Positions 1 through 64,000 of a stretch of DNA of 64,000 nucleotides are shown piece by piece. Numbering within the stretch: the first letter of the stretch is position 1; each line of letters opens with the position of its first letter. The position numbers and the translations under genes were made by a program. This stretch comes from Solitalea canadensis DSM 3403. GTDB lineage: Bacteria; Bacteroidota; Bacteroidia; Sphingobacteriales; Sphingobacteriaceae. The notes below the pieces were generated by a model. The model was not told the origin of the DNA, searched no databases, and was given only the letters and a program-made list of their open reading frames with translations. The stretch lies in the NCBI RefSeq assembly GCF_000242635.2, contig NC_017770.1, forward strand, positions 3,608,669 through 3,672,668, read 5' to 3'.

Positions 1-594
1 GTAAGCTTCTATATTAGCGTAAAAATCTCTATCGATTATCTGATTAACAGATTTCAATATATTCTCCGGATAACCGGCAACCACTTTAAACATCGTTAGT
101 TTTGAAGTAGGCTCTGAATACCACTGTAGGGTATACTTTTTACTAACGACTTCCTGTTTACCGGGAACAAGTTTAACCTCTGCTAGTCGAAGTTTAGAGT
201 AATCAGAAAGCGCTCTTTCAAATTTTAGATGAGGAAATGGATTTTTTACACTTCCTCCATTCACAATAGTTAACTGAACGGCTAAAGAAGCACCTTTAGC
301 GTTTTTATAGGTTCCCACATAAGTATCTCCGTTTTTTGTCAACGAAAATTTATCGCCTGTATCTTCCGACGCTAATCGAATTAAATTTCCTGAAACAGAC
401 CCTGTTAATGGGATATCTTGTTTAAATTTCTTATAGAAATAAGTACCATATAGCGAACTTTCATCTCCTTCAAACTCCATTACAATTGGATATTTCCCAA
501 TTGTTCCCTGAAGCGTAACAGATTGACCGCTAGCATTAAAAACAAGTATTGTAAAGCAGAAATACAGGAAAAGTTGTTGAACCAGTTTTTTCAT
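1..594 (-). CDS. Secreted protein of unknown function, C-terminus cut by window edge
   Basis: The frame is open from an ATG at 594 down to base 1 (198 codons, no stop), so the gene continues outside the window. The N-terminus is a signal peptide (MKKLVQQLFLYFCFTILVFN, cleavage probably near ASGQ), so the product is exported. The mature part starts with a Gly/Tyr-rich beta-type stretch (GTIGKYPIVMEFEG, then YGTYFYKK) of a kind seen at the N-terminus of Bacteroidota secreted proteins. I do not recognise a catalytic motif in the visible part. It lies 71 bp downstream of the thioredoxin-like gene on the same strand and could be cotranscribed with it. The function is unknown. Confidence 0.75.
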   Translation of the reverse strand, partial: MKKLVQQLFLYFCFTILVFNASGQSVTLQGTIGKYPIVMEFEGDESSLYGTYFYKKFKQDIPLTGSVSGNLIRLASEDTGDKFSLTKNGDTYVGTYKNAKGASLAVQLTIVNGGSVKNPFPHLKFERALSDYSKLRLAEVKLVPGKQEVVSKKYTLQWYSEPTSKLTMFKVVAGYPENILKSVNQIIDRDFYANIEAY

Positions 595-665
595 AAATGG
601 AATGAATAGCTTGATTAAATGAAGAGGTCAATAACCCGTTCGTTATCGACCTCTTCAGATAAGTA

Positions 666-3032
666 TTATAATGTACCTGCTTTCATTTTTTGCAGATCAC
701 CTTTCATATTGGATAACATATCTTCTTGGATATAGTATCCCGATTTTTTATCCGCTGCTTTCGCTACTGCTAATTGCTGTTGCTTTAAAGCCTCTACCTT
801 GTTACCTAAACGATATAACAGATGTGCATAAGTATCGAGATAGTATGGATTATTTTTCTCCAATACTAATGATGATTTCGACCAGTTTAAGGCTTTTTTC
901 AGCAGCTCATCATTTACTTTATTCTCAAAGAAACTCCATGCGGCAGTATTTAATGTAGCTGCCATTACCTGATCAAAGCAAGCTTTATCGCCTTTTTCTG
1001 AATTACAATATTCGCCCAGAATCGCATAATGATTATCACTTAGTGAAACATCAAAAGCTTTCTTTTGAAAACTGGCTAGCTTAGTGTAAACCCCATCAAC
1101 GATACCTCTTACGGCCTCCGGATTTTTAGCAATTGCTTCACAGTAATTAATAGCCACCTCTTCAAACATTGGTTGAAGGCTTAATTTACCTGCGTAAAAA
1201 TTCAGGTTGTTTATCAAAACAGGTGTTTCAAAATGCTCTACTTCGGGAGTTTGCCTGATAAATTCTTGTTGAAAGGCGAGCATTTTACGTTGGCCTTCTT
1301 CTGTTTCAGCCGCATATAGCGCCCGTTTGATACGCTCACTGATAATTTCATATAATGAACGACCTTCATCATCATAATAAGAATCAGCTGAGGTTTTATA
1401 CTGATAATTTTTCAACTCCGCATAGTTTTTCAATAAGTATTGCATTGCCGGAGAAACCTTCATTTGTCCATCTACTGAAGCAATGTACTGACTGGTCATT
1501 AGCGGACAGTAGGTTTCATCGGTATTTATCATTACCTCTGCGATCAGGTTAACTGTTGCAGTGTCGGGCGGACTGTTCAACTTATATTTTGCGATAAGCG
1601 TATCCAGATAGTGTACCACTCTTAATGTATCATATGCGGTTTCAAGCGGAGAAGAAAAATTATTCAGATCTTTTTTAGCTGATTCAGCATGGTAACCATC
1701 ATAAGCAGGAGTTGTAGCATCTGCATACTGCTCACTTTTAACTAATGCAGATTCTTTTAGATAATTCACTAACTCTGGTTCACTGTATCCAGACTTTTCA
1801 ACTCGCGCGGGTAGTACTACATTAACCTGTTGCATTTTTAGGTTGTTAACAAAATCAGTATAATAGGTAAATACCTTATCCAACTGCGTTTTGTTATCCG
1901 GACCGTAACCATAGTATAGTAATTCTTCTTGCGGAGTCAGAATTACCATAGCCGGAAATTTCTTTATCGTATATTTTTTGAATCTGTTCTTATCTGCTTC
2001 CGGAACTTGATAAAAAACATAGCTTTTATTTACAGAACCGGCAATATATGAATAAGCCGATTTAGCTTCTCTTAACACTTCATTGATTGTTGAAGTACAT
2101 CCGGAACAGTCTTTAGGCTCGTAATACATTACCAGGTATTTACCTGTATTCTTCGCTTCTGTTAATGCTTTGCTGTAATCGGTAAATACACTTATTGAGT
2201 CCGCAGAATAATCGTACGCAGCTGCGACTGTATCAGCTACAGCAGCATCCGAATAATTATATTCAAACGTGGAGTCCAGAAACAAGCTTTGCTTTGTTAG
2301 TGTAGTAAAGCCTGATTTTACTGGCTTTACAAAAGTAGGTTCCGCCTTTTTATCATCAGCTTTTTCTATGGAACGAATAAAAAAGAAGGAAAGCGGACTT
2401 CTTCCATCAGTAATCACTATTTCATTCGCTTCCTTTCCTTTGTAAGCATACAACTGATTGAAAACATCCAAAATATCACCCCTGTTTTGACCGATGTATA
2501 ACTCATTTATTTGATTATTCAATGCATAATCATAAACGTAAGACTTGCTCCCTCCCAATGAGTTTACGATGAACAAATGATCATCAGCATTTATTTTCTG
2601 AGAAAAATAGTACACAGAGTCCTTTTTTTCAAAAGTTGAAACGGCCTTTAATTTTTCTTTATCATACTTATCGCCGATCATGAGCTGTATATAATCAGCA
2701 TAATAAGTATCTTCTTCTCCCAATACAATGGCAATTTTTGTAACTGGAACTTCGTTGGTTGTCATTTTCTGATTGACAACGAAACGATCAAAAACATTAT
2801 CCGTACTAAATCTAAGAGTGTCATTCTTAAGTGTAAACACCCCTTTTATGTCAGACTGATGCTCTTGTTGATTAAGAGATAATTGAAAACGCTGATTCTC
2901 GAACAAGAATAGCTGAAAGTTTACTTCTGAAAAACTGGATTTATAATAACCAGAGAGCCCTTTAGAAGTTGATTGTGCAAAAGATGTTAATGCGAGTGCG
3001 CTAAATACAAGCGGTAAAATTAGTTTTTTCAT
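666..3032 (-). CDS. Secreted thioredoxin-like fold protein with C-terminal TPR-like region
   Basis: A 788-residue protein with a clear signal peptide (MKKLILPLVFSALALTSFAQ). Around residues 295-390 there is a thioredoxin-like domain: a YLVMYYEPKDCSGC strand and active-site loop with a CxxC pair near residue 308, followed by FPAMVILTPQEELLYYGYG, which resembles the cis-Pro region of thioredoxins. The last 150 residues are helical and end in a TPR-like segment (ALNWSKSSLVLEKNNPYYLD). The N-terminal 250 residues are unassigned. By family analogy this is a periplasmic or envelope-associated thiol-disulfide protein, but its substrate cannot be inferred. It is much longer than ordinary TlpA/thioredoxin proteins. 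The ATG is chosen because it directly precedes the signal peptide. Confidence 0.8.
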   Translation of the reverse strand: MKKLILPLVFSALALTSFAQSTSKGLSGYYKSSFSEVNFQLFLFENQRFQLSLNQQEHQSDIKGVFTLKNDTLRFSTDNVFDRFVVNQKMTTNEVPVTKIAIVLGEEDTYYADYIQLMIGDKYDKEKLKAVSTFEKKDSVYYFSQKINADDHLFIVNSLGGSKSYVYDYALNNQINELYIGQNRGDILDVFNQLYAYKGKEANEIVITDGRSPLSFFFIRSIEKADDKKAEPTFVKPVKSGFTTLTKQSLFLDSTFEYNYSDAAVADTVAAAYDYSADSISVFTDYSKALTEAKNTGKYLVMYYEPKDCSGCTSTINEVLREAKSAYSYIAGSVNKSYVFYQVPEADKNRFKKYTIKKFPAMVILTPQEELLYYGYGPDNKTQLDKVFTYYTDFVNNLKMQQVNVVLPARVEKSGYSEPELVNYLKESALVKSEQYADATTPAYDGYHAESAKKDLNNFSSPLETAYDTLRVVHYLDTLIAKYKLNSPPDTATVNLIAEVMINTDETYCPLMTSQYIASVDGQMKVSPAMQYLLKNYAELKNYQYKTSADSYYDDEGRSLYEIISERIKRALYAAETEEGQRKMLAFQQEFIRQTPEVEHFETPVLINNLNFYAGKLSLQPMFEEVAINYCEAIAKNPEAVRGIVDGVYTKLASFQKKAFDVSLSDNHYAILGEYCNSEKGDKACFDQVMAATLNTAAWSFFENKVNDELLKKALNWSKSSLVLEKNNPYYLDTYAHLLYRLGNKVEALKQQQLAVAKAADKKSGYYIQEDMLSNMKGDLQKMKAGTL

Positions 3033-3370
3033 GACGTGTGTAAATTCATCACTATTAGTGTTCGGTAAATTTTCAGAAGTGTTAAGTGCAACTTTGATTT
3101 TTAAAGGAGATTAACAGAAGGTCAGACCTACGCGACAGTGTGATGTTTTAAACCGTAAAATTAATAAGCTTTGTTTATGTTTTAACTCTTTTTTTAAAGA
3201 AAAGTTATAAAAAGAAAGCAAGTAAACTTAGTCACCTGCTTTCGATTAGTTATTTTTAATCTATAGTTAACAATCAATTCCCTGTATTTTAGTTGAGTGA
3301 AGAGTATAACATCTCAACTACTGCACTAATGACATAAAGGATTATGACTAAGACAAGCAGAACATTAAAA
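3033..3370. other. Intergenic region, no gene seen
   Basis: AT-rich spacer of about 340 bp between the thioredoxin-like gene and the terminator of the hydrolase pair. It should hold the promoter of the 788-residue gene on the minus strand, but I see no convincing TTTG/TAnnTTTG pair and no coding frame. Confidence 0.5.
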
Positions 3371-3395
3371 GAAAAATCCCGACTTCTGTCGGGAT
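3371..3395 (-). terminator. Intrinsic terminator of the alpha/beta hydrolase pair
   Basis: Perfect 8-bp inverted repeat ATCCCGAC / GTCGGGAT with a TTCT loop. Read on the minus strand the right arm is followed by a T-rich run (TTTTTCTTTT). It lies just after the stop of the 3404-4180 gene. Confidence 0.8.
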
Positions 3396-3403
3396 AGAAA
3401 AAG

Positions 3404-4180
3404 TTAGTATTTTGCAATCCAATCTAAAATATAGTCTGCATCTTCTTTCCAGATGGGTTGACCCAGTATGTGATGATTCCTTCCTTCAAATTCTTTATAT
3501 TCCAATACTGAACCGTTCTTTTTATAGCGTTCAAAGTTGCGGTGATTTAAATGAGGAGGAATAATATTGTCTTCGCTGCCAGCGGTTATCAGCAATGGCG
3601 GATGGCTTTTCTCGAAATCGACATGAGCCGCGCTTGTTAATCCACCTCGTGCCACTCTCTTAGATTCAGGAATGGTGTATTTCTCATAAGCAGCTCTTTG
3701 CTCTTCCAGCGGCATACCGTTTACAAAAGCATATTGCCAGTCTTCAAAAGACATCAAGTATGTTTTATCAAGAGATGTAAGGAACCCCAAGGCTTTCCAA
3801 CCTGCCTTTAAAAAAGAAAACTCATAAGGAATAACGCCTTGAGGAGGCACCGGATGAATGGCCACTGCAGCAACTGCCAGATCTTTGTTTACAATTATTT
3901 GGGTAATTAATCCTCCCAATGAATGACCGATAACGATCGGTTTCTCAGGAAAACTACTGGCAATCTTTACATAATGATCTACCAACTCATCTAATGTAAG
4001 ATGAGCGAGATCGGTATCATTAGGCCTACGAGCCCTGAGCTCTGCTGCAGGAGCATCCTTAAAAGGCCAGGCAGGAGCATGCGTTTCATATCCCTTGCTA
4101 TTAAAATAGGTTTGCCACTCATCCCAGCAGGTGTTACTTACAAAAGCACCCGTAACAAATAATACTGTTTTAGTTTTCAT
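3404..4180 (-). CDS. Alpha/beta-hydrolase fold protein
   Basis: A 258-residue alpha/beta hydrolase without a signal peptide, so probably cytoplasmic. The first strand (TVLFVTGAFVSNTCWDEW) precedes a classic nucleophile elbow GHSLGG with Ser87. Asp near residue 203 (in TAGSEDNIIPP) and His near residue 236 (GRNHHILGQ) fit the rest of the triad. The substrate cannot be read from the sequence; relatives include esterases and lipases. Its start lies 21 bp after the stop of the upstream HSL-type hydrolase on the same strand, so the two are probably cotranscribed. Confidence 0.85.
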   Translation of the reverse strand: MKTKTVLFVTGAFVSNTCWDEWQTYFNSKGYETHAPAWPFKDAPAAELRARRPNDTDLAHLTLDELVDHYVKIASSFPEKPIVIGHSLGGLITQIIVNKDLAVAAVAIHPVPPQGVIPYEFSFLKAGWKALGFLTSLDKTYLMSFEDWQYAFVNGMPLEEQRAAYEKYTIPESKRVARGGLTSAAHVDFEKSHPPLLITAGSEDNIIPPHLNHRNFERYKKNGSVLEYKEFEGRNHHILGQPIWKEDADYILDWIAKY

Positions 4181-4201
4181 TTGAAAGATAGTTATGGTTA
4201 G

Positions 4202-5191
4202 TTATCCAAGATATTTCTTTAAATACGCTGCAGCATGAATAAAAGCAGCTTTTGTTTGAGGAATTGTAGCAAGTACGTTTAATAATCCGAAATCATGGAT
4301 TACATCATTATATCGAACTGTGGTTACATCCACGCCCGCTTCACCTAACTTACGACCATAGGCTTCTCCTTCATTTCTGAGGATATCGTTTTCTGCAGTT
4401 TGAATCAGTGTTGGTGGCAAGCCCTTCAATTCATCCACAGTAGCTTGTATTGGAGCTGCATAAATTTCATTTCGTTGGGAGAGGTCAGCATACTGATCCC
4501 ACATCCATTTCATTAGGGAAGTTGTCAGGAAACGATCTACTCCGAACTTGTGATAAGAACTTCTTTCAAAATCGGCATCGGTTACAGGCCACATTAATAG
4601 CTGTACTTTAAACTCCGGACCTCCTTTGGCTTTTGCCATCAAGGTGGTTGCCGTAGATAAATTACCTCCAGCACTATTTCCTGCTATTGCCAACTTTTTA
4701 CCATCTACACCAATTTCTGTACCGTTTGATGCCAACCATTTGGCAACCACATAAACTTCATTTAATGCTTGAGGATACTTTGCTTCAGGCGAACGACTGT
4801 AGTTGACAAAAACACCCGTATATCTGGTTAATACGACCAAGTCGCGCACCATTCTTATATGGGTTGGATAGTCTCCCAGAACCCAGCCGCCTCCATGAAT
4901 AAACATGAATACAGGCGTTACGTCGGTTTTACCTTCGGGTTTTACGATGTTGATTTCTACAGCATTGCCATCCTGCTTAATGGTTTTCACTGCTTCTGAA
5001 ATACCGCTTAAATCAGCGTTTACAGAGGATTGTGCAGCAACAAGAACATTTCTGATAGCATCAACTGGCAAACTTTCAAGAGGAGGGCCTCCGGCGTTCA
5101 ACGGTTTCAGGAATTCTTTTACGAGGCTGGATAAATGTGGATCTGTTGCATAATCCTTAGGAAGATGCTGAGTTTGTGTGTGAGTGTTCAT
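4202..5191 (-). CDS. Alpha/beta hydrolase, hormone-sensitive lipase (fold-3) family
   Basis: From the ATG at 5191 the protein is 329 residues, close to the usual length of HSL-type esterases. The family's oxyanion motif HGGG is at residues 99-102 and the nucleophile elbow GNSAGG at 171-176 (Ser173). Asp (ENDILRNEGE) and His (VIHDFGLLN) follow in the expected order. These enzymes hydrolyse short-chain carboxylic esters; the physiological substrate is not deducible. The frame stays open upstream to 5263, but that extension (KKKWRTAVSLLKNN) is not family-like, so I prefer the internal start. It is probably the first gene of a two-gene unit with the downstream hydrolase. Confidence 0.85.
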   Translation of the reverse strand: MNTHTQTQHLPKDYATDPHLSSLVKEFLKPLNAGGPPLESLPVDAIRNVLVAAQSSVNADLSGISEAVKTIKQDGNAVEINIVKPEGKTDVTPVFMFIHGGGWVLGDYPTHIRMVRDLVVLTRYTGVFVNYSRSPEAKYPQALNEVYVVAKWLASNGTEIGVDGKKLAIAGNSAGGNLSTATTLMAKAKGGPEFKVQLLMWPVTDADFERSSYHKFGVDRFLTTSLMKWMWDQYADLSQRNEIYAAPIQATVDELKGLPPTLIQTAENDILRNEGEAYGRKLGEAGVDVTTVRYNDVIHDFGLLNVLATIPQTKAAFIHAAAYLKKYLG

Positions 5192-5549
5192 TAGGTATTT
5201 TGTTTGTAGGTTATTTTTAAGTAGACTTACTGCTGTTCGCCATTTTTTCTTACATAACACCAAAACCTTTTTCTCTATCTGGAATTAATATCAGAGAAAA
5301 TCAAAATCATTCAAAACTCAACAATACCAAACAGTAGATGTCAAATAAAATTCATCTCAACTGTAATTTACTTAAAAATATATCAAAACCACGTCCATCA
5401 AACAATTAAATTATATCATTTATTGACACTATTTTGCCAAACAGTTACAAACAACAACTATTATTCACTTAAATACCAGTAAATGTTAACTAATAAAACT
5501 ATCACATTACTCAAATTGATTAAAAACAAAAATCATTTCATAAATTAAG

Positions 5550-6536
5550 CTACATAAACAAACCAATCATGCTCTTTGCCGCTTTTATAGCAGAAACACT
5601 TCCTATTTTAACTTGATTTTCAACATAATTAATCTGCTCTTTAACTGATCCATGATTAAAAAACGAATAATGTAAATAGTAACTAATTACATCATGCATC
5701 CATCTCAGATTCTGTCCTTGCCTGTTACTATAAAAATGACCGGATTCCTTCGTCACAATTTCAAACTCACCTATAACTTTCCATATTTCGTTCAAACCAC
5801 TTTTATTAAGAGCCGAAGTTGTAAGCACCTTAGGATACCAGCCATTAGCTGCGGGAGGAAACATGTGCAATGCATTCTGATACTCGCGTTTTGCTATTTC
5901 ACATTTTTTGACATTGTCACCATCAGCCTTGTTAATGATAATAGTGTCTGCCATTTCCATAATGCCACGCTTAATTCCCTGCAACTCATCACCTGCCCCT
6001 GCCAGCATTAACAACAGGAAGAAATCAACAATTCCTTTAACATTAGTTTCACTTTGTCCCACCCCAACTGTTTCAATAAGAATAATATCAAAGCCTGCGG
6101 CTTCACACAATAACATAGTTTCTCGTGTTTTTGAATGAACTCCACCCAATGTATTCCCAGAAGCTGAAGGCCTGATAAAAGCATTAGGATCATTAGCCAG
6201 CTCCTCCATTCGCGTTTTGTCGCCCAAAATGCTTCCATTGGTTCGCTGACTGGTAGGGTCAATAGACAGTACTGCTACTTTTTTGCCTAATGAAGTAAGG
6301 TGTTTTCCGAAGGATTCAATGAAAGTGCTCTTACCGGCACCTGGCACACCCGTTATTCCAATACGTAACGACTGCCCGGTAAAAGGCAATATTTTTTCCA
6401 ATATGAACTCCGCTATCTTATCATCAGATGACAGCTTACTTTCAACTAATGTGATCGCTTTGCTGAGTAAAATCCGGTCGTGATTAAGTATGCCCTGTAC
6501 ATACTCTTCGGCTGTATGTCGCTGTTTTTTAAACAT
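5550..6536 (-). CDS. meaB: Methylmalonyl-CoA mutase-associated GTPase MeaB
   Basis: A 328-residue G3E-type P-loop GTPase. It shows Walker A GVPGAGKST at residues 63-71, a switch region with ETVGVGQSE, and a guanine-specificity motif NKAD. MeaB/ArgK proteins protect and reactivate adenosylcobalamin-dependent methylmalonyl-CoA mutase by gating cofactor loading and release. The length and the C-terminal dimerisation arm match the family. It is encoded divergently from the epimerase-to-mutase block, which supports the MeaB role rather than the older ArgK annotation. No cobalamin riboswitch-like leader was recognised upstream. Confidence 0.93.
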   Translation of the reverse strand: MFKKQRHTAEEYVQGILNHDRILLSKAITLVESKLSSDDKIAEFILEKILPFTGQSLRIGITGVPGAGKSTFIESFGKHLTSLGKKVAVLSIDPTSQRTNGSILGDKTRMEELANDPNAFIRPSASGNTLGGVHSKTRETMLLCEAAGFDIILIETVGVGQSETNVKGIVDFFLLLMLAGAGDELQGIKRGIMEMADTIIINKADGDNVKKCEIAKREYQNALHMFPPAANGWYPKVLTTSALNKSGLNEIWKVIGEFEIVTKESGHFYSNRQGQNLRWMHDVISYYLHYSFFNHGSVKEQINYVENQVKIGSVSAIKAAKSMIGLFM

Positions 6537-7089
6537 AATACATCAAGGTTGTAGCGCTTATTATTTCAATAAACGCCCTAAATGTAGATTTTTTGAGCAC
6601 TTAAAAACATGATTAATATTGAGAAAACCATGTTTAACCAATCGCTGACAATTTTGTTTGCAACTTTATTGTTACTAAAACCAGACTGACTAACCTACTG
6701 ATAATAATCATTTTTCACGCCTTGTTTTCCCAATTACTTTAACCCAATCAAAAACAACCAATGATGTATTAACGCCACGTTCTCAGGAACCTATTTTTTA
6801 GTGCATTAATCCTTCATAATTCGGTATCGAAACTCCCATTTCTATATCGATCTATTCAAAGCAATAACTAATTGAAGTATTATGATTTCGATTGTATCAA
6901 TTATAGCCAATGTCATTTTTGTCATTGGGTATATCAATGGCTCTAGAGTGCCCTCTAGTTGCTACCGTCGAATATTCTATCTGAAAAACGGCAGCTACTC
7001 TGTCAAAATTTTCCATCGAAATCTTACTTGTTACTGCATCCCACTCTTTAATTGATGATTATTTGACTCTACTACAAACACCAACCATT
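6537..7089. other. Divergent intergenic region between meaB and the epimerase gene
   Basis: This 553-bp spacer must hold promoters for both directions. I found no coding frame. A perfect 6-bp inverted repeat CTAGAG/CTCTAG with a TGCC loop lies near 6943-6958, and a CCAATG/CATTGG pair lies just before it; either could be an operator, but nothing identifies a regulator. No exact TTTG/TAnnTTTG promoter was identified by eye. Confidence 0.4.
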
Positions 7090-7515
7090 ATGAACTTAAA
7101 TTATATCGAACACATTGGCATAGCAGTAAAAGATCTCGACACTGCCATCAACTATTATGAAGATGTTTTAGGCCTGAAATGCTACTCAATAGAGGAGGTT
7201 GCAGACCAAAAAGTAAAAACAGCCTTCTTCAAAATCGGTCAAACCAAAATTGAATTACTGGAAAGCACTTCTGCCGACGGCCCTATCGGAAAATTTATCG
7301 AGAAAAAAGGTGAAGGCATCCATCACATTGCGTTTGCAGTGAACAACATTGAAGAGCAACTTCAGGGTGCAGCCTCAAAAGGAATTCAACTTATTGACGA
7401 AAAACCAAGAAAAGGTGCGGAAGGATTATCCATCGCATTTCTACATCCCAAATCAACACTAGGAGTTTTAACAGAACTCTGTGAAAACAAAGCAGATAAA
7501 AGCATTACACAATAA
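7090..7515 (+). CDS. mce: Methylmalonyl-CoA epimerase
   Basis: A 141-residue vicinal-oxygen-chelate protein. It opens with [16 protein letters not shown] and carries a second metal-binding stretch [10 protein letters not shown], the paired beta-alpha-beta modules of the VOC fold. It interconverts (S)- and (R)-methylmalonyl-CoA, the link between carboxylase/decarboxylase and mutase. The ATG at 7090 is preferred over an in-frame ATG at 7063 because homologues begin directly before the first strand. It is the first gene of the plus-strand block, with mmdA 68 bp downstream. Confidence 0.92.
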
Positions 7516-7583
7516 TAAAACTGCATAAAAGAGAGGTTATCAGTCTATTTAAACTAATTGAATTATCAAAAAAGAAATAACGT

Positions 7584-9146
7584 ATGTCTATACATTCTGA
7601 AAAAATTAATGAACTAATGACCAAGCGGGAAGAAGCTCGCTTAGGAGGAGGCCAGAAGCGCATTGATGCTCAACACAAAAAAGGAAAACTAACGGCCCGA
7701 GAGCGTATTGATTTATTACTGGACGAAGGCAGCTTTGAGGAATTTGACATGTTCGTAGCTCATCGTTGTGGTGATTTCGGCATAGATGACGACAGACCTT
7801 TAACTGACGGAGTGGTAACCGGTTTTGGCACTATTGACGGCCGTTTGATCTATGTTTTCTCTCAAGACTTTACTGTTTTTGGCGGCTCATTAGGAGAAAT
7901 GTTTGCAAAGAAAATATGCAAAGTAATGGACCAGGCAATGAAGATGGGAGCACCAGTTATTGGAATTAACGACTCTGGAGGCGCACGTATTCAAGAAGGT
8001 GTTCAAAGTCTGGCCGGCTATGCTGAAATTTTTGAACGAAATATTTTGGCATCGGGAGTGATTCCACAATTGTCAGCGATATTTGGCCCATGTGCAGGAG
8101 GTGCTGTTTATAGCCCCGCACTTACCGATTTCATCTTAATGTCGAAAACAAACAGTTATATGTTTGTAACCGGACCGAAAGTGGTTCAAACTGTAACCGG
8201 AGAAAATGTCACGGACGATGAGCTTGGAGGTGCGATGATACATGGCTCTAAATCCGGGGTTTCACATTTTATTACGGAAGATGAGCAGGAAGGCATATTG
8301 ATGCTTCGCAAATTGCTCAGCTATCTTCCGCAAAACAACATGGAAGAACCTCCCGTAGTTACCTGTACCGACCCTATTGACCGCCTAGAAGAATCCCTCA
8401 ACAACATTATCCCTGAAAATCCTAATAAACCTTACGATGTTAAAGAGGTAATCCATGCAATTGCTGACGACCATGAATTCATGGAAGTATCCAAACATTT
8501 CGCCCCTAATATAGTAACCGGCTATGCCCGATTTGATGGTATATCTGTTGGTATAGTAGCCAATCAGCCTAATTATTTGGCGGGTGTTCTCGACATAAAC
8601 GCATCACGCAAAGCCGCCCGGTTTGTCAGATTTTGTGATGCATTTAATATCCCTATTCTTACGCTTGTTGATGTACCGGGCTTTTTGCCAGGAACAGCGC
8701 AAGAGTATGGAGGAATTATTATTCACGGAGCTAAACTTCTGTATGCTTATGGAGAAGCTACCGTTCCCAAAATCACAGTAGTATTACGCAAAGCGTATGG
8801 TGGAGCTTACGATGTGATGAGCTCTAAACATCTGCGTGGAGACATTAACTATGCATGGCCAACTGCAGAAATTGCTGTAATGGGAGCCAAAGGTGCTACA
8901 GAAATATTGTACAATAAAAAATTAGCGCTTATAGAGGACCCTGCTGAAAGAGCTAAAGTGCAGCACGACTTTGAAGAAGAATACAAAAATAAATTCGCCA
9001 ACCCATACGATGCAGCTTCATACGGTTTTATCGATGATGTGATTGTTCCTCGAAACACACGTTTCAGAGTAATCAGAGCGCTCCATGCATTGGCGACTAA
9101 AAAAGATACCAATCCAGCCAAGAAACATGGCAACGTTCCATTATAA
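7584..9146 (+). CDS. mmdA: Acyl-CoA carboxylase / methylmalonyl-CoA decarboxylase carboxyltransferase subunit
   Basis: A 520-residue carboxyltransferase with the duplicated crotonase-like fold. Recognisable segments are [20 protein letters not shown] at the N-terminus, the oxyanion stretch [32 protein letters not shown], and the C-terminal [18 protein letters not shown] and [11 protein letters not shown]. The family transfers carboxyl between methylmalonyl-CoA (or propionyl-CoA) and biotin on the carrier protein. The following biotin carrier and membrane Na+-pump subunit favour MmdA of a sodium-translocating methylmalonyl-CoA decarboxylase. No biotin carboxylase gene lies in the window, so use as PccB with a distant partner cannot be excluded. 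Confidence 0.9.
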
Positions 9147-9157
9147 CTAAAGCAGCT

Positions 9158-9421
9158 ATGAACTTTTTCCTTAGAAAGAAGCCGAAAACTGAATTTTCTG
9201 AAACACCGGCTATAACGGAATCTGCAGCTACTGCAAACGACGAAGTAGCTGCTGTGATTGCCATTGCACTTCATATGTATGTTAAACAAATGCGTGAATA
9301 TGAAAATGCAGTAGTCACTATTCAGAAAGTAATTAAACCATACTCTCCATGGAGTTCCAAAATATACGGGCTCAGACAACAACCAATTCGTATCCCAAAC
9401 TTAAAAGCAAGAATCAGGTAA
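9158..9421 (+). CDS. OadG/MmdD-like soluble domain, lacking the membrane anchor
   Basis: An 87-residue basic protein starting 11 bp after mmdA. The centre, NDEVAAVIAIALHMYV, and the tail, YSPWSSKIYGLRQ, resemble the C-terminal half of OadG/MmdD gamma/delta subunits of Na+-pumping decarboxylases, which tether the carboxyltransferase to the membrane pump. Unlike a standard OadG it has no N-terminal transmembrane helix; it begins with a polar MNFFLRKKPKTEF. The expected single-helix anchor appears as a separate 46-residue gene at 12265. The family assignment rests on motif recall and operon position. Confidence 0.7.
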   Translation: MNFFLRKKPKTEFSETPAITESAATANDEVAAVIAIALHMYVKQMREYENAVVTIQKVIKPYSPWSSKIYGLRQQPIRIPNLKARIR

Positions 9422-9439
9422 ATCACTAAACTAAACACA

Positions 9440-9880
9440 ATGAACAATTTTTGTTTCAAAATAGAGGATAAGCAATACGATGTAGATATACTCGGCATTG
9501 CTGATAACATTGCAAAGGTTAGCGTAAACGGCGAAACCTATGAAGTTGAGGTTAACCAGCAGCTAAAAACCACTAAAACACCTACTTTAAAAATAGAACC
9601 GGCGGTAATTCCAACCGACAGTTCGCCATCAACCGCCAGAACGGCCAATCCTTCAGATCCTAAAGGAACGGGAATGATTAAGTCTCCATTACCCGGCAAA
9701 GTGCTCGACATTTTTGTAAAGCAGGGTGACCAGATATCTAGGGGACAAACAGTTATCTGTCTTGAAGCAATGAAAATGGAAAATAACATTATCAGCGATC
9801 GTGACGGTGTTGTGGTGGCCATTCATACACAAAAAGGCGATACCGTTCTGGAAGGACATAAATTAATCGAAGTAAGCTAA
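9440..9880 (+). CDS. mmdC: Biotin carboxyl carrier protein (gamma-type) of the decarboxylase
   Basis: A 146-residue protein with an N-terminal YDVDILGIADNIAKVSVNG module, a Thr/Pro/Ser-rich flexible linker (about residues 43-75), and a C-terminal biotinyl domain. The biotinylation motif EAMKMEN places the modified lysine at residue 112. Its role is to carry CO2 from the carboxyltransferase (7584-9146) to the membrane decarboxylase (11100-12248). It needs biotin ligase, not seen in this window. A hairpin follows 23 bp after the stop. Confidence 0.92.
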   Translation: MNNFCFKIEDKQYDVDILGIADNIAKVSVNGETYEVEVNQQLKTTKTPTLKIEPAVIPTDSSPSTARTANPSDPKGTGMIKSPLPGKVLDIFVKQGDQISRGQTVICLEAMKMENNIISDRDGVVVAIHTQKGDTVLEGHKLIEVS

Positions 9881-9903
9881 ACATCTGCTTAATCATATAC
9901 ATG

Positions 9904-9931
9904 GGGGTGATGCATTGATTTGCATCACTCC
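9904..9931 (+). terminator. Hairpin between biotin carrier gene and terC
   Basis: An 11-bp stem (GGGGTGATGCA / TGCATCACTCC, one G-T wobble) with a 6-nt loop, followed by only a short T stretch. It could be a partial terminator or an RNA-processing hairpin that lowers expression of the genes further downstream. Confidence 0.45.
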
Positions 9932-9963
9932 TTAATTACTAATCTTAGCAAAATTAACCCGCT

Positions 9964-11028
9964 ATGGAATCTATAACAATCTTTTGGCTGGCTTTTGTTG
10001 TTCTCTTTCTTACTGTTGTAATTATTGATCTTTATGTAACGAACCATCGTCAAGGTGAAATAAGCGTTAAAGTTGCTCTACGCTGGACCGGACTTTGGAT
10101 TTCGTTAGCATTGCTTTATGGAATTGCCATCTATTGTTTCTTCCCGCAGAATCCGGAAAGTGCTGGAAAAACATCAGAAATTATGGCCATAAAATTTATT
10201 TCAGGTTACCTGACGGAATATTCACTTTCTGTAGATAACCTCTTTGTATTTGTCATGATCTTTTCTTTGATGGCAGTACATACAGACAACCAACCTAAAC
10301 TACTGAAACTGGGTATTCTGTTATCCATTGTATTACGCATTTTATTTATTGTGGCCGGAATGGGACTTATTCAGAAGTTTCATTGGGTTATTTACATTTT
10401 CGGAGCTATCCTCGTTTGGACTGCCTACAAAATGGCCTTTACCAATGATGAGGACCATGTAGATCCTTCAAAAAACATTTTATTCCGCATAGCTTCCAAG
10501 CTATTCCCTATTGATCCGGACAAAGATCATTCGGGTTTTATGCATAAAATAGATGGTAGATGGCATGTAACGAGCATATTCCTTGTATTTCTGGTAATAG
10601 GCTCCACAGATGTATTGTTCGCCATCGATTCTATTCCTGCCATTATTGGAGTAATAAAAGAGGGCACGGTAAATACACTTACCCATAGCGAAGAAGACTT
10701 TATCGCTATTACCTCAAATGTATTCGCCGTAATGGGGCTTGTTTCCTTATTCTTCGCGTTGAAGGGCATCATGGGTATGTTCCGTTTTCTAAAACACGGT
10801 GTAAGCTTTATTCTGTTCTTCATCGGAGCAAAGATGCTTCTATCTTACTTCCATCCTGTTGAAGCTTTTTTCTCCGCTCACACATGGGTATCACTTACTG
10901 TCATCATTTCTACACTGGCCTTTTCAATCCTACTGTCCTTAATTATTGCAGAAAAACAGGAAATAGACCTATTGGAAGAAGAGGTAAAAGAATTAGAACA
11001 AGAAGTGGAAGAACTGAGAGGACATTAA
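9964..11028 (+). CDS. TerC family integral membrane protein
   Basis: A 354-residue protein with about nine hydrophobic segments. Family signatures are EYSLSVDNLFVFVMIF near residue 87 and GSTDVLFAIDSIPAIIGV near residue 220, with the acidic intramembrane residues typical of TerC/Alx. TerC-type proteins are linked to metal export (Mn2+ in Alx/YceF-type members) and tellurium resistance; substrate identity here is unknown. The C-terminus is a short Glu-rich coiled coil (LLEEEVKELEQEVEELRGH). It sits between the biotin carrier and the Na+-pump subunit of the decarboxylase, an unexpected place. Confidence 0.88.
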   Translation: MESITIFWLAFVVLFLTVVIIDLYVTNHRQGEISVKVALRWTGLWISLALLYGIAIYCFFPQNPESAGKTSEIMAIKFISGYLTEYSLSVDNLFVFVMIFSLMAVHTDNQPKLLKLGILLSIVLRILFIVAGMGLIQKFHWVIYIFGAILVWTAYKMAFTNDEDHVDPSKNILFRIASKLFPIDPDKDHSGFMHKIDGRWHVTSIFLVFLVIGSTDVLFAIDSIPAIIGVIKEGTVNTLTHSEEDFIAITSNVFAVMGLVSLFFALKGIMGMFRFLKHGVSFILFFIGAKMLLSYFHPVEAFFSAHTWVSLTVIISTLAFSILLSLIIAEKQEIDLLEEEVKELEQEVEELRGH

Positions 11029-11099
11029 TCGCTACGAACGGAATCTATCATCAAACAGATAAATGATCACTGTTCATTGAAAAAATTAAACATAACAAC

Positions 11100-12248
11100 A
11101 TGAATATTCAAGATTTATTACCCGTATTATTCAATATAACATGGCAACATCTTGTCATGATTGGGGTAGGAGCTTTACTTATTTACCTTGCTATTGCCAA
11201 AGAATATGAGCCTACTTTATTACTGCCGATGGGCTTTGGCGCTTTGTTGGTAAATATCCCATTATCAACCGCAATAACACAGATTGATCCAGCCACCGGA
11301 AAAGCAGTGGAAGGTGCTTTAAGTGTACTATATGAAGCCGGTATCTACACGGAACTATTTCCCTTACTCATATTTATTGCCATTGGAGCAATGATCGATT
11401 TTGGTCCGTTGTTCAGAAACCCCTTCCTGTTACTCTTTGGAGCAGCAGCGCAGTTTGGTATATTTTTCACCATGGTAGCAGCTACATTATTAGGCTTTGG
11501 CTTAAAAGAAGCTGCATCTATCGGCATTATCGGGGCTGCAGACGGACCAACATCTATTTTTGTTGCGTCTAAATTTGCCCCGGATTTACTTGGACCCATT
11601 TCAGTTGCTGCCTATTCTTATATGGCGCTTGTTCCTATTATACAGCCACCGGTAATAAGAATGCTTACCAGTAAAAAAGAACGTCTGATCCGTATGGAGG
11701 GACAATCGAAACCTGTTTCACGTACAGCCTTAATTCTATTCCCAATTATTGTTACGCTTATCGCAGGAATTATTGCTCCTTCATCAATTGCCCTTATTGG
11801 ATTCCTGATGTTCGGAAACCTGATCCGTGAATGTGGTGTATTAAACAAACTCTCTCTATCCGCCCAAAATGAATTAGCAAGTCTGGTTACAATTTTATTA
11901 GGTATCAGCATCGCCAGTACAATGACAGCCGAACGGTTTGTAAAAGTTGATACGCTTATGATCATTGGCCTAGGGCTAATTGCTTTCATTTTCGACACTT
12001 TTGGCGGAGTGATGTTCGCAAAACTTATTAATGTGTTCAGGCCTGAAGGCAAAAAAATGAACCCAATGATTGGGGCCTGCGGAATCTCTGCGTTTCCAAT
12101 GTCGGCACGTGTGATTCATAGCATGGGACAAAAAGAGGATCCGTACAATTATTTGCTTATGCATGCTGTAAGTACAAATGTTGGCGGACAAATAGGATCG
12201 GTTGTAGCAGGTGGTCTCATCCTGGCATTAATTCCATTATTCTTTTAA
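11100..12248 (+). CDS. mmdB: Sodium-translocating decarboxylase beta subunit
   Basis: A 382-residue, very hydrophobic protein of the OadB/MmdB/GcdB family. Seen are AIGAMIDFGPLFRNP, IGIIGAADGPTSIFVASK (the DGPT motif with the essential intramembrane Asp), and MIGACGISAFPMSARVIHSM near the C-terminus. The family decarboxylates carboxybiotin and couples this to export of Na+. The protein is near the family's usual length and looks intact. With the carboxyltransferase, biotin carrier and split gamma pieces it completes a methylmalonyl-CoA decarboxylase pump. The next gene starts 16 bp downstream with a strong ribosome-binding site. Confidence 0.92.
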   Translation: MNIQDLLPVLFNITWQHLVMIGVGALLIYLAIAKEYEPTLLLPMGFGALLVNIPLSTAITQIDPATGKAVEGALSVLYEAGIYTELFPLLIFIAIGAMIDFGPLFRNPFLLLFGAAAQFGIFFTMVAATLLGFGLKEAASIGIIGAADGPTSIFVASKFAPDLLGPISVAAYSYMALVPIIQPPVIRMLTSKKERLIRMEGQSKPVSRTALILFPIIVTLIAGIIAPSSIALIGFLMFGNLIRECGVLNKLSLSAQNELASLVTILLGISIASTMTAERFVKVDTLMIIGLGLIAFIFDTFGGVMFAKLINVFRPEGKKMNPMIGACGISAFPMSARVIHSMGQKEDPYNYLLMHAVSTNVGGQIGSVVAGGLILALIPLFF

Positions 12249-12264
12249 ACAGGAGGATTTCATT

Positions 12265-12405
12265 ATGACACTTTTAACAATAAGCACTGCAACTAACAAT
12301 GCCTTAACAGTTTCAGCAGTAGGTATAGCAGCAATCTTCGTGTTCATGTTTATTTTCTACATCTCCATCCGGTTAATTGACAAGTTCTTTCCCGGGGAAT
12401 TTTAG
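12265..12405 (+). CDS. 46-residue single-TM protein, candidate membrane anchor half of OadG/MmdD
   Basis: A short gene beginning 16 bp after mmdB. An AGGAGG sequence at 12251-12256, 8 bp before the ATG, is an unusually strong ribosome-binding site for this genome. The protein has a short polar N-terminus, one transmembrane helix (SAVGIAAIFVFMFIFYISI), then a positively charged turn and stop. This is the layout of the N-terminal anchor of OadG subunits, which normally continue into the soluble tail found here as a separate gene at 9158. The domain assignment is inference from size, position and complementarity. Confidence 0.7.
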   Translation: MTLLTISTATNNALTVSAVGIAAIFVFMFIFYISIRLIDKFFPGEF

Positions 12406-12446
12406 AAAACAATTCATTAATCCAGTCACTATAAAATTGATGTAAA

Positions 12447-13751
12447 ATGGCAAACTATATATCTCCACAGGAAGCAGTCAAATTAATAAAATCGGGCGAT
12501 CGCATTTTAGTGCAAGCTGCGTGTGCGACTCCAGAAATATTATTGAAGGCGATGGTTGAACGAGCAGAGGAGCTACGAAATGTAGAGCTTGTTCATCTTC
12601 ACACCGATGGTTATTGCGACTATGCAAAGCCTGAATATAAAGACAGTTTCAGAACGAGTTGTTTCTTTATTGGTGGCAATATCAGAAAATACGTTCAAGC
12701 CGGAACGGCTCAATATAATCCAGTATTTCTAAGCGACATTCCCCTACTCTTCCGAAACGGCACACTCCCGCTGGATGTGGTACTGGTTCATGTTTCGCCA
12801 CCCGATAAACACGGCTATTGTTCATTAGGTACTTCGGTCGATATAGTTGTGGCCGGCATTGAAACAGGTAAAACGATTATTGCACAGGTTAATCCGAATA
12901 TGCCACGAACGATGGGCGATGGAATTGTTCACATCAGCAAATTTGCTGCCTGTGTTCAGGTCGACACTCCTATTTACGAGATGCATCTTGGTGAACCTAC
13001 AGAACAGGAAAGACTCATCGGCCAACACATTGCGTCCATGATTGAAGATGGTTCTACTTTACAAATGGGCATTGGAGGAATTCCTAACTCAGTACTATCC
13101 TGCCTAACCAACCACAAAGACCTTGGTGTTCATACCGAAATGTTTTCCGATGGCATATTGCCATTGATCGAAAAGGGAATTGTGAATGGCTCGAAGAAAG
13201 TCGTGATGCCGGGCAAAATTGTTTCTGGCTTTGCGATGGGAACAAGAAAGCTATACGATTTTATGGATGACAACCCCGAAGTATTGATGATGGATATTTC
13301 TTTTGTCAATGACACTTCGGTTATCCGCAAAAACCCAAAAGCTATTGCCATTAATTCTGCATTGGAAGTCGACCTTACAGGTCAGATTTGCGCAGATAGC
13401 ATCGGCACCCAAATGTACTCCGGTGTTGGCGGGCAAATGGATTTTATGCGTGGAGCTGCTTTATCAAACGGAGGCAAAGCTATTTGCGCATTGCCTTCTA
13501 TCACCCATAAAGGAGTTTCAAAAATCACCGCCACTTTAAAACAAGGTGCCGGTGTGGTTACCACCAGAGCTCATGCCCAATATATTGTTACCGAGTATGG
13601 AATAGCAGAACTCAAAGGAAAAAACCTATCTCAACGTGCGAAAGCACTTATAAATGTGGCTCATCCGAGCGTAAGGGAAGAGTTGGACAGAGAAGCCTTC
13701 GAGCGTTTCGGTCCCAGCTTTATCTCTTTTAACAATTTAACTATGGCTTAA
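12447..13751 (+). CDS. Acetyl-CoA hydrolase/transferase family CoA-transferase
   Basis: A 434-residue family I CoA-transferase (4-hydroxybutyrate / acetyl-CoA hydrolase-transferase group). Seen are VSPPDKHGYCSLGTSVD, GIGGIPNSVL, the catalytic glutamate stretch GVHTEMFSDG (Glu231), and the CoA-binding GVGGQMDFMRGA. Such enzymes move CoA between acyl-CoA and a free acid. Its place between the decarboxylase pump and methylmalonyl-CoA mutase suggests propionyl-CoA:succinate or propionyl-CoA:acetate transfer, closing a succinate-propionate cycle; the actual acid pair cannot be fixed from sequence. A perfect palindrome starts at its stop codon. Confidence 0.85.
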   Translation: MANYISPQEAVKLIKSGDRILVQAACATPEILLKAMVERAEELRNVELVHLHTDGYCDYAKPEYKDSFRTSCFFIGGNIRKYVQAGTAQYNPVFLSDIPLLFRNGTLPLDVVLVHVSPPDKHGYCSLGTSVDIVVAGIETGKTIIAQVNPNMPRTMGDGIVHISKFAACVQVDTPIYEMHLGEPTEQERLIGQHIASMIEDGSTLQMGIGGIPNSVLSCLTNHKDLGVHTEMFSDGILPLIEKGIVNGSKKVVMPGKIVSGFAMGTRKLYDFMDDNPEVLMMDISFVNDTSVIRKNPKAIAINSALEVDLTGQICADSIGTQMYSGVGGQMDFMRGAALSNGGKAICALPSITHKGVSKITATLKQGAGVVTTRAHAQYIVTEYGIAELKGKNLSQRAKALINVAHPSVREELDREAFERFGPSFISFNNLTMA

Positions 13752-13780
13752 GTAAAGGGCTTGCAAGCAAGCCCTTTACT
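13751..13780 (+). terminator. Perfect long hairpin at the stop codon of the CoA-transferase gene
   Basis: The 14-base arms AGTAAAGGGCTTGC and GCAAGCCCTTTACT are perfect inverted repeats separated by two bases, beginning at the last base of the TAA stop. Only a weak T stretch follows. It lies 26 bp before mutA, so it may act as a partial terminator or an mRNA-stabilising stem-loop within the operon. Confidence 0.65.
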
Positions 13781-13806
13781 TTCATTAACAAAGAAATGCT
13801 TAAGCA

Positions 13807-15603
13807 ATGAATTCAACAGAAAAATTGTTTGCTGACTTTCCGGGACTTACTCAAAAGCAATGGAAAGAAAAGGCTATTGATGACCTAAAAGGAGCCGATT
13901 ATGAAAAAAAGCTGGTCTGGAAAACAGATGATGGCTTTTCGGTGCAGCCTTTTTATACAACTGAAGATATAGAAAGTGATTTCCTTAAAAATCAATATAA
14001 ATTCTTTACCGCTTCATCAGAAAGGACATGGATCAATTATACTGAAATCAAGGTAGAAGATGTTCAAAAAGCCAATAAGCTTGCCGTAGAATTACTGAAC
14101 TTCGGAGCCGAAGGTTTTCTGTTCAAACTGGAAGGTAATGATATTCCTGATTTCAATACTTTACTTAACGGGATTGATGTAAATAAATACGCCATTTCAT
14201 TCTCGATCTATAAACCTTCAGTTGCCTTTCTATCAAAATACCTGGCTTATCTGATTGAAAAGAACATCAAAGCAATGAATGTAAGAGGTTTCATAGAAGC
14301 CGACATTCTTGAAAATTTGGTTCTTCGAGGATGCAAGATCGATATCACTGAACTCGCCGAAATTATTCACTTAACCAAATCGTATCCTAATTTCCAATCA
14401 CTGACTATCCGTTCGCATGCTTTCGTAAATGCAGGAAGTAATACCACTCAAGAACTTGCTTTCACGCTTAACAAGCTGGTTGATTATATCGATCTTCTTT
14501 CCGAAGCAGGCTTAACGCCAGTCGAAGTTATCAACAAACTTCAGTTCCATATGGCCATCAGCGGGGATTATTTCTTTGAAATAGCAAAACTGAGGGCAAT
14601 GCGAATATTGCTGAATAGTTTGATGAATTTATACGGATGTAATGCTTCGGTGAAAATCCTCAGTTCCAACTCCGTCTGGTCAAAATCATTCTATGATCCG
14701 AATGTAAACATGCTAAGAAATACCAGCGAGGCCATGTCTGCTATTTTGGGGGGATGTGATGCTTTACTCACCTACCCTCATGATTATAGTTTTCAGGAAC
14801 CGTCTCCTTTTAGCCAGCGGATCGCACTAAATGTTTCAAACCTGTTAAAGTCGGAGTCATATTTTGACAAGGTAAATGATCCCTCTGCAGGCTCTTACTA
14901 CCAGGAATCGCTAACTAAAAACATTGCAGATACCGCACTGAATCTATTCAAGGAAACAGAAAATGCAGGAGGTTTTATAAATGCCTATAAAGCGGGTTTG
15001 ATTACAGAAAAAATAAACAAAATCAGAGACCTGAAAGAAAAGGAAATAGCAGCGCGAAAACGTGTATATGTCGGAGTAAATAAATACCCTGACCTACAGG
15101 AAAAAACTCCTTTGGACTCACATGTGACATCGGCCCATGTACTCAGGCCTCAACGGGCGACGAAGTTGTTTGAAGAGCTGAAAAGTAAAACTATTGTTGA
15201 CGCTCAAAAATCCGGAAAAACGCCATCGGTTTACCTTGCTTGCTTTGGAGACCTCGCCATGCGAAAAGCCAGAGCCTCCTTTGCCAGCGAATTCTTCGGA
15301 ACTGCAGGATTCGATATTATAGAGGAAGCTTTCTTTAAAACTTCTCAACAGGCAGTAGAAATAAGCTCCATAAGTGAAGCTGATATTGTAGTAATATGCT
15401 CATCCGATAGTGAATATGAAACCGAAGCTGCAGCATTTGCCACAAAGTTCAAATCATTATCGAAAGGCAAGTTGCTGGTATTAGCCGGTTATCCAGAAAG
15501 CATTGTTAACGAACTAATGAATTCCGGAATTGACGGATTTATTCATCTCCGGTCAAATGCAATAGATGTGTTAACGGCTTTCCAAAAAATGATTAATCCT
15601 TAG
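13807..15603 (+). CDS. mutA: Methylmalonyl-CoA mutase small (beta) subunit
   Basis: A 598-residue protein with the TIM-barrel and B12-domain layout of mutases but degenerate, as in MutA subunits. The N-terminal [20 protein letters not shown] and [18 protein letters not shown] fit the family. In the C-terminal Rossmann-like domain the cobalamin His motif (DxHxxG) is absent: the equivalent region reads [20 protein letters not shown]. It is therefore a structural, non-catalytic partner of MutB. The mutB start follows 26 bp after its stop. Confidence 0.93.
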
Positions 15604-15629
15604 TTTTTGAGCTTTCAAACAGAAGAATT

Positions 15630-17774
15630 ATGAAACCGAATTTCTCTAAACTCCATATCGATCTGAATGACAACCCTCAGATTAAAGAAATAAAACAAAC
15701 CACAACTGAATGGGAAACTGCGGAGGGAATACCTGTAAAGCCCTTATTTACTCCTATCGAAATTGAAGGAGCTGAACATTTGCAGTTTGGAGCTGGAATC
15801 CCTCCGTTTTTAAGAGGCCCCTATTCTACCATGTATGTTTTGCAGCCCTGGACTATCCGTCAATATGCAGGTTTCTCTACAGCTAAAGAATCAAATGCAT
15901 TTTACCGGCGCAACCTTGCTGCAGGACAAAAAGGGTTATCTGTAGCCTTCGACCTCGCTACCCACAGAGGTTATGATTCTGACCATCCACGCGTTGTTGG
16001 TGATGTTGGAAAAGCGGGAGTTGCTATCGACTCTGTGCTTGACATGAAGATATTATTTGACCAGATTCCTTTGGATAAAATGTCGGTGTCGATGACGATG
16101 AACGGAGCCGTAATTCCGATCATGGCATTTTACATTGTTGCAGCCGAAGAACAGGGTGTTCCTTTGGAAAAACTAAGTGGCACTATTCAAAATGATATTT
16201 TGAAGGAGTTTATGGTTAGGAACACTTATATATATCCGCCTAAACCTTCTATAAAGATTATTGGTGATATATTCAGGTTTACCAGTAAACATATGCCTAA
16301 GTTCAATTCCATTTCGATCTCAGGCTATCATATGCAGGAGGCCGGAGCAACGGCCGACATTGAATTGGCATATACTTTAGCTGACGGACTGGAATATTTA
16401 AGAACGGGTATAGAAGCAGGCCTTTCCATTGATGATTTTGCACCGAGACTTTCCTTCTTCTGGGCTGTAGGCATGAATCACTTTATGGAAATCGCTAAAA
16501 TGAGGGCCGGCAGATTATTATGGGCTAAACTGGTGAAACAGTTTAATCCTACTAATCCGAAATCAATGGCCCTCCGAACTCACTCACAAACATCAGGATG
16601 GAGCTTAAGTGAACAGGACCCTTATAACAATGTTGCACGTACCTGCATTGAAGCAATGGCGGCAGCTTGCGGGCATACACAATCGCTTCACACCAATGCA
16701 CTCGATGAGGCTATTGCCCTGCCTACAGATTTCTCGGCACGTATTGCACGCAACACACAATTATATCTGCAACATGAAACCAATATTTGCCGTGTAGTTG
16801 ATCCTTGGGGCGGATCATATTATGTTGAATACCTGACGCAAGAGCTTGCCCGTAAAGCATGGAAACACATCCTTGAAATTGAGGAGCTAGGCGGGATGAC
16901 TAAAGCTATTGAAACAGGCATTCCTAAATTGCGAATTGAAGAAGCTGCAGCCAGAAAGCAAGCCCGTATCGATTCTGGCAAGGATATCCTGGTGGGTGTT
17001 AACAAGTATCGCACCGATGAGAAAACAGCTATTGACGTTCTGGAAGTTGATAATGCAGCTGTAAGGAATGAACAAATAGAGCGCCTGAATCAATTAAAAG
17101 CAGAAAGAGATCAGGATGCTGTAGCCAATGCGCTTGAAAAAATAAAAAAATGCGCAGCTACAGGAGAAGGCAATTTGTTGGAATTAGCAATTGATGCAGC
17201 CAGAAAGCGTGCCACTTTGGGAGAGATTTCAGATGCGATGGAAGCTCATTTCGGCCGTCACAAAGCTACCATAAGAACAATCTCGGGAGTTTACTCCAAA
17301 GAGTCGGCAGATGATCAGGAATTCAGAGAAGTCCTGCAACTAACCAATCAGTTTGCAGAAGAAGTTGGCCGAAGACCCCGGATAATGATCGCCAAAATGG
17401 GTCAGGACGGTCACGACCGCGGTGCCAAGGTAGTCGCTTCTTCATTTGCCGATATGGGTTTTGATGTCGACATGGGCCCTTTATTTCAAACTCCGGAAGA
17501 GGTTGCAAAACAAGCAGCGGAAAATGATGTCGATTTTGTTGGTGCATCATCACTGGCGGGAGGACATAAAACATTGATCCCACAACTGGTAGATGAATTG
17601 GAAAGAATAGGGAGGAAAGATATTATCGTTTTTGCAGGCGGTGTAATACCGCAGCAAGACTATAACTATCTTTTTGAAAAAGGCATTACAGCAGTTTTTG
17701 GCCCCGGAACTAAAATTCCAAGTTGTGCCAAAATCATACTACATAAATTAGTGGAAAATCAACCTACTAATTAA
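15630..17774 (+). CDS. mutB: Methylmalonyl-CoA mutase large (alpha) catalytic subunit
   Basis: A 714-residue adenosylcobalamin-dependent mutase. The substrate-binding barrel holds [40 protein letters not shown] and [11 protein letters not shown]. The C-terminal cobalamin-binding domain carries the base-off motif GQDGHDRG with Asp593, His595 and Gly598, followed by [12 protein letters not shown]. It interconverts succinyl-CoA and (R)-methylmalonyl-CoA. It pairs with mutA immediately upstream; MeaB for its maintenance and Mce for its substrate are encoded in the same locus. A terminator ends the block 18 bp downstream. Confidence 0.96.
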
Positions 17775-17792
17775 TGCTACATATATGGTGAT

Positions 17793-17820
17793 AAAGCCTC
17801 CGACTGGGGGCTTTTTCTTT
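17793..17820 (+). terminator. Intrinsic terminator of the mut block
   Basis: Stem AAGCCTCC / GGGGGCTT (one G-T pair) with a GACT loop, followed by a T-rich run. It sits between the convergent mutB and the lipoprotein gene at 17822-18388. Confidence 0.85.
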
Positions 17821-17821
17821 T

Positions 17822-18388
17822 TTATCTTAATCTGTCATTTTTAGGGGGAAAGTAAATTTTAGTTGAATCCCATTTCACCTTCGATGAATCATAGAATGTT
17901 CCATTCTTTTTGTAGGTTAAAACGACCTTAGTTTCTATAGGTATTGGCGCAACAACTACATTTAAATGTACAGATGTATCTTTTTGCAGTTGGAGTAAAT
18001 GGTTTAAGAAATCATTCCTGATTGTATCTTTCGCTGAGCCAATAAATACAAGCCTTCTATAAGTCGATTTATCCTTCAGCACATTTTCTTCGAAAAAATT
18101 GATCTCCTCTCCTCTCGGTATAGCGAAAATATGATTAGGCATCAATCCCATAAAATGAGGAATAAACGGGCCTTCACAATAGAAGTTTCCCTTTTCAATC
18201 GGCTTCTGAAAAGAATAAAAGTAAGTGCTGTTGCTTGAGTCTATAATGAAATTATAATTGGCAAAATAAACCGTTGGGGGGACAAGTTTTAGAGATCCCA
18301 TTTCTACCCCTTGCTCTGAGATGATATACTTATTATTATTTGTACAAGAACTAAGTATCAGAAGGACAAGTAGAAGTTTATGTTTCAT
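17822..18388 (-). CDS. Putative lipoprotein of unknown function
   Basis: A 188-residue protein. The N-terminus MKHKLLLVLLILSSCTNNNK has a lipobox (LSSC), so the product is probably anchored in the outer or inner membrane. The rest is a mixed alpha/beta protein (VHLNVVVAPIPIETKVVLTY and DSSKVKWDSTKIYFPP near the end). I recognise no family. It is a single minus-strand gene convergent with mutB and separated from it by the terminator. Confidence 0.7.
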   Translation of the reverse strand: MKHKLLLVLLILSSCTNNNKYIISEQGVEMGSLKLVPPTVYFANYNFIIDSSNSTYFYSFQKPIEKGNFYCEGPFIPHFMGLMPNHIFAIPRGEEINFFEENVLKDKSTYRRLVFIGSAKDTIRNDFLNHLLQLQKDTSVHLNVVVAPIPIETKVVLTYKKNGTFYDSSKVKWDSTKIYFPPKNDRLR

Positions 18389-18748
18389 TTAATTATTCAT
18401 AGGTTCAATAATGCCTGTAAGCTACTTAATATTTCTTCAAATTGTTTCTTCTTGAGTCTTGATTTTCATATAAATTACCGCATCTCCAAATTCATGGTAT
18501 CTTCTTTTATTTCTTCAATCATAACTTTTAAATTATTGTCCAATAGGCTTGGATGGTACATTTTACTTTAAGTAATTGACTCTGTCTGACTGAGAGAGTC
18601 TGAAAGAAACTATATTCACTTGAAAATGACATTTTCTTAACACGTTCGTGAACGGAGAAGTTGCAAGTATAATTTTGATTAGTTTCGTGAAACAAATAGT
18701 CCGGTGTTTTTTTGTACCGGACTATTCAGATACTAAAGCAAAGTGCCT
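18389..18748. other. Intergenic region, no gene seen
   Basis: AT-rich spacer of 360 bp. It includes short inverted stretches near 18583-18600 (GACTCTGTC...GAGAGAGTC) and 18700-18725 (AGTCCGGTG...CACCGGACT-like arms), the second being a possible terminator for the 18749-19345 gene: TAGTCCGG and CCGGACTA flank a T-rich loop. No convincing coding frame. Confidence 0.45.
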
Positions 18749-19345
18749 TTAAAACCTTAGCGTATCTATCACTTTATTTTTATTTTGTAAGATCAGTTTA
18801 TCATTGGCGAGAACAATCCTGAAATCTTCGAATTTATTGTCGCTGTCATCAAATTGATACACCCAGTTAAGTTTTAATTTATTTGACTTTATAGCTAATA
18901 GATGTAAGTTATAACTTCGGCAATTGGTTCCATTACAGTATGGATTCTCTCCTTTAATTAAATAAACAAAACTATTCCCATAATTAATTTTCTGGGCCAC
19001 CAAATTGCTATCTGTATATTTGGGCATAATAGAATATGTGAACTCATATCCTTTGTAGTTTTTAAATGAAGAAGTTTCATAGACGATTCTATTAAAAATA
19101 AATAAGGACTTTAATACTTTATTATCTCCATTTTTGATTTCAACTGTATAATAAGGTTCATTTGATTCTAATTTTCCGAATCTGCTATTGATTTGTAGAG
19201 AACTATCCGTTTTAATTGTATCACAAAAAAAATTATAGTATTTTTCGTTAGCTAAAGTTTGTTCTTTATTATCACAGCTCGTTATCACAATTAAAAAGCT
19301 AGAAATCATTACTACATTTCTAAAAAAATCTGTGTGTTTTGCCAT
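18749..19345 (-). CDS. Putative lipoprotein of unknown function
   Basis: From the ATG at 19345 the protein is 198 residues. Its signal sequence ends in the lipobox ITSC (FLIVITSCDNKEQ). I chose this start because GGAGAGG lies directly before it; an in-frame ATG at 19369 gives a longer product and one at 19309 a shorter one. The mature part is polar with beta-type stretches such as YTVEIKNGDNKVLKSLFIFN and a Cys-containing PYCNGTNCRSYNL. No family is recognised. It sits next to the RHS immunity modules on the same strand, but nothing ties it to them functionally. Confidence 0.65.
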   Translation of the reverse strand: MAKHTDFFRNVVMISSFLIVITSCDNKEQTLANEKYYNFFCDTIKTDSSLQINSRFGKLESNEPYYTVEIKNGDNKVLKSLFIFNRIVYETSSFKNYKGYEFTYSIMPKYTDSNLVAQKINYGNSFVYLIKGENPYCNGTNCRSYNLHLLAIKSNKLKLNWVYQFDDSDNKFEDFRIVLANDKLILQNKNKVIDTLRF

Positions 19346-19427
19346 CACCTCTCCAATTTTTTGCTCCATTAACTTTGTCCTTTACAACTAATAAGCCTCG
19401 CATTTTTCTCCTTTGAAAAAAAGCTCT

Positions 19428-19573
19428 TCATTCTGTTGTATTAATGATGGTTTTTTCCATAAAAAAATTGAATCCCCTTTGACCGTAAAGCTTTAAAAAG
19501 TCATCTACATCTCCCGATCCTCTACATAAAATGAAGCAACAAGTCTTAGGAACACTTTCGAACTGAGGATTAA
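19428..19573 (-). pseudogene. C-terminal remnant of an unidentified gene downstream of the immunity modules
   Basis: On the minus strand an open frame without a start codon encodes a protein-like tail: VPKTCCFILCRGSGDVDDF followed by LKLYGQRGFNFFMEKT and a TGA stop at 19428-19430. The composition looks like real coding sequence rather than random AT-rich DNA. Its upstream end merges into a hairpin region that is repeated after the first SUKH gene. I read this as the 3' end of a former gene, perhaps another immunity gene, whose 5' part was replaced by recombination. Spurious coding is possible. Confidence 0.4.
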
Positions 19574-19593
19574 TTATAACTTGAAAAATAATA

Positions 19594-19614
19594 AAGCTCG
19601 GATAATCCGAGCTT
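19594..19614 (-). terminator. Hairpin after the 19667-20206 gene
   Basis: Perfect 9-bp inverted repeat AAGCTCGGA / TCCGAGCTT with a 3-nt loop; on the minus strand it is followed by a T-rich TTATTATTTTTC. The flanking 25 bases closely match those of the hairpin at 20659-20693. Confidence 0.75.
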
Positions 19615-19666
19615 AGAAAATATAAAACAGATCAATTTCTATGCTCTGTTATGCAAGAGATTATTT

Positions 19667-20206
19667 TCATCTCTTTAAATCATAACTAATTGGAGATTTC
19701 TCATTTGTAACCAAACGCCAACCTTTATTTAATTTCTGTTCAGCATTTGGACCAACATAAAATTCACCAATTTGTTTAAACTCTTTTTTTATTTTTTTAC
19801 TAAGATTATTAAATAATGTATTCGAATAGATATCATCAGAAATTGTTCCAATTGCGCCTGCTACTAAAACTCCTTCCTTAAATACACCTCCTGTTTTTAA
19901 CACAATACTTCTTGGATTGATCATTTGATCAATTGCATATTTAATTCCTCCTTTTCTCTGTGGAACTTCTCTAAATTTAACCGAGTCATCCTTTCCAATA
20001 ACTAAAAGATTTAAACAAAGGTTCCAATCACCTACATTAGCTACTCTTAAATTACTTACATCAAAAATCGAAGAATATTTAAGTATTTCTGAATAATCGA
20101 ACAAACCTGTAGCGTAATACTGTACGTTATTATTTGTTTCAAAATCTTGTAAAATGGATTTTAAGTCCTCTATATCGGAAAAAATAAAAATTTGCTTACT
20201 CTTCAT
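19667..20206 (-). CDS. Uncharacterised protein in RHS immunity region
   Basis: A 179-residue soluble protein without signal peptide or membrane helix. Distinct stretches are QIFIFSDIEDLKSILQDFE, VPQRKGGIKYAIDQ and FYVGPNAEQKL. It carries a basic C-terminus ending in YDLKR. Its ATG overlaps the stop codon of the upstream SUKH gene if that gene's reading frame is restored (ATGA overlap), which implies translational coupling. Genes in this position of RHS loci are commonly immunity proteins; that role here is inference, and I do not recognise the family with certainty. Confidence 0.75.
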   Translation of the reverse strand: MKSKQIFIFSDIEDLKSILQDFETNNNVQYYATGLFDYSEILKYSSIFDVSNLRVANVGDWNLCLNLLVIGKDDSVKFREVPQRKGGIKYAIDQMINPRSIVLKTGGVFKEGVLVAGAIGTISDDIYSNTLFNNLSKKIKKEFKQIGEFYVGPNAEQKLNKGWRLVTNEKSPISYDLKR

Positions 20207-20612
20207 TGGTTATATAAATACTGTACAAACTCTATCATATTGTTCCCACAGAATTCAATTGGATCTGTATTAAAATTTGACCTAAGGCCAAATGAATGTA
20301 TGTTAGTTCCTGTTTGTGAAATGCAAATCCAGTATCAGCTGAATCTTTTCCGAATAAATAATAGTCAGGGATTTGTTCCATTAAAATTTTATAATCCTCA
20401 TTTATCTCGATCAATTCTTCAATAGGAAATAAACAAAGCCAACTATTTTCACCAATTTCACCTTCTCCACCGTCAAATGCCTTCATCAAATCTATATAAT
20501 CATTTGGCTGTACAAAATCTAATTGATCTTGAACAGTTTTAATTAATTCATCTGATGCCCTATGTTCATTTTTCTCAATATCATTCAAATAAAAATTTAT
20601 TTTTTCGTTCAT
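20203..20612 (-). pseudogene. SUKH (SMI1/KNR4) family immunity gene with a frameshift
   Basis: The frame from ATG 20612 encodes a typical SUKH domain: YIDLMKAFDGGEGEIGENSW, then FPIEELIEINEDY. It then runs into an unrelated tail and stops at 20235. Shifting by one base near 20298 restores a family-like ending (HSFGLRSNFNTDP, then NNMIEFVQYLYNQ) that ends in a TGA at 20203, overlapping the ATG of the next gene. The restored end matches the intact paralogue's DDFKEFLEYL ending. So the gene is either broken by a one-base deletion or the sequence has an error. SUKH proteins neutralise nuclease and other toxins of polymorphic toxin systems. Confidence 0.8.
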
Positions 20613-20658
20613 TAAAGATTTATAATGATATAATGACTTCGTTTAATTATAGCTTGAA

Positions 20659-20693
20659 AAACAATAAACCCGATAAATCGGGCTTTATTGTTT
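20659..20693 (-). terminator. Hairpin terminator between the two SUKH genes
   Basis: A 16-17-bp stem with one bulge: arms AAACAATAAACCCGAT and ATCGGGCTTTATTGTTT with a two-base loop and T-rich flanks on either strand. It separates the toxin-SUKH unit (24598-20788) from the second SUKH module, so the latter probably has its own promoter. Confidence 0.75.
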
Positions 20694-20787
20694 TTATTAG
20701 TTAGTAGGTTATACTACTGCTGTTGTTTCAAATCAATATCTGTTAATTTTCTCTTTCTGCATTGATTTTTAGTACGAAATTGGAGAA

Positions 20788-21189
20788 TTATGCATTACTC
20801 AGGTATTCTAGAAATTCCTTAAAATCATCTCCACATTTTTCAGATTCCTCAATGGACATCCCAATAAAAGGAACTTGTACAAACGTTCCATCAATCTTTC
20901 TAATTGCGTATGCAGTACCACCTCCATCTGATCCTATTAAAAATAATTCTGGAGCAAATTCATTAACCATATAACCATGATTAAATTCAATAAGATCACT
21001 TGTTTTCCAAAGTATAACGTACGAGTTCTCCCCAACAAACCCTTCACCTCCGTTAAATTCATTCAGAAATAATAGAAACTCTTGTGGTAATGAAAAATCA
21101 ATTTGTGAGGTCAATTTTAATACATCATCATCATTCGGTTTTTCGTTTCTACTTACTTTATGAAGTAATTGTTCTATTTCAGTTTTCAT
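20788..21189 (-). CDS. SUKH (SMI1/KNR4) family immunity protein
   Basis: A 133-residue intact SUKH protein: LPQEFLLFLNEFNGGEGFVG near residues 34-53, a Trp/Ile strand VILWKTSDLIEFNHGY, the GSDGGGTAYAI strand and a C-terminal helix CGDDFKEFLEYLSNA. The domain is the most frequent immunity fold next to bacterial toxin genes. It starts 7 bp after the stop of the RHS gene with the HNH-like tail, the classic toxin-immunity order, so it is the likely cognate antidote. Confidence 0.88.
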   Translation of the reverse strand: MKTEIEQLLHKVSRNEKPNDDDVLKLTSQIDFSLPQEFLLFLNEFNGGEGFVGENSYVILWKTSDLIEFNHGYMVNEFAPELFLIGSDGGGTAYAIRKIDGTFVQVPFIGMSIEESEKCGDDFKEFLEYLSNA

Positions 21190-21196
21190 AGTTATT

Positions 21197-24100
21197 TCAA
21201 AATTTGTTTGTATCTCTCATTAATTTATTCCAAAAATTAGTGTATTGCTGATGTTCTTGAGGCGATAAAATAATCTTATTTGCTTGATCGGTTGGACTTC
21301 CTCCAAATTTGACAGGTTTTATTTCATGTATTTCTTTCCCAGCATACATTGAAGGATTTGCTTTCCTCATAGCCGCATTGGCTGAATTAGCTGTTTTTCT
21401 AGCCGCTGTTTGCTCTGTTCCTTCAAGTAATCTAAAGGTACCAGAAGGTTTAACTCCGCCTTGAGGATACCCAGTCCAGTCTACTATTGAAAATGATCCA
21501 TCTAACTTAGAAGCATCGCTTGCTACCTTTTTCGTTACGTTTCCTGCCCCTGAAGCAAAGCTTTTTTCGAGCTCAGCTCCAAGAAGTACAGTAGCAACAG
21601 CTGTACCCCAATCCCCAACAACTTCTCCTTTTTGTGTTACATCTCCATTTTTTAATGTATTAACATCCCTTTTTACGCCAGCTTTAATGTCTTTAATTAT
21701 TTTCCCTGGATGTGCAACAGTCGATGCAACATTTTTAGTAGTGCTAACAGGATCAGATGCAAAACTTGTTACCAGGTTCGTTGCTCCATTTACTGTACTA
21801 TTAACATTTTTTGTAATACCCCATCCAACGCCATTTAAGAACTTTAACCAATCATCACCAGGACCTCCGGCAGGAGACATACCATCTGGATCAATAAACC
21901 GAATTGGGTTATCAAAGGCATAATTGTACGGTGAATGCCTGCGCATCTTTTCCGCTAGCGGATCGATAACATTCCATCTCCCCAAAGTCGGGTCATACTG
22001 TCTTGTTCCGTAATCATACCATCCTGTTACATCCTGTTCCTCTTTACCGTTATAAAGATATTTATTCTGAGGAGAAGAATAAATATTGTTTGGCAGATTC
22101 ATCCGCATACCAAACGCATAGTAACTATCTTCCTGGAAAACCGTTCCATCTTCATTGACCGTTACCCGTACGTTACCTAAATTGTCTGTCAGGTTGTAGC
22201 GATAGATATATGGACTCGCTCCATTCTTATAAGCTATACCTTCTTCAGTTTGCATAAACTCAATCGAACCGTTCTTATACTGAATACCATCGACATATTC
22301 CAGAGAGTCAATTGTTCCTACCAATACCCGTCGTAGCTTTCGTCCTCCGGCATCATACACATACCGAACCGTTTGGGTGCCTTTCTTAATCAACGTTGGT
22401 AGGTTCAGGTAATTATATTGGATCGTATCCAGCCCCGCATTAAAATCGCGGGTTATGTTGCCATTTAAGTCATAGCGGTATTCAATGGACTGTGTTTTAC
22501 CGTTCACAAAGCCTGCAGTGGTTCCTTTATCTTCTACTGCTAGCAAACGGTTACCGCTATAGGTATAGGTCAGGGAATCAATCACCAAATTGCCTGTTGT
22601 TCTCCTACTTAATTTTTGAATATTGCCCATTAAATCATAGCCATCAATCCGTTCATTAAAACTGCCTCCGGCTGTACTTTGGGCATTCAACAGACGGTTC
22701 AGTTTGTCATAGCTAAAAGCATAACTTTGCTGCAGGTTCACCTTAGCTCCTTTCCAGTCCATCCCCGAGATATTGCCGTTGTACTGCGGAACTGTTCCAT
22801 TCTCGTACTTTAAGGTTAGTCCAAACTTATCAGTTCCCATTGATGCAGGGTCATTGATCTTGGTCAGCCAGCCGCGAATGTTGTAATTGTATTTAACCGT
22901 TTGCGTATACGTGCTGCCATTGTTGCGGGAGTTCAGCTTTTTAGTCACCTGCTGGCCCAATTCATTGTAGTCATAGGCTGCAAGGATAATCCGCTGCTCG
23001 CCGTTGATCTTCTGCAAGGTGCGTTTCTTCCGGCCCATGTGATCGTATTCATACCAGTTGATCACGGTAACAGCATTGCCATTACGTCCAGTATGCACCC
23101 GTTTTACCACTAAGGGTTGTCCAGTAAAACTGTACTTGGTATTGACTATATCTTTACCACCTACATAGTTTTGTTCTTGCTGCTGAATCACCCTTCCCTC
23201 CTTATCATAATAGTTAACTATCCAAAGTGAGTCATTGCTATTGAGCACCTTCACCATCGAACCGGTCAACAGACCATGGGTCATGTTGCTTTGAGTATTC
23301 AAGGTGTCAGTAACATAGGTATAGCCAGCAGGTTTTGAGAAATTATAATCATCATAATAATTAGCCGTAAGAACCTTCATGGTTGTTTGCGGCATGGTAT
23401 TGTTGGTGTATCCGTAATGAACAGCACCTTTGCTTTCCCATAGGATAGTTTGTCCGTTGATGTAATTTTGTAATACATCACGCGTGCCATTGGCCTGCAT
23501 GATACCTGTCAGGATCACCCTGCCTAAGGCATCATACTTATTAAAGCTCCATTCTTTATTAGGTGTTTTTAAACGCTGGTTGCCATCCTGGGTATAAACC
23601 ACCTGATCGAGCTTGTTATAAACGATATATTCCCAATCTTTCCCTGGGATTTTCTTTTCCACTACCCGCTGGCGGCTGTCATAATGGTAGCCGTATATCA
23701 GGTCTTTGAATTGGGTATCGGTTTCAGTAAAACTACTCACTGTTACTGCAGGAGGAAGTACGTAACGCAGGTTACCAAAATCATCGTACAGGTAATAGGT
23801 TGAGAGCGTTTCGGTTGTTTCCGCATTGTTTTTATTGAAGGTTCGTTTTAAAACAACTTTACCTTCTTTATCTTTAAACTCCTGAACCGTTCCGTGTACA
23901 CCATCGGCTGCTTTCCAGTTCTCATCTTTCAGAGTAGTTTTATACAACTGGTTAGCTGCGTAATTGGTAGTACTTGTGGCTCCGGTAGCGGTGATTGTCC
24001 AAAGTTTGACTTCAGTTGCGGTATTGGTGCCGTATTCAGTCTTTACGGTATTGCCTAAAAGCGTACTGATTCCTGTTGCATTTTTCAAGACCCGAAACGC

Positions 24101-24598
24101 TTTACCCGGAGCGCCTTGTTCGGTCGCTCGGTTTAAAGGCGAGGTCTCAAAGATGGTTTCCGAAAACGGGAAACTAGTGGTATCAATAGACTGGGTTGCT
24201 AGTTTGTAATGAGCCCAAACGCCTTGCCCTGCGGTTAAGGCATTGGTTTTATAGCTGCCGTCCTGCAATCCGGTGATATTACTGTAAGGCAGGTATTTTT
24301 TAGTTTCTCGTCCCATATTGTCATATGTAAATGGTTGTACAATGTCTTTAGCATTGGTAGCAGCCTGTTTTTGCACCGTTTGCAGTGGTCGACCCAGACC
24401 GTCAAAATATTGAATGGACGTTTGCTGTTGCGTATAATTTAAACTATTTAATGCATTAGGATCTGTTACCGGAATTAGTGGTGTACGACTTTGTACATAG
24501 TTTTGGTTGCTGCTCTGCCCCAAACTGATAAAAGGCAGGCAGAACAATAACCAGGCTATCAGCTTGGGAATGCTATTCATAATGATTAATTTTTTCAT
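21197..24598 (-). CDS. RHS/YD-repeat protein with C-terminal HNH-like nuclease toxin tail
   Basis: A 1133-residue secreted protein. The signal peptide ([15 protein letters not shown]) is followed by a DUF6443-like segment ([18 protein letters not shown]), many YD repeats (such as [10 protein letters not shown]-type strands and [13 protein letters not shown]), and the RHS core end [17 protein letters not shown] with [15 protein letters not shown] near residues 860-900. After DPDGM (about residue 902) comes a variable 230-residue tail ending in [20 protein letters not shown] and EHQQYTNFW, a His-Asn-His arrangement typical of HNH-superfamily nuclease toxins. RHS shells encapsulate and deliver such toxins. 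The SUKH gene 7 bp downstream is the probable immunity gene. Confidence 0.88.
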
Positions 24599-24679
24599 TC
24601 TCGTTAAATCGATTAGGATATTCTGTTTTCATAGTTGCAGGTTGACCATGCAATTTTTAGGATAGATTTATCACTTTCA

Positions 24680-27600
24680 TTAATAAATTAGTATATTCTT
24701 AGGTAATACATTCATGAGGGTTACCCGGTCATTACTTATACCGCCACCAACTCCTATATAACTGCCTCCATATTTAACAGAAAAGGAGCCTTGTGTATTT
24801 TCCCTACTAAAAGCTACTGTGTATAGCCCATAAGGTAGATAGAATGCATCTGAAGCACCGCCTATTATTACTTTGGAATAAACAATCTGTCCTTGCTGAT
24901 TGGTAAAAGTGAATTTCACCACTAAGGCTTGAGTAGTGTTTGAGGCTGAAACCAAAATCATTTGTTGGTCGCAGGTGCCTATATTATTGGCATTGGTTTT
25001 ACCGTTTTGCAGGATCTCTTCAGTTGCCATACGGTTAGCGTCCGCTAGTGAAATAGTAGACGAATATTTTCCAGCCGGCACCGTGTAAGTAACATTTGAT
25101 CCGGTAAAACCAACAGCACAATCTTTTGTAAATACCTGGCTTTGCTCCGTATTATAGTAGAGTGTAGCATTACAGTTTGTTGGTTCTCCCGTTACACTGT
25201 AACAAAACGAACTAGTAATATTTCGATCGGCATCTCTGATTAATTTTAACCGTTGATTTTCGTCGTATTCATAATAGAATGTTTCACCTTTTTCATTAAT
25301 CGTAGAGATGATTCCTACTGCCGGTTCATAATTATAAGTGTTCAATTTTGAATCAGCAGGATATACGCTGATATCATCCACACTTACAGTGGATGCAAAG
25401 GTTTTATCTCCGGTATAATCTTCGACATAGTATACCCACTGTGATCCGTTCCATTGAAACCAACTGATCTTATAGGCTCTGGTGTTAGGTTTTGTAAAGG
25501 GAACTTTAAAGGTCCGGTTGTAATTGAGTTTTTCTCCGCAGTGGGCCTTAATGGGAGCTGTTGGGGCGGTTACATCTTCTTCAAATCCTTCATAATAAAA
25601 TTCACTATCTAATGCGTTTTCACAGACTGCAATCGGGAATAGATTCTTGTATCCCCATTTATATCCTTTAGCAGGAGCTGAGGTGGGTTTCAGTGTGGTT
25701 AAGTTAGCTGTAGCATTATAGTTATAGGTGAAACGCTCTGACATTCGGGTGTCATAAATAAAGTCTTCGGGAGCAGTGCTACTAGTGATCTGAAATGCGC
25801 GAAAATCTGTTAACGGAGTTGATGTTTCCAATTGATATTCCTTGTAAGGAGCTAAAAAGAAAGAGCCGTCCGGTTTATTAAATGAAAACTTTTTATAAGT
25901 TGTTAATTCAGCATTCATTACTTTTTCTACACCACCGAGTTTTTTGTATGTAATCGTTTGAACTGGTGTTCCAACCATATTTTTTTCTAAAAGCGCCTGG
26001 ATTTGATAACTAAACGGATAATTGTACCTTAAAATGCTTTCGACGCCGTCACTATTTGAGGTTCGGTCTTCTACCATTTTATTGTAAACAGGGTCGTATA
26101 CATAGGAACGAATCGATTGTACTGTATTAATATCGTTATTGAATTCAGTAGTAGTCTGCTTGGTAAGATAGGTTTGATAAGTAAAAGTCTTAATGGCCGT
26201 GGCTCTAAAAACAATCAGATTATTAAACGTTCTTCCACCGCAGACAATGGCCCTTACATGGTTGTCGAATCGGTTAGGATCATTGTTGTATTCATTAACA
26301 ACCTGCTTTACCAGTTTTTTGCTGCTATCATAAAAGTATTGACCCAATAATTTACCTCTTTCCAGTGCCAGACTGTTAAAGGGCTCTGTTTTTAAAACAT
26401 CACGCGTAGAATAAACAGCTCCTGCAAAGGGCTGATCCCGGTAGCGAGCCTGGTCATGATTGGAAAATTTATTGACCACAAAGCTTCCGTCAGTGCTTGT
26501 TTAGTGACTTCTGTATAGGTAACATGATTACCATTGGTATTATTAAGCGGACCGATGAACTGATCTCTCCAAAACCAATAATTAATCCAATCTGAACCGT
26601 ATAAAAAAGAACCTTCATCCAAATACTGCGGATAGCCCGCAAGTATTCCACTTGATAAAGAACCACCACTCTTATAGTTCTTGACATATGAATAGGTTTT
26701 CACAATCAAACTATCCCGGTTACTATCCTGGTGGGTGATTTTCTTTATCCTTAATCCACCTGCATATTTGTTTATCAACAAGGTGTCCAGGCCAAACGGA
26801 TGCTTGGTGGCTATAGTAGAATAAGTATTGGCTTCATAATCAAATTTTGTATAACCACCTGTTGGATATTTGATCTCTTTTAGAATACCCGCCTGCATGA
26901 ATGCAGGATTAGGTTCCCTACTCAATGTATAAGGGACGACATCACTTTTGGTATAGCTGGTCGATGGTCTGGTGTTATCAAAATAATCAGCCCCGCCATG
27001 ATAATAGCCCCAATGATCTACCTTTCGTGAATTATAGGAAGGCAAAGGTGTCGGGTCATAAACAAAAGTGTAGCTGTTTTTATTGGATTCTTTAAGAGAG
27101 GTCAGCATTAATCTTTTAGTTACATCATTGGTATAGGTAAATTTTACCTTCTTAAGTAATCTGTTATTAAATACCGAATTAATAGCTATACTGTCCAGTT
27201 TAAGCCATCTGTCAAAATTCTTGGTTTCATAACCTCCATATCCGGCAATATCAGCGTAATGGGTATAGTCGGTGTTGGCAAGTCCTGCTGGGTGATCAAA
27301 TTTCAGCTCTGTGCTTTTAGACCTGTAAAACTTGATTTTTTCAGTTGGAGTTTCAATTTCACTTAGGTAAGAAGGGTTTGTGATGCTTATCGTTACATTT
27401 TTAAGGTCAATAGTTGGTTTTCTCTCCACTCCTCCCATGGTATAGGATGCCAAAATAGAGGTATTAGTGAATGAAATATTTATTCCATCCCGCTCATATT
27501 TTAAGCTAATCTCCTTTCCGGAAGGAGTTATTACTTTAGTTAACTGCCAGCTATTGGCAATGATGTTTTCATTATAGTTTCCGGCAGTTTCGTATTGCCC

Positions 27601-28371
27601 CCTTGTAAACTCAATCGATTCAGGAGTTCCACCAAAAAAATACTTCGTGCCATCATCAGCAGTAATTATAAATTCATGAAATATTTTTTTTAGCACAACA
27701 TCCGGGCAATTTGTTTGACCCTTTAATACAAAGTTGTCTTTTAAAGTGACCTCAATTTTAAAGTAATCGGGCTGAGATGTTCTAACCCGCCAATGACCTG
27801 TATGATCCCAAAAGAAACTGCCGGAAAATGGACCGAAACTAAAAATAAATTCATCTGGGTTAGGCAATACTGAAGGTGGGGTAACTGAGGTATACCTTAC
27901 CAGGTTTCCGCTGCCACTAAACCAATCAGCCCTGTCAATATCTGAATAATGGTAGTAGTAACTCCGTAAATCATTCTCTGTATAAAACTCATCAGTACCA
28001 TTATTAATGACGCGGGTAATTGTTCCGCCTGACGTAAGATTCCAGCCTAATCCCACCCATCCCGGGTGATTATCAGGTTTTATTCCACTTGCGTGATAGT
28101 TAAGCTCTATAGGTAAGGTTACATTGTCAACCTTGATAGTGTAAAATGGTATTGAGGTTTGTGCAAGACCATTAAATAATGATACAGGGACCTGTCCATA
28201 CTGGCCCAAACTTGCTGCATTTGCTGATGGTAAATTGATTTTTGGAACGTTATCCGATTGTATATACTGGGCGTTTGAAGTCAAAGGAAATAACGCAAGA
28301 AAAACAAGGAGTTTAAGCTTTATTAATGTGTTTAAAAAATGAAACATCTTAGGGTTTATTTTACAATTCAT
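24680..28371 (-). pseudogene. RHS-locus partner protein (DUF5977-type), split by a frameshift
   Basis: Two overlapping frames make one gene. The 5' part (from ATG 28371 or, for the signal peptide MFHFLNTLIKLKLLVFLALF, ATG 28347) holds LNYHASGIKPDNHPGW and GLGWNLTSGGTITRV and runs off frame to a stop at 26392. The 3' part reads FVVNKFSNHDQARYRD onward to 24680. One missing base near 26487 (in ACGGAAGCTTTG on the minus strand) explains both; the restored product would be about 1230 residues. The 3' half contains a DUF5977-like segment (CAVGFTGSNVTYTVPAGKYS). Such proteins precede RHS genes in Bacteroidota and are secreted; their role in the toxin system is unclear. The gap to the RHS gene is 81 bp. 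Confidence 0.8.
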
Positions 28372-28931
28372 AACCACTAGTAATTTTAAAATGTGTATTG
28401 ATTAGCAATAGAATTTGCTTAAAAGGGATGTAGATGTGTTGTAGTAAATAGATTATGCTATGGTTGGTATAAATAATTTCATGGTAAAGCATTTACAAAT
28501 TAACACTTCCTTAAATCTTTTACTTGCTTTAAGGTTTTAACAAGTTTCTATAAATGCAATCTATGTTTCATTTTTATTAATAAATATTCGCAAAAATCAT
28601 TTTACCACTCAATTTGTCCTTTTTTATTGCAAGAGATCATAGAGAAAAAATTTGTTTCTTGGAGAAAATAGAAAAACAAAAAAAGCCGCCCTGTATCTTA
28701 AAGGCGGCTTAATCCAATCAGCGCTTTCCAGGACGCTTTATGATATGGACGGTTTCTACTAAAACAAAATCGAAAGAATAACCGTAATTTTACTATTCGT
28801 AAAACACAAACTAACATTCAAATTGTATTAATCTGTTTCATCTCATTTATAGGAAAACAATAGCGAAACTATAACAATAAATTTGTTCATGAATTAACAC
28901 ACAGGCTTTCTTCTGGAATTGAAAGTGTTTT
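28372..28931. other. Intergenic region upstream of the RHS locus, no gene seen
   Basis: A 560-bp AT-rich spacer. It holds the presumed minus-strand promoter of the RHS locus and a terminator at 28670-28710 for transcripts arriving from the IS. No coding frame is convincing. Confidence 0.5.
28670..28710 (-). terminator. Intrinsic terminator downstream of the insertion sequence
   Basis: Stem AAGCCGCC / GGCGGCTT with a 12-nt loop; on the minus strand a T-rich run follows the second arm. It would stop transcription coming from the transposase genes before the RHS locus. Confidence 0.8.
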
Positions 28932-28964
28932 GGATTTTTATGGATCAGGTCCAAAATCTGTGGA

Positions 28965-29795
28965 CTAAGCATATAATTTAGCCAGCCTGAAAAGGAAAAA
29001 ATTCACATTTCCCACCCCTCTGTATTGAGCTCTGAACGCTTTGATCTTGGCATTGAACGATTCGGCCGAAGCATTGGTACTTTTGTTGTCGAAGTAGTTG
29101 AGTATGTGTTGGTGGTGATTAATAATTGTTCTGGAGAGGGTATTGAACGACTTGAATCCCGATTGTTCCACCAGTTCGTTCCATTTGGCCAATCTTACAA
29201 AAGCATATAATTTATCTGTGGTAGTACTAAAGATCCAGGATAATTTTTGAGTGAGTTCATAGGCTTTTCTTAGATCGGGGTATTTTTCAAATAACAGGCT
29301 GGCCCTCTGGGCCTGTTCGGCAGTCCAGTTATCCTCTTTTTTATACAAGAGGTACCTGCTTCTGGCCAACAGTTGCTTGAGCGTATCTCCATTGGAGAGA
29401 ACCGGAGGGCAGTAGGTTACTTGGGCTGTTTTAGCATCTTCTATTGCTTGATTTTCTGCATCGATTGCTTGCCAGCGGTATTTAATTCTCATCTCCTGCA
29501 AGGCTTCTGTGGCCAACTGCTGCACATGAAACCGATCGATCACCCGGGTGGCATTGGGAAAACACTTCTTGACAATCAGGCTCATGTTGCCCGCCAGGTC
29601 CAGGGTTATTTCCTGTACCTTATTGCGTTGTTTCGGCGATAGCTTTTGCAACAAAGGGATGATCGTTTCCGATTTAGTGCCTTCCATAATGGCCACTAAA
29701 GTTCCTGCCTTCCCTTTTGCCTGTTTGTTAGTCACCACCGTATAGAGCTCTCCGTGAGAGAGCGAGGTTTCATCAATCGATAGAAAAGGTCCCAT
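28965..29795 (-). CDS. ISAon1-like transposase, catalytic part
   Basis: A 276-residue frame from the first ATG; the same frame is open up to 29894, with family-like residues before that ATG (KKLQRYYRDKLSDYSLWEHK). It holds the three acidic catalytic blocks of an ISL3-type DDE transposase: SIDETSLSHGELYTV, TLDLAGNMSLIVKKCFP with DRFHVQQLA, and a C-terminal NASAESFNAKIKAFR. It would cut and join the IS ends. The N-terminal domain is encoded in the same frame upstream but is separated by two in-frame stops, so activity depends on frameshifting or has been lost. Confidence 0.85.
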   Translation of the reverse strand: MGPFLSIDETSLSHGELYTVVTNKQAKGKAGTLVAIMEGTKSETIIPLLQKLSPKQRNKVQEITLDLAGNMSLIVKKCFPNATRVIDRFHVQQLATEALQEMRIKYRWQAIDAENQAIEDAKTAQVTYCPPVLSNGDTLKQLLARSRYLLYKKEDNWTAEQAQRASLLFEKYPDLRKAYELTQKLSWIFSTTTDKLYAFVRLAKWNELVEQSGFKSFNTLSRTIINHHQHILNYFDNKSTNASAESFNAKIKAFRAQYRGVGNVNFFLFRLAKLYA

Positions 29796-29927
29796 ATTCT
29801 GTTCAAAGACAAGTCCCTTGCGAGCATTCTCTTTGTGTTCCCAAAGGGAGTAGTCACTGAGTTTATCCCGATAATAGCGTTGCAGTTTTTTACCCTAATG
29901 CCGTAAAATGAACCGATCGTTTGCAGG

Positions 29928-30293
29928 CTATGTGCCTTGGTATCGGCTGATAGCTTTTAAAAAAGCGGCAAAATCCTGGGTGATTCGCGTTCCCTTGGCC
30001 ACTACCTCCCAGTTACGGAAAACCACTTTATTGCTATCTAAATTCAGCCATCGGCGACGCTTCACGTGCAAGAACACCTCCCGGCCACGGAGGGGAAAAT
30101 CCTGTAAAATCACTTCATCGAAAAAACCTTTGGATTGCAGCCGGTTGGACTGGTACTCCAGGGGAATACTATTGAGTTCTTCCAGGTAAATATGAATGGA
30201 GTTGGCCTGCGTTTTATGGTCAACCACTTTGAAATAATCTGAAACACCTTCGGGAATAACCAAGTGAAGAAGGGCTTGAAAGGAATCGTGCAT
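29928..30293 (-). CDS. ISAon1-like transposase, N-terminal region
   Basis: From ATG 30293 this 121-residue frame encodes the DNA-binding N-terminal region of ISAon1-type transposases: LHLVIPEGVSDYFKVVDH, SIHIYLEELNSIPLEYQ, then GFFDEVILQDFPLRGREV and VVAKGTRITQDFAAFLKAI. It ends with TAG. Family-like residues continue in another frame (HSLQTIGSFYGI) and return to this frame near a slippery AAAAAAC at 29885-29891. Separate annotation of the N-terminal region is common in this IS group. Confidence 0.75.
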   Translation of the reverse strand: MHDSFQALLHLVIPEGVSDYFKVVDHKTQANSIHIYLEELNSIPLEYQSNRLQSKGFFDEVILQDFPLRGREVFLHVKRRRWLNLDSNKVVFRNWEVVAKGTRITQDFAAFLKAISRYQGT

Positions 30294-30461
30294 TATTCTT
30301 TTTTTGATCCACAAAAATCAGCTTTTAGCCTAAACTCCACAACTTTTGTTCCTGTTCCATTTTTATTAAAAAGTAGGAATAGGGAAAAGTTTTTAAAACA
30401 AATGAAATATGTGGGTCCAGCTGACCGAACTGTTTTATACTTACCACAAATAGCCATAAAC

Positions 30462-30491
30462 AAAAAAAGCCTCACATTTCTGTGAGGCTTT
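30462..30491 (-). terminator. Intrinsic terminator of the tRNA-Asn pair
   Basis: Perfect 11-bp stem AAAGCCTCACA / TGTGAGGCTTT with a TTTC loop; on the minus strand a run of T follows. It lies 4 bp beyond the 3' end of the second tRNA. Confidence 0.85.
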
Positions 30492-30495
30492 TCTG

Positions 30496-30569
30496 CTCCT
30501 GAGGCTGGGCTCGAACCAGCGACCCTCTGATTAACAGTCAGATGCTCTAACCGGCTGAGCTACTCAGGA
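30496..30569 (-). tRNA. tRNA-Asn (anticodon GUU)
   Basis: The minus strand folds into a full cloverleaf of 74 nt: acceptor TCCTGAG pairing with CTCAGGA plus discriminator G, D-arm GCTCAGCCGGTTAGAGC, anticodon arm TCTGACTGTTAATCAGA with GTT, and T-arm GCTGGTTCGAGCCCAGC. CCA is not encoded. It is a near-identical copy of the tRNA 59 bp upstream. Confidence 0.95.
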
Positions 30570-30628
30570 GTTTGAGAAGTGGGAGTCGTCCCTTTTTCGT
30601 ATTGCAAAGATTACTCTTTACAATAGCG

Positions 30629-30702
30629 CTCCTGAGGCTGGGCTCGAACCAGCGACCCTCTGATTAACAGTCAGATGCTCTAACCGGCTGAGCTACTCAG
30701 GA
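30629..30702 (-). tRNA. tRNA-Asn (anticodon GUU), second copy
   Basis: Same 74-nt cloverleaf and GTT anticodon as the copy at 30496-30569, with no difference seen. CCA is not encoded. It is probably cotranscribed with the other copy from a promoter above 30703; a TCCCGAA/TTCGGGA hairpin at 30722-30739 lies just upstream. Confidence 0.95.
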
Positions 30703-30896
30703 GTATTGAGTATTTTTATTATCCCGAAACTATTCGGGACCGGTAATTTTTGTTTTCAAATTTACAGCAAAAAATGATCTTTTAAACTGCATTCCCTGTA
30801 TTTTTTCGATGGCGTTCCATCGATTTGGGAGTGCAATATTCGGGATTTAAAATTAATTATGCAATCTTTGCGGTGAAAAATTTTAAAAAAAAATAA

Positions 30897-31805
30897 ATGA
30901 GCTTATTGGCAGTTGGCACGGTGGCATTCGATGCCATAGAAACCCCTTTCGGCAAAACCGACAGAATCGTCGGAGGCGCAGCAACTTACGTTTGTTTGTC
31001 GGCTTCTTACTTTACTAAAAATGTAAATTTAGTAGCCGTTGTTGGAGACGATTTCCCTCAAGAAGAAATTTCAGATTTAAACAAACATGGCATAAGTACC
31101 GAAGGCTTACAGATCAAAAACGGTGAAAAATCTTTCTTTTGGGCCGGTCGTTATCACAATGACATGAACAGTAGAGATACATTAGCTACTGAATTAAATG
31201 TACTGGCTGATTTTGATCCTGTAATTCCTGAAAGCTATCAAGATTGTCAGTACCTGATGCTGGGGAACCTTACTCCAATAATTCAGCAAACAGTAATTAA
31301 GCGTTTAAAAAATCGCCCTAAGCTAATTGTAATGGACACCATGAACTTTTGGATGGATATTGCAATGGACGATTTAAAAGAAACATTGAAGATGGTAGAC
31401 GTTCTTACCATAAACGATGCAGAGGCGCGTCAACTATCGGGTGAATTCTCATTAGTAAAAGCCGCTAAGAAAATTCATGCAATGGGGCCTAAATACCTGG
31501 TAATTAAAAAAGGTGAACACGGGGCTTTATTATTTGGAGAAGGTCAAATCTTCTCAGCTCCTGCCCTTCCTCTTGAAGATGTATTTGATCCTACCGGTGC
31601 AGGAGATACTTTTGCAGGCGGATTTATTGGCTATCTAGCAGGACAAAATTCTATAAGCTTTGAAAACATGAAGAAGGCTGTTATATATGGTTCAGCTCTT
31701 GCTTCTTTCTGTGTTGAAAAATTTGGGACAGAAAGAATTAAAAACTTATCTGAACAAGACATTAATGCCCGAGTAATAGAATTCTCTAAGTTAGTGCAGT
31801 TTTAA
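30897..31805 (+). CDS. PfkB/ribokinase family sugar or nucleoside kinase
   Basis: A 302-residue kinase. The N-terminal GGAATYVCLSASYFTKN and GDDFPQEEI form the substrate lid region, and the C-terminal DPTGAGDTFAGGFIGYLAG is the PfkB signature with the catalytic Asp. It phosphorylates a sugar or nucleoside; the substrate cannot be told, though adenosine-kinase-like members share its length. The start ATG follows an A-rich leader. A 7-bp inverted repeat TCGATGG/CCATCGA lies about 70 bp upstream and might be an operator. Confidence 0.88.
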   Translation: MSLLAVGTVAFDAIETPFGKTDRIVGGAATYVCLSASYFTKNVNLVAVVGDDFPQEEISDLNKHGISTEGLQIKNGEKSFFWAGRYHNDMNSRDTLATELNVLADFDPVIPESYQDCQYLMLGNLTPIIQQTVIKRLKNRPKLIVMDTMNFWMDIAMDDLKETLKMVDVLTINDAEARQLSGEFSLVKAAKKIHAMGPKYLVIKKGEHGALLFGEGQIFSAPALPLEDVFDPTGAGDTFAGGFIGYLAGQNSISFENMKKAVIYGSALASFCVEKFGTERIKNLSEQDINARVIEFSKLVQF

Positions 31806-31915
31806 GACACTAAACATATTGGTTATTATAGTTTTTGAGTTACTAAATTATTGAGCTCAACAACTATAATAACTGACTACGAAACATTACCTTTGAGCGC
31901 TTAATATTTATTTAA

Positions 31916-32092
31916 ATGGATACAGTTTATAACGGATTTATGGCATTGCTATCGTTTTGTGTTGTAGCAGCTATTTTATGGTATGGAATTCGTTTTTTGA
32001 AAGCTCAAACAGAATTGACTGAACTTAAAATTGACAAAATTAAAAGGGAGATAGACATCTTGGATAAAGAGAAGCATAACACTCCTTTATAA
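31916..32092 (+). CDS. Small single-pass membrane protein
   Basis: A 58-residue ORF not linked to any family I know. One transmembrane helix (FMALLSFCVVAAILWYGI) is followed by a charged amphipathic helix (ELTELKIDKIKREIDILDKE) of coiled-coil type, a common layout for small Bacteroidota membrane proteins. It starts 110 bp after the PfkB gene and overlaps the 3' end of the convergent cytochrome-b5-like gene by 6 bp. The coding call rests on its protein-like composition. Confidence 0.6.
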   Translation: MDTVYNGFMALLSFCVVAAILWYGIRFLKAQTELTELKIDKIKREIDILDKEKHNTPL

Positions 32093-32344
32093 TAGCTTTC
32101 CAACAGTTTTAAATTTCTCAAAAACCTTTTCACTGTGCGGAGCATCTTTTAACTCATCTGTTAGATCCTGTCCCGCCCAGTGTTCATAATGCTTCCCGTT
32201 TCTCCACAATTTACTTTCTGAAACATCATAAATAACACCTTTAAAAGCTACCCAAATCTGTGGTTTATCCTGCCCGTTTCGTAATGCTAACTGCCCACGG
32301 GTATATGTTTGCAATTCATCCATTGGGTCAAAAATAGCTTCCAC
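32087..32344 (-). CDS. Cytochrome b5-like heme/steroid-binding domain protein
   Basis: An 85-residue single-domain protein. TYTRGQLALRNGQDKPQIWV and FKGVIYDVSESKLWRNGKHY match the start of cytochrome b5-like domains of bacterial predicted heme/steroid-binding proteins, and HYEHWAGQDLTDELKDAPH follows with candidate His ligands. There is no signal peptide or membrane anchor. The function is probably redox or heme binding; heme ligation is not proven. An alternative start (MDELQTY) lies 21 bp in. Confidence 0.8.
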   Translation of the reverse strand: MEAIFDPMDELQTYTRGQLALRNGQDKPQIWVAFKGVIYDVSESKLWRNGKHYEHWAGQDLTDELKDAPHSEKVFEKFKTVGKLL

Positions 32345-32469
32345 ACCTGCTACTTTCTCTGTTTTTTATCATTTTTATTTTATTGGCTTAACATTAAAAC
32401 GCATTTAGCACTGTATCTTTCGGCTTAATCATTTGAAAATTATTAACTTAATACAATAATTAGTATACC

Positions 32470-33126
32470 ATGGACGAAAACAAAGCAGGCGAATTAGCCG
32501 ACAACTTAAAAAACGAAACATCTGAAGTAAAAAAGGATGTTAAGAATGCTGCCGAAAATGTCGTAAACGATGCAACCGAGAAAGCAGAGGGTATAAAGGA
32601 CGAGGCAGAAGAAACAGCAGCAGAAGCAGCTGATGCCACTAAAACAGCAACCTCTGAAGCCTCAGACACACTGGGTGAAATAAAAGAATCTGTTTCAGCA
32701 GCAACCGCAAGTGCTACTGCTTTTGCAAGCGAAAAAATCAATGATTTGAAGGAAACTTTCAGTCCGGAAAACCTTCAAGAGATGAAAGCAAAAGCAAACG
32801 AAAAAATCGATAATCTTTCTGAAGAAGCGGCAGAAACATTTGAAGAGTTAAAAGCAAATGAAATAAGCGGCGATATTAAAGAAGGTACTGCCGAAAAACT
32901 TGAGGAATTAAAAGAAACGTTCAGCAAAGAAAATATAGATGAGTTAAAGGCCAAAGCCAATGAAAAATTGAGCGATTTTAAAGAAGAAGCTGCAGAAGTT
33001 GCTGACAATCTTAAAAATAAAGCTGAAACACTCCTGAATGTTGACTTAGATAAAAAAGCCGAAGAAGCTTCTGTGGCAGCAAAGGGTTTTTGGGGCAGAG
33101 TTAAAGGTCTGTTTGGCAGCAAATAA
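32470..33126 (+). CDS. Amphipathic repeat protein, YtxH/apolipoprotein/LEA-like
   Basis: A 218-residue protein almost entirely of Ala, Glu and Lys, predicted to be a long amphipathic helix or coiled coil. A unit is repeated: LKETFSPENLQEMKAKANEK and LKETFSKENIDELKAKANEK, each followed by a DxLSEEAAE/DFKEEAAE-type stretch. The end, FWGRVKGLFGSK, could attach to a membrane. There is no signal peptide. Similar proteins are stress or desiccation related, but composition alone drives such similarity. A strong hairpin terminator follows. Confidence 0.75.
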   Translation: MDENKAGELADNLKNETSEVKKDVKNAAENVVNDATEKAEGIKDEAEETAAEAADATKTATSEASDTLGEIKESVSAATASATAFASEKINDLKETFSPENLQEMKAKANEKIDNLSEEAAETFEELKANEISGDIKEGTAEKLEELKETFSKENIDELKAKANEKLSDFKEEAAEVADNLKNKAETLLNVDLDKKAEEASVAAKGFWGRVKGLFGSK

Positions 33127-33135
33127 CTTTTAAAC

Positions 33136-33195
33136 AAAATGCTGTCTTACAGTGTTCAGGGTCAACAAAAACACTATAAGACAGCATTTTTAATT
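33136..33195 (+). terminator. Long stem terminator, probably bidirectional
   Basis: A 20-bp stem with one mismatch: arms at 33136-33155 (AAAATGCTGTCTTACAGTGT) and 33171-33190, followed by TTTTTAATTTT on the plus strand. It lies between the repeat-protein gene and the convergent sigma factor gene and can serve both. Confidence 0.85.
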
Positions 33196-33233
33196 TTAAA
33201 AACACAAAACTACATTAACTATCTCTCAAGAGA

Positions 33234-33770
33234 TTAATCTTCGTAAACAACTTTACCCGGACGACCAGCCGAATAATCTTTAAGTTGATTTTTAAGCAGC
33301 TTACGGGCAACGTGAATGCGGGTTTTTACTGTACCAATCGGAATATTCAAGTCCTCTGCAATCTCATGATATTTATAACCTTCAAAATACATAGTGAACG
33401 GTTTATAATATTCTTCAGAGAGATTGTCTAATGCTTTATTAACATCTTCCAGAATAAATTTCCCTTCGGCATTATTGCTGGTTGCACTATATAATAAACT
33501 TGAAGAAAGGATTTCATCCGATTGAGTAACCACGTTATTTACTTTTACCAATCTGCGATAGTTATTGATAAAAGTATTTTTCATAATGGTATACAACCAT
33601 CCTTTAAGATTTGTGCCTTCCTTAAACTTATTATAATAGGTGATTGCTTTTAAAAGTGTATCCTGAACAAGGTCATTTGCATCTTCAGAATCCTTTGTAA
33701 AATGCAACGCATATAGTTTTAATGACGAAGCCTGGCGTAGGACTAAGGTATTGAATTCAATGCGAGTCAT
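33234..33770 (-). CDS. ECF-type RNA polymerase sigma factor
   Basis: A 178-residue sigma-70-family protein. Region 2 is TKDSEDANDLVQDTLLKAIT, followed by NLKGWLYTIMKNTFINNYRR (regions 2.3-2.4), and region 4 is YHEIAEDLNIPIGTVKTRIH. It lacks regions 1 and 3, so it belongs to the ECF group. No anti-sigma gene is adjacent; the next gene on this strand is more than 400 bp away (murB, ending at 34190). A Bacteroidota-type promoter can be placed just upstream. Confidence 0.92.
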   Translation of the reverse strand: MTRIEFNTLVLRQASSLKLYALHFTKDSEDANDLVQDTLLKAITYYNKFKEGTNLKGWLYTIMKNTFINNYRRLVKVNNVVTQSDEILSSSLLYSATSNNAEGKFILEDVNKALDNLSEEYYKPFTMYFEGYKYHEIAEDLNIPIGTVKTRIHVARKLLKNQLKDYSAGRPGKVVYED

Positions 33771-34149
33771 ATTGTTTAACCTTTCAATTGTTTAGTTAAA
33801 CAAAGTTACGTATCTATTTAATAAGTACAAATTTTTTGTTTAATATTTTAGTTACATAGATAAACAAAATGTTGCAACACCAATACAGCGCAGCGTATGC
33901 TCATCTTAACTAAGTGAGGTAGTTATCAAAGGCAGAAAAACTGTATAATATTTTAAAAATCAATTTTTTAACAACAAAAATGTTTAATGCTCAAGTTTAC
34001 AGATTTTGAAAGCTACAACAACAAAAACAATAAAAATAATCAAACTGCATTATGACAATAGTTAAACAAATCTATATCGACCAGTTACTTTGTTTAACTT
34101 TTAATGAAAAAAACTAATCATTACTAATAGCTACCACAAAAACACTTAA
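33771..34149. other. Intergenic region upstream of the sigma factor gene
   Basis: AT-rich 380-bp spacer containing the promoter described at 33801-33831 and several GTTTAAC/TAAAC-like short repeats close to the sigma start. No coding frame is seen. Confidence 0.45.
33801..33831 (-). promoter_or_regulatory. Bacteroidota-type sigma-ABfr promoter of the ECF sigma gene
   Basis: On the minus strand a TTTG at 33831-33828 is followed, after exactly 19 bases, by TAACTTTG at 33808-33801, matching the TTTG / TAnnTTTG consensus and spacing known in Bacteroidota. The predicted transcription start is about 25 bp before the ATG at 33770. Confidence 0.65.
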
Positions 34150-34177
34150 ACAAAATACCCGCATTTGGGCGGGTATT
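34150..34177 (-). terminator. Intrinsic terminator of murB
   Basis: Perfect 9-bp inverted repeat AATACCCGC / GCGGGTATT with a 6-nt loop; on the minus strand TTTTG follows. It lies 13 bp after the murB stop. Confidence 0.85.
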
Positions 34178-34189
34178 GTTTATATTTTA

Positions 34190-35203
34190 TTAGAAAATAT
34201 TAACCTCTCTTTCCAAGGTAACTTCAAATTTTTCTTTCACCGATTGGATAATCTCTTCCGAAAAATCAAAAATCTCTTTTCCGGTTGCTTCACCATGATT
34301 TACTAGAACCAGCGCTTGATTTTTCCATGTTCCAGTATTTCCTACAACTTTACCTTTCCACCCACATTGCTCGATTAACCAACCCGCAGCAAGTTTAACT
34401 TTACCATTGCCGGCAGGATAGTTAACTACTTCAGGATGCGATTTTTTCACTCTTTCTGCAATATCTGCACTTACAATCGGATTTTTAAAGAAGCTACCGG
34501 CATTTCCTATGGTAGACGGATCCGGGAGTTTAGAAACACGAATATGAGAAACTACCTTACTGATATCCTTTATGGATGGCTCATTTATTCCACGCACATT
34601 CAATTCAGTTTCTATTGCGCCATAAGACGTATTTAAATTCGGTTTCTGAGAGAGTTTAAGCGTTACTGACGTAACAATATATTTCCCTTTTAAACGTCCT
34701 TTAAAAACGCTTTCACGGTAGGCGAATTCACATTCTTCTTTGGTGAATTTTCTAATGGTTAATGACGAAACATCAAAAGCTTCAAGTGAATAAAACACAT
34801 CTTTAAGCTCAACTCCATAAGCACCAATATTTTGAATGGGAGATGCTCCAACCGAACCTGGAATCAAACTTAAATTCTCAATTCCCGCAAACCCCTTATC
34901 AACACAATAATTTACGAGATCATTCCATACTTCTCCGGCTCCGGCTTCAACAAAAACATGATCACCTTCAACATGAGCGCTAATCCCTTTAATGCTCATC
35001 TTAATCACCAATCCTTCAAAATCATGCGTAAATAACATATTACTCCCACCGCCAAGGAATAGCAAAGGTTGATTTACCACCTCTTTATTTAAAAAAAGAT
35101 TAATTAATTGATCAGGATGAGAGATTTCTACAAAATTGCGCGCATTAATGTCTACGCCGAAAGTGTTTAGTCTTTTTAGAGATTTATTATGATGAATTAC
35201 CAT
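34190..35203 (-). CDS. murB: UDP-N-acetylenolpyruvoylglucosamine reductase (MurB)
   Basis: A 337-residue type I MurB. The FAD-binding part holds FLGGGSNMLFTHDFEG and IPGSVGASPIQNIGAYGVE, and the catalytic region holds GNAGSFFKNPI with the conserved Ser, followed by AAGWLIEQCGWKG. It reduces UDP-GlcNAc-enolpyruvate to UDP-MurNAc with NADPH in cytoplasmic peptidoglycan precursor synthesis. Here it is a single gene on the minus strand with its own terminator. Confidence 0.95.
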   Translation of the reverse strand: MVIHHNKSLKRLNTFGVDINARNFVEISHPDQLINLFLNKEVVNQPLLFLGGGSNMLFTHDFEGLVIKMSIKGISAHVEGDHVFVEAGAGEVWNDLVNYCVDKGFAGIENLSLIPGSVGASPIQNIGAYGVELKDVFYSLEAFDVSSLTIRKFTKEECEFAYRESVFKGRLKGKYIVTSVTLKLSQKPNLNTSYGAIETELNVRGINEPSIKDISKVVSHIRVSKLPDPSTIGNAGSFFKNPIVSADIAERVKKSHPEVVNYPAGNGKVKLAAGWLIEQCGWKGKVVGNTGTWKNQALVLVNHGEATGKEIFDFSEEIIQSVKEKFEVTLEREVNIF

Positions 35204-35353
35204 GTGTATAGCAATAAAATAGGTATGATTTATACTGTCGCGAAATTACTCTTTAGTTCCTTAAAAGCCTAACGACAACATTATCAATGTTACCGAGTTT
35301 TTTTGTAAATTATCTACTGATATACATCTATCGTTTCCTGTTACTTATTAATT

Positions 35354-36844
35354 ATGGCCAAAATTATTTTTGACATTTATCCTGCTATCAGCCATCTGAA
35401 TATGACCCTTGGTTTAGCTCAACTATATGCTAATCATGGTCATGATATAATATTTTTATGTGAGCCGGAATTTGAAGATCATGTAGTTAAGCATCGGTTC
35501 AGATTTATTTCACTTCCCAATTTCCTTTTTAGAAACCCTCCTGCTTTTAGTTTCAATGGAAAACTCCATTTATTAATCAAAAGCTTTCAATTATATAAAT
35601 CAGGAGAAAAAAGAAAAATGATTCTGGAACGCGCTAAGTTGTATGAAAAAACAATAGCATCCTTGCAGCCAGACATTGTTTTTATTGATCATCACAATAT
35701 TATTAATGTAATCATCACTCATTCACTGCGATTGAATACGGTTATTTTACATTCCAAATTATCTACCCGAAAACGGAAATATGTTCCTCCTTTAAACTCT
35801 TATTATTTACCCGAAAACTCTTGGATAGATCATCTAAAATCAGAATTCATATGGCAAAAGTTGCTAATCAAAGAATCTTTCAAGAGATTATTATTTATGA
35901 CGTTGTGTTTCAAGCAAGACTATTTCTCTATGGCCAAAATGCTTGCCTCCAACTACAACTTTCCATTTAATAAATACCTGGATACAAAACGATGTTTCGA
36001 CTACAGTTTCAATCATTTAAAAGAATTAATGCTCTCACCGCATGAATTGGATATATTTCCGGAACATTCTGCGAATGAACTCAATATTGGCCCTATACAT
36101 TTTGAAGAACGAGACAGATACCTCAAGACTCCTTACTTCGAATCGCTAATCGATGAACTTGATCAGCTTAAGGGTAATAAAGCTGTGATTCTGGCTTCAA
36201 TGGGTAGTATTTCTTCGTCAGAACCTCATCTCTGTGAGCACTTCTATAAAAACATGATTCTTGTTGCTAAAGAAATGACTGAACATTTTTTCATCATGAC
36301 AATTGCCAAAGAATTTGACATAGAGAACTATCGAAACATTGCCCCTTCTAACATGCAATTATTTCAATTTGTACCACAAATGGAATTATTAAAGCACGTT
36401 ACCTTAATGATTAATCATGGTGGACTACAAAGTATTTGCGAGTGTATTTATCAGAAGGTTCCAATGCTCAGTTACCCATTAACCAAACACTGGGATCAGC
36501 GAGGCAATAGCGCTAGAGTTGAATATCATCAGATTGGTGTACGTGGAAAAATAATGGAAGACAATCCTAAGATTATTGTGAGAAAGATCAATAAAGTGCT
36601 GGAAAATTACTCGCATTACAAGAACAATCTTTCTAAAATGAAAGAACGGATTTATAACGGACAAGGTAAAACTACTGCTCTTAATATATTAAATGATCTA
36701 TTGAAAGAAAAGCATCACTTAACCATTGTATTGTACATAACAATGCAAAAGTCGTCTCGGTTTAATCAAGACGACTTTTATCTATTATTTATCGAAGTAT
36801 TTCGGTACTTAAATATGCAATGCTCTGTTTGCAGTTGCAGCTAA
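35354..36844 (+). CDS. UGT/MGT-family glycosyltransferase
   Basis: A 496-residue GT1-type glycosyltransferase with a GT-B fold. The N-terminal YPAISHLNMTLGLAQLYANH acceptor domain and the C-terminal donor motif INHGGLQSICECIYQKVPML, with HWDQRGNSARVEYHQIGV after it, match macrolide/UDP-glycosyltransferases. The acceptor is unknown. The last 40 residues after LLKEKHHLTIVLY look unrelated: they run through a terminator hairpin and overlap the end of lpdA by 36 bp, so the original stop was probably lost. Confidence 0.85.
   Translation: MAKIIFDIYPAISHLNMTLGLAQLYANHGHDIIFLCEPEFEDHVVKHRFRFISLPNFLFRNPPAFSFNGKLHLLIKSFQLYKSGEKRKMILERAKLYEKTIASLQPDIVFIDHHNIINVIITHSLRLNTVILHSKLSTRKRKYVPPLNSYYLPENSWIDHLKSEFIWQKLLIKESFKRLLFMTLCFKQDYFSMAKMLASNYNFPFNKYLDTKRCFDYSFNHLKELMLSPHELDIFPEHSANELNIGPIHFEERDRYLKTPYFESLIDELDQLKGNKAVILASMGSISSSEPHLCEHFYKNMILVAKEMTEHFFIMTIAKEFDIENYRNIAPSNMQLFQFVPQMELLKHVTLMINHGGLQSICECIYQKVPMLSYPLTKHWDQRGNSARVEYHQIGVRGKIMEDNPKIIVRKINKVLENYSHYKNNLSKMKERIYNGQGKTTALNILNDLLKEKHHLTIVLYITMQKSSRFNQDDFYLLFIEVFRYLNMQCSVCSCS
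36747..36779 (+). terminator. Hairpin terminator inside the end of the glycosyltransferase frame
   Basis: Perfect 11-bp stem AAAAGTCGTCT / AGACGACTTTT with an 11-nt loop. It can end the glycosyltransferase transcript or, on the other strand, that of lpdA. It lies within the annotated glycosyltransferase frame. Confidence 0.8.
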
Positions 36845-38212
36845 AGCTGCTTCTTTAAACGATTCAGTATACGTTGGGTGAGCGTGACAAATACGACCGA
36901 TATCCTCTGCAGAAGCACGGAACTCCATTGCAACAACCGCCTCAGCAATCATATCGGCAACGCGAGGACCAATCATATGGACTCCTAATATCTCATCTGT
37001 TTGCGCATCAGCCAATACTTTGATTAGGCCGTCAGTATCCATACTTGCACGTGCACGACCACTTGCTTTGAACGGGAATGAGCCTGTTTTATATTTTACG
37101 CCAGATGCTTTAAGTTCTTCCTCAGTTTTACCTACAGAAGCTACTTCTGGCCACGTATAAACTACTCCAGGAATTAAGTTGTAATTCATGTGAGGTTTTT
37201 GTCCGGCAATTAATTCAGCAACAAATACACCTTCTTCTTCAGCTTTATGTGCCAGCATTGCACCACGTACTACGTCGCCAATTGCATAAACACCTTTTAC
37301 CGCAGTTTCTAAGTGATCATCAACCGTAATTTTCTTACCACGCTCTTCAACTGTTAAGCCAATATTTTCTAAGCCTAAACCTTCAGTATATGCTGAACGT
37401 CCAACAGCAACTAAACAGTAATCACCTTTAATTTCAATAGGCTCGCCTTTTGAATTCTCTGCTGCCACAGTTACTTCTTTACCTTTTACAGTAGCACCTG
37501 TTACTTTATGACTTAATAAGAATTCAAAACCAATCCCTTTTAATGAGCGTTGTAACTGTTTACCAAGCTCTTTATCCATAGTTGGGATAATACTATCCAT
37601 GTATTCAACTACAGTAACCTTTGCACCTAAACGTGCATAAACCGAACCTAACTCTAAACCAATTACTCCACCACCGATAAGCACTAAATGTTTAGGAACT
37701 TCCTGAAGATTTAAAGCTTCGGTTGAGGTAATAATACGTTTTTTATCGATTGAAATAAAAGGCAAAGTTGCTGGTTTAGAACCGGTAGCAATAATTACTT
37801 TTTCAGTTTCTATTGTTTGTTCAGAACCGTCGCCTTTAGCGATCTTAATGGTATTTTTATTCACAAATGAACCATGACCGTAGTAGGTATCAATCTTGTT
37901 TTTCTTCATCAAAAACGTAATACCGTCAGTAGTTTGTTTAACTACCTCACTTTTACGTTTAATCATTTGCTCAAGATTAACTTTTAAATTGCTAAGCTCA
38001 ATACCATGAGTTTTAAAAGTATGTTCAGCATTATGATAATGCTCTGATGAATCAAGTAATGCTTTTGAAGGAATACATCCAACATTTAAACAGGTTCCAC
38101 CAAAAGTGCTGTAACGCTCAACCATTGCCGTTTTTAAACCCAACTGAGCGCAACGAATTGCCGCAACATAACCACCCGGACCGGAACCGATTACTACTAC
38201 GTCGTATTTCAT
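36809..38212 (-). CDS. lpdA: Dihydrolipoyl dehydrogenase
   Basis: From the ATG at 38212 the protein is 467 residues, the usual family size. It has the FAD motif VVVIGSGPGGYVAA, the redox-active disulfide GGTCLNVGCIPSK (Cys41, Cys46), the NAD motif LVLIGGGVIGLELGSVYARL and the C-terminal catalytic CHAHPTYTE. It reoxidises lipoyl groups of 2-oxoacid dehydrogenases and the glycine cleavage system. The frame stays open upstream to 38422, but that extension is not family-like. No E1/E2 genes are adjacent. Confidence 0.95.
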   Translation of the reverse strand: MKYDVVVIGSGPGGYVAAIRCAQLGLKTAMVERYSTFGGTCLNVGCIPSKALLDSSEHYHNAEHTFKTHGIELSNLKVNLEQMIKRKSEVVKQTTDGITFLMKKNKIDTYYGHGSFVNKNTIKIAKGDGSEQTIETEKVIIATGSKPATLPFISIDKKRIITSTEALNLQEVPKHLVLIGGGVIGLELGSVYARLGAKVTVVEYMDSIIPTMDKELGKQLQRSLKGIGFEFLLSHKVTGATVKGKEVTVAAENSKGEPIEIKGDYCLVAVGRSAYTEGLGLENIGLTVEERGKKITVDDHLETAVKGVYAIGDVVRGAMLAHKAEEEGVFVAELIAGQKPHMNYNLIPGVVYTWPEVASVGKTEEELKASGVKYKTGSFPFKASGRARASMDTDGLIKVLADAQTDEILGVHMIGPRVADMIAEAVVAMEFRASAEDIGRICHAHPTYTESFKEAALAATANRALHI

Positions 38213-38515
38213 GTTTATTATTGATTTATTATTATGTGCTGATGATAGTGTATCAGTATTGTATGTAACACCGATTTCTTGCTCTAGGTTCTCAATTCTA
38301 TTGTATCGTTTTGGTTGCTTTAAATAACCAAAATTAAAAACCGGCGTAAAAGTAGGGATTTGATTTATAGGATAAAACCTAAAAATGGTATAATTCAACA
38401 ATTTATTCCATAAATAAATCACAGGTTAAGTTTGATTTTAAAACAAAAAAAACTTATATTCATATTAATAGGATCAGTCAATAAACCTTATTTACTTTCT
38501 CAATAACCAACCTTT
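38213..38515. other. Divergent intergenic region of lpdA and the CBS gene
   Basis: 303 bp. On the minus strand TAATTTTG at 38336-38329 matches the -7 element TAnnTTTG and could belong to the lpdA promoter, with an untranslated leader of about 110 nt; no matching TTTG at the right distance was seen. No coding frame. Confidence 0.35.
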
Positions 38516-38950
38516 ATGGGAAAAGTTAGATCTATACTCCAGCTCAAAGGCAATGCGGTTTTTACCATCAGTCCTTCTCATACTGTTTATGATGCACTCG
38601 AACTTCTGGTTGAAAAAAACATTGGGGCATTAATGGTGGTAGACAACGAGAGGTTTGTGGGTATATTCACCGAACGTGATTATGCCAGGAAAGTAATTCT
38701 AAAAGGTCGGTCTTCCAAAGAAACTCTTATTGGAGAAATAATGACCTCCACCCCTGTTTCAGTTACTATTGATGATTCAATTGAACATTGCATGAAGCTG
38801 ATGACCAATAAATTCATTAGGCATTTACCGGTGGTCGAAAATGATAAATTAGCTGGTTTGATTTCTATTGGCGACGTAGTGAAGTATATTATTGATGAAC
38901 AAAAGTTCATTATAGAAAATCTTGAACATTATATATCCGGACAGAAATAA
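38516..38950 (+). CDS. CBS-pair domain protein
   Basis: A 144-residue protein made of two tandem CBS motifs: VYDALELLVEKNIGALMVVD with VGIFTERDYARKVI, and DSIEHCMKLMTNKFIRHLPV with GLISIGDVVKYIIDEQ. CBS pairs bind adenosine nucleotides and act as energy sensors or regulators; a stand-alone protein of this size has no catalytic domain. It precedes the nuo operon on the same strand but is separated by a terminator-like hairpin. Confidence 0.9.
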   Translation: MGKVRSILQLKGNAVFTISPSHTVYDALELLVEKNIGALMVVDNERFVGIFTERDYARKVILKGRSSKETLIGEIMTSTPVSVTIDDSIEHCMKLMTNKFIRHLPVVENDKLAGLISIGDVVKYIIDEQKFIIENLEHYISGQK

Positions 38951-39028
38951 ACCTTGAGCAATCGGGCCCTGTTCATATTTATCAATTTGTTAAGACCATT
39001 TCCAGGTTCAGGCAAATTAACTTTTATT

Positions 39029-39060
39029 CCGCATCCAGATTTTAACTGATGCGGTTTTTT
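39029..39060 (+). terminator. Terminator-like hairpin immediately before nuoA
   Basis: Stem CCGCATC / GATGCGG (7 bp) with a 12-nt loop and six T after it. It ends 29 bp before the nuoA ATG, so it either terminates the CBS transcript or lies in the nuo leader. Confidence 0.75.
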
Positions 39061-39089
39061 AGAGTTCTATTCGCAAGGAGGCGAACTGC

Positions 39090-39560
39090 ATGCAGAATTC
39101 AACACTTTCCATCGGTGTTTTATGGCCATTTATGGCTTATGCAGCTATTGTAGTTGTACTCGTTTCTGTTATTCTTCTGCTTTCTTACTTATTGGGCCAG
39201 CATCATAAAGAGCAGGCTACGGATCAACCCTATGAATCGGGTATTGAAGAAACCGGTTCTGCCCGCTTACGTTTTTCAGTTCAATTTTATTTAGTGGCGA
39301 TGTTATTCGTCATTTTTGATGTAGAAACGATATTTATCGTTTTGTGGGCATTGCACTTTAAGGAATTAGGCTGGGTTGGCTATGCAGGAATAAGTCTATT
39401 CATAGGAGTACTGATAGCCGTATTAATTTATGAGTGGAGTATTGGCGCTCTCGACTTTGGACCAAGTGGAAAGAAAATATTGAAGGCATACAGGAAACAA
39501 CAAAATGCGGCGAAAGAAGCACTGTATCAACAACTTTTCAATCAAAATAATCCAAGATAA
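39090..39560 (+). CDS. nuoA: NADH-quinone oxidoreductase subunit A
   Basis: A 156-residue membrane protein with three transmembrane helices: [18 protein letters not shown], the [20 protein letters not shown] helix with the conserved acidic residues, and a third. [20 protein letters not shown] is the NuoA loop. It is a small membrane-arm subunit of complex I at the junction to the quinone site. AAGGAGG lies 9 bp before the ATG. It is the first gene of the nuo operon. Confidence 0.93.
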
Positions 39561-39616
39561 GTAATATAAACTGGTGTAATCTAACTTTAAATCAGTATAA
39601 TCCAAAAAACAAAAAA

Positions 39617-40255
39617 ATGAAGTGGTGGCTAACACATGCTGACGATCCAACCGGAAAAGTTTCGGGTGAAAGTTCTATGATTGAAAGTATGGGACAAAGC
39701 ATAATGCTAACCACTGTTCAGGATCTTGTAGCCTGGGGACGAAAAAACTCCATGTGGCCCTTTCACTTCGGACTCTCATGTTGTTTTGTTGAAATGGCCA
39801 CAAGCATTACCAGTAAATATGATGTGGCAAGATTTGGGGCTGAAGTAATCAGGGGAACCCCGCGGGAAGCGGATGTTATGGTTATTGCCGGAACGGTTTT
39901 CATTAAAATGGCCCCGGTAATAAAACGATTGCATGAACAAATGATGGAACCTCGATGGGTAATTTCAATGGGATCGTGTGCAAATTCAGGAGGAATGTAT
40001 GATATTTACAGTGTGGTTCAGGGTGTCGATAAATTTCTACCTGTCGATGTGTATGTTCCTGGTTGTCCTCCTCGTCCCGATGCATTTATGCAAGGCTTAA
40101 TGCTTTTAAGCAACTCCGTTGGAAAAGAGCAACGTCCATTAAGTTGGGTAATAGGTGAACAAGGGGTCATTAAGCCTGAAAAAATATCAATGAAAGAACT
40201 CAAACGTGAAGAACGCGCTCAAATGGTAAACTTTCGTTCTCCGGATGAAATATAA
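39617..40255 (+). CDS. nuoB: NADH-quinone oxidoreductase subunit B
   Basis: A 212-residue subunit carrying cluster N2 next to the quinone site. The [10 protein letters not shown] cysteine pair, [11 protein letters not shown] and [19 protein letters not shown] supply the cysteines. The C-terminus is extended with a basic [17 protein letters not shown] tail. It follows nuoA at 56 bp; the next two genes are not complex I subunits. Confidence 0.95.
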
Positions 40256-40274
40256 TGGTTAAATCAAAATTTTT

Positions 40275-40715
40275 ATGCTAAGTATTCAGAAACACTATTT
40301 ACGAAAAAACACCTTATTGAAATTCTGTTCGTTACTGCTTATATTTCTAAGCAGTTGCAGTCCTTTGATTGCGCCCTATAACGAACATATTTACCGTGAA
40401 CTGGTCTCCCTGAAAGTTGAAACCACCACCCTTGTGGGCAAAAGCAATGAAGAATACAGCAAACATGTTACTGAAGTTGAGGATGTAGACAAAGACATGA
40501 ATAAGCTGTATGAATACATGAAAGGACTTCCCAAAAACACCGAGTCAGCAAGCATGCTGAAAAAGATAATTGATGGCGATGGCATGTGGAGCGGGATTAA
40601 AAATCACTGGAAAACTAAAGGACAGTTGCAACCGGAGCTTGCTGGTGAACTCCAAAAAGCTATTGGAGAGGGATTTGATGAACTGATTGAGCTTGAATCA
40701 AAAAAACTAAAATAA
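40275..40715 (+). CDS. Putative lipoprotein encoded inside the nuo operon
   Basis: A 146-residue protein with a long basic N-terminus, a hydrophobic stretch and lipobox (LLLIFLSSCSPLIAPYNEH), so probably lipid-anchored in the envelope. The mature part is helical and polar (YSKHVTEVEDVDKDMNKLYE; KNHWKTKGQLQPELAGELQK). It starts 19 bp after nuoB. I recognise no family. Its place between nuoB and nuoCD is not part of the usual operon, so a complex-I-linked role is possible but unproven. Confidence 0.75.
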   Translation: MLSIQKHYLRKNTLLKFCSLLLIFLSSCSPLIAPYNEHIYRELVSLKVETTTLVGKSNEEYSKHVTEVEDVDKDMNKLYEYMKGLPKNTESASMLKKIIDGDGMWSGIKNHWKTKGQLQPELAGELQKAIGEGFDELIELESKKLK

Positions 40716-40752
40716 TCCATTTAACTAAACAATAACCAACATATAGCTCACT

Positions 40753-41076
40753 ATGGCTGACTTTGAAAAGATATTTGATGAATTAAAAGAAGATGTAATA
40801 AATCTGGCAAAGCTCACTTTTAAAAACTTCAAAGATGATGCAGAGAAAGATATGAATGCATTTCTGGATTCGTCTAAAGAAAAACTACAACGCTGGACCT
40901 TACTATTATCGCAAAATAAAATAGATAAAGACGACTTTGAACTCTTAGCTAAAGGTTTAAAAGATATTGCAGAGTTGAAACTGATTAAACAAAAAGCATT
41001 GGCTAAAATTCGGGTGGACGAATTTAAAAATGCGCTAGTAAATCTTATTACCGATACTGTTTTCAAATTTTTGTAA
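40753..41076 (+). CDS. Small helical protein encoded inside the nuo operon
   Basis: A 107-residue soluble, all-helical protein (MADFEKIFDELKEDVINLAK; KDDFELLAKGLKDIAELKLI) without signal peptide, cysteines or membrane helix. It starts 37 bp after the lipoprotein and 14 bp before nuoCD, so it is surely cotranscribed with nuo. I recognise no family. It could be an assembly factor or an accessory protein partnered with the lipoprotein; that is inference. Confidence 0.75.
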   Translation: MADFEKIFDELKEDVINLAKLTFKNFKDDAEKDMNAFLDSSKEKLQRWTLLLSQNKIDKDDFELLAKGLKDIAELKLIKQKALAKIRVDEFKNALVNLITDTVFKFL

Positions 41077-41090
41077 TGAAGTTATAACCC

Positions 41091-42839
41091 ATGTATGCCC
41101 CCGAAAAGTTGGCACCCGAACTGACGCTGAAATTCGGCGAATCAGTTTTAACACCACAACAGACCGCTGATGATGTTGCCACTTTTTGGGTTCACTCAAC
41201 CAAGGTTATAGAAGTATTAACCTACCTTAAAACAGGCTCTCCTGAACCTTTTCCAATGCTTTATGACTTGTTCGCGATCGACGAGCGCTCAAGAGCAAAC
41301 CGAAATAATTACCCTTCCAAAGACTTTACTATAGTTTATCACCTTCTGTCATTTATACGCAATCAATTCATCCGCCTAAAGATTGCTCTGGACGGCGAAT
41401 ATCCTTCGGCTCCTACTCTTACCCATCTGTGGCCTTCAGCTGCCTGGTATGAGCGTGAAGTATATGATATGTTCGGAATTCGTTTTGACGGCCACCCCCA
41501 TCTGCAACGGATACTTATGCCATTAACCTGGCAGGGCCATCCGCTCCGTAAAGAGCACCCTGCCAGGGCCACAGAAATGGGTCCGTTTAAACTTTGGGAT
41601 GAAAAAGTGGATACTGAACAAGGGGCATTGCGTTTTAAACCTGAAGAATGGGGTTTAAAACGTCATAGTGAGGATGCTGATTTTATGTTTTTGAATATTG
41701 GCCCTCAGCACCCCGGAACTCATGGGGTATTACGCATTATTTTGCAGCTGGACGGAGAAGATATCATCGACGCAGTTCCTGATATTGGCTTTCATCATAG
41801 GGGTGCCGAGAAAATGGGTGAGCGACAATCGTGGCACACTTACATACCTTATACTGACCGTATTGATTATTTAGGCGGTGTAATGAACAATCTTGCGTAC
41901 CTGCTTTCTGTTGAAAAACTGGCAGGCATTGAAGTTCCTGAACGTGTAAAGGTTATACGGGTGATGATGTGCGAATTCTTCCGAATTGCCAGTCATTTAG
42001 TTTGGTATGGAACCTTTGCGCAAGACATTGGCCAACTATCTCCTGTATTCTACATGTTTACTGACAGGGAAAAGATATTTGACATAGTTGAAGCTGTTTG
42101 TGGAGGAAGAATGCATCCGAACTGGTTCAGAATCGGTGGTGTTTCACAAGACTTGCCAAAAGGTTGGGATAAACTAGTTGCCGACTTCATCGCTTATTTC
42201 CCTAAGAGAGTAAAGGAATACCATAACATGGTAATGAAAAACAGCATTTTCAAAGCCAGAACTGTAGGAATAGGCATTTACACATTACAAGAAGCGATTG
42301 AATGGGGAGTTACAGGTCCTGGATTACGGGCTTGTGGCTTTGAATGGGATATGCGCAAAAAACAACCTTACTCAGGTTATGAAAACTTTGACTTCGAAAT
42401 TCCTATCGCCCAAAATGGCGATTGCTATGATCGTGCAGTTGTTCGTGAACTTGAGATGTTGCAAAGTCTAAGAATTATTGAACAATGCTTAAAGCATATG
42501 CCTGAAGGCGCCTTCAAAGCGGATCATCCGCTTACTACACCTCCTCTGAAAAAATATACAATGCAAGACATCGAAACACTTATCAATCATTTCTTAAATG
42601 TTAGTTGGGGACCGGTTATTCCGACTGGAGAAGCGATGAGTTGTATCGAAGCCACAAAAGGAAATAATAGTTATTATATGGTGAGTGATGGAAACACATC
42701 GCCCTACCGCTCAAGAATAAGGACACCTTCTTTTCCGCATATGCAAATGTTGCCCTATATAAGCAAGGGGTACACGGTTGCCGATTTGCTTTCAATTTTA
42801 GGAAGCATGGATTATGTGTTGGCGGATATAGACAGGTGA
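41091..42839 (+). CDS. nuoCD: NADH-quinone oxidoreductase fused subunit C/D
   Basis: A 582-residue fusion. Residues 1 to about 180 form the NuoC part ([40 protein letters not shown]). From about residue 195 the NuoD part follows: [20 protein letters not shown], the quinone-site loop [12 protein letters not shown], and the C-terminal [12 protein letters not shown]. It forms part of the peripheral arm at the quinone site. The C/D fusion occurs in several bacterial groups. Confidence 0.94.
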
Positions 42840-42867
42840 TCGCGTTAACCTGCTTAAGGAGGAGATA

Positions 42868-42954
42868 TTGAAGGCACTAGCCATTTCCCCTCAAAGTGGT
42901 TTAGCTGTGTGTTTAATAGCATCTGTTATTGGCAGACTTATAACGAAAGACTAA
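42868..42954 (+). CDS. Possible 28-residue small ORF with strong ribosome-binding site
   Basis: A TTG-initiated frame directly before nuoE. AAGGAGGAG lies 4-8 bp before the TTG. The peptide has a hydrophobic centre (GLAVCLIASVIG) and basic end (RLITKD). Such a perfect Shine-Dalgarno is rare in this genome, so it may be a real small gene or simply the former nuoE start region. Weak evidence. Confidence 0.2.
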   Translation: MKALAISPQSGLAVCLIASVIGRLITKD

Positions 42955-42960
42955 TTAATA

Positions 42961-43494
42961 ATGGCCTTAGATATTCAAAATAATACAAGTAATGGTTCTC
43001 CTCCTTTGGAGGGGTTGGGAGATACTGAACGTCATGCTATTGATCATGAAATAAGCCTTGTTCCTTACAAAAAGGCGGCTTGCATTGAAGCGATGAAAAT
43101 TGTGCAAAAACAGAGAGGTTGGATTTCTGATGATTCATTAAAAGCTATTGCAGATTATCTTGAAATGTCGACAGCAGAATTAGATAGTGTGGCTACTTTT
43201 TACAATTTGATTTTCAGGAAACCGGTTGGCGAGCACATTATTCTTCTTTGCGATAGCATTACCTGTTGGGTGATGGGTTATCAGTCGCTTTATACTGCTA
43301 TAAGAAATAAACTGGGGATCAGTTTCGGAGAAACCACTTCGAATGGTCAGTTTACATTATTACCCAATGCGTGTTTGGGTTGCTGTGATCACGCCCCAGC
43401 TTTAATGATAGATAATGACTTATACAGAAATACAAAGGTGGAGGAATTGGAGGGGATTCTCGCAAGATATAGCGCACCAAAGCCCTCAGCTTAA
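42961..43494 (+). CDS. nuoE: NADH-quinone oxidoreductase subunit E
   Basis: A 177-residue thioredoxin-like [2Fe-2S] subunit of the NADH module. Helices YKKAACIEAMKIVQKQRGWI and MSTAELDSVATFYNLIFRK precede the cluster ligands in LLCDSITCWVMGY and NACLGCCDHAPALM. The N-terminal 35 residues (GSPPLEGLGD) contain a translated copy of the palindromic repeat found elsewhere in this operon, an insertion not present in ordinary NuoE. Usual length is 155-170. Confidence 0.93.
   Translation: MALDIQNNTSNGSPPLEGLGDTERHAIDHEISLVPYKKAACIEAMKIVQKQRGWISDDSLKAIADYLEMSTAELDSVATFYNLIFRKPVGEHIILLCDSITCWVMGYQSLYTAIRNKLGISFGETTSNGQFTLLPNACLGCCDHAPALMIDNDLYRNTKVEELEGILARYSAPKPSA
42998..43022 (+). repeat. Palindromic repeat copy inside the nuoE coding region
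   Basis: CTCCTCCTTTGGAGGGGTTG core, CCTCC/GGAGG arms. It encodes SPPLEGLG in NuoE. Related in sequence to the copies between 43540 and 48940. Confidence 0.6.
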
Positions 43495-43539
43495 GGAGTG
43501 GGAGTGCTTGACTGGATGAGAAATTAGCACTCTCTTATT

Positions 43540-43555
43540 CCCCTTTTGAGAGGGG
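43540..43555 (+). repeat. Palindromic repeat copy between nuoE and nuoF
   Basis: CCCCT TTTGAG AGGGG arms in the 97-bp nuoE-nuoF spacer; degenerate member of the same family. Confidence 0.5.
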
Positions 43556-43591
43556 TTATACATACGGGATTTTATTAAAATTCAGAAATCA

Positions 43592-44863
43592 ATGGAAAGA
43601 CCGCTTACTAAGAATATAAATCCTAACAGACCTCCTCTAAATCTAAAGGAATATGAGATGACTGGAGGGTATTTGGCTGTTAGAACGGTGATGAAAATGG
43701 AGCCCAAAGAGGTTACTGAATTGGTTAAGGAATCTAATTTAAAAGGCAGAGGAGGCGCGGGTTTCAGCACCGGGATGAAATGGAGTTTTGTACCGATGAA
43801 TGAACATGCACCTCCTGTTAAATATTTGGTTGCTAATGCCGATGAGATGGAGCCCGGCACGTTCAAAGACAGAATGCTTTTAGAGGGGAACCCTCATCAA
43901 TTAATCGAAGGGATGATAATTGCAGCTTATGCCATTCAGGCCTCAACCGCTTATGTATTTCTTCGGTTTGCCTATAAACAAGCTGCCGAATGCATTATTA
44001 AAGCAATTGAAGAAGCTTATGCTGCTAACTATTTGGGTGAGAATATTCAGGGTTCAGGATACTCGCTTCAAATGTATTTGCATACTGGCGTTGGAAGGTA
44101 CATGTGTGGAGAAGAAACAGCTTTATTGAATGCATTGGAAGGAAAAAGGGCAACACCAAGGGCTAAACCTCCTTTTCCTCAAGTGAGTGGTTTATTTGGC
44201 AAACCCACTATTGTAAATAATGTTGAAACGCTTTGTAACCTTCCTCACATCATTAATAATGGGGCCGATTGGTACAAAAGTTTAAGCTATAGTGAAGATG
44301 GCGGAACTAAATTATACGGAGTAAGCGGACATGTTAATAAGCCTGGCTGTTGGGAATTGCCTATGGGTGTTACTATGCGGGAGTTAATTGAAGATTATGC
44401 CGGTGGTATGAAAGCTGGTTATAAATTCAGAGGTGTTTTACCTGGCGGTGCGTCTACTGACTTTTTGGTTGAGCAACATATGGATATTAAAATGGATTTT
44501 CGTTCAGTGGCAACAGCGGGTAGTCGCTTAGGAACAGGAACAATGATCGTTCTTGACGATCGAACTTGCCCTGTTGGTTTTGTCCACAACCTTGAATTAT
44601 TTTTTTCACGCGAATCATGCGGTTGGTGCACACCTTGTCGCGAAGGACTACCTTGGATCGAAAAGATTTTATTATCCATCGAACGAGGAAACGGAAGCAT
44701 AAATGACCTTGAAATACTTGATCAGCACACAAAACTATTGGGTCCGGGAAATACATTTTGCGCCTTAGCTCCCGGTGCTGTAGAACCGCTGCAAAGCGCT
44801 TTGAAATATTTCAGAGAGGATTTTGAACGGCATGTATATGAGAGGAAATGTCCGTACGGATAA
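43592..44863 (+). CDS. nuoF: NADH-quinone oxidoreductase subunit F
   Basis: A 423-residue flavoprotein. The NADH-binding GRGGAGFSTGMKWSFV, the FMN-binding CGEETALLNALEGKR and the 4Fe-4S ligands ESCGWCTPCREG are all present. It oxidises NADH and passes electrons via FMN to the Fe-S chain. Length is normal. The start follows nuoE at 97 bp, across a repeat copy. Confidence 0.95.
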   Translation: MERPLTKNINPNRPPLNLKEYEMTGGYLAVRTVMKMEPKEVTELVKESNLKGRGGAGFSTGMKWSFVPMNEHAPPVKYLVANADEMEPGTFKDRMLLEGNPHQLIEGMIIAAYAIQASTAYVFLRFAYKQAAECIIKAIEEAYAANYLGENIQGSGYSLQMYLHTGVGRYMCGEETALLNALEGKRATPRAKPPFPQVSGLFGKPTIVNNVETLCNLPHIINNGADWYKSLSYSEDGGTKLYGVSGHVNKPGCWELPMGVTMRELIEDYAGGMKAGYKFRGVLPGGASTDFLVEQHMDIKMDFRSVATAGSRLGTGTMIVLDDRTCPVGFVHNLELFFSRESCGWCTPCREGLPWIEKILLSIERGNGSINDLEILDQHTKLLGPGNTFCALAPGAVEPLQSALKYFREDFERHVYERKCPYG

Positions 44864-45182
44864 GACCTCATCCCCGGCCCTTCTCCTTAAGAAGAAGGGA
44901 GCGCTCGGAGTGACTGGGAGCGTGCTCGGAGTGTCTTAATGGATATTAGAAAGTATAATAGATGATGATTAAATGGAATAATTAACAATAAGCACTGGCT
45001 CAAAAGTCCCTCTCCTTCAGGAGGAGGATTTAGGGTGAGGTAAAATGAAGGGAGCGCTCGGAGTGACGGGATGGATTTATTAGATAATGTAAAAGGATAC
45101 TGATAATTAAATGGAATAATTAACAATTAGCAATGGCCCAAAAGTCCCTCTCCTTCAGGAGAGGGATTTAGGGTGAGGTAAA
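44864..45182 (+). repeat. Tandemly duplicated, palindrome-bearing spacer before nuoG
   Basis: No gene. A unit of about 140-155 bp occurs twice in a row. The best conserved part is 80 bp, at 44968-45047 and at 45106-45185, the second ending in the nuoG ATG. Both units start with AAGGGAGCGCTCGGAGTGA and carry a palindrome (45007-45028; 45145-45166, with perfect 9-bp arms TCCCTCTCC/GGAGAGGGA). A third palindrome is at 44878-44900. The last one lies 16 bp before the nuoG start and could affect its translation. Confidence 0.8.
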
Positions 45183-47867
45183 ATGGCAACGCTCTACATT
45201 GATAATCGACCGTATGAAGTAAAAGAAGGTAAAAACCTTCTGGAGATCTGTTTGTCTTTAGGGATTGATCTTCCTTATTTCTGCTGGCATCCCGCAATGG
45301 GATCAGTTGGGGCTTGCCGTCAGTGTGCTATAAGGGTTTTTAAGGATGAAAATGATAGCAATGGCCGTTTAGCAATGGCCTGCATGGAGCCGGTTAATAA
45401 TGAACTAAGAATTTCTGTTGATCATCCTACTGCCAAAGCATTCAGAAAACAACTCATCGAATGGTTGATGACCAATCACCCTCATGACTGTGCGGTCTGC
45501 GATGAAGGTGGTTCTTGTCATTTGCAGGACATGACGGTAATGACTGGACATAATTATCGCCGCTTCGAATTTCCTAAACGAACCTATACCAATCAATATT
45601 TAGGACCACTGATTAATCATGAAATGAACCGTTGCATTCAATGTTATCGTTGTGTTCGTTTCTATAAGGATTATGCGGGAGGTAATGATTTGGATGTTTT
45701 TGCAGCGCATAATCATGTTTATTTTGGAAGAGCCGAAGATGGCGTGTTGCAAAGTGAATTTAGTGGCAATCTTGCCGAAGTTTGTCCAACGGGTGTGTTT
45801 ACTGACAAAACACTTAAGCAGCATTATACCCGAAAATGGGATTTTACTTTTGCGCCTTCCATTTGCCAACATTGCAGTTTAGGCTGTAATATTATTGCCG
45901 GAGAGCGATATGGAGAACTCCGTCAGATCACTTCGCGCTATAACAGCGAGGTAAATGGGTATTTTATGTGCGACCGTGGACGATTTGGTTATGAGGCTGC
46001 TAATAGTGATCAACGTATTCAACAAGCCGCTATAAAGACTCATCATTATCCTATCGATAAAAAAATACTCTTAGATCATATTTCAGAATTGCTTATCAAA
46101 CATCAATTCATTGGAATCGGATCACCAAGGGCTTCTCTGGAATCCAATTATGCACTGATGAAACTGGTTGGAAAAGAGCACTTTTTCAACGGCATTTCAG
46201 AAACTGAGCATCAACTCAACACTACTGCTTTAGCACTTTTACAAAGTGGAGTAGCACATATTCCTTCATTAAAAGAGATCGAAGAATACGATGTGGTCTT
46301 GATTTTAGGTGAGGATATAATCAATTCAGCGCCAATGGCTGCATTATCAGTACGGCAAGCCATCCGTCAGGTTCCGATCGACACAGCACATAATGCGATC
46401 AATTTACCAGTATGGCATGATGCTGCATTAAGAGAATACATCCAAAATAAGCATAGCGCTCTTTTTATTGCCCATCCTTATGAAACTAAATTAGATGATA
46501 TAGCAACGAAAACTCATTACCTAACACCAACAGAAATTGCTGCATTAGGATATGCGATTACCCAGCACATCAATAATGGTTCTCTTTCTGAACATTCATT
46601 TAACGAGGAGGCCTCGCTTATTGCCTCCGAACTCTTAAAGGCAGAACGCCCTTTAATTATTGCAGGAACCAGCCTAATGAATGAACCTACTCTGAAAGCA
46701 GCCGGAAACATTGCAATGGCGCTTACCAAGAATGGAAAAACGGCTGGGTTGTTTCTGATTATGCAAGAATGTAATTCACTTGGGCTAACAATGATGCAAT
46801 CCACATCTCTTAATGAGGCTTTAGCTAAAACTAATGAAGAAGACTTTGCCGTTATCATTCTTGAGAATGATATCTATCGCCGTGTACCTGCTGAGCATAT
46901 TGATTTGTTTTTAACGAAATGCTCAGAGGTAATAACCATTGATCATCAATATACCAAATTAGCCGAAAGTTCGACTGTTATCATTCCTTCCGGATTCTTT
47001 TCAGAAGCAGACGGAACGATCATAAATAATGAAGGAAGGGCTCAACGCTACTTCCAGGTGTTTACACCTGAAAATCCGATGATACGAGAAAGTTGGCGTT
47101 GGTTAACTGATATGTATTCGTTAAAAAACGGTATCGCCATCAATGATGCACTTTCTCTCAACGATCTGCAGCGTGAGTTAATTGAAAGTTTACCGCAATT
47201 CAAAGGTGTTGAAAAAACAGCTCCTGAAGATAGTTTTAGGGTAAATGGACAAAAAATTCCACGTGAACCACATCGCTATAGCGGCCGCACTGCAATGCAG
47301 GCCAATAAAAATGTGAGCGAACCTAAGCCTCCTGAAGATCTGGACTCTTCGCTTTCATTTACGATGGAAGGTTATCAGGGCATTCCACCATCTTCATTAA
47401 CACCATTTTTCTGGTCGCCCGGATGGAATTCTGTTCAATCGATCAACAAATTTCAGATCGAGATTGGAGGTCCCTTGCATGACGGAGATCCCGGAGTACG
47501 GCTAATTGAACCCTCAATTAATACTTCGTCGTCATTCATTACCACTTCACCAGAAGAAGAGAAAAAGTCCAACGATTGGACGGTTGTTCCAATCCACCAC
47601 ATTTTCGGCTCGGAAGAGTTGAGCAATTTATCAGCACCAATAGCGGAACTAAGTCCGGCACCTTATGTGGCCCTGAATGAAACAGACCTTAAAGAACTTG
47701 GATTAAATACTACAGACAGACTGATTATCACGCTAAATAACAATGATTTCGAATTGCCGATTCAACTAAAATATGGATTGCCACCTAAAACAGTTGGCAT
47801 CCCATATGGCTTAAAGGATTTTGCTATTAATCCTTTCCCTATCAATTGTATAGTTAGAAAAAAATGA
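45183..47867 (+). CDS. nuoG: NADH-quinone oxidoreductase subunit G
   Basis: An 894-residue Fe-S subunit. The [2Fe-2S] ligands are in YFCWHPAMGSVGACRQC and MACMEP; His-ligated 4Fe-4S in HPHDCAVCDEGGSCHLQD; another in NRCIQCYRCVRF with VCPTG; and a further one in CQHCSLGCNI with MCDRG, the extra N7-type cluster site. The C-terminal part is a degenerate molybdopterin-oxidoreductase domain. nuoH overlaps its stop by 4 bp (ATGA). Confidence 0.94.
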   Translation: MATLYIDNRPYEVKEGKNLLEICLSLGIDLPYFCWHPAMGSVGACRQCAIRVFKDENDSNGRLAMACMEPVNNELRISVDHPTAKAFRKQLIEWLMTNHPHDCAVCDEGGSCHLQDMTVMTGHNYRRFEFPKRTYTNQYLGPLINHEMNRCIQCYRCVRFYKDYAGGNDLDVFAAHNHVYFGRAEDGVLQSEFSGNLAEVCPTGVFTDKTLKQHYTRKWDFTFAPSICQHCSLGCNIIAGERYGELRQITSRYNSEVNGYFMCDRGRFGYEAANSDQRIQQAAIKTHHYPIDKKILLDHISELLIKHQFIGIGSPRASLESNYALMKLVGKEHFFNGISETEHQLNTTALALLQSGVAHIPSLKEIEEYDVVLILGEDIINSAPMAALSVRQAIRQVPIDTAHNAINLPVWHDAALREYIQNKHSALFIAHPYETKLDDIATKTHYLTPTEIAALGYAITQHINNGSLSEHSFNEEASLIASELLKAERPLIIAGTSLMNEPTLKAAGNIAMALTKNGKTAGLFLIMQECNSLGLTMMQSTSLNEALAKTNEEDFAVIILENDIYRRVPAEHIDLFLTKCSEVITIDHQYTKLAESSTVIIPSGFFSEADGTIINNEGRAQRYFQVFTPENPMIRESWRWLTDMYSLKNGIAINDALSLNDLQRELIESLPQFKGVEKTAPEDSFRVNGQKIPREPHRYSGRTAMQANKNVSEPKPPEDLDSSLSFTMEGYQGIPPSSLTPFFWSPGWNSVQSINKFQIEIGGPLHDGDPGVRLIEPSINTSSSFITTSPEEEKKSNDWTVVPIHHIFGSEELSNLSAPIAELSPAPYVALNETDLKELGLNTTDRLIITLNNNDFELPIQLKYGLPPKTVGIPYGLKDFAINPFPINCIVRKK

Positions 47868-48835
47868 ACGAGACACTAACCTACTGGCTTATTATTGTCG
47901 GCGTACTTTTTAGTTTGCTTACGCTTGCCGCTTTATTAATATGGGTAGAGCGACGTATGCTTGCATTGTGGCAAGATCGTTTGGGGCCAAACCGCGCCGG
48001 GCCTTTGGGTTTATTTATTGTGGTTGCTGATTCACTAAAATTATTTTTCAAAGAAGACTGGATCCCTCCATTTGCAGACAAGCCTGTTTTTATCCTGGCT
48101 CCGGCGGTGGTAGTTATCAGTGTGCTGTTAAGTTTCAGCATCATTCCCTTTGCTCCAAATATTCAAATTGCAGATCTAAATATTGGTTTGTTGTTTTTTC
48201 TTGGAATGTCGTCTTTGGGTGTTTATAGCATTGTTTTAGGAGGCTGGGCTTCCAACAACAAATATTCATTATTGGGTGCTTTACGGGGAGCTTCACAAAT
48301 GATTTCTTATGAAGTTTTCATGGGCTTATCCCTAATGGGGGTTGTGATGCTAACGGGTTCGTTTAGTTTGCAAGCCATAGTAGAGGCACAAAAAGATTAT
48401 TGGTTTATTCTTTTGCAGCCTGTCGGTTTTGTCATCTTTTTTATTGCCGGAATTGCAGAAACACACCGATTGCCATTTGATATACCAGAGGCTGAAAGCG
48501 AGTTGGTTGCAGGATTTCACTCTGAATACTCAGGCATGAAATTCGGTATGTTCTTTATTGGAGAGTATTTGGGAGTCACCTTAATATCGGCCATGACAGT
48601 AACCTTATTTTTCGGCGGGTGGCTGGGGCCTTCATTCCTTCCGCCTTTGGTTTGGTTCGTTTTAAAAACGTTTGGGTTTATCTTATTCTTCGTGTTGCTA
48701 AGAGCTTCATTACCACGACCACGATACGATCAGCTAATGGAATTCGGATGGAAAACGCTTTTACCAATTACATTATTGAATTTATTGATTACTGGGGCTG
48801 TGGCTTTATACCTCACCCCTAGCCCCTCTCCTTAA
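47864..48835 (+). CDS. nuoH: NADH-quinone oxidoreductase subunit H
   Basis: A 323-residue membrane subunit with about eight transmembrane helices. Family signatures are LWQDRLGPNRAGPLGL near the N-terminus and RLPFDIPEAESELVAGFHSE, the quinone-chamber loop. It links the quinone site to proton channels. The last residues (LTPSPSP) and the TAA stop come from an inserted palindromic repeat, so the natural C-terminus has been altered. It overlaps nuoG by 4 bp. Confidence 0.94.
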   Translation: MNETLTYWLIIVGVLFSLLTLAALLIWVERRMLALWQDRLGPNRAGPLGLFIVVADSLKLFFKEDWIPPFADKPVFILAPAVVVISVLLSFSIIPFAPNIQIADLNIGLLFFLGMSSLGVYSIVLGGWASNNKYSLLGALRGASQMISYEVFMGLSLMGVVMLTGSFSLQAIVEAQKDYWFILLQPVGFVIFFIAGIAETHRLPFDIPEAESELVAGFHSEYSGMKFGMFFIGEYLGVTLISAMTVTLFFGGWLGPSFLPPLVWFVLKTFGFILFFVLLRASLPRPRYDQLMEFGWKTLLPITLLNLLITGAVALYLTPSPSP

Positions 48836-48844
48836 GGAGAGGGG
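48823..48844 (+). repeat. Perfect palindromic repeat at the nuoH stop codon
   Basis: Arms CCCCTCTCC and GGAGAGGGG around TTAA, perfect over 22 bases; the TAA in its centre is the nuoH stop codon. Confidence 0.8.
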
Positions 48845-48918
48845 GACACAGACAGTGCAGTACAATAGCGTACTCAAATTATGTAAAATAGAATCATTTT
48901 TTAAGTACTGTCTTCTCA

Positions 48919-48940
48919 CCCTTCTCCTTTAGGAGAAGGG
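48919..48940 (+). repeat. Palindromic repeat before nuoI
   Basis: Arms CCCTTCTCC and GGAGAAGGG around TTTA, in the nuoH-nuoI spacer; same family as the copy at 48823. Confidence 0.75.
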
Positions 48941-48968
48941 TAATAAGCATTAATTAACAAGAGGTAAC

Positions 48969-49484
48969 ATGCTAAGTATTATTCGAAGTATATGGCTAAC
49001 CTTTTTGCATTTGTTCAGGAAAACGGAAACAATTGAATACCCTGAGCAAAAGGCTCCATTATATCCGCGGTGGAGGGGCCGCATTGTACTTACACGAGAT
49101 CCAGATGGTGGTGAACGTTGTGTCGGGTGTTACTTATGTGCAGCGGCCTGCCCTGTTGATTGTATTGCCTTGCAGGCAACTGAGAATGACGAGGGCCGTC
49201 GTTATCCGGAGTTCTTCAGAATAAACTTTTCGAGGTGTATTTTCTGTGGATATTGTGAAGAAGCTTGTCCGACTTACGCCATTCAGCTTATTCCCGATTT
49301 TGAAATGGCGGAATATTCACGTCAGAATTTGGTTTACGAGAAAGAGGATCTATTGATAAACAGTGAGGGCAAATATCCTGGTTATAATTATTACAAAGTG
49401 GCAGGGTTAGATGCGGGTGTAAAAGGGAAAGGAGAAGGTGACAATGAGGAACCTCCGATTGATATCCGGAGTTTATTACCATAA
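48969..49484 (+). CDS. nuoI: NADH-quinone oxidoreductase subunit I
   Basis: A 171-residue ferredoxin-like subunit with two 4Fe-4S motifs: [18 protein letters not shown] and [18 protein letters not shown], and the family's N-terminal amphipathic helix and [14 protein letters not shown]. It carries electrons towards NuoB. The C-terminal stretch [20 protein letters not shown] is variable. Confidence 0.95.
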
Positions 49485-49489
49485 TATAT

Positions 49490-49555
49490 TAAACCGTAAA
49501 GTCGCGATGAAGCAAAGAAGAATAAACTTAGCAACTCTGTGCCTTGGCGGTAAAA
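49490..49555 (+). repeat. Imperfect palindromic sequence of a second repeat type before nuoJ
   Basis: AAACCGTAAAGTCGCGATGA on the left and CTGTGCCTTGGCGGTAAAAA on the right form an imperfect inverted repeat resembling the widespread bacterial repeats with the ACCGCAAAG...CTTTGCGGT theme. It is different from the CCCTCTCC-type family. Confidence 0.45.
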
Positions 49556-49566
49556 AACGACACACC

Positions 49567-50085
49567 ATGGCTATACTATTTTACATAGCATCATTAGTCG
49601 CCATTCTGGCAACATTACTGGTAATCACCAGGAAGCACCCGGTTCATGCACTGCTCTATCTTGTGGTGTCATTTCTGTCCGTATCTATAATTTTCTACCA
49701 ACTTGGAGCTCCATTTATTGCTGTGTTAGAAATCATTGTTTATGCAGGTGCAATTGTAGTATTCTTCATTTTTGTGGTGATGATGCTGAATTTAGGAATT
49801 GAAACAAAAATGAAAGAAAGCGAATGGCTCCGCCCTCAAACATGGTTCGGACCAACAGTTTTATCAGGAATACTTCTAATTGAATTGATTTACATGGTTG
49901 GTATTGCTAAAAATGAAGTGTTAGCAATTACCGAAATCGGTCCAACGCAGGTTGCTGCATCATTGTTTGGACCTTACTTAATAGGAGTGGAATTGGCTGC
50001 AATGCTTTTAATGGCGGGTGTTGTTGGAGCAGCCCATATTGGTCAGCATAAACGAAAACATTGGCATCGATTTTTAAAGGAATAA
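49567..50085 (+). CDS. nuoJ: NADH-quinone oxidoreductase subunit J
   Basis: A 172-residue membrane subunit with five helices, including HALLYLVVSFLSVSIIFYQL and the IVYAGAIVVFFIFVVMMLNL helix that carries the pi-bulge. The ATG at 49567 is chosen over an in-frame ATG at 49438 because the upstream stretch reads through the repeat. nuoK starts 2 bp after its stop. Confidence 0.93.
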   Translation: MAILFYIASLVAILATLLVITRKHPVHALLYLVVSFLSVSIIFYQLGAPFIAVLEIIVYAGAIVVFFIFVVMMLNLGIETKMKESEWLRPQTWFGPTVLSGILLIELIYMVGIAKNEVLAITEIGPTQVAASLFGPYLIGVELAAMLLMAGVVGAAHIGQHKRKHWHRFLKE

Positions 50086-50087
50086 TT

Positions 50088-50426
50088 ATGATAAGTACTG
50101 TTGAAATCAATCATGTTTTGCTTCTTGCTGCTATCTTGTTTGGGCTGGGGGCCATCGGTGTTGTGATAAGACGGAACGTATTATTCATGCTTATTTCTGT
50201 AGAAGTTATGCTCAATGCTGCAGGACTAGCATTTATCACAGCTGGAGCCAAATGGGTACAAGCAGATGGACAGGTAATGTTCCTTTTCATCCTAACAATG
50301 GCAGCAGCGGAAGTTTCGATCGGACTTGCACTCATCATGCAAATCTATCATCAACATAAAACCTTAGATATAGATGAACTCGCCAACTTGAAAACAAAAG
50401 TATTTGACAATGAGAAAATCACATAG
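50088..50426 (+). CDS. nuoK: NADH-quinone oxidoreductase subunit K
   Basis: A 112-residue protein with three helices. HVLLLAAILFGLGAIGVVIR and SVEVMLNAAGLAFITAG with the conserved Glu of E-channel helices identify it. The ATG at 50088 follows AAAGGAATAATT; the frame is open further upstream into nuoJ but the first helix sets the start. Confidence 0.94.
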   Translation: MISTVEINHVLLLAAILFGLGAIGVVIRRNVLFMLISVEVMLNAAGLAFITAGAKWVQADGQVMFLFILTMAAAEVSIGLALIMQIYHQHKTLDIDELANLKTKVFDNEKIT

Positions 50427-50470
50427 CATAAACGACGGATTAAAGTCCATGGATTACTAAACAACATAAT

Positions 50471-52351
50471 ATGCAACTCGCCCTCCTACCGGCATTTCCG
50501 TTTTTAGGTTTTCTGCTGCTGGCTTTTTTTGGCAGAAGATTACCCCAATCAGCCATTGCATTCATCGGAACAGGAAGCGTTAGCATTTCTGCATTATTAG
50601 GCATCTACATTGCTGTCCATTACATCACTAGCCCTCCATCCTCAGGATACGTGATCCAAACATTATGGGAATGGATACAGGTCGGAAACTTTTCCAGCGG
50701 CATTACCTTTTATTATGATGCCCTTTCATTGGTATTTGTCTTTGTAATCACCTTTGTTGGAGCGCTGATCCATCTTTATTCGACTGAATTTATGGAACAC
50801 GATAAAAGCTATGCTCGTTTTTTTGCCTATATGAACTTATTCGTTTGCTCCATGCTCCTTTTGGTTTTAGCAGATAACCTGGTTTTACTTTATTTAGGAT
50901 GGGAAGGTGTTGGTTTATGCAGTTATCTTTTAATTGGTTTTTGGTATGAAGAAACCCAAAATGGACAGGCAGCACAAAAGGCTTTTATTATAACACGTAT
51001 TGGAGATACTGCTCTTGCCTTGGGTTTATTTCTTCTATTCTATCAGTATGGCAGTTTACAAATCCTATCTATTAATAACGTTATTCAACATCAACCAACT
51101 CATGATAGTTCATTAACTACCCTGGCCGCCTTATTGTTATTAGGAGGAGCTGTAGGAAAATCGGCTCAACTGCCGCTGCAAACATGGCTTCCCGATGCTA
51201 TGGCGGGTCCTTCACCTGTTAGTGCGTTGATCCATGCTGCCACAATGGTTACAGCAGGAGTTTATTTAATAACACGAATGCATTTTGTTTTTGAATTATC
51301 GCCTACCGCAATGACCACAGTTGCAGTTGTAGGGGCTTTAACCTTACTTATTGCTGGTACCTCTGCATTAGCTCAATATGATATAAAACGAGTCTTAGCT
51401 TACTCAACAGTGAGCCAATTGGGTTACATGTTTTTGGCCTTGGGGGTAGGCGCCTGGACTGCTGCTATATTCCACTTCATGATTCATGCTTTTTTTAAAG
51501 CGTTGTTATTTCTGGCTGCCGGAACCGTTATTGAAGCACAACACCACGAACATAATATGTTTAAAATGGGAGGGTTGAAAGATAAACTACCTGTTGTTTA
51601 TAAAACCTTCATTATTGGAGCCGCCGCCTTAGCTGCATTACCTTTAATAAGTGCCGGTTTTTACAGTAAAGATGCCATTTTATGGTATTCAATCAGCTCT
51701 CAAAATGGCTCAATCCTGCTTTGGCTTGCAGCAATAGTCGGTTCGTTTATTACGGCCTTGTATTCTACCCGTATGGTTGTACTAACGTTTTTCGGTGAAT
51801 CAAAAACCGAAGTCAGTTACCTGCCAAAGTGGAAAATGATCATTCCGCTTATTATTTTGGCATTTCTTTCAATTGTTGGCGGATTTATTGAACTACCACA
51901 CAACTTCGGTCATGTTACCTTATTTTCTGATCTTTTATCGAACATGCTACCCTCCGTGCAACTATCTGAAGGGTTTTCTGAACTAACCTTCCAGCTCCTG
52001 GCAGCAGTTATTTGTTTGCTTGGAATATTTTTGGGATGGAAGCTATATACTAACAACCAACTGCTTCATAATAAGCTAAAAGACAGTACTTTTTTTGAAT
52101 CCATTCATAATTTTCTCTTAAGTGGATGGAAGTTTGATGTGCTCTATAATGCCTTATTTCAACAGCCTTATCGTCTTTTAGCAAAAGCCAATAAAAATGA
52201 TATTGTAGATCAACTCAATACAATAATTGTTGACTTCTGTAATTGGCTATATCAAATGCTTTCATTTACTCAGTCGGGATCACTTCGATGGTATGTGATG
52301 GGAATTATTGCCGGAACAATCATGATTTTAACCTTACAGCTATTACTATGA
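50471..52351 (+). CDS. nuoL: NADH-quinone oxidoreductase subunit L
   Basis: A 626-residue antiporter-like proton-channel subunit with about 16 helices. GWEGVGLCSYLLIGFWY, LPDAMAGPSPVSALIHAATM and the C-terminal lateral helix region are present. Its stop overlaps the nuoM ATG (ATGA). Confidence 0.95.
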   Translation: MQLALLPAFPFLGFLLLAFFGRRLPQSAIAFIGTGSVSISALLGIYIAVHYITSPPSSGYVIQTLWEWIQVGNFSSGITFYYDALSLVFVFVITFVGALIHLYSTEFMEHDKSYARFFAYMNLFVCSMLLLVLADNLVLLYLGWEGVGLCSYLLIGFWYEETQNGQAAQKAFIITRIGDTALALGLFLLFYQYGSLQILSINNVIQHQPTHDSSLTTLAALLLLGGAVGKSAQLPLQTWLPDAMAGPSPVSALIHAATMVTAGVYLITRMHFVFELSPTAMTTVAVVGALTLLIAGTSALAQYDIKRVLAYSTVSQLGYMFLALGVGAWTAAIFHFMIHAFFKALLFLAAGTVIEAQHHEHNMFKMGGLKDKLPVVYKTFIIGAAALAALPLISAGFYSKDAILWYSISSQNGSILLWLAAIVGSFITALYSTRMVVLTFFGESKTEVSYLPKWKMIIPLIILAFLSIVGGFIELPHNFGHVTLFSDLLSNMLPSVQLSEGFSELTFQLLAAVICLLGIFLGWKLYTNNQLLHNKLKDSTFFESIHNFLLSGWKFDVLYNALFQQPYRLLAKANKNDIVDQLNTIIVDFCNWLYQMLSFTQSGSLRWYVMGIIAGTIMILTLQLLL

Positions 52352-53865
52352 TACTGCTATGGCTCATTGTTACATTACTTTCAGGAGGGCTACTTGCATG
52401 GATTGCTGGATATTTTATACCTGCTTTGCCTAAGTGGATCGCCCTGATAAGCTGTTTTATATGCTTTGTTATTTGTCATAATATATGGCATGAGCAAAGT
52501 GTGGCCATTTCAACTGTAGCCAATAGTCAATGGATCATTGAATATAAAACTCCCTGGATTCGCCAATGGAATATCACTTTTCACCTCGGACTCGATGGAC
52601 TCAGCTTAACTATGCTGTTGCTGACTTTTTTTATTGGAACGGTTGCCATACTGTGTTCGTGGACAGAGATCAACTTAAAAACCAATTTCTTCTACTTTAA
52701 TTTATTATGGGTTCTTGCTGGAATAACGGGCGTTTTTGTTGCGCTAGACCTATTCCTTTTTTACTTTTTCTGGGAAGTAATGCTTATTCCGATGTATTTT
52801 CTCATTGGCATTTGGGGAAGTGAAAAGAGGATCTACGCGTCATATAAGTTTTTCATTTTTACTCAGGCAAGCGGGCTGTTAATGCTGGCAAGCATTATTA
52901 CGATTTATTTTACAAGTAATTCAACTTCTTATGATTACGAACAATTAATTGGCATTGAAATCAGAACTCCTTATTCACTTTTAATCATGCTTGGGTTCTT
53001 AATTGCATTTGTTGTTAAGCTGCCCTTATTCCCATTTCATACTTGGTTACCGGATGCACACTCGGAAGCTCCAACCGGAGGAAGTGTGATTTTAGCCGGA
53101 CTAATGTTAAAAACGGGGGCTTATGGGCTGCTACGATTTATATTACCGCTCTTCCCTCAAACCATGCATCAAATTTCGGAGTGGGCCATTATTTTAGGGG
53201 TGATTTCCATTTTGTATGGGGCCTTACAAGCCTTCGGGCAAACCGATTTGAAAAGACTTGTTGCCTATACAAGTGTAAGCCATATGGGTTTTATCATTTT
53301 AGGCCTATTTGCATTTAATGAATTAGCCATTCAGGGAATTATCCTCCAAATGATTGCTCATGGAATAAGCGCTGCCGCATTATTCATTCTTGCCGGGATG
53401 CTTAAGGAACGTTTGCATACACGAAATATTAATGAAATGAGCGGACTTTGGAGTTCAGCTCCACAAATGGGATCAGTGGCATTGTTATTTGCGATGGCAG
53501 CCTGCGGGCTACCTGCTTTAGGTAATTTCATTGCTGAATTTTTGATTTTACTTGGCTCATTTGAAAAACATCCGGTTGCAACTGCATTAGCCAGTGTTGG
53601 TCTCATCTTGTCTGCCATCTATTCCGTCAGAATGATGCAGAAAGTATTCTTCGGACCCACGCACACTCCGGCTCCTTCAACGTACGATCTTTCTATGCGA
53701 GAAAAACTGATTATGGGTTTATTAACTGTAGCGATAGTAGTTTTGGGCTTATTCCCTCAACCGGTAATTGACCTGCTCAAACCTTTAGCTCAACGCTTAT
53801 CTATAACCACAATTCAACATCCTGATACGAATGATCTAACCGATTCCCAAGATGCCAATAATTGA
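52348..53865 (+). CDS. nuoM: NADH-quinone oxidoreductase subunit M
   Basis: A 505-residue antiporter-like subunit. HLGLDGLSLTMLLLTFF, FFWEVMLIPMYFLIGIWGSE with the conserved Glu, and FHTWLPDAHSEAPTGGSVIL identify it. The start ATG at 52348 overlaps the end of nuoL; an earlier in-frame ATG would lie deep inside nuoL. It overlaps nuoN by 14 bp. Confidence 0.95.
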   Translation: MILLWLIVTLLSGGLLAWIAGYFIPALPKWIALISCFICFVICHNIWHEQSVAISTVANSQWIIEYKTPWIRQWNITFHLGLDGLSLTMLLLTFFIGTVAILCSWTEINLKTNFFYFNLLWVLAGITGVFVALDLFLFYFFWEVMLIPMYFLIGIWGSEKRIYASYKFFIFTQASGLLMLASIITIYFTSNSTSYDYEQLIGIEIRTPYSLLIMLGFLIAFVVKLPLFPFHTWLPDAHSEAPTGGSVILAGLMLKTGAYGLLRFILPLFPQTMHQISEWAIILGVISILYGALQAFGQTDLKRLVAYTSVSHMGFIILGLFAFNELAIQGIILQMIAHGISAAALFILAGMLKERLHTRNINEMSGLWSSAPQMGSVALLFAMAACGLPALGNFIAEFLILLGSFEKHPVATALASVGLILSAIYSVRMMQKVFFGPTHTPAPSTYDLSMREKLIMGLLTVAIVVLGLFPQPVIDLLKPLAQRLSITTIQHPDTNDLTDSQDANN

Positions 53866-55273
53866 TCTATATAATTGGATGCCATTGCTAACTACTGCCG
53901 CAGGATCAGTACTGCTGATGTTGCTTATTGCCATAAAATTATCACATAGAGTTATTGAAATCATTTGCTTGATTATTTACCTGCATGCAATTGTTGCCTT
54001 ATCGGAGTCGCATTACATGCTAAATAACCTGTTTATTTTTGATGGTTTTCAGGCTCTTTTTCAAGCTATACTATTATTTTCCGGCTTAGCGGTAACCTTG
54101 CTTTCTTACACTTACTTTAATGAAAAGGAAGAAAACCCCAAAGAATATTATGTGCTATTATTGCTTAGTACTTTAGGAGCACAAGTACTTTGTATTAGTC
54201 ATCATTTTATTAGCCTATTTCTGGGACTCGAAACCTTAACCATTGGTCTGTATGCACTTATTGCCTATTTACGAACTCGTAATAATGCAGTAGAAGCAGG
54301 AATCAAGTATTTAATCCTTGCTGCATTTTCTTCAGCATTTTTATTGCTGGGAATGGCTTTTATTTATTTCGAAGCCGGCACTATGGAATTCAGCAAAATC
54401 GCTGAAGTAGCTAAAGACAATCCTTCATCTGTTATCCTGATAACAGGAGTAGGTTTATTAGTAGTAGGCGCTGGTTTTAAACTTTCCTTGGCGCCTTTTC
54501 ACTTATGGGCTGCCGATGTATATGATGGTTCCCCTACTCCGGTAACAGCATTTATTGCAACCGTTTCAAAAGGTGGAATGCTGATTATTTTATTCCGCTT
54601 TTTGGCCATCACCGGGTTGTATCAATATGAACCCACATTTACTATTCTAACAGTATTAGCTTTAATTTCGATGCTAACAGGAAGTTTCCTGGCATTAAAG
54701 CAGCGAAACCTGAAGCGTATCATGGCGTTCTCTTCGATTGCTAATATGGGCTATTTACTGGTGACAATACTTGCGGTTAAAAACGGTGGAATTCAAGCTG
54801 CTACCTTTTATACACTTATTTATTTTATTGCACTATTAGTGATTTTTGGAACCATCTGTACTTTATCAACTAAAACTCGTGATGCCGATTCGATAGATGA
54901 TGTTAAAGGGCTCTTTTGGTACCGGCCCGTTCTGGCAATGCTATTAACCGTTGCCTTACTTTCATTAGCAGGGATTCCCTTAACAGCAGGCTTTATTGGA
55001 AAATTCTACATACTGCGTACAGGTATAGAAGGGAAACAATGGGTACTAATATTCACCTTAATCTTCACCAGCATTGTAAGTCTGTTTTATTACCTGAGGA
55101 TCATTGTATCAATGTTTTCGGCAGGTGATAAAGTTATTACTGAAGCTTATCAGCTTCATCCCGGATATTATTACATCAATGGGCTTCTTTTAACAGTTTT
55201 AACTGCGGGACTCATCATAATCGGTGTGTACCCTCAACAGATAATTGCCTTTTTACAGACACTCATTCACTGA
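53852..55273 (+). CDS. nuoN: NADH-quinone oxidoreductase subunit N
   Basis: A 473-residue antiporter-like subunit, last gene of the operon. SLFLGLETLTIGLYALIAYL, LAPFHLWAADVYDGSPTPVT and RIMAFSSIANMGYLLV match the family. Overlap with nuoM implies translational coupling. No obvious terminator follows in the 81-bp gap to the next gene. Confidence 0.95.
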   Translation: MPIIDLYNWMPLLTTAAGSVLLMLLIAIKLSHRVIEIICLIIYLHAIVALSESHYMLNNLFIFDGFQALFQAILLFSGLAVTLLSYTYFNEKEENPKEYYVLLLLSTLGAQVLCISHHFISLFLGLETLTIGLYALIAYLRTRNNAVEAGIKYLILAAFSSAFLLLGMAFIYFEAGTMEFSKIAEVAKDNPSSVILITGVGLLVVGAGFKLSLAPFHLWAADVYDGSPTPVTAFIATVSKGGMLIILFRFLAITGLYQYEPTFTILTVLALISMLTGSFLALKQRNLKRIMAFSSIANMGYLLVTILAVKNGGIQAATFYTLIYFIALLVIFGTICTLSTKTRDADSIDDVKGLFWYRPVLAMLLTVALLSLAGIPLTAGFIGKFYILRTGIEGKQWVLIFTLIFTSIVSLFYYLRIIVSMFSAGDKVITEAYQLHPGYYYINGLLLTVLTAGLIIIGVYPQQIIAFLQTLIH

Positions 55274-55354
55274 TGTAATGTATTCATTATCAGTACATAA
55301 TTGATTAACTTTATAAACCAATGCATTTGTCAAACAACCAAACACTTATGAGTT

Positions 55355-55663
55355 ATGAAAAAACTAATCGTTCTCACAGTTTTGCTTTTTATTGGAGCTG
55401 CAGCTTATGCCCAGGATACCATTAAAAACAAACAAACTATGAAATGGTCGCCGATGTACATTTGTCCGAAATGCGATCACACTTCATCAACTCCTGGAAA
55501 ATGTCCGGGCGATAATATGACAATGGTAAAAGAAGGAATGTATTATTGCAAAATGGATGACGGCCAAACTTCTGAAACCGAGGGAAAGTGCCCAAAATGC
55601 GGAATGGACATGGTTAAAATGGAACGTCCAAAGGAAAAAATGAAGGATAAACCTAAATATTAA
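55355..55663 (+). CDS. Secreted heavy-metal-binding domain protein
   Basis: A 102-residue protein with signal peptide (LIVLTVLLFIGAAAYAQ). The mature part has repeated Cys/Met motifs: YICPKCDHTSSTPGKCPGDN, YYCKMDDGQTSETEGKCP and KCGMDMVKM. This is the heavy-metal-binding pattern found in copper-related periplasmic proteins of Bacteroidota (YHS/CopZ-neighbour type). It likely binds copper or another soft metal in the periplasm. A strong terminator follows. Confidence 0.8.
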   Translation: MKKLIVLTVLLFIGAAAYAQDTIKNKQTMKWSPMYICPKCDHTSSTPGKCPGDNMTMVKEGMYYCKMDDGQTSETEGKCPKCGMDMVKMERPKEKMKDKPKY

Positions 55664-55666
55664 AAG

Positions 55667-55700
55667 AAAAGCTGTCCCGTTGTTACGGGACAGCTTTTTT
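55667..55700 (+). terminator. Intrinsic terminator after the metal-binding gene
   Basis: Perfect 14-bp stem AAAAGCTGTCCCGT / ACGGGACAGCTTTT with a TGTT loop and further T. It can also end the convergent membrane-protein gene. Confidence 0.9.
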
Positions 55701-55720
55701 ACACTAGTTCAAAGAATGTT

Positions 55721-56139
55721 TTATTGTGGATTCGTTACCGATTTCTGAACAGAAGTTTCATTGGTTTTGCCTGCAATAATCAATAAAACTGCACCTGTCA
55801 ACAATACCAACCATCCCCAGCTGAAATGAACGATTCCTGTCGCTAAAGTTGCCAATTTTTTCAACGGAATAAATGCAAAAGAGTCAGCGACTTTCCATTT
55901 TGCTGCCATAAAGATGAAAACAGTAAGCCCCAAACTAAACCAACCCGATAATCGAATCAATAAATTTCGCTGAGTAAATAACGCAAACAGGGCGATTACA
56001 GCAATTGTAACTAACAATATCCCTAAAGCTACATGAATCCAAAAGAAGTTCATCGATCCGTATAACGGCACCCGCATCACAGGCAAACAGCCCCTATCCC
56101 TAAAGCTAATGCCCCTGCAATTCCTATTACTTGTTTCAT
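55721..56139 (-). pseudogene. Small membrane protein with an apparent frameshift near its N-terminus
   Basis: The main frame (55721-56086) encodes four helices beginning LPVMRVPLYGSMNFFWIHVA, but has only a TTG start. Upstream, the ATG at 56139 opens MKQVIGIAGALALGIGAVC, a matching first helix, and stops 60 bp later in the other frame. Joining them by a one-base shift near 56084-56094 gives a protein that starts like a known type of small bacterial membrane protein (first helix followed by LP...VPxxGSMNxF). A shift or a sequencing error in GGGGCTGTTTG is likely. Confidence 0.6.
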
Positions 56140-56223
56140 TTTATATGCAAAAATTTATGCGGCAATAGTACAATTATAATCCTAGTAGGATACTTAAAAT
56201 CTCCCTAGACATCTCATAATTGA

Positions 56224-57813
56224 CTATACCACTTCAATTACTCGTTCTACATTTACCTGATCCAGAAAATATTGATCGTGCGATACCACAATCAATGTTC
56301 CTTTATAGTCATTAATCGCTGAAGTCAAAATCTCAATATTTTGAATGTCTAAATTATTGGTAGGCTCATCCAAAATAATAAGATCAGGAGCCAAGTTGCT
56401 TATGGTTAGACAGCAAAGCATCAGTCGCATTTTTTCACCACCACTAAGAACGTTGCAAGGCTTGTCCCAATAGTCTTTGGTAAATAAAAAACGATTTAAC
56501 CGGATTTTGATTTCATGCTCTTGTAATGCTGAATGATTGAATTGCTGAGCCTGTTCATAAACATTAAGCTGATTATCAATTAATGAATAGTCCTGGTCAA
56601 TGTAAATCCCTTTATTGATTGCTCTATAAACGGAACCCATTTCAGATTCAATTTCACCTAAGATTATTTTTATCAAGGTTGTTTTACCCGATCCATTTGA
56701 TCCATTAAGCACAATTCGTTCCCCACTTGTTATCTGAAAATTCAATGATTGGCTCCAGAGGAAATATTCATTATATCGATAGTTAGTTTCCTTAGCAGAA
56801 AACAATATTTTACCCTTATGAAGTGCCGAGTCATAAAGACCAAGTTTCATTTTATCGGTATCAGGTAACTCCTTTCTTAATTCACTCAGCTCTTTCGAAA
56901 TAGATCCCACCTTTTCAGCATGAACACCCTTCATACGGGAAGTACTTTTCTCCGCACTATTCTTTAGCGTATTCATCATAATGGTTGGAAGTCCTGCTTT
57001 TTCTTGTTTTTTCTTTCCGCGGGCATCCAACTTTTGTTGCCGTTCCATCGCCTCTTTCTCTACTTCCTGTGCTTTTCGTAAAGCTTTCTCCTTACTTTTT
57101 AAATCAAGATTTAAGGCATTGCTTTCAATTTGTTTTTGTTCCGCGTAGAAATCATAATTTCCTCCGTAAACAGTTATCCCTCGTTTACTTAATTCATAAA
57201 CAGCATCTAGCAGATTTAGCAATTTTCGATCATGGCTCACCACAACAATCGTTTTTGAGCTTGACGTAATAAAATTATAAAGCAATTGCCTTCCGGCCGT
57301 ATCTAAATGATTACTTGGCTCGTCCATCAAAATCATTTCGGGTTGATGAATAGAAATTCCGGCTAGAAACACCTTTGTTTTCTGTCCGCCACTTAGATTT
57401 TTCATTTGTAAAGACCAATCGAAGCCATCCAATTTCCAATAAGCCAAGGCTTCACGGCAACGCTCTTCAATCGTCCAGTCATCATTCAATAAAGTGAGGT
57501 TCTCATCCGTTACATTACCGTCCAGAATTTCAGTTAAGGCATTTATCTTAGCATCTACCTGAAGCGCCTGAGCAATAGTAAGGTGATTGAATTGACCAAA
57601 AAGTTGGGGTATATAATAAGGTTTCGACTGAGATTTTACGAGCCCGGTTGAGGGTTGTAAAACATCAGCTATGATTTTTAACAGGGTTGATTTCCCAGTT
57701 CCATTATTACCAATTAGGGCAATTTTATCTTGTTTTTTGATAGTAAGATTTATGTTTTCGAACAATAAATCTTTATTAGGATGTATATAGGTCAAATTTT
57801 GTATAATAAGCAT
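56224..57813 (-). CDS. ABC-F family ATP-binding protein
   Basis: A 529-residue protein with two ABC domains and no membrane part. The first has Walker A GNNGTGKST (residues 35-43), signature LSGGQ and ILMDEPSNHLD; the second has GSNGSGKTT, signature LSGGE and IILDEPTNNLD. Between them is a Lys/Glu-rich linker (KALRKAQEVEKEAMERQQK). ABC-F proteins act on the ribosome, some conferring antibiotic resistance by target protection. The length and linker do not decide which subgroup this is. A possible leader peptide gene precedes it. Confidence 0.92.
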   Translation of the reverse strand: MLIIQNLTYIHPNKDLLFENINLTIKKQDKIALIGNNGTGKSTLLKIIADVLQPSTGLVKSQSKPYYIPQLFGQFNHLTIAQALQVDAKINALTEILDGNVTDENLTLLNDDWTIEERCREALAYWKLDGFDWSLQMKNLSGGQKTKVFLAGISIHQPEMILMDEPSNHLDTAGRQLLYNFITSSSKTIVVVSHDRKLLNLLDAVYELSKRGITVYGGNYDFYAEQKQIESNALNLDLKSKEKALRKAQEVEKEAMERQQKLDARGKKKQEKAGLPTIMMNTLKNSAEKSTSRMKGVHAEKVGSISKELSELRKELPDTDKMKLGLYDSALHKGKILFSAKETNYRYNEYFLWSQSLNFQITSGERIVLNGSNGSGKTTLIKIILGEIESEMGSVYRAINKGIYIDQDYSLIDNQLNVYEQAQQFNHSALQEHEIKIRLNRFLFTKDYWDKPCNVLSGGEKMRLMLCCLTISNLAPDLIILDEPTNNLDIQNIEILTSAINDYKGTLIVVSHDQYFLDQVNVERVIEVV

Positions 57814-57825
57814 AGAATCTTTCTT

Positions 57826-57867
57826 TTAAGGTGAATAACTATAGCCACCACACATGGGGGCTAACAT
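57826..57867 (-). promoter_or_regulatory. Possible 13-residue leader peptide and hairpin before the ABC-F gene
   Basis: On the minus strand an ATG at 57867 opens MLAPMCGGYSYSP, ending with TAA at 57826, 12 bp before the ABC-F ATG. The TAGCCCCC / GGTGGCTA stretch inside it can fold into a stem with one mismatch. Leader peptides of this size control some ABC-F resistance genes through ribosome stalling. Weak, positional evidence. Confidence 0.35.
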
Positions 57868-57992
57868 TTATATTTCCTGAAAGAAACTATCTATTACATA
57901 CTTTGTCCTTTAATTTTGGTGTGCAAACTTAATAATTTTCTTGTAAATGCAAGAAATCAGCGAAACATCTCAATGATATTTCTAATTTGTTC

Positions 57993-59822
57993 TTAATTAC
58001 CCTTCACAAAAACAGTACAATTAAAAGAAGATACCTTTCGCTTGCCATTCTCCTCAACACCCGAAATAGTTGAAAAAATAAACTTAACAGTCGCTTTTTG
58101 TTGAGTATCAATCAACGTCATCTTCTCCTTTGGTAATGAAAAACTGTAGTCATTGGTTAGTGTTATCTTTTTTTCCTTAATCAACCTATTAACTAACGCA
58201 ACAGTATTTACAGAATAGATTTCTGTGTTATTTTTTATAATAGTTAACCTATCTGCAAGGTCACAATCGATCTCAAGGGTATCATTATCCAGTTCATACT
58301 TCAACTGTCGCTCGCTTGCTCTGCTAAAATCAAGTCCTTCAAACATGTAATCAAACCCTTTAACAGATAGTGCATTGGTTGAATAATAGTCAGCCCGAAG
58401 TACAAAATTTTTCTGGCTTGTACTTGCAGCAACCGGATAATAATCACTAGCCATTTCAATGTTCATCAACGTCATCACTTCACCGAGCCGGTAATCATAT
58501 TTTCTGATTTCATCAAAAGAAAAATCAGTTTTTCCAAACCAGGACTGAATACTTTTTAATCCGTGATTAGTGTTCAGATACCTCAACGTTTCAGTTACTT
58601 CCCTTCGATCTTTCAGCGAAAGCTCCTTATGATTCTTGGTAATCTTATTATTTACCAATACAGCATTTTTTATTAAGATCTTCTTTAATCGCGCTAGCTG
58701 ACTATTCTCGGAGATGGCAAAAGCTCCCCATGGACCGAAAGAACAAAATAGAGCCAGTAAACAAAGGGAAACGGGAATTAGCTTGATGTTTTTAGAACGA
58801 CTAAATAAAAAATAGGTAGCAACGCTAAAAAGCCATAGGGCTAAAGCAATAATAAAATACCTATTTTCTGTAATTCCATACTGCCGTACGCGCTGATAGA
58901 TTGCAACTCCTAATAATATGATCAACGGATAAATTGCCAGATAGAACCACTTTGCATACGACTTTATCCAAGTGTTGCCCTCCTTCTCCCGAATTGGCCA
59001 GACAAATAATAATGCTAAAATTCCCGCCACTGAAAACCCAATCACCAAATAGGCAACCCAACCTTTGGGTAATTCCCATTGATATATAATCTTAATTAAA
59101 TAAGCATATAAAATAACGAGGTAAATGGTTACCAGGGGAAGTAATACATATTGAGTAAAGACTTTTACACTTTCAGGATAATGCGTATTGTCTTCTAATT
59201 CCTGATAATCGTCCGGCAATCCTGAAAGAAAAAACCACACGTTAAAGATCCAACCCATAATAATGAAGAGTTCGAAATAACGTTTTTCATTTACGTTGAG
59301 ATCAAAAAGCTGGTTAACGGCTGCAATTGCCAATACTAAACCGATATACAATACGCCTGCATATAATGCTGCAGAGCATACACGGGAAAATAAGGCTAGG
59401 TTAAATTGCCAGAAACCATTACCGAAACCCTTACCAATATAAGGAGCGAAAGCCACCAGCATGTGTATTGCAATGAAGAACAATCCATAACGCGAATAAT
59501 CAACCACCCGGAAAAGTTTAAGTTCGGGAAGGAAATAGAAATAAAAACCGAGCAGTAATGCTCCAAATAGATTAATCAGCAGTTTTTTCCATGCTTTGAT
59601 TTTCTTCGACTCTGCAAATAAGGCAAGCGCAGTAAACCAACCAATTCCCAGCAAACAAACCATCGATAATTTTCCCATCCATACATCATCTCCATTATGC
59701 TCTACAATATACAAGTGGCAAAACGCTCCAATAAATGAACTGATCATCACAAATGGAAAACGACTTAAGCTAATAGCAGCAGAATCAATAATGACAGCAA
59801 TGGATGGAAACTTAAATTTCAT
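57993..59822 (-). CDS. DUF4153-type integral membrane protein
   Basis: A 609-residue protein. The first about 390 residues contain roughly eleven transmembrane helices (FPFVMISSFIGAFCHLYIVE; LGIGWFTALALFAESKK); the C-terminal 210 are soluble (LSLKDRREVTETLRYLNTNH). It matches the DUF4153 family by layout; its function is unknown. Single gene on the minus strand. Confidence 0.8.
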   Translation of the reverse strand: MKFKFPSIAVIIDSAAISLSRFPFVMISSFIGAFCHLYIVEHNGDDVWMGKLSMVCLLGIGWFTALALFAESKKIKAWKKLLINLFGALLLGFYFYFLPELKLFRVVDYSRYGLFFIAIHMLVAFAPYIGKGFGNGFWQFNLALFSRVCSAALYAGVLYIGLVLAIAAVNQLFDLNVNEKRYFELFIIMGWIFNVWFFLSGLPDDYQELEDNTHYPESVKVFTQYVLLPLVTIYLVILYAYLIKIIYQWELPKGWVAYLVIGFSVAGILALLFVWPIREKEGNTWIKSYAKWFYLAIYPLIILLGVAIYQRVRQYGITENRYFIIALALWLFSVATYFLFSRSKNIKLIPVSLCLLALFCSFGPWGAFAISENSQLARLKKILIKNAVLVNNKITKNHKELSLKDRREVTETLRYLNTNHGLKSIQSWFGKTDFSFDEIRKYDYRLGEVMTLMNIEMASDYYPVAASTSQKNFVLRADYYSTNALSVKGFDYMFEGLDFSRASERQLKYELDNDTLEIDCDLADRLTIIKNNTEIYSVNTVALVNRLIKEKKITLTNDYSFSLPKEKMTLIDTQQKATVKFIFSTISGVEENGKRKVSSFNCTVFVKGN

Positions 59823-60018
59823 GAATCGATGTTAAATAGGACTGCAAATTAACAAGATGCATGGAGCCTGCAAAGGCTATTCATTCCTATGTCTTTATTT
59901 AAAATTTAATGTGCTGAAAATCAAATGATTAATATATGTAAATAATCTTGTCGGCATTTTTCATCCTGTTTTCATATTCCCATTACACTTTTGAGTCAAA
60001 CAATTTAAAACTATTACC

Positions 60019-60819
60019 ATGAATAAGAATTTAAGAATCATTGCAGTATTGCTAACTGCTCTTGTTGGCTTCTCGGCATGTTCTAAAACAGAAACAAACG
60101 GAACAACTCAACTTCAGGTTCGCATGACTGATGCTCCTGGTAACTATGAGGAAATTAACCTGAACGTTAAAGAAATTGTCGTTAAAGTAGACGATACTAT
60201 TTCAAAAGGTTATGTTTTAGAAGCTGATAAACAATTTAACATCCTTGACTTCCGTGCTGGTACAGCAACTCCAGATATTTTGGTTGCAAACGAAGAAATA
60301 CCATCAGGAAAAATTAAAGAAGTAAGACTTGTATTAAATGAAACAGGTAATACCATTAAAGTTGACGGCCAATTGTACGATTTAAAAGTACCAAGTGGCT
60401 ATTCATCAGGATGGAAAGTTAAACTAAGCGAACAACCTACCTTAACCCCTGGAATCGCTTATTCGTTGGTTCTTGACTTTGATGCAGCAAAATCAATCGT
60501 AAAAACCGGAAACAGTAAATTTATCTTAAAACCGGTTGTTAGAGGCTTAGCTGTTGCTACTTCTGGTATTTTAACAGGTACTATCAATCCGGTGGCTGTT
60601 CAAACTAAAGTGTATGCTATCAATGCTAATAATGATACAGTAGGAACTATTTCAGATGTTACTACCGGAGGATTCTCAATCGGTGGATTAAAAACTGGTT
60701 CTTATAAGCTGTCATTAGATGCTCAAGATACCACTTACAAAGATTCAACCATTAACAGTGTTGCAATTGTAGCTGGACAAACTACTGCACTTGGAACAAT
60801 TACTTTAAAGAAAAAATAA
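60019..60819 (+). CDS. DUF4382-type lipoprotein
   Basis: A 266-residue lipoprotein (ALVGFSACSKTE lipobox). The mature start LQVRMTDAPGNYEEINLNVK and FNILDFRAGTATPDILV are typical of DUF4382, and the last about 80 residues form a carboxypeptidase-regulatory-like beta domain (GGFSIGGLKTGSYKLSLDAQ). It is outside the cytoplasm, perhaps surface-exposed. A terminator follows immediately. Confidence 0.85.
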   Translation: MNKNLRIIAVLLTALVGFSACSKTETNGTTQLQVRMTDAPGNYEEINLNVKEIVVKVDDTISKGYVLEADKQFNILDFRAGTATPDILVANEEIPSGKIKEVRLVLNETGNTIKVDGQLYDLKVPSGYSSGWKVKLSEQPTLTPGIAYSLVLDFDAAKSIVKTGNSKFILKPVVRGLAVATSGILTGTINPVAVQTKVYAINANNDTVGTISDVTTGGFSIGGLKTGSYKLSLDAQDTTYKDSTINSVAIVAGQTTALGTITLKKK

Positions 60820-60836
60820 TAATTTCGGCCAATGAT

Positions 60837-60872
60837 GGGTTTTGCCTCACTATGTGGGCAAAACCCTTTTTT
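60837..60872 (+). terminator. Intrinsic terminator after the DUF4382 gene
   Basis: Perfect 10-bp stem GGGTTTTGCC / GGCAAAACCC, 10-nt loop, six T after it. Confidence 0.9.
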
Positions 60873-60933
60873 CATTTTAAGCCGTTGCACAGATGTTTGT
60901 CTTTTTGGCAACAAACTTATTATGTTTGCAATC

Positions 60934-61245
60934 ATGATCAGGAAATATTTAAATCGATTCCTTTATTCGTTTATTATAATAATAGCAGGCTCACATGTAT
61001 CGTTCGCCGCCACTGTTGGGTCTAGTGATTATTTGAATGAAGACGTATTCTCTATACCTGATTCAACTGGAAGGCAACAAAAAAAGCCTGATCCAAAAAG
61101 CAACAATGGGAAAAAGGGTGATATTAAAGAGGTGCCTAAATCTCGTAAACAAGCCAAGCCTGCTGTTGTAAAGCAACAACCAATTAAAATTAAACCAGTT
61201 AAAATTGCTAAGCCAAAAGTTAAGGTCAACATGCGTAGGTTCTAA
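60934..61245 (+). CDS. Small secreted Lys/Pro-rich protein
   Basis: From the ATG at 60934 the protein is 103 residues. It has a signal peptide (FLYSFIIIIAGSHVSFA) and a mature region extremely rich in Lys, Pro and Gln (KSRKQAKPAVVKQQPIKIKP), probably disordered. In-frame ATGs at 60922 and 60832 are possible starts, but the last is inside the preceding terminator. It starts the cluster of barrel-like protein, regulator and kinase. Function unknown; possibly interacts with a polyanion. Confidence 0.6.
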   Translation: MIRKYLNRFLYSFIIIIAGSHVSFAATVGSSDYLNEDVFSIPDSTGRQQKKPDPKSNNGKKGDIKEVPKSRKQAKPAVVKQQPIKIKPVKIAKPKVKVNMRRF

Positions 61246-61246
61246 A

Positions 61247-62086
61247 ATGATTAAGTATATATGCTTAAGCATTTTTTTTTGTTTAATAAGAGTGATAGGA
61301 TTTGCCCAAGCCGATAGCAGCAAAACCACACTCACTGTTGCAGCTATGTACATCAGCAATGCTAACTATTACGGTCAAACAACCGATCAAAAGTTTCCAT
61401 TGGTTTTAACAAATGCTACTGTGAGATTGCCTATGGGGTTATACTTCGCCTCAAGCATCTATCAACTAATAAATACTGAAGGAGGTACTGTTGTTGCCTT
61501 AGGCGCAGGTTACGATTATAGCCTAACTGAAAAGTTGACTGTAGGTCTCGGATTTAATCATACATTTTTTCCTACAAATTCTCCTCTTCTGCAAGCTTCA
61601 AATGCAGAAAATATCAACGCATCTGTAACGTATAATTACTGGCTAACCTCTGCCCTAAGTGCTGATTACGCTTTCGGTAAAGAGCAGGACTTCTTTATCA
61701 CGCTAACGAACTCCAAAGCATTTAGCCTCGGAAGTTTATTTAGTGATGAGGATTATATATCCATTGAGCCCGGAGTTGAAATAGTTGCCGGAACTCAACA
61801 TTTCTACGACACTTATATCACCAAGAAAAATAATAAAGCGAACCCTGGTGGCAAACCTAATGTTCAGCAACAGCCTGTTAATAATGGCAATGGAAGTATT
61901 GTATCGTATGTTCCTGCCTCAAAATTCAGTTTGTTGTCTTATAACCTTAAAATGCCCTTAGCCTATAATAGATCAACTTATTTAATAGAAGCTGCTTATC
62001 AGCTATCAATACTAGGAAAACAAGTGGATGCAGTATCAACAACTCCAAAATCATTTTTCAATTTAAGTTTTTACTATCAATTCTGA
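61247..62086 (+). CDS. Outer-membrane beta-barrel-like protein
   Basis: A 279-residue protein with a signal peptide (IKYICLSIFFCLIRVIGFAQ). The mature part alternates hydrophobic and polar residues in beta strands (LTVGLGFNHTFFPTN; INASVTYNYWLTSALSADY) and ends SFFNLSFYYQF, with the C-terminal aromatic typical of outer-membrane barrels. Start chosen at 61247, directly after the previous stop. It overlaps nothing and lies 4 bp before the regulator gene, so it is cotranscribed with the two-component system. Confidence 0.8.
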   Translation: MIKYICLSIFFCLIRVIGFAQADSSKTTLTVAAMYISNANYYGQTTDQKFPLVLTNATVRLPMGLYFASSIYQLINTEGGTVVALGAGYDYSLTEKLTVGLGFNHTFFPTNSPLLQASNAENINASVTYNYWLTSALSADYAFGKEQDFFITLTNSKAFSLGSLFSDEDYISIEPGVEIVAGTQHFYDTYITKKNNKANPGGKPNVQQQPVNNGNGSIVSYVPASKFSLLSYNLKMPLAYNRSTYLIEAAYQLSILGKQVDAVSTTPKSFFNLSFYYQF

Positions 62087-62090
62087 CCAG

Positions 62091-62768
62091 ATGAATGTAT
62101 TGATCATTGAAGATGAGCATAGTTTAGCTTCGGAAATGGAAGATTTTCTAAAGAAAGCTTTTTACATCTGCGACAAAGCATATACCGCCAAAGAAGGTCT
62201 GGAAAAAATTGCTGTCAATCTTTATGATTTTATACTACTAGACCTTGGGTTACCAGATAAAGACGGATTAACATTACTGCAAGAGGCAAAAAAACACAAT
62301 CCGGAAGCAGCCTATATTATTCTGACTGCTCGCGGTAATTTGGAAGATCGTATTAAAGGACTTGATTTGGGAGCAGATGATTATCTGCCTAAACCTTTTT
62401 CTTTGCTGGAATTACAATCAAGAATGCATGCTATCTCCCGCAGGAAGTCAGGACTTAGTGATTCCTTAGTTTCGCTGGGCGATTTTAAAATAGATCTCAA
62501 GAAAAGACTGGTACTACATAATCAATCGGAAATTGAGCTTTCACGTAAGGAGTTTGACTTACTTAGCTATTTACTATTACACAAAAACCGTCCGTTAACA
62601 AGGATGCAGCTAAGTGAACATATATGGGGTGTTTTTGCAGATGATGATTATGATTCAAATTACATCGATGCAACCATCAAAAACATCAGAAAAAAACTTG
62701 GGTCTTTTGCGGCAACAGAATGGTTGGAAACGATCCGTGGAGTAGGTTATAAAATAAAATCGCGATAG
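62091..62768 (+). CDS. OmpR-family response regulator
   Basis: A 225-residue protein with a receiver domain (phospho-acceptor Asp51 in LLDLGLPDKDG, Thr80, Lys102 in YLPKPF) and a C-terminal winged-helix DNA-binding domain (LSRKEFDLLSYLL; ATIKNIRKKLGS). It should be phosphorylated by the histidine kinase encoded 22 bp downstream. Likely targets include the barrel-like protein gene in the same operon, by analogy. Confidence 0.95.
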   Translation: MNVLIIEDEHSLASEMEDFLKKAFYICDKAYTAKEGLEKIAVNLYDFILLDLGLPDKDGLTLLQEAKKHNPEAAYIILTARGNLEDRIKGLDLGADDYLPKPFSLLELQSRMHAISRRKSGLSDSLVSLGDFKIDLKKRLVLHNQSEIELSRKEFDLLSYLLLHKNRPLTRMQLSEHIWGVFADDDYDSNYIDATIKNIRKKLGSFAATEWLETIRGVGYKIKSR

Positions 62769-62790
62769 TATCTTTTAACTTAATATTAAA

Positions 62791-64000
62791 GTGAAACTAC
62801 TAACAAAGCTTACCCTTTTTATTACGTTATCAAAACTGGCAGTTGTGGTGCTCTTTGTCACCCTGCTCCCTTCTTTAATAGAGAGAATAGCTTTTCAATA
62901 CACCACCTATTACTTACGCGAACAACAAAAGAAAGTATTAAAGGTAATTGCACATAATGGTGTCGACTTTTATTTACAGGGCGATAGCAGTTATGGTAGT
63001 TACACTATGCTCAAAGAAGAATATATTTCACTTGAGCCTGCCGATCGTAATAGTAAGCTGGACACTATACAGACAGCGAAACGTGTGGTTGAGCAAGATA
63101 CACTGACTTATCGTGTGCTTAGCTATACTTTCAACCATGGCAATCGAAACTATAACCTCGAAATTGGGAAAACTACTGCTACTATCAATCAATACAATAG
63201 CGCTTTGCAGAAAGTGGCTCTGTATGTGTTAATTGGTCTAGTAGTGATAACCTTGTTAATTGACCTGGTATTTACCCGTTACCTGTTAAAGCCTTTAGGG
63301 CAGATTATCAATACCAAACTCTTAAATAGAAAATTCCCATTCAATGAGGAGATTCCTCCAATAAAGACCTCCACTTATGATTTCAAGTATCTTGATACTG
63401 CTTTTATCCAATTGATGGATCAGATTCATGAAATCTTTGAAAAAGAACGGGAATTTACTGCAAATGCTTCTCATGAGTTAATGACTCCTATCAGTATTCT
63501 ACAAACCAAAATTGAAAATCTGATGATGGAAGAATCAATTGATGAGCATTTGCAAGGCAAACTAATGGAAATGATGAAAACCTTGAATAGGTTAAAGAAA
63601 ATTGTCAGGTCGCTGCTTCTTATTTCACGAATTGAGAATGAACAGTTTGCCAAAGTTGATACAACCAGTCCTAAAACATTAATTAATGAGGTAATACAGG
63701 ACTTACATCACCGAATGGCTGAAAAACAACTCATGCTATCTGTCAATGTATCTTCGTCAGTTACCTTGAAGAAGCTGAACTATGATCTGCTTTTTCAACT
63801 GTTTTACAATTTAATAAATAACGCGATCAGGTATAATAAACAAAAAGGCATTATCCAGATAAACGATGAAAAGATAGACGGAAGCTACTTAATAAAAATT
63901 TCTGATACGGGCATCGGCATTCCTGCTGAAGAAATTGCTTCCATCTTTAACCGTTTTAAAAAAGCCAGTCAAACCAGTGTTGGGTTGGGTCTTGGTTTGT
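62791..64000 (+). CDS. Sensor histidine kinase, C-terminus cut by window edge
   Basis: Frame from a GTG at 62791 to the window end (403 codons). Two transmembrane helices (LTLFITLSKLAVVVLFVTLL and VALYVLIGLVVITLLIDL) flank a periplasmic sensor of about 120 residues. The H-box FTANASHELMTPI has His228; N-box LFYNLINNAIRYN and G1 box ISDTGIGIPAEEI follow, then GVGLGLGL at the edge. It forms a two-component pair with the upstream regulator. The ATG-less start explains why a simple ORF search can miss it. Confidence 0.9.
   Translation, partial: MKLLTKLTLFITLSKLAVVVLFVTLLPSLIERIAFQYTTYYLREQQKKVLKVIAHNGVDFYLQGDSSYGSYTMLKEEYISLEPADRNSKLDTIQTAKRVVEQDTLTYRVLSYTFNHGNRNYNLEIGKTTATINQYNSALQKVALYVLIGLVVITLLIDLVFTRYLLKPLGQIINTKLLNRKFPFNEEIPPIKTSTYDFKYLDTAFIQLMDQIHEIFEKEREFTANASHELMTPISILQTKIENLMMEESIDEHLQGKLMEMMKTLNRLKKIVRSLLLISRIENEQFAKVDTTSPKTLINEVIQDLHHRMAEKQLMLSVNVSSSVTLKKLNYDLLFQLFYNLINNAIRYNKQKGIIQINDEKIDGSYLIKISDTGIGIPAEEIASIFNRFKKASQTSVGLGLGL

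Follow-up and report, generated by a model that had tools for sequence, protein, structure and literature searches.

The 64,000-nucleotide stretch of the Solitalea canadensis DSM 3403 genome analysed here (the window) carries a complex I operon in which two small genes, the first encoding a lipoprotein and the second a helical protein, separate nuoB from nuoCD (Table 1). The sequence-only reading had singled out these genes as an interruption of an otherwise standard operon, and this is borne out by the open reading frames and their gaps: 19 bp between nuoB and the lipoprotein gene, 37 bp between the two genes of the pair and 14 bp between the helical-protein gene and nuoCD. By Pfam, the genes flanking the pair are genuine complex I subunits, and the remainder of the operon, in which NuoC and NuoD are fused, is complete up to nuoN. 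Scans for promoters and terminators near the window copy gave results at chance level only. With three NuoB and three NuoD matches (G000:C1, positions 1620243, 2088533, 3648285, 3650692, 4372759 and 4374622), the S. canadensis genome has several complex I-type loci, of which this operon is one. The NuoB of the window operon is only 46–54% identical to the other two, and the pair is present as a single copy, the other complex I loci of the genome lacking it.

Table 1 The gene pair and the surrounding complex I operon of S. canadensis (positions within the window)
Feature	Position	Strand	Characteristics
nuoA, operon start	39090..39560	+	PF00507
nuoB, upstream neighbour of the pair	39617..40255	+	PF01058
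Lipoprotein gene of the pair	40275..40715	+	146 aa; signal peptide and lipobox
Helical-protein gene of the pair	40753..41076	+	107 aa; soluble, all-helical (predicted)
Fused nuoCD, downstream neighbour of the pair	41091..42839	+	PF00329 and PF00346
nuoE to nuoN, remainder of the operon	42961..55273	+	Assigned by Pfam; no other insert of similar size

The lipoprotein has a signal peptide followed by a lipobox (L-S-S-C, residues 25–28), with the cysteine at residue 28. Residues +2 to +5 (S-P-L-I) hold no acidic export motif and, under general sorting rules, the protein is therefore likely to reside in the outer membrane (OM), facing the periplasm. The helical protein has neither a signal peptide nor a transmembrane helix; its C-terminal helix is moderately hydrophobic, and the best 18-residue hydropathy is about 0.5–1.9. 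AlphaFold2 models made from 40–41 relatives predict a lipid-anchored four-helix bundle for the lipoprotein (mean pLDDT 90) and a small, soluble, all-helical bundle for its partner (mean pLDDT 89). Neither protein matches a Pfam, NCBIfam or PHROGs family, neither has a relative among PDB sequences, and Foldseek searches against the PDB and viral models gave no match with E < 0.001. The earlier impression that the two proteins resemble no known complex I subunit or assembly factor thus holds for Pfam, NCBIfam and the PDB. Structural comparison with VIA-align returned Z scores of up to 11.9 (rmsd 4.6, 137 aligned) for NarQ-type four-helix sensor modules and of 10.1 (rmsd 2.3, 95 aligned) for part of phenylalanine ammonia-lyase, but such scores are within the range usual for helical bundles, and we claim no function from the folds. 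The helical protein also gave weak sequence matches (E about 1e-4 to 1e-3) to MnmE and to the tape-measure protein of a phage; these lie in long, unrelated ORFs and were set aside as chance similarity of coiled coils.

The two genes form a real unit. A scan of 301 genomes from the family found the two genes in one and the same set of 11 genomes; a twelfth, G297, has a divergent lipoprotein, and its partner was found by reading the locus. Across the phylum the helical gene occurs in 41 of 395 genomes, and an HMM-matched lipoprotein gene lies directly upstream of it in 40 of these; at the remaining locus (L114) the same place is taken by a lipoprotein gene of similar size that the HMM does not match. 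All 42 loci from GTDB genomes, for which an alignment of distant members served as query, likewise carry both genes; with the lipoprotein from the window as the only query, named genomes gave no match. Over the 92 loci tallied, the genes are adjacent, in constant order and mostly less than 30 bp apart (at L099 an over-extended ORF masks the order). This adjacency, together with the constant order and the joint presence or absence, strongly supports the suggestion of the sequence-only reading that the two genes share a function, and their products may well interact physically. About one in ten of the sampled Bacteroidota genomes contain the pair, and beyond this phylum it occurs in Desulfacinum and other Deltaproteobacteria, Chitiniphilus, a Cocleimonas MAG and a Chlorobium MAG. 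Two IMG/VR proviral contigs carry it, and searches of phage and plasmid collections found no close relative. We are confident that the pair is an autonomous, portable two-gene module.

Cell-wall hydrolases and phospholipases recur in the neighbourhoods of the other copies. In prophage-like loci of Flavobacterium, an M15 endolysin gene is followed by the genes for the lipoprotein and the helical protein, and then by tail-type genes and a holin gene, where the label "tail-type" comes from the gene arrangement, Pfam having matched none of the three that were tested. In Mucilaginibacter (G223) the neighbours of the pair are a GH46 enzyme together with eCIS core, AAA and tape-measure genes; in Pedobacter it adjoins a GH25 lysozyme and lies not far from RebB genes. 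A CHAP hydrolase adjoins it in Hufsiella and an N-acetylmuramidase in G297, patatin phospholipases and Amidase_2 lie next to it in further loci, and one copy is found in a defence island, amid SIR2 and HerA-like genes (HerA assigned by eye). Among 73 same-strand neighbours, from a set that was lightly curated by dropping doubtful ORFs and near-identical loci, there are 19 such enzymes (eight patatin, seven M15, three GH25 and one muramidase), to which CHAP and Amidase_2 add two further hydrolases, compared with one patatin among 92 matched control genes taken four to eight genes away in the same loci; the counts are phylogenetically non-independent, several of the Flavobacterium loci descending from one ancestor, and they describe an enrichment without a formal test. 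No such hydrolase family has two members among the control genes, for which the 25 commonest families were listed, so that single matches may have gone unseen. The hydrolases tested beside the pair have no N-terminal signal peptide, as is usual for endolysins and for effectors that are injected.

Other copies lie in quite different surroundings. In Flavihumibacter the pair is located between a GCS2 ligase and an amidohydrolase, and in one deep-branching family of the phylum it precedes dnaX-ybaB-recR (L101–L104, L107, L110, L111), mostly with a divergent umuC/dinB-type polymerase gene next to it. Many copies, including that in the window, have no adjoining hydrolase or phage gene, and a link to lysis-type genes is therefore not universal. 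Separately, a conserved, unannotated membrane protein of about 260 aa with the motif SNILRDE is encoded at or near the pair in Sphingobacteriaceae-type loci (L124–L126, L131, L134, L019, L116), often together with a bestrophin-like protein (PF14023).

What could such a pair do? It might be a functional counterpart of the spanins and perform the OM step of lysis or particle release on behalf of prophages, tailocin-like particles, eCIS and R-bodies. The products of prophages, eCIS and RebB-type loci leave by lysis of the producing cell, and the signal-less endolysins, holin, tail-type genes and eCIS and RebB clusters that adjoin the pair would all fit this role, as would a lipoprotein of predicted OM type. 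In some loci the layout resembles two-component spanins of the Rz/Rz1 type, with a lipoprotein gene and a second small gene beside an endolysin and holin; a lipobox is present in the lipoprotein, the OM location of which is a prediction, and the endolysin/holin cassette is found in the Flavobacterium loci but not at the window locus. An i-spanin, however, is defined as a type II inner-membrane protein with an N-terminal transmembrane domain (PMC6139136), whereas the partner of the lipoprotein has neither such a domain nor a signal peptide. Since this inner-membrane anchor is missing, the pair is by definition no spanin, although it could work like one. Also unlike Rz/Rz1, the two genes are not, as a rule, embedded out of frame, neither protein has a PHROG sequence match, and the lipoprotein is modelled as a folded helical bundle of about 120 aa, in contrast to the small o-spanins. 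The resemblance to T10SS-like lysis cassettes is similarly partial: some loci do combine a cytosolic wall hydrolase, a membrane protein and a lipoprotein near eCIS or R-body genes, but most copies miss at least one part, and the nuo operon in the window has no holin, endolysin or spanin, holin and endolysin being parts that exist at other loci. With the long retention of the pair in dnaX-recR, GCS2 and nuo operons that contain no hydrolase at all, we regard a lysis accessory as a possible but somewhat unlikely reading.

A different role would be protection, with the pair guarding its producer against periplasm-acting hydrolases and phospholipases, whether its own, injected or phage-borne, and with orphan copies providing general immunity or phage exclusion. 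The enzymes next to the pair (wall hydrolases, patatin, lipase) belong to classical periplasm-acting effector types, the copy amid SIR2 and HerA-like genes would suit a defensive function, and orphan copies in housekeeping operons would be in keeping with constitutive protection. A lipoprotein adjoining wall hydrolase or patatin genes is also reminiscent of periplasmic effector–immunity pairs. Immunity proteins are usually specific, however, and here a single lipoprotein family accompanies many enzyme families that are unrelated to one another, while the helical second protein is always present and an effector is often absent; in the window, no hydrolase or lipase gene lies beside the pair, while such genes are present at other loci. 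As an explanation for the pair, protection is rather unlikely, and the evidence does not separate it from a lysis accessory. For copies that have no hydrolase or particle partner, protection of the envelope would be the simplest proposal.

The location of the window copy raises the question of whether the pair is tied to complex I, and the sequence-only reading had tentatively proposed an envelope-linked role in the assembly or regulation of that enzyme. Placement within nuo is confined to the four genomes of this genus. In the sister genera G009 and G023, the nearest with an orthologous nuo operon (recognised by a shared upstream CBS gene and 78–82% NuoB identity), the site is empty and nuoB is directly followed by nuoCD (L165, L166). 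None of the other nuo loci that were read contains the pair, about 90 other copies of the pair sit elsewhere than nuo, and none of the other loci fetched around it has nuoA, nuoB, nuoCD or nuoF. A NuoD-type protein is encoded in 47 of 50 pair-bearing genomes, which is uninformative given that such proteins are common anyway. A tree built from the two proteins joined together places the nuo-linked copies in a single, fully supported clade that is not nested among other Sphingobacteriaceae copies. The deeper branches are modestly supported; the topology favours the view that the pair was acquired once, by an ancestor of the genus. The proposed part in complex I assembly or regulation finds no support: in every other lineage sampled the pair is found apart from nuo, and the orthologous operons of both sister genera lack it. 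These findings agree in part with those that the sequence-only reading had itself named as damaging; on the other side stand the constancy of the nuo position within the genus and a position upstream of nqrA in two MAGs.

There is a single hint of a respiratory link outside the genus. In two of three Prevotellaceae MAGs with the pair, it is located 55–59 bp upstream of nqrA (L128:6022-8203 and L135:3633-5816), which at L128 is followed by nqrB and nqrC; in the third MAG the contig stops before the point where nqrA would be expected. A related Bacteroidales copy (L132) lies beside the same upstream gene as the Prevotellaceae copies, with no nqr. The pair might then be dedicated to NADH:quinone oxidoreductases, as a factor for their assembly, stability or regulation, serving nuo in the genus and nqr in some Prevotellaceae. 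Such a factor would be in line with the constant nuo position and short gaps in all four genomes of the genus and with the independent site at nqrA, the nqr-linked and nuo-linked copies being on separate branches of the tree. It is at odds with the orthologous operons of the sister genera, with the other complex I loci of S. canadensis, which have to do without the single pair copy of that genome, with the locus that shares the upstream gene and has no nqr, and with the contexts in all other lineages, which are unrelated to respiration; moreover, we estimate that two of some 20–25 distinct contexts is near what chance placement would give. We treat the position upstream of nqrA as a coincidence deserving a check, and consider a link to NADH:quinone oxidoreductases improbable. 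With complex I accessory and assembly factors the pair shares its location inside a nuo operon, but not homology, and it is nuo-linked in one genus only. That it is a complex I subunit or assembly factor is not supported.

Within the genus, both genes are intact at the same nuo position in four of four genomes, with identities of 55–63% and 58–69% for the two genes. Pairwise non-synonymous distances are 0.07–0.32 for the lipoprotein and 0.07–0.26 for the helical protein, with synonymous sites saturated in both cases; both genes are under purifying selection, and their products change about three times faster than NuoB. Given the conserved place in four genomes and this selection, they are real genes rather than chance ORFs. 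The promiscuous genomic placement of the pair might suggest a passive hitch-hiker or a degenerate remnant that is functionless in the genus, but this is very hard to reconcile with two genes that are intact in every genome, retain their conserved residues and, at saturating divergence, have far fewer non-synonymous than synonymous changes.

As an undescribed and widely spread module, the pair has a portable identity that is well established and a molecular mechanism that we infer. To a mechanism at the envelope we attach middling confidence. In the wider family, the module would act there with endolysin-type enzymes, namely cell-wall hydrolases and phospholipases lacking a signal peptide, and often with a small membrane protein, in a layout like that of a cassette for lysis and release, of phage or T10SS-like type. 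The lipoprotein would work from the periplasmic face of the OM, with the helical protein as its obligate partner on the cytoplasmic side; the absence of a transmembrane segment from the latter makes its cooperation with a periplasmic lipoprotein hard to explain and counts against this model, as does the absence of close relatives from phage and plasmid records. Where there is no hydrolase, as in nuo, the pair may stabilise or protect the envelope of its own cell, and the steady nuo transcript could supply its expression from the nuo promoter. The best overall explanation, for which the case seems to us reasonably balanced, is that a portable envelope module entered the operon between nuoB and nuoCD in an ancestor of the genus and has since been kept by selection, without being a part of complex I. 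More tentatively, the pair could be a two-protein envelope device common to prophages, eCIS and R-body loci, hydrolase and phospholipase operons and a defence island, which has repeatedly been domesticated into housekeeping operons (nuo here; nqr, dnaX-recR and GCS2 elsewhere).

From the S. canadensis genome alone, this widespread pair, which has no Pfam, NCBIfam or PHROG family, would have been misread as a complex I factor, and it calls for caution in inferring function from an operon placement known in a single genus. Its contexts build a case, concrete and open to testing, for a new module of phages and contractile weapons that serves envelope lysis or protection. They also illustrate how components of this kind come to lie within core respiratory operons.

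Some minor observations concern S. canadensis itself. A RebB search of its genome gave no match, and the same search matched no control either. A match to the eCIS tape-measure family PF19268, split into two adjoining pieces at G000:C1:2528345-2529589, is about 1.1 Mb from the window and not adjacent to the pair. Within the nuo operon, an 85-bp repeat (two copies, 93% identity; window positions 44888-45185) fills an unusually long gap between nuoF and nuoG, its second copy terminating at the start of nuoG.
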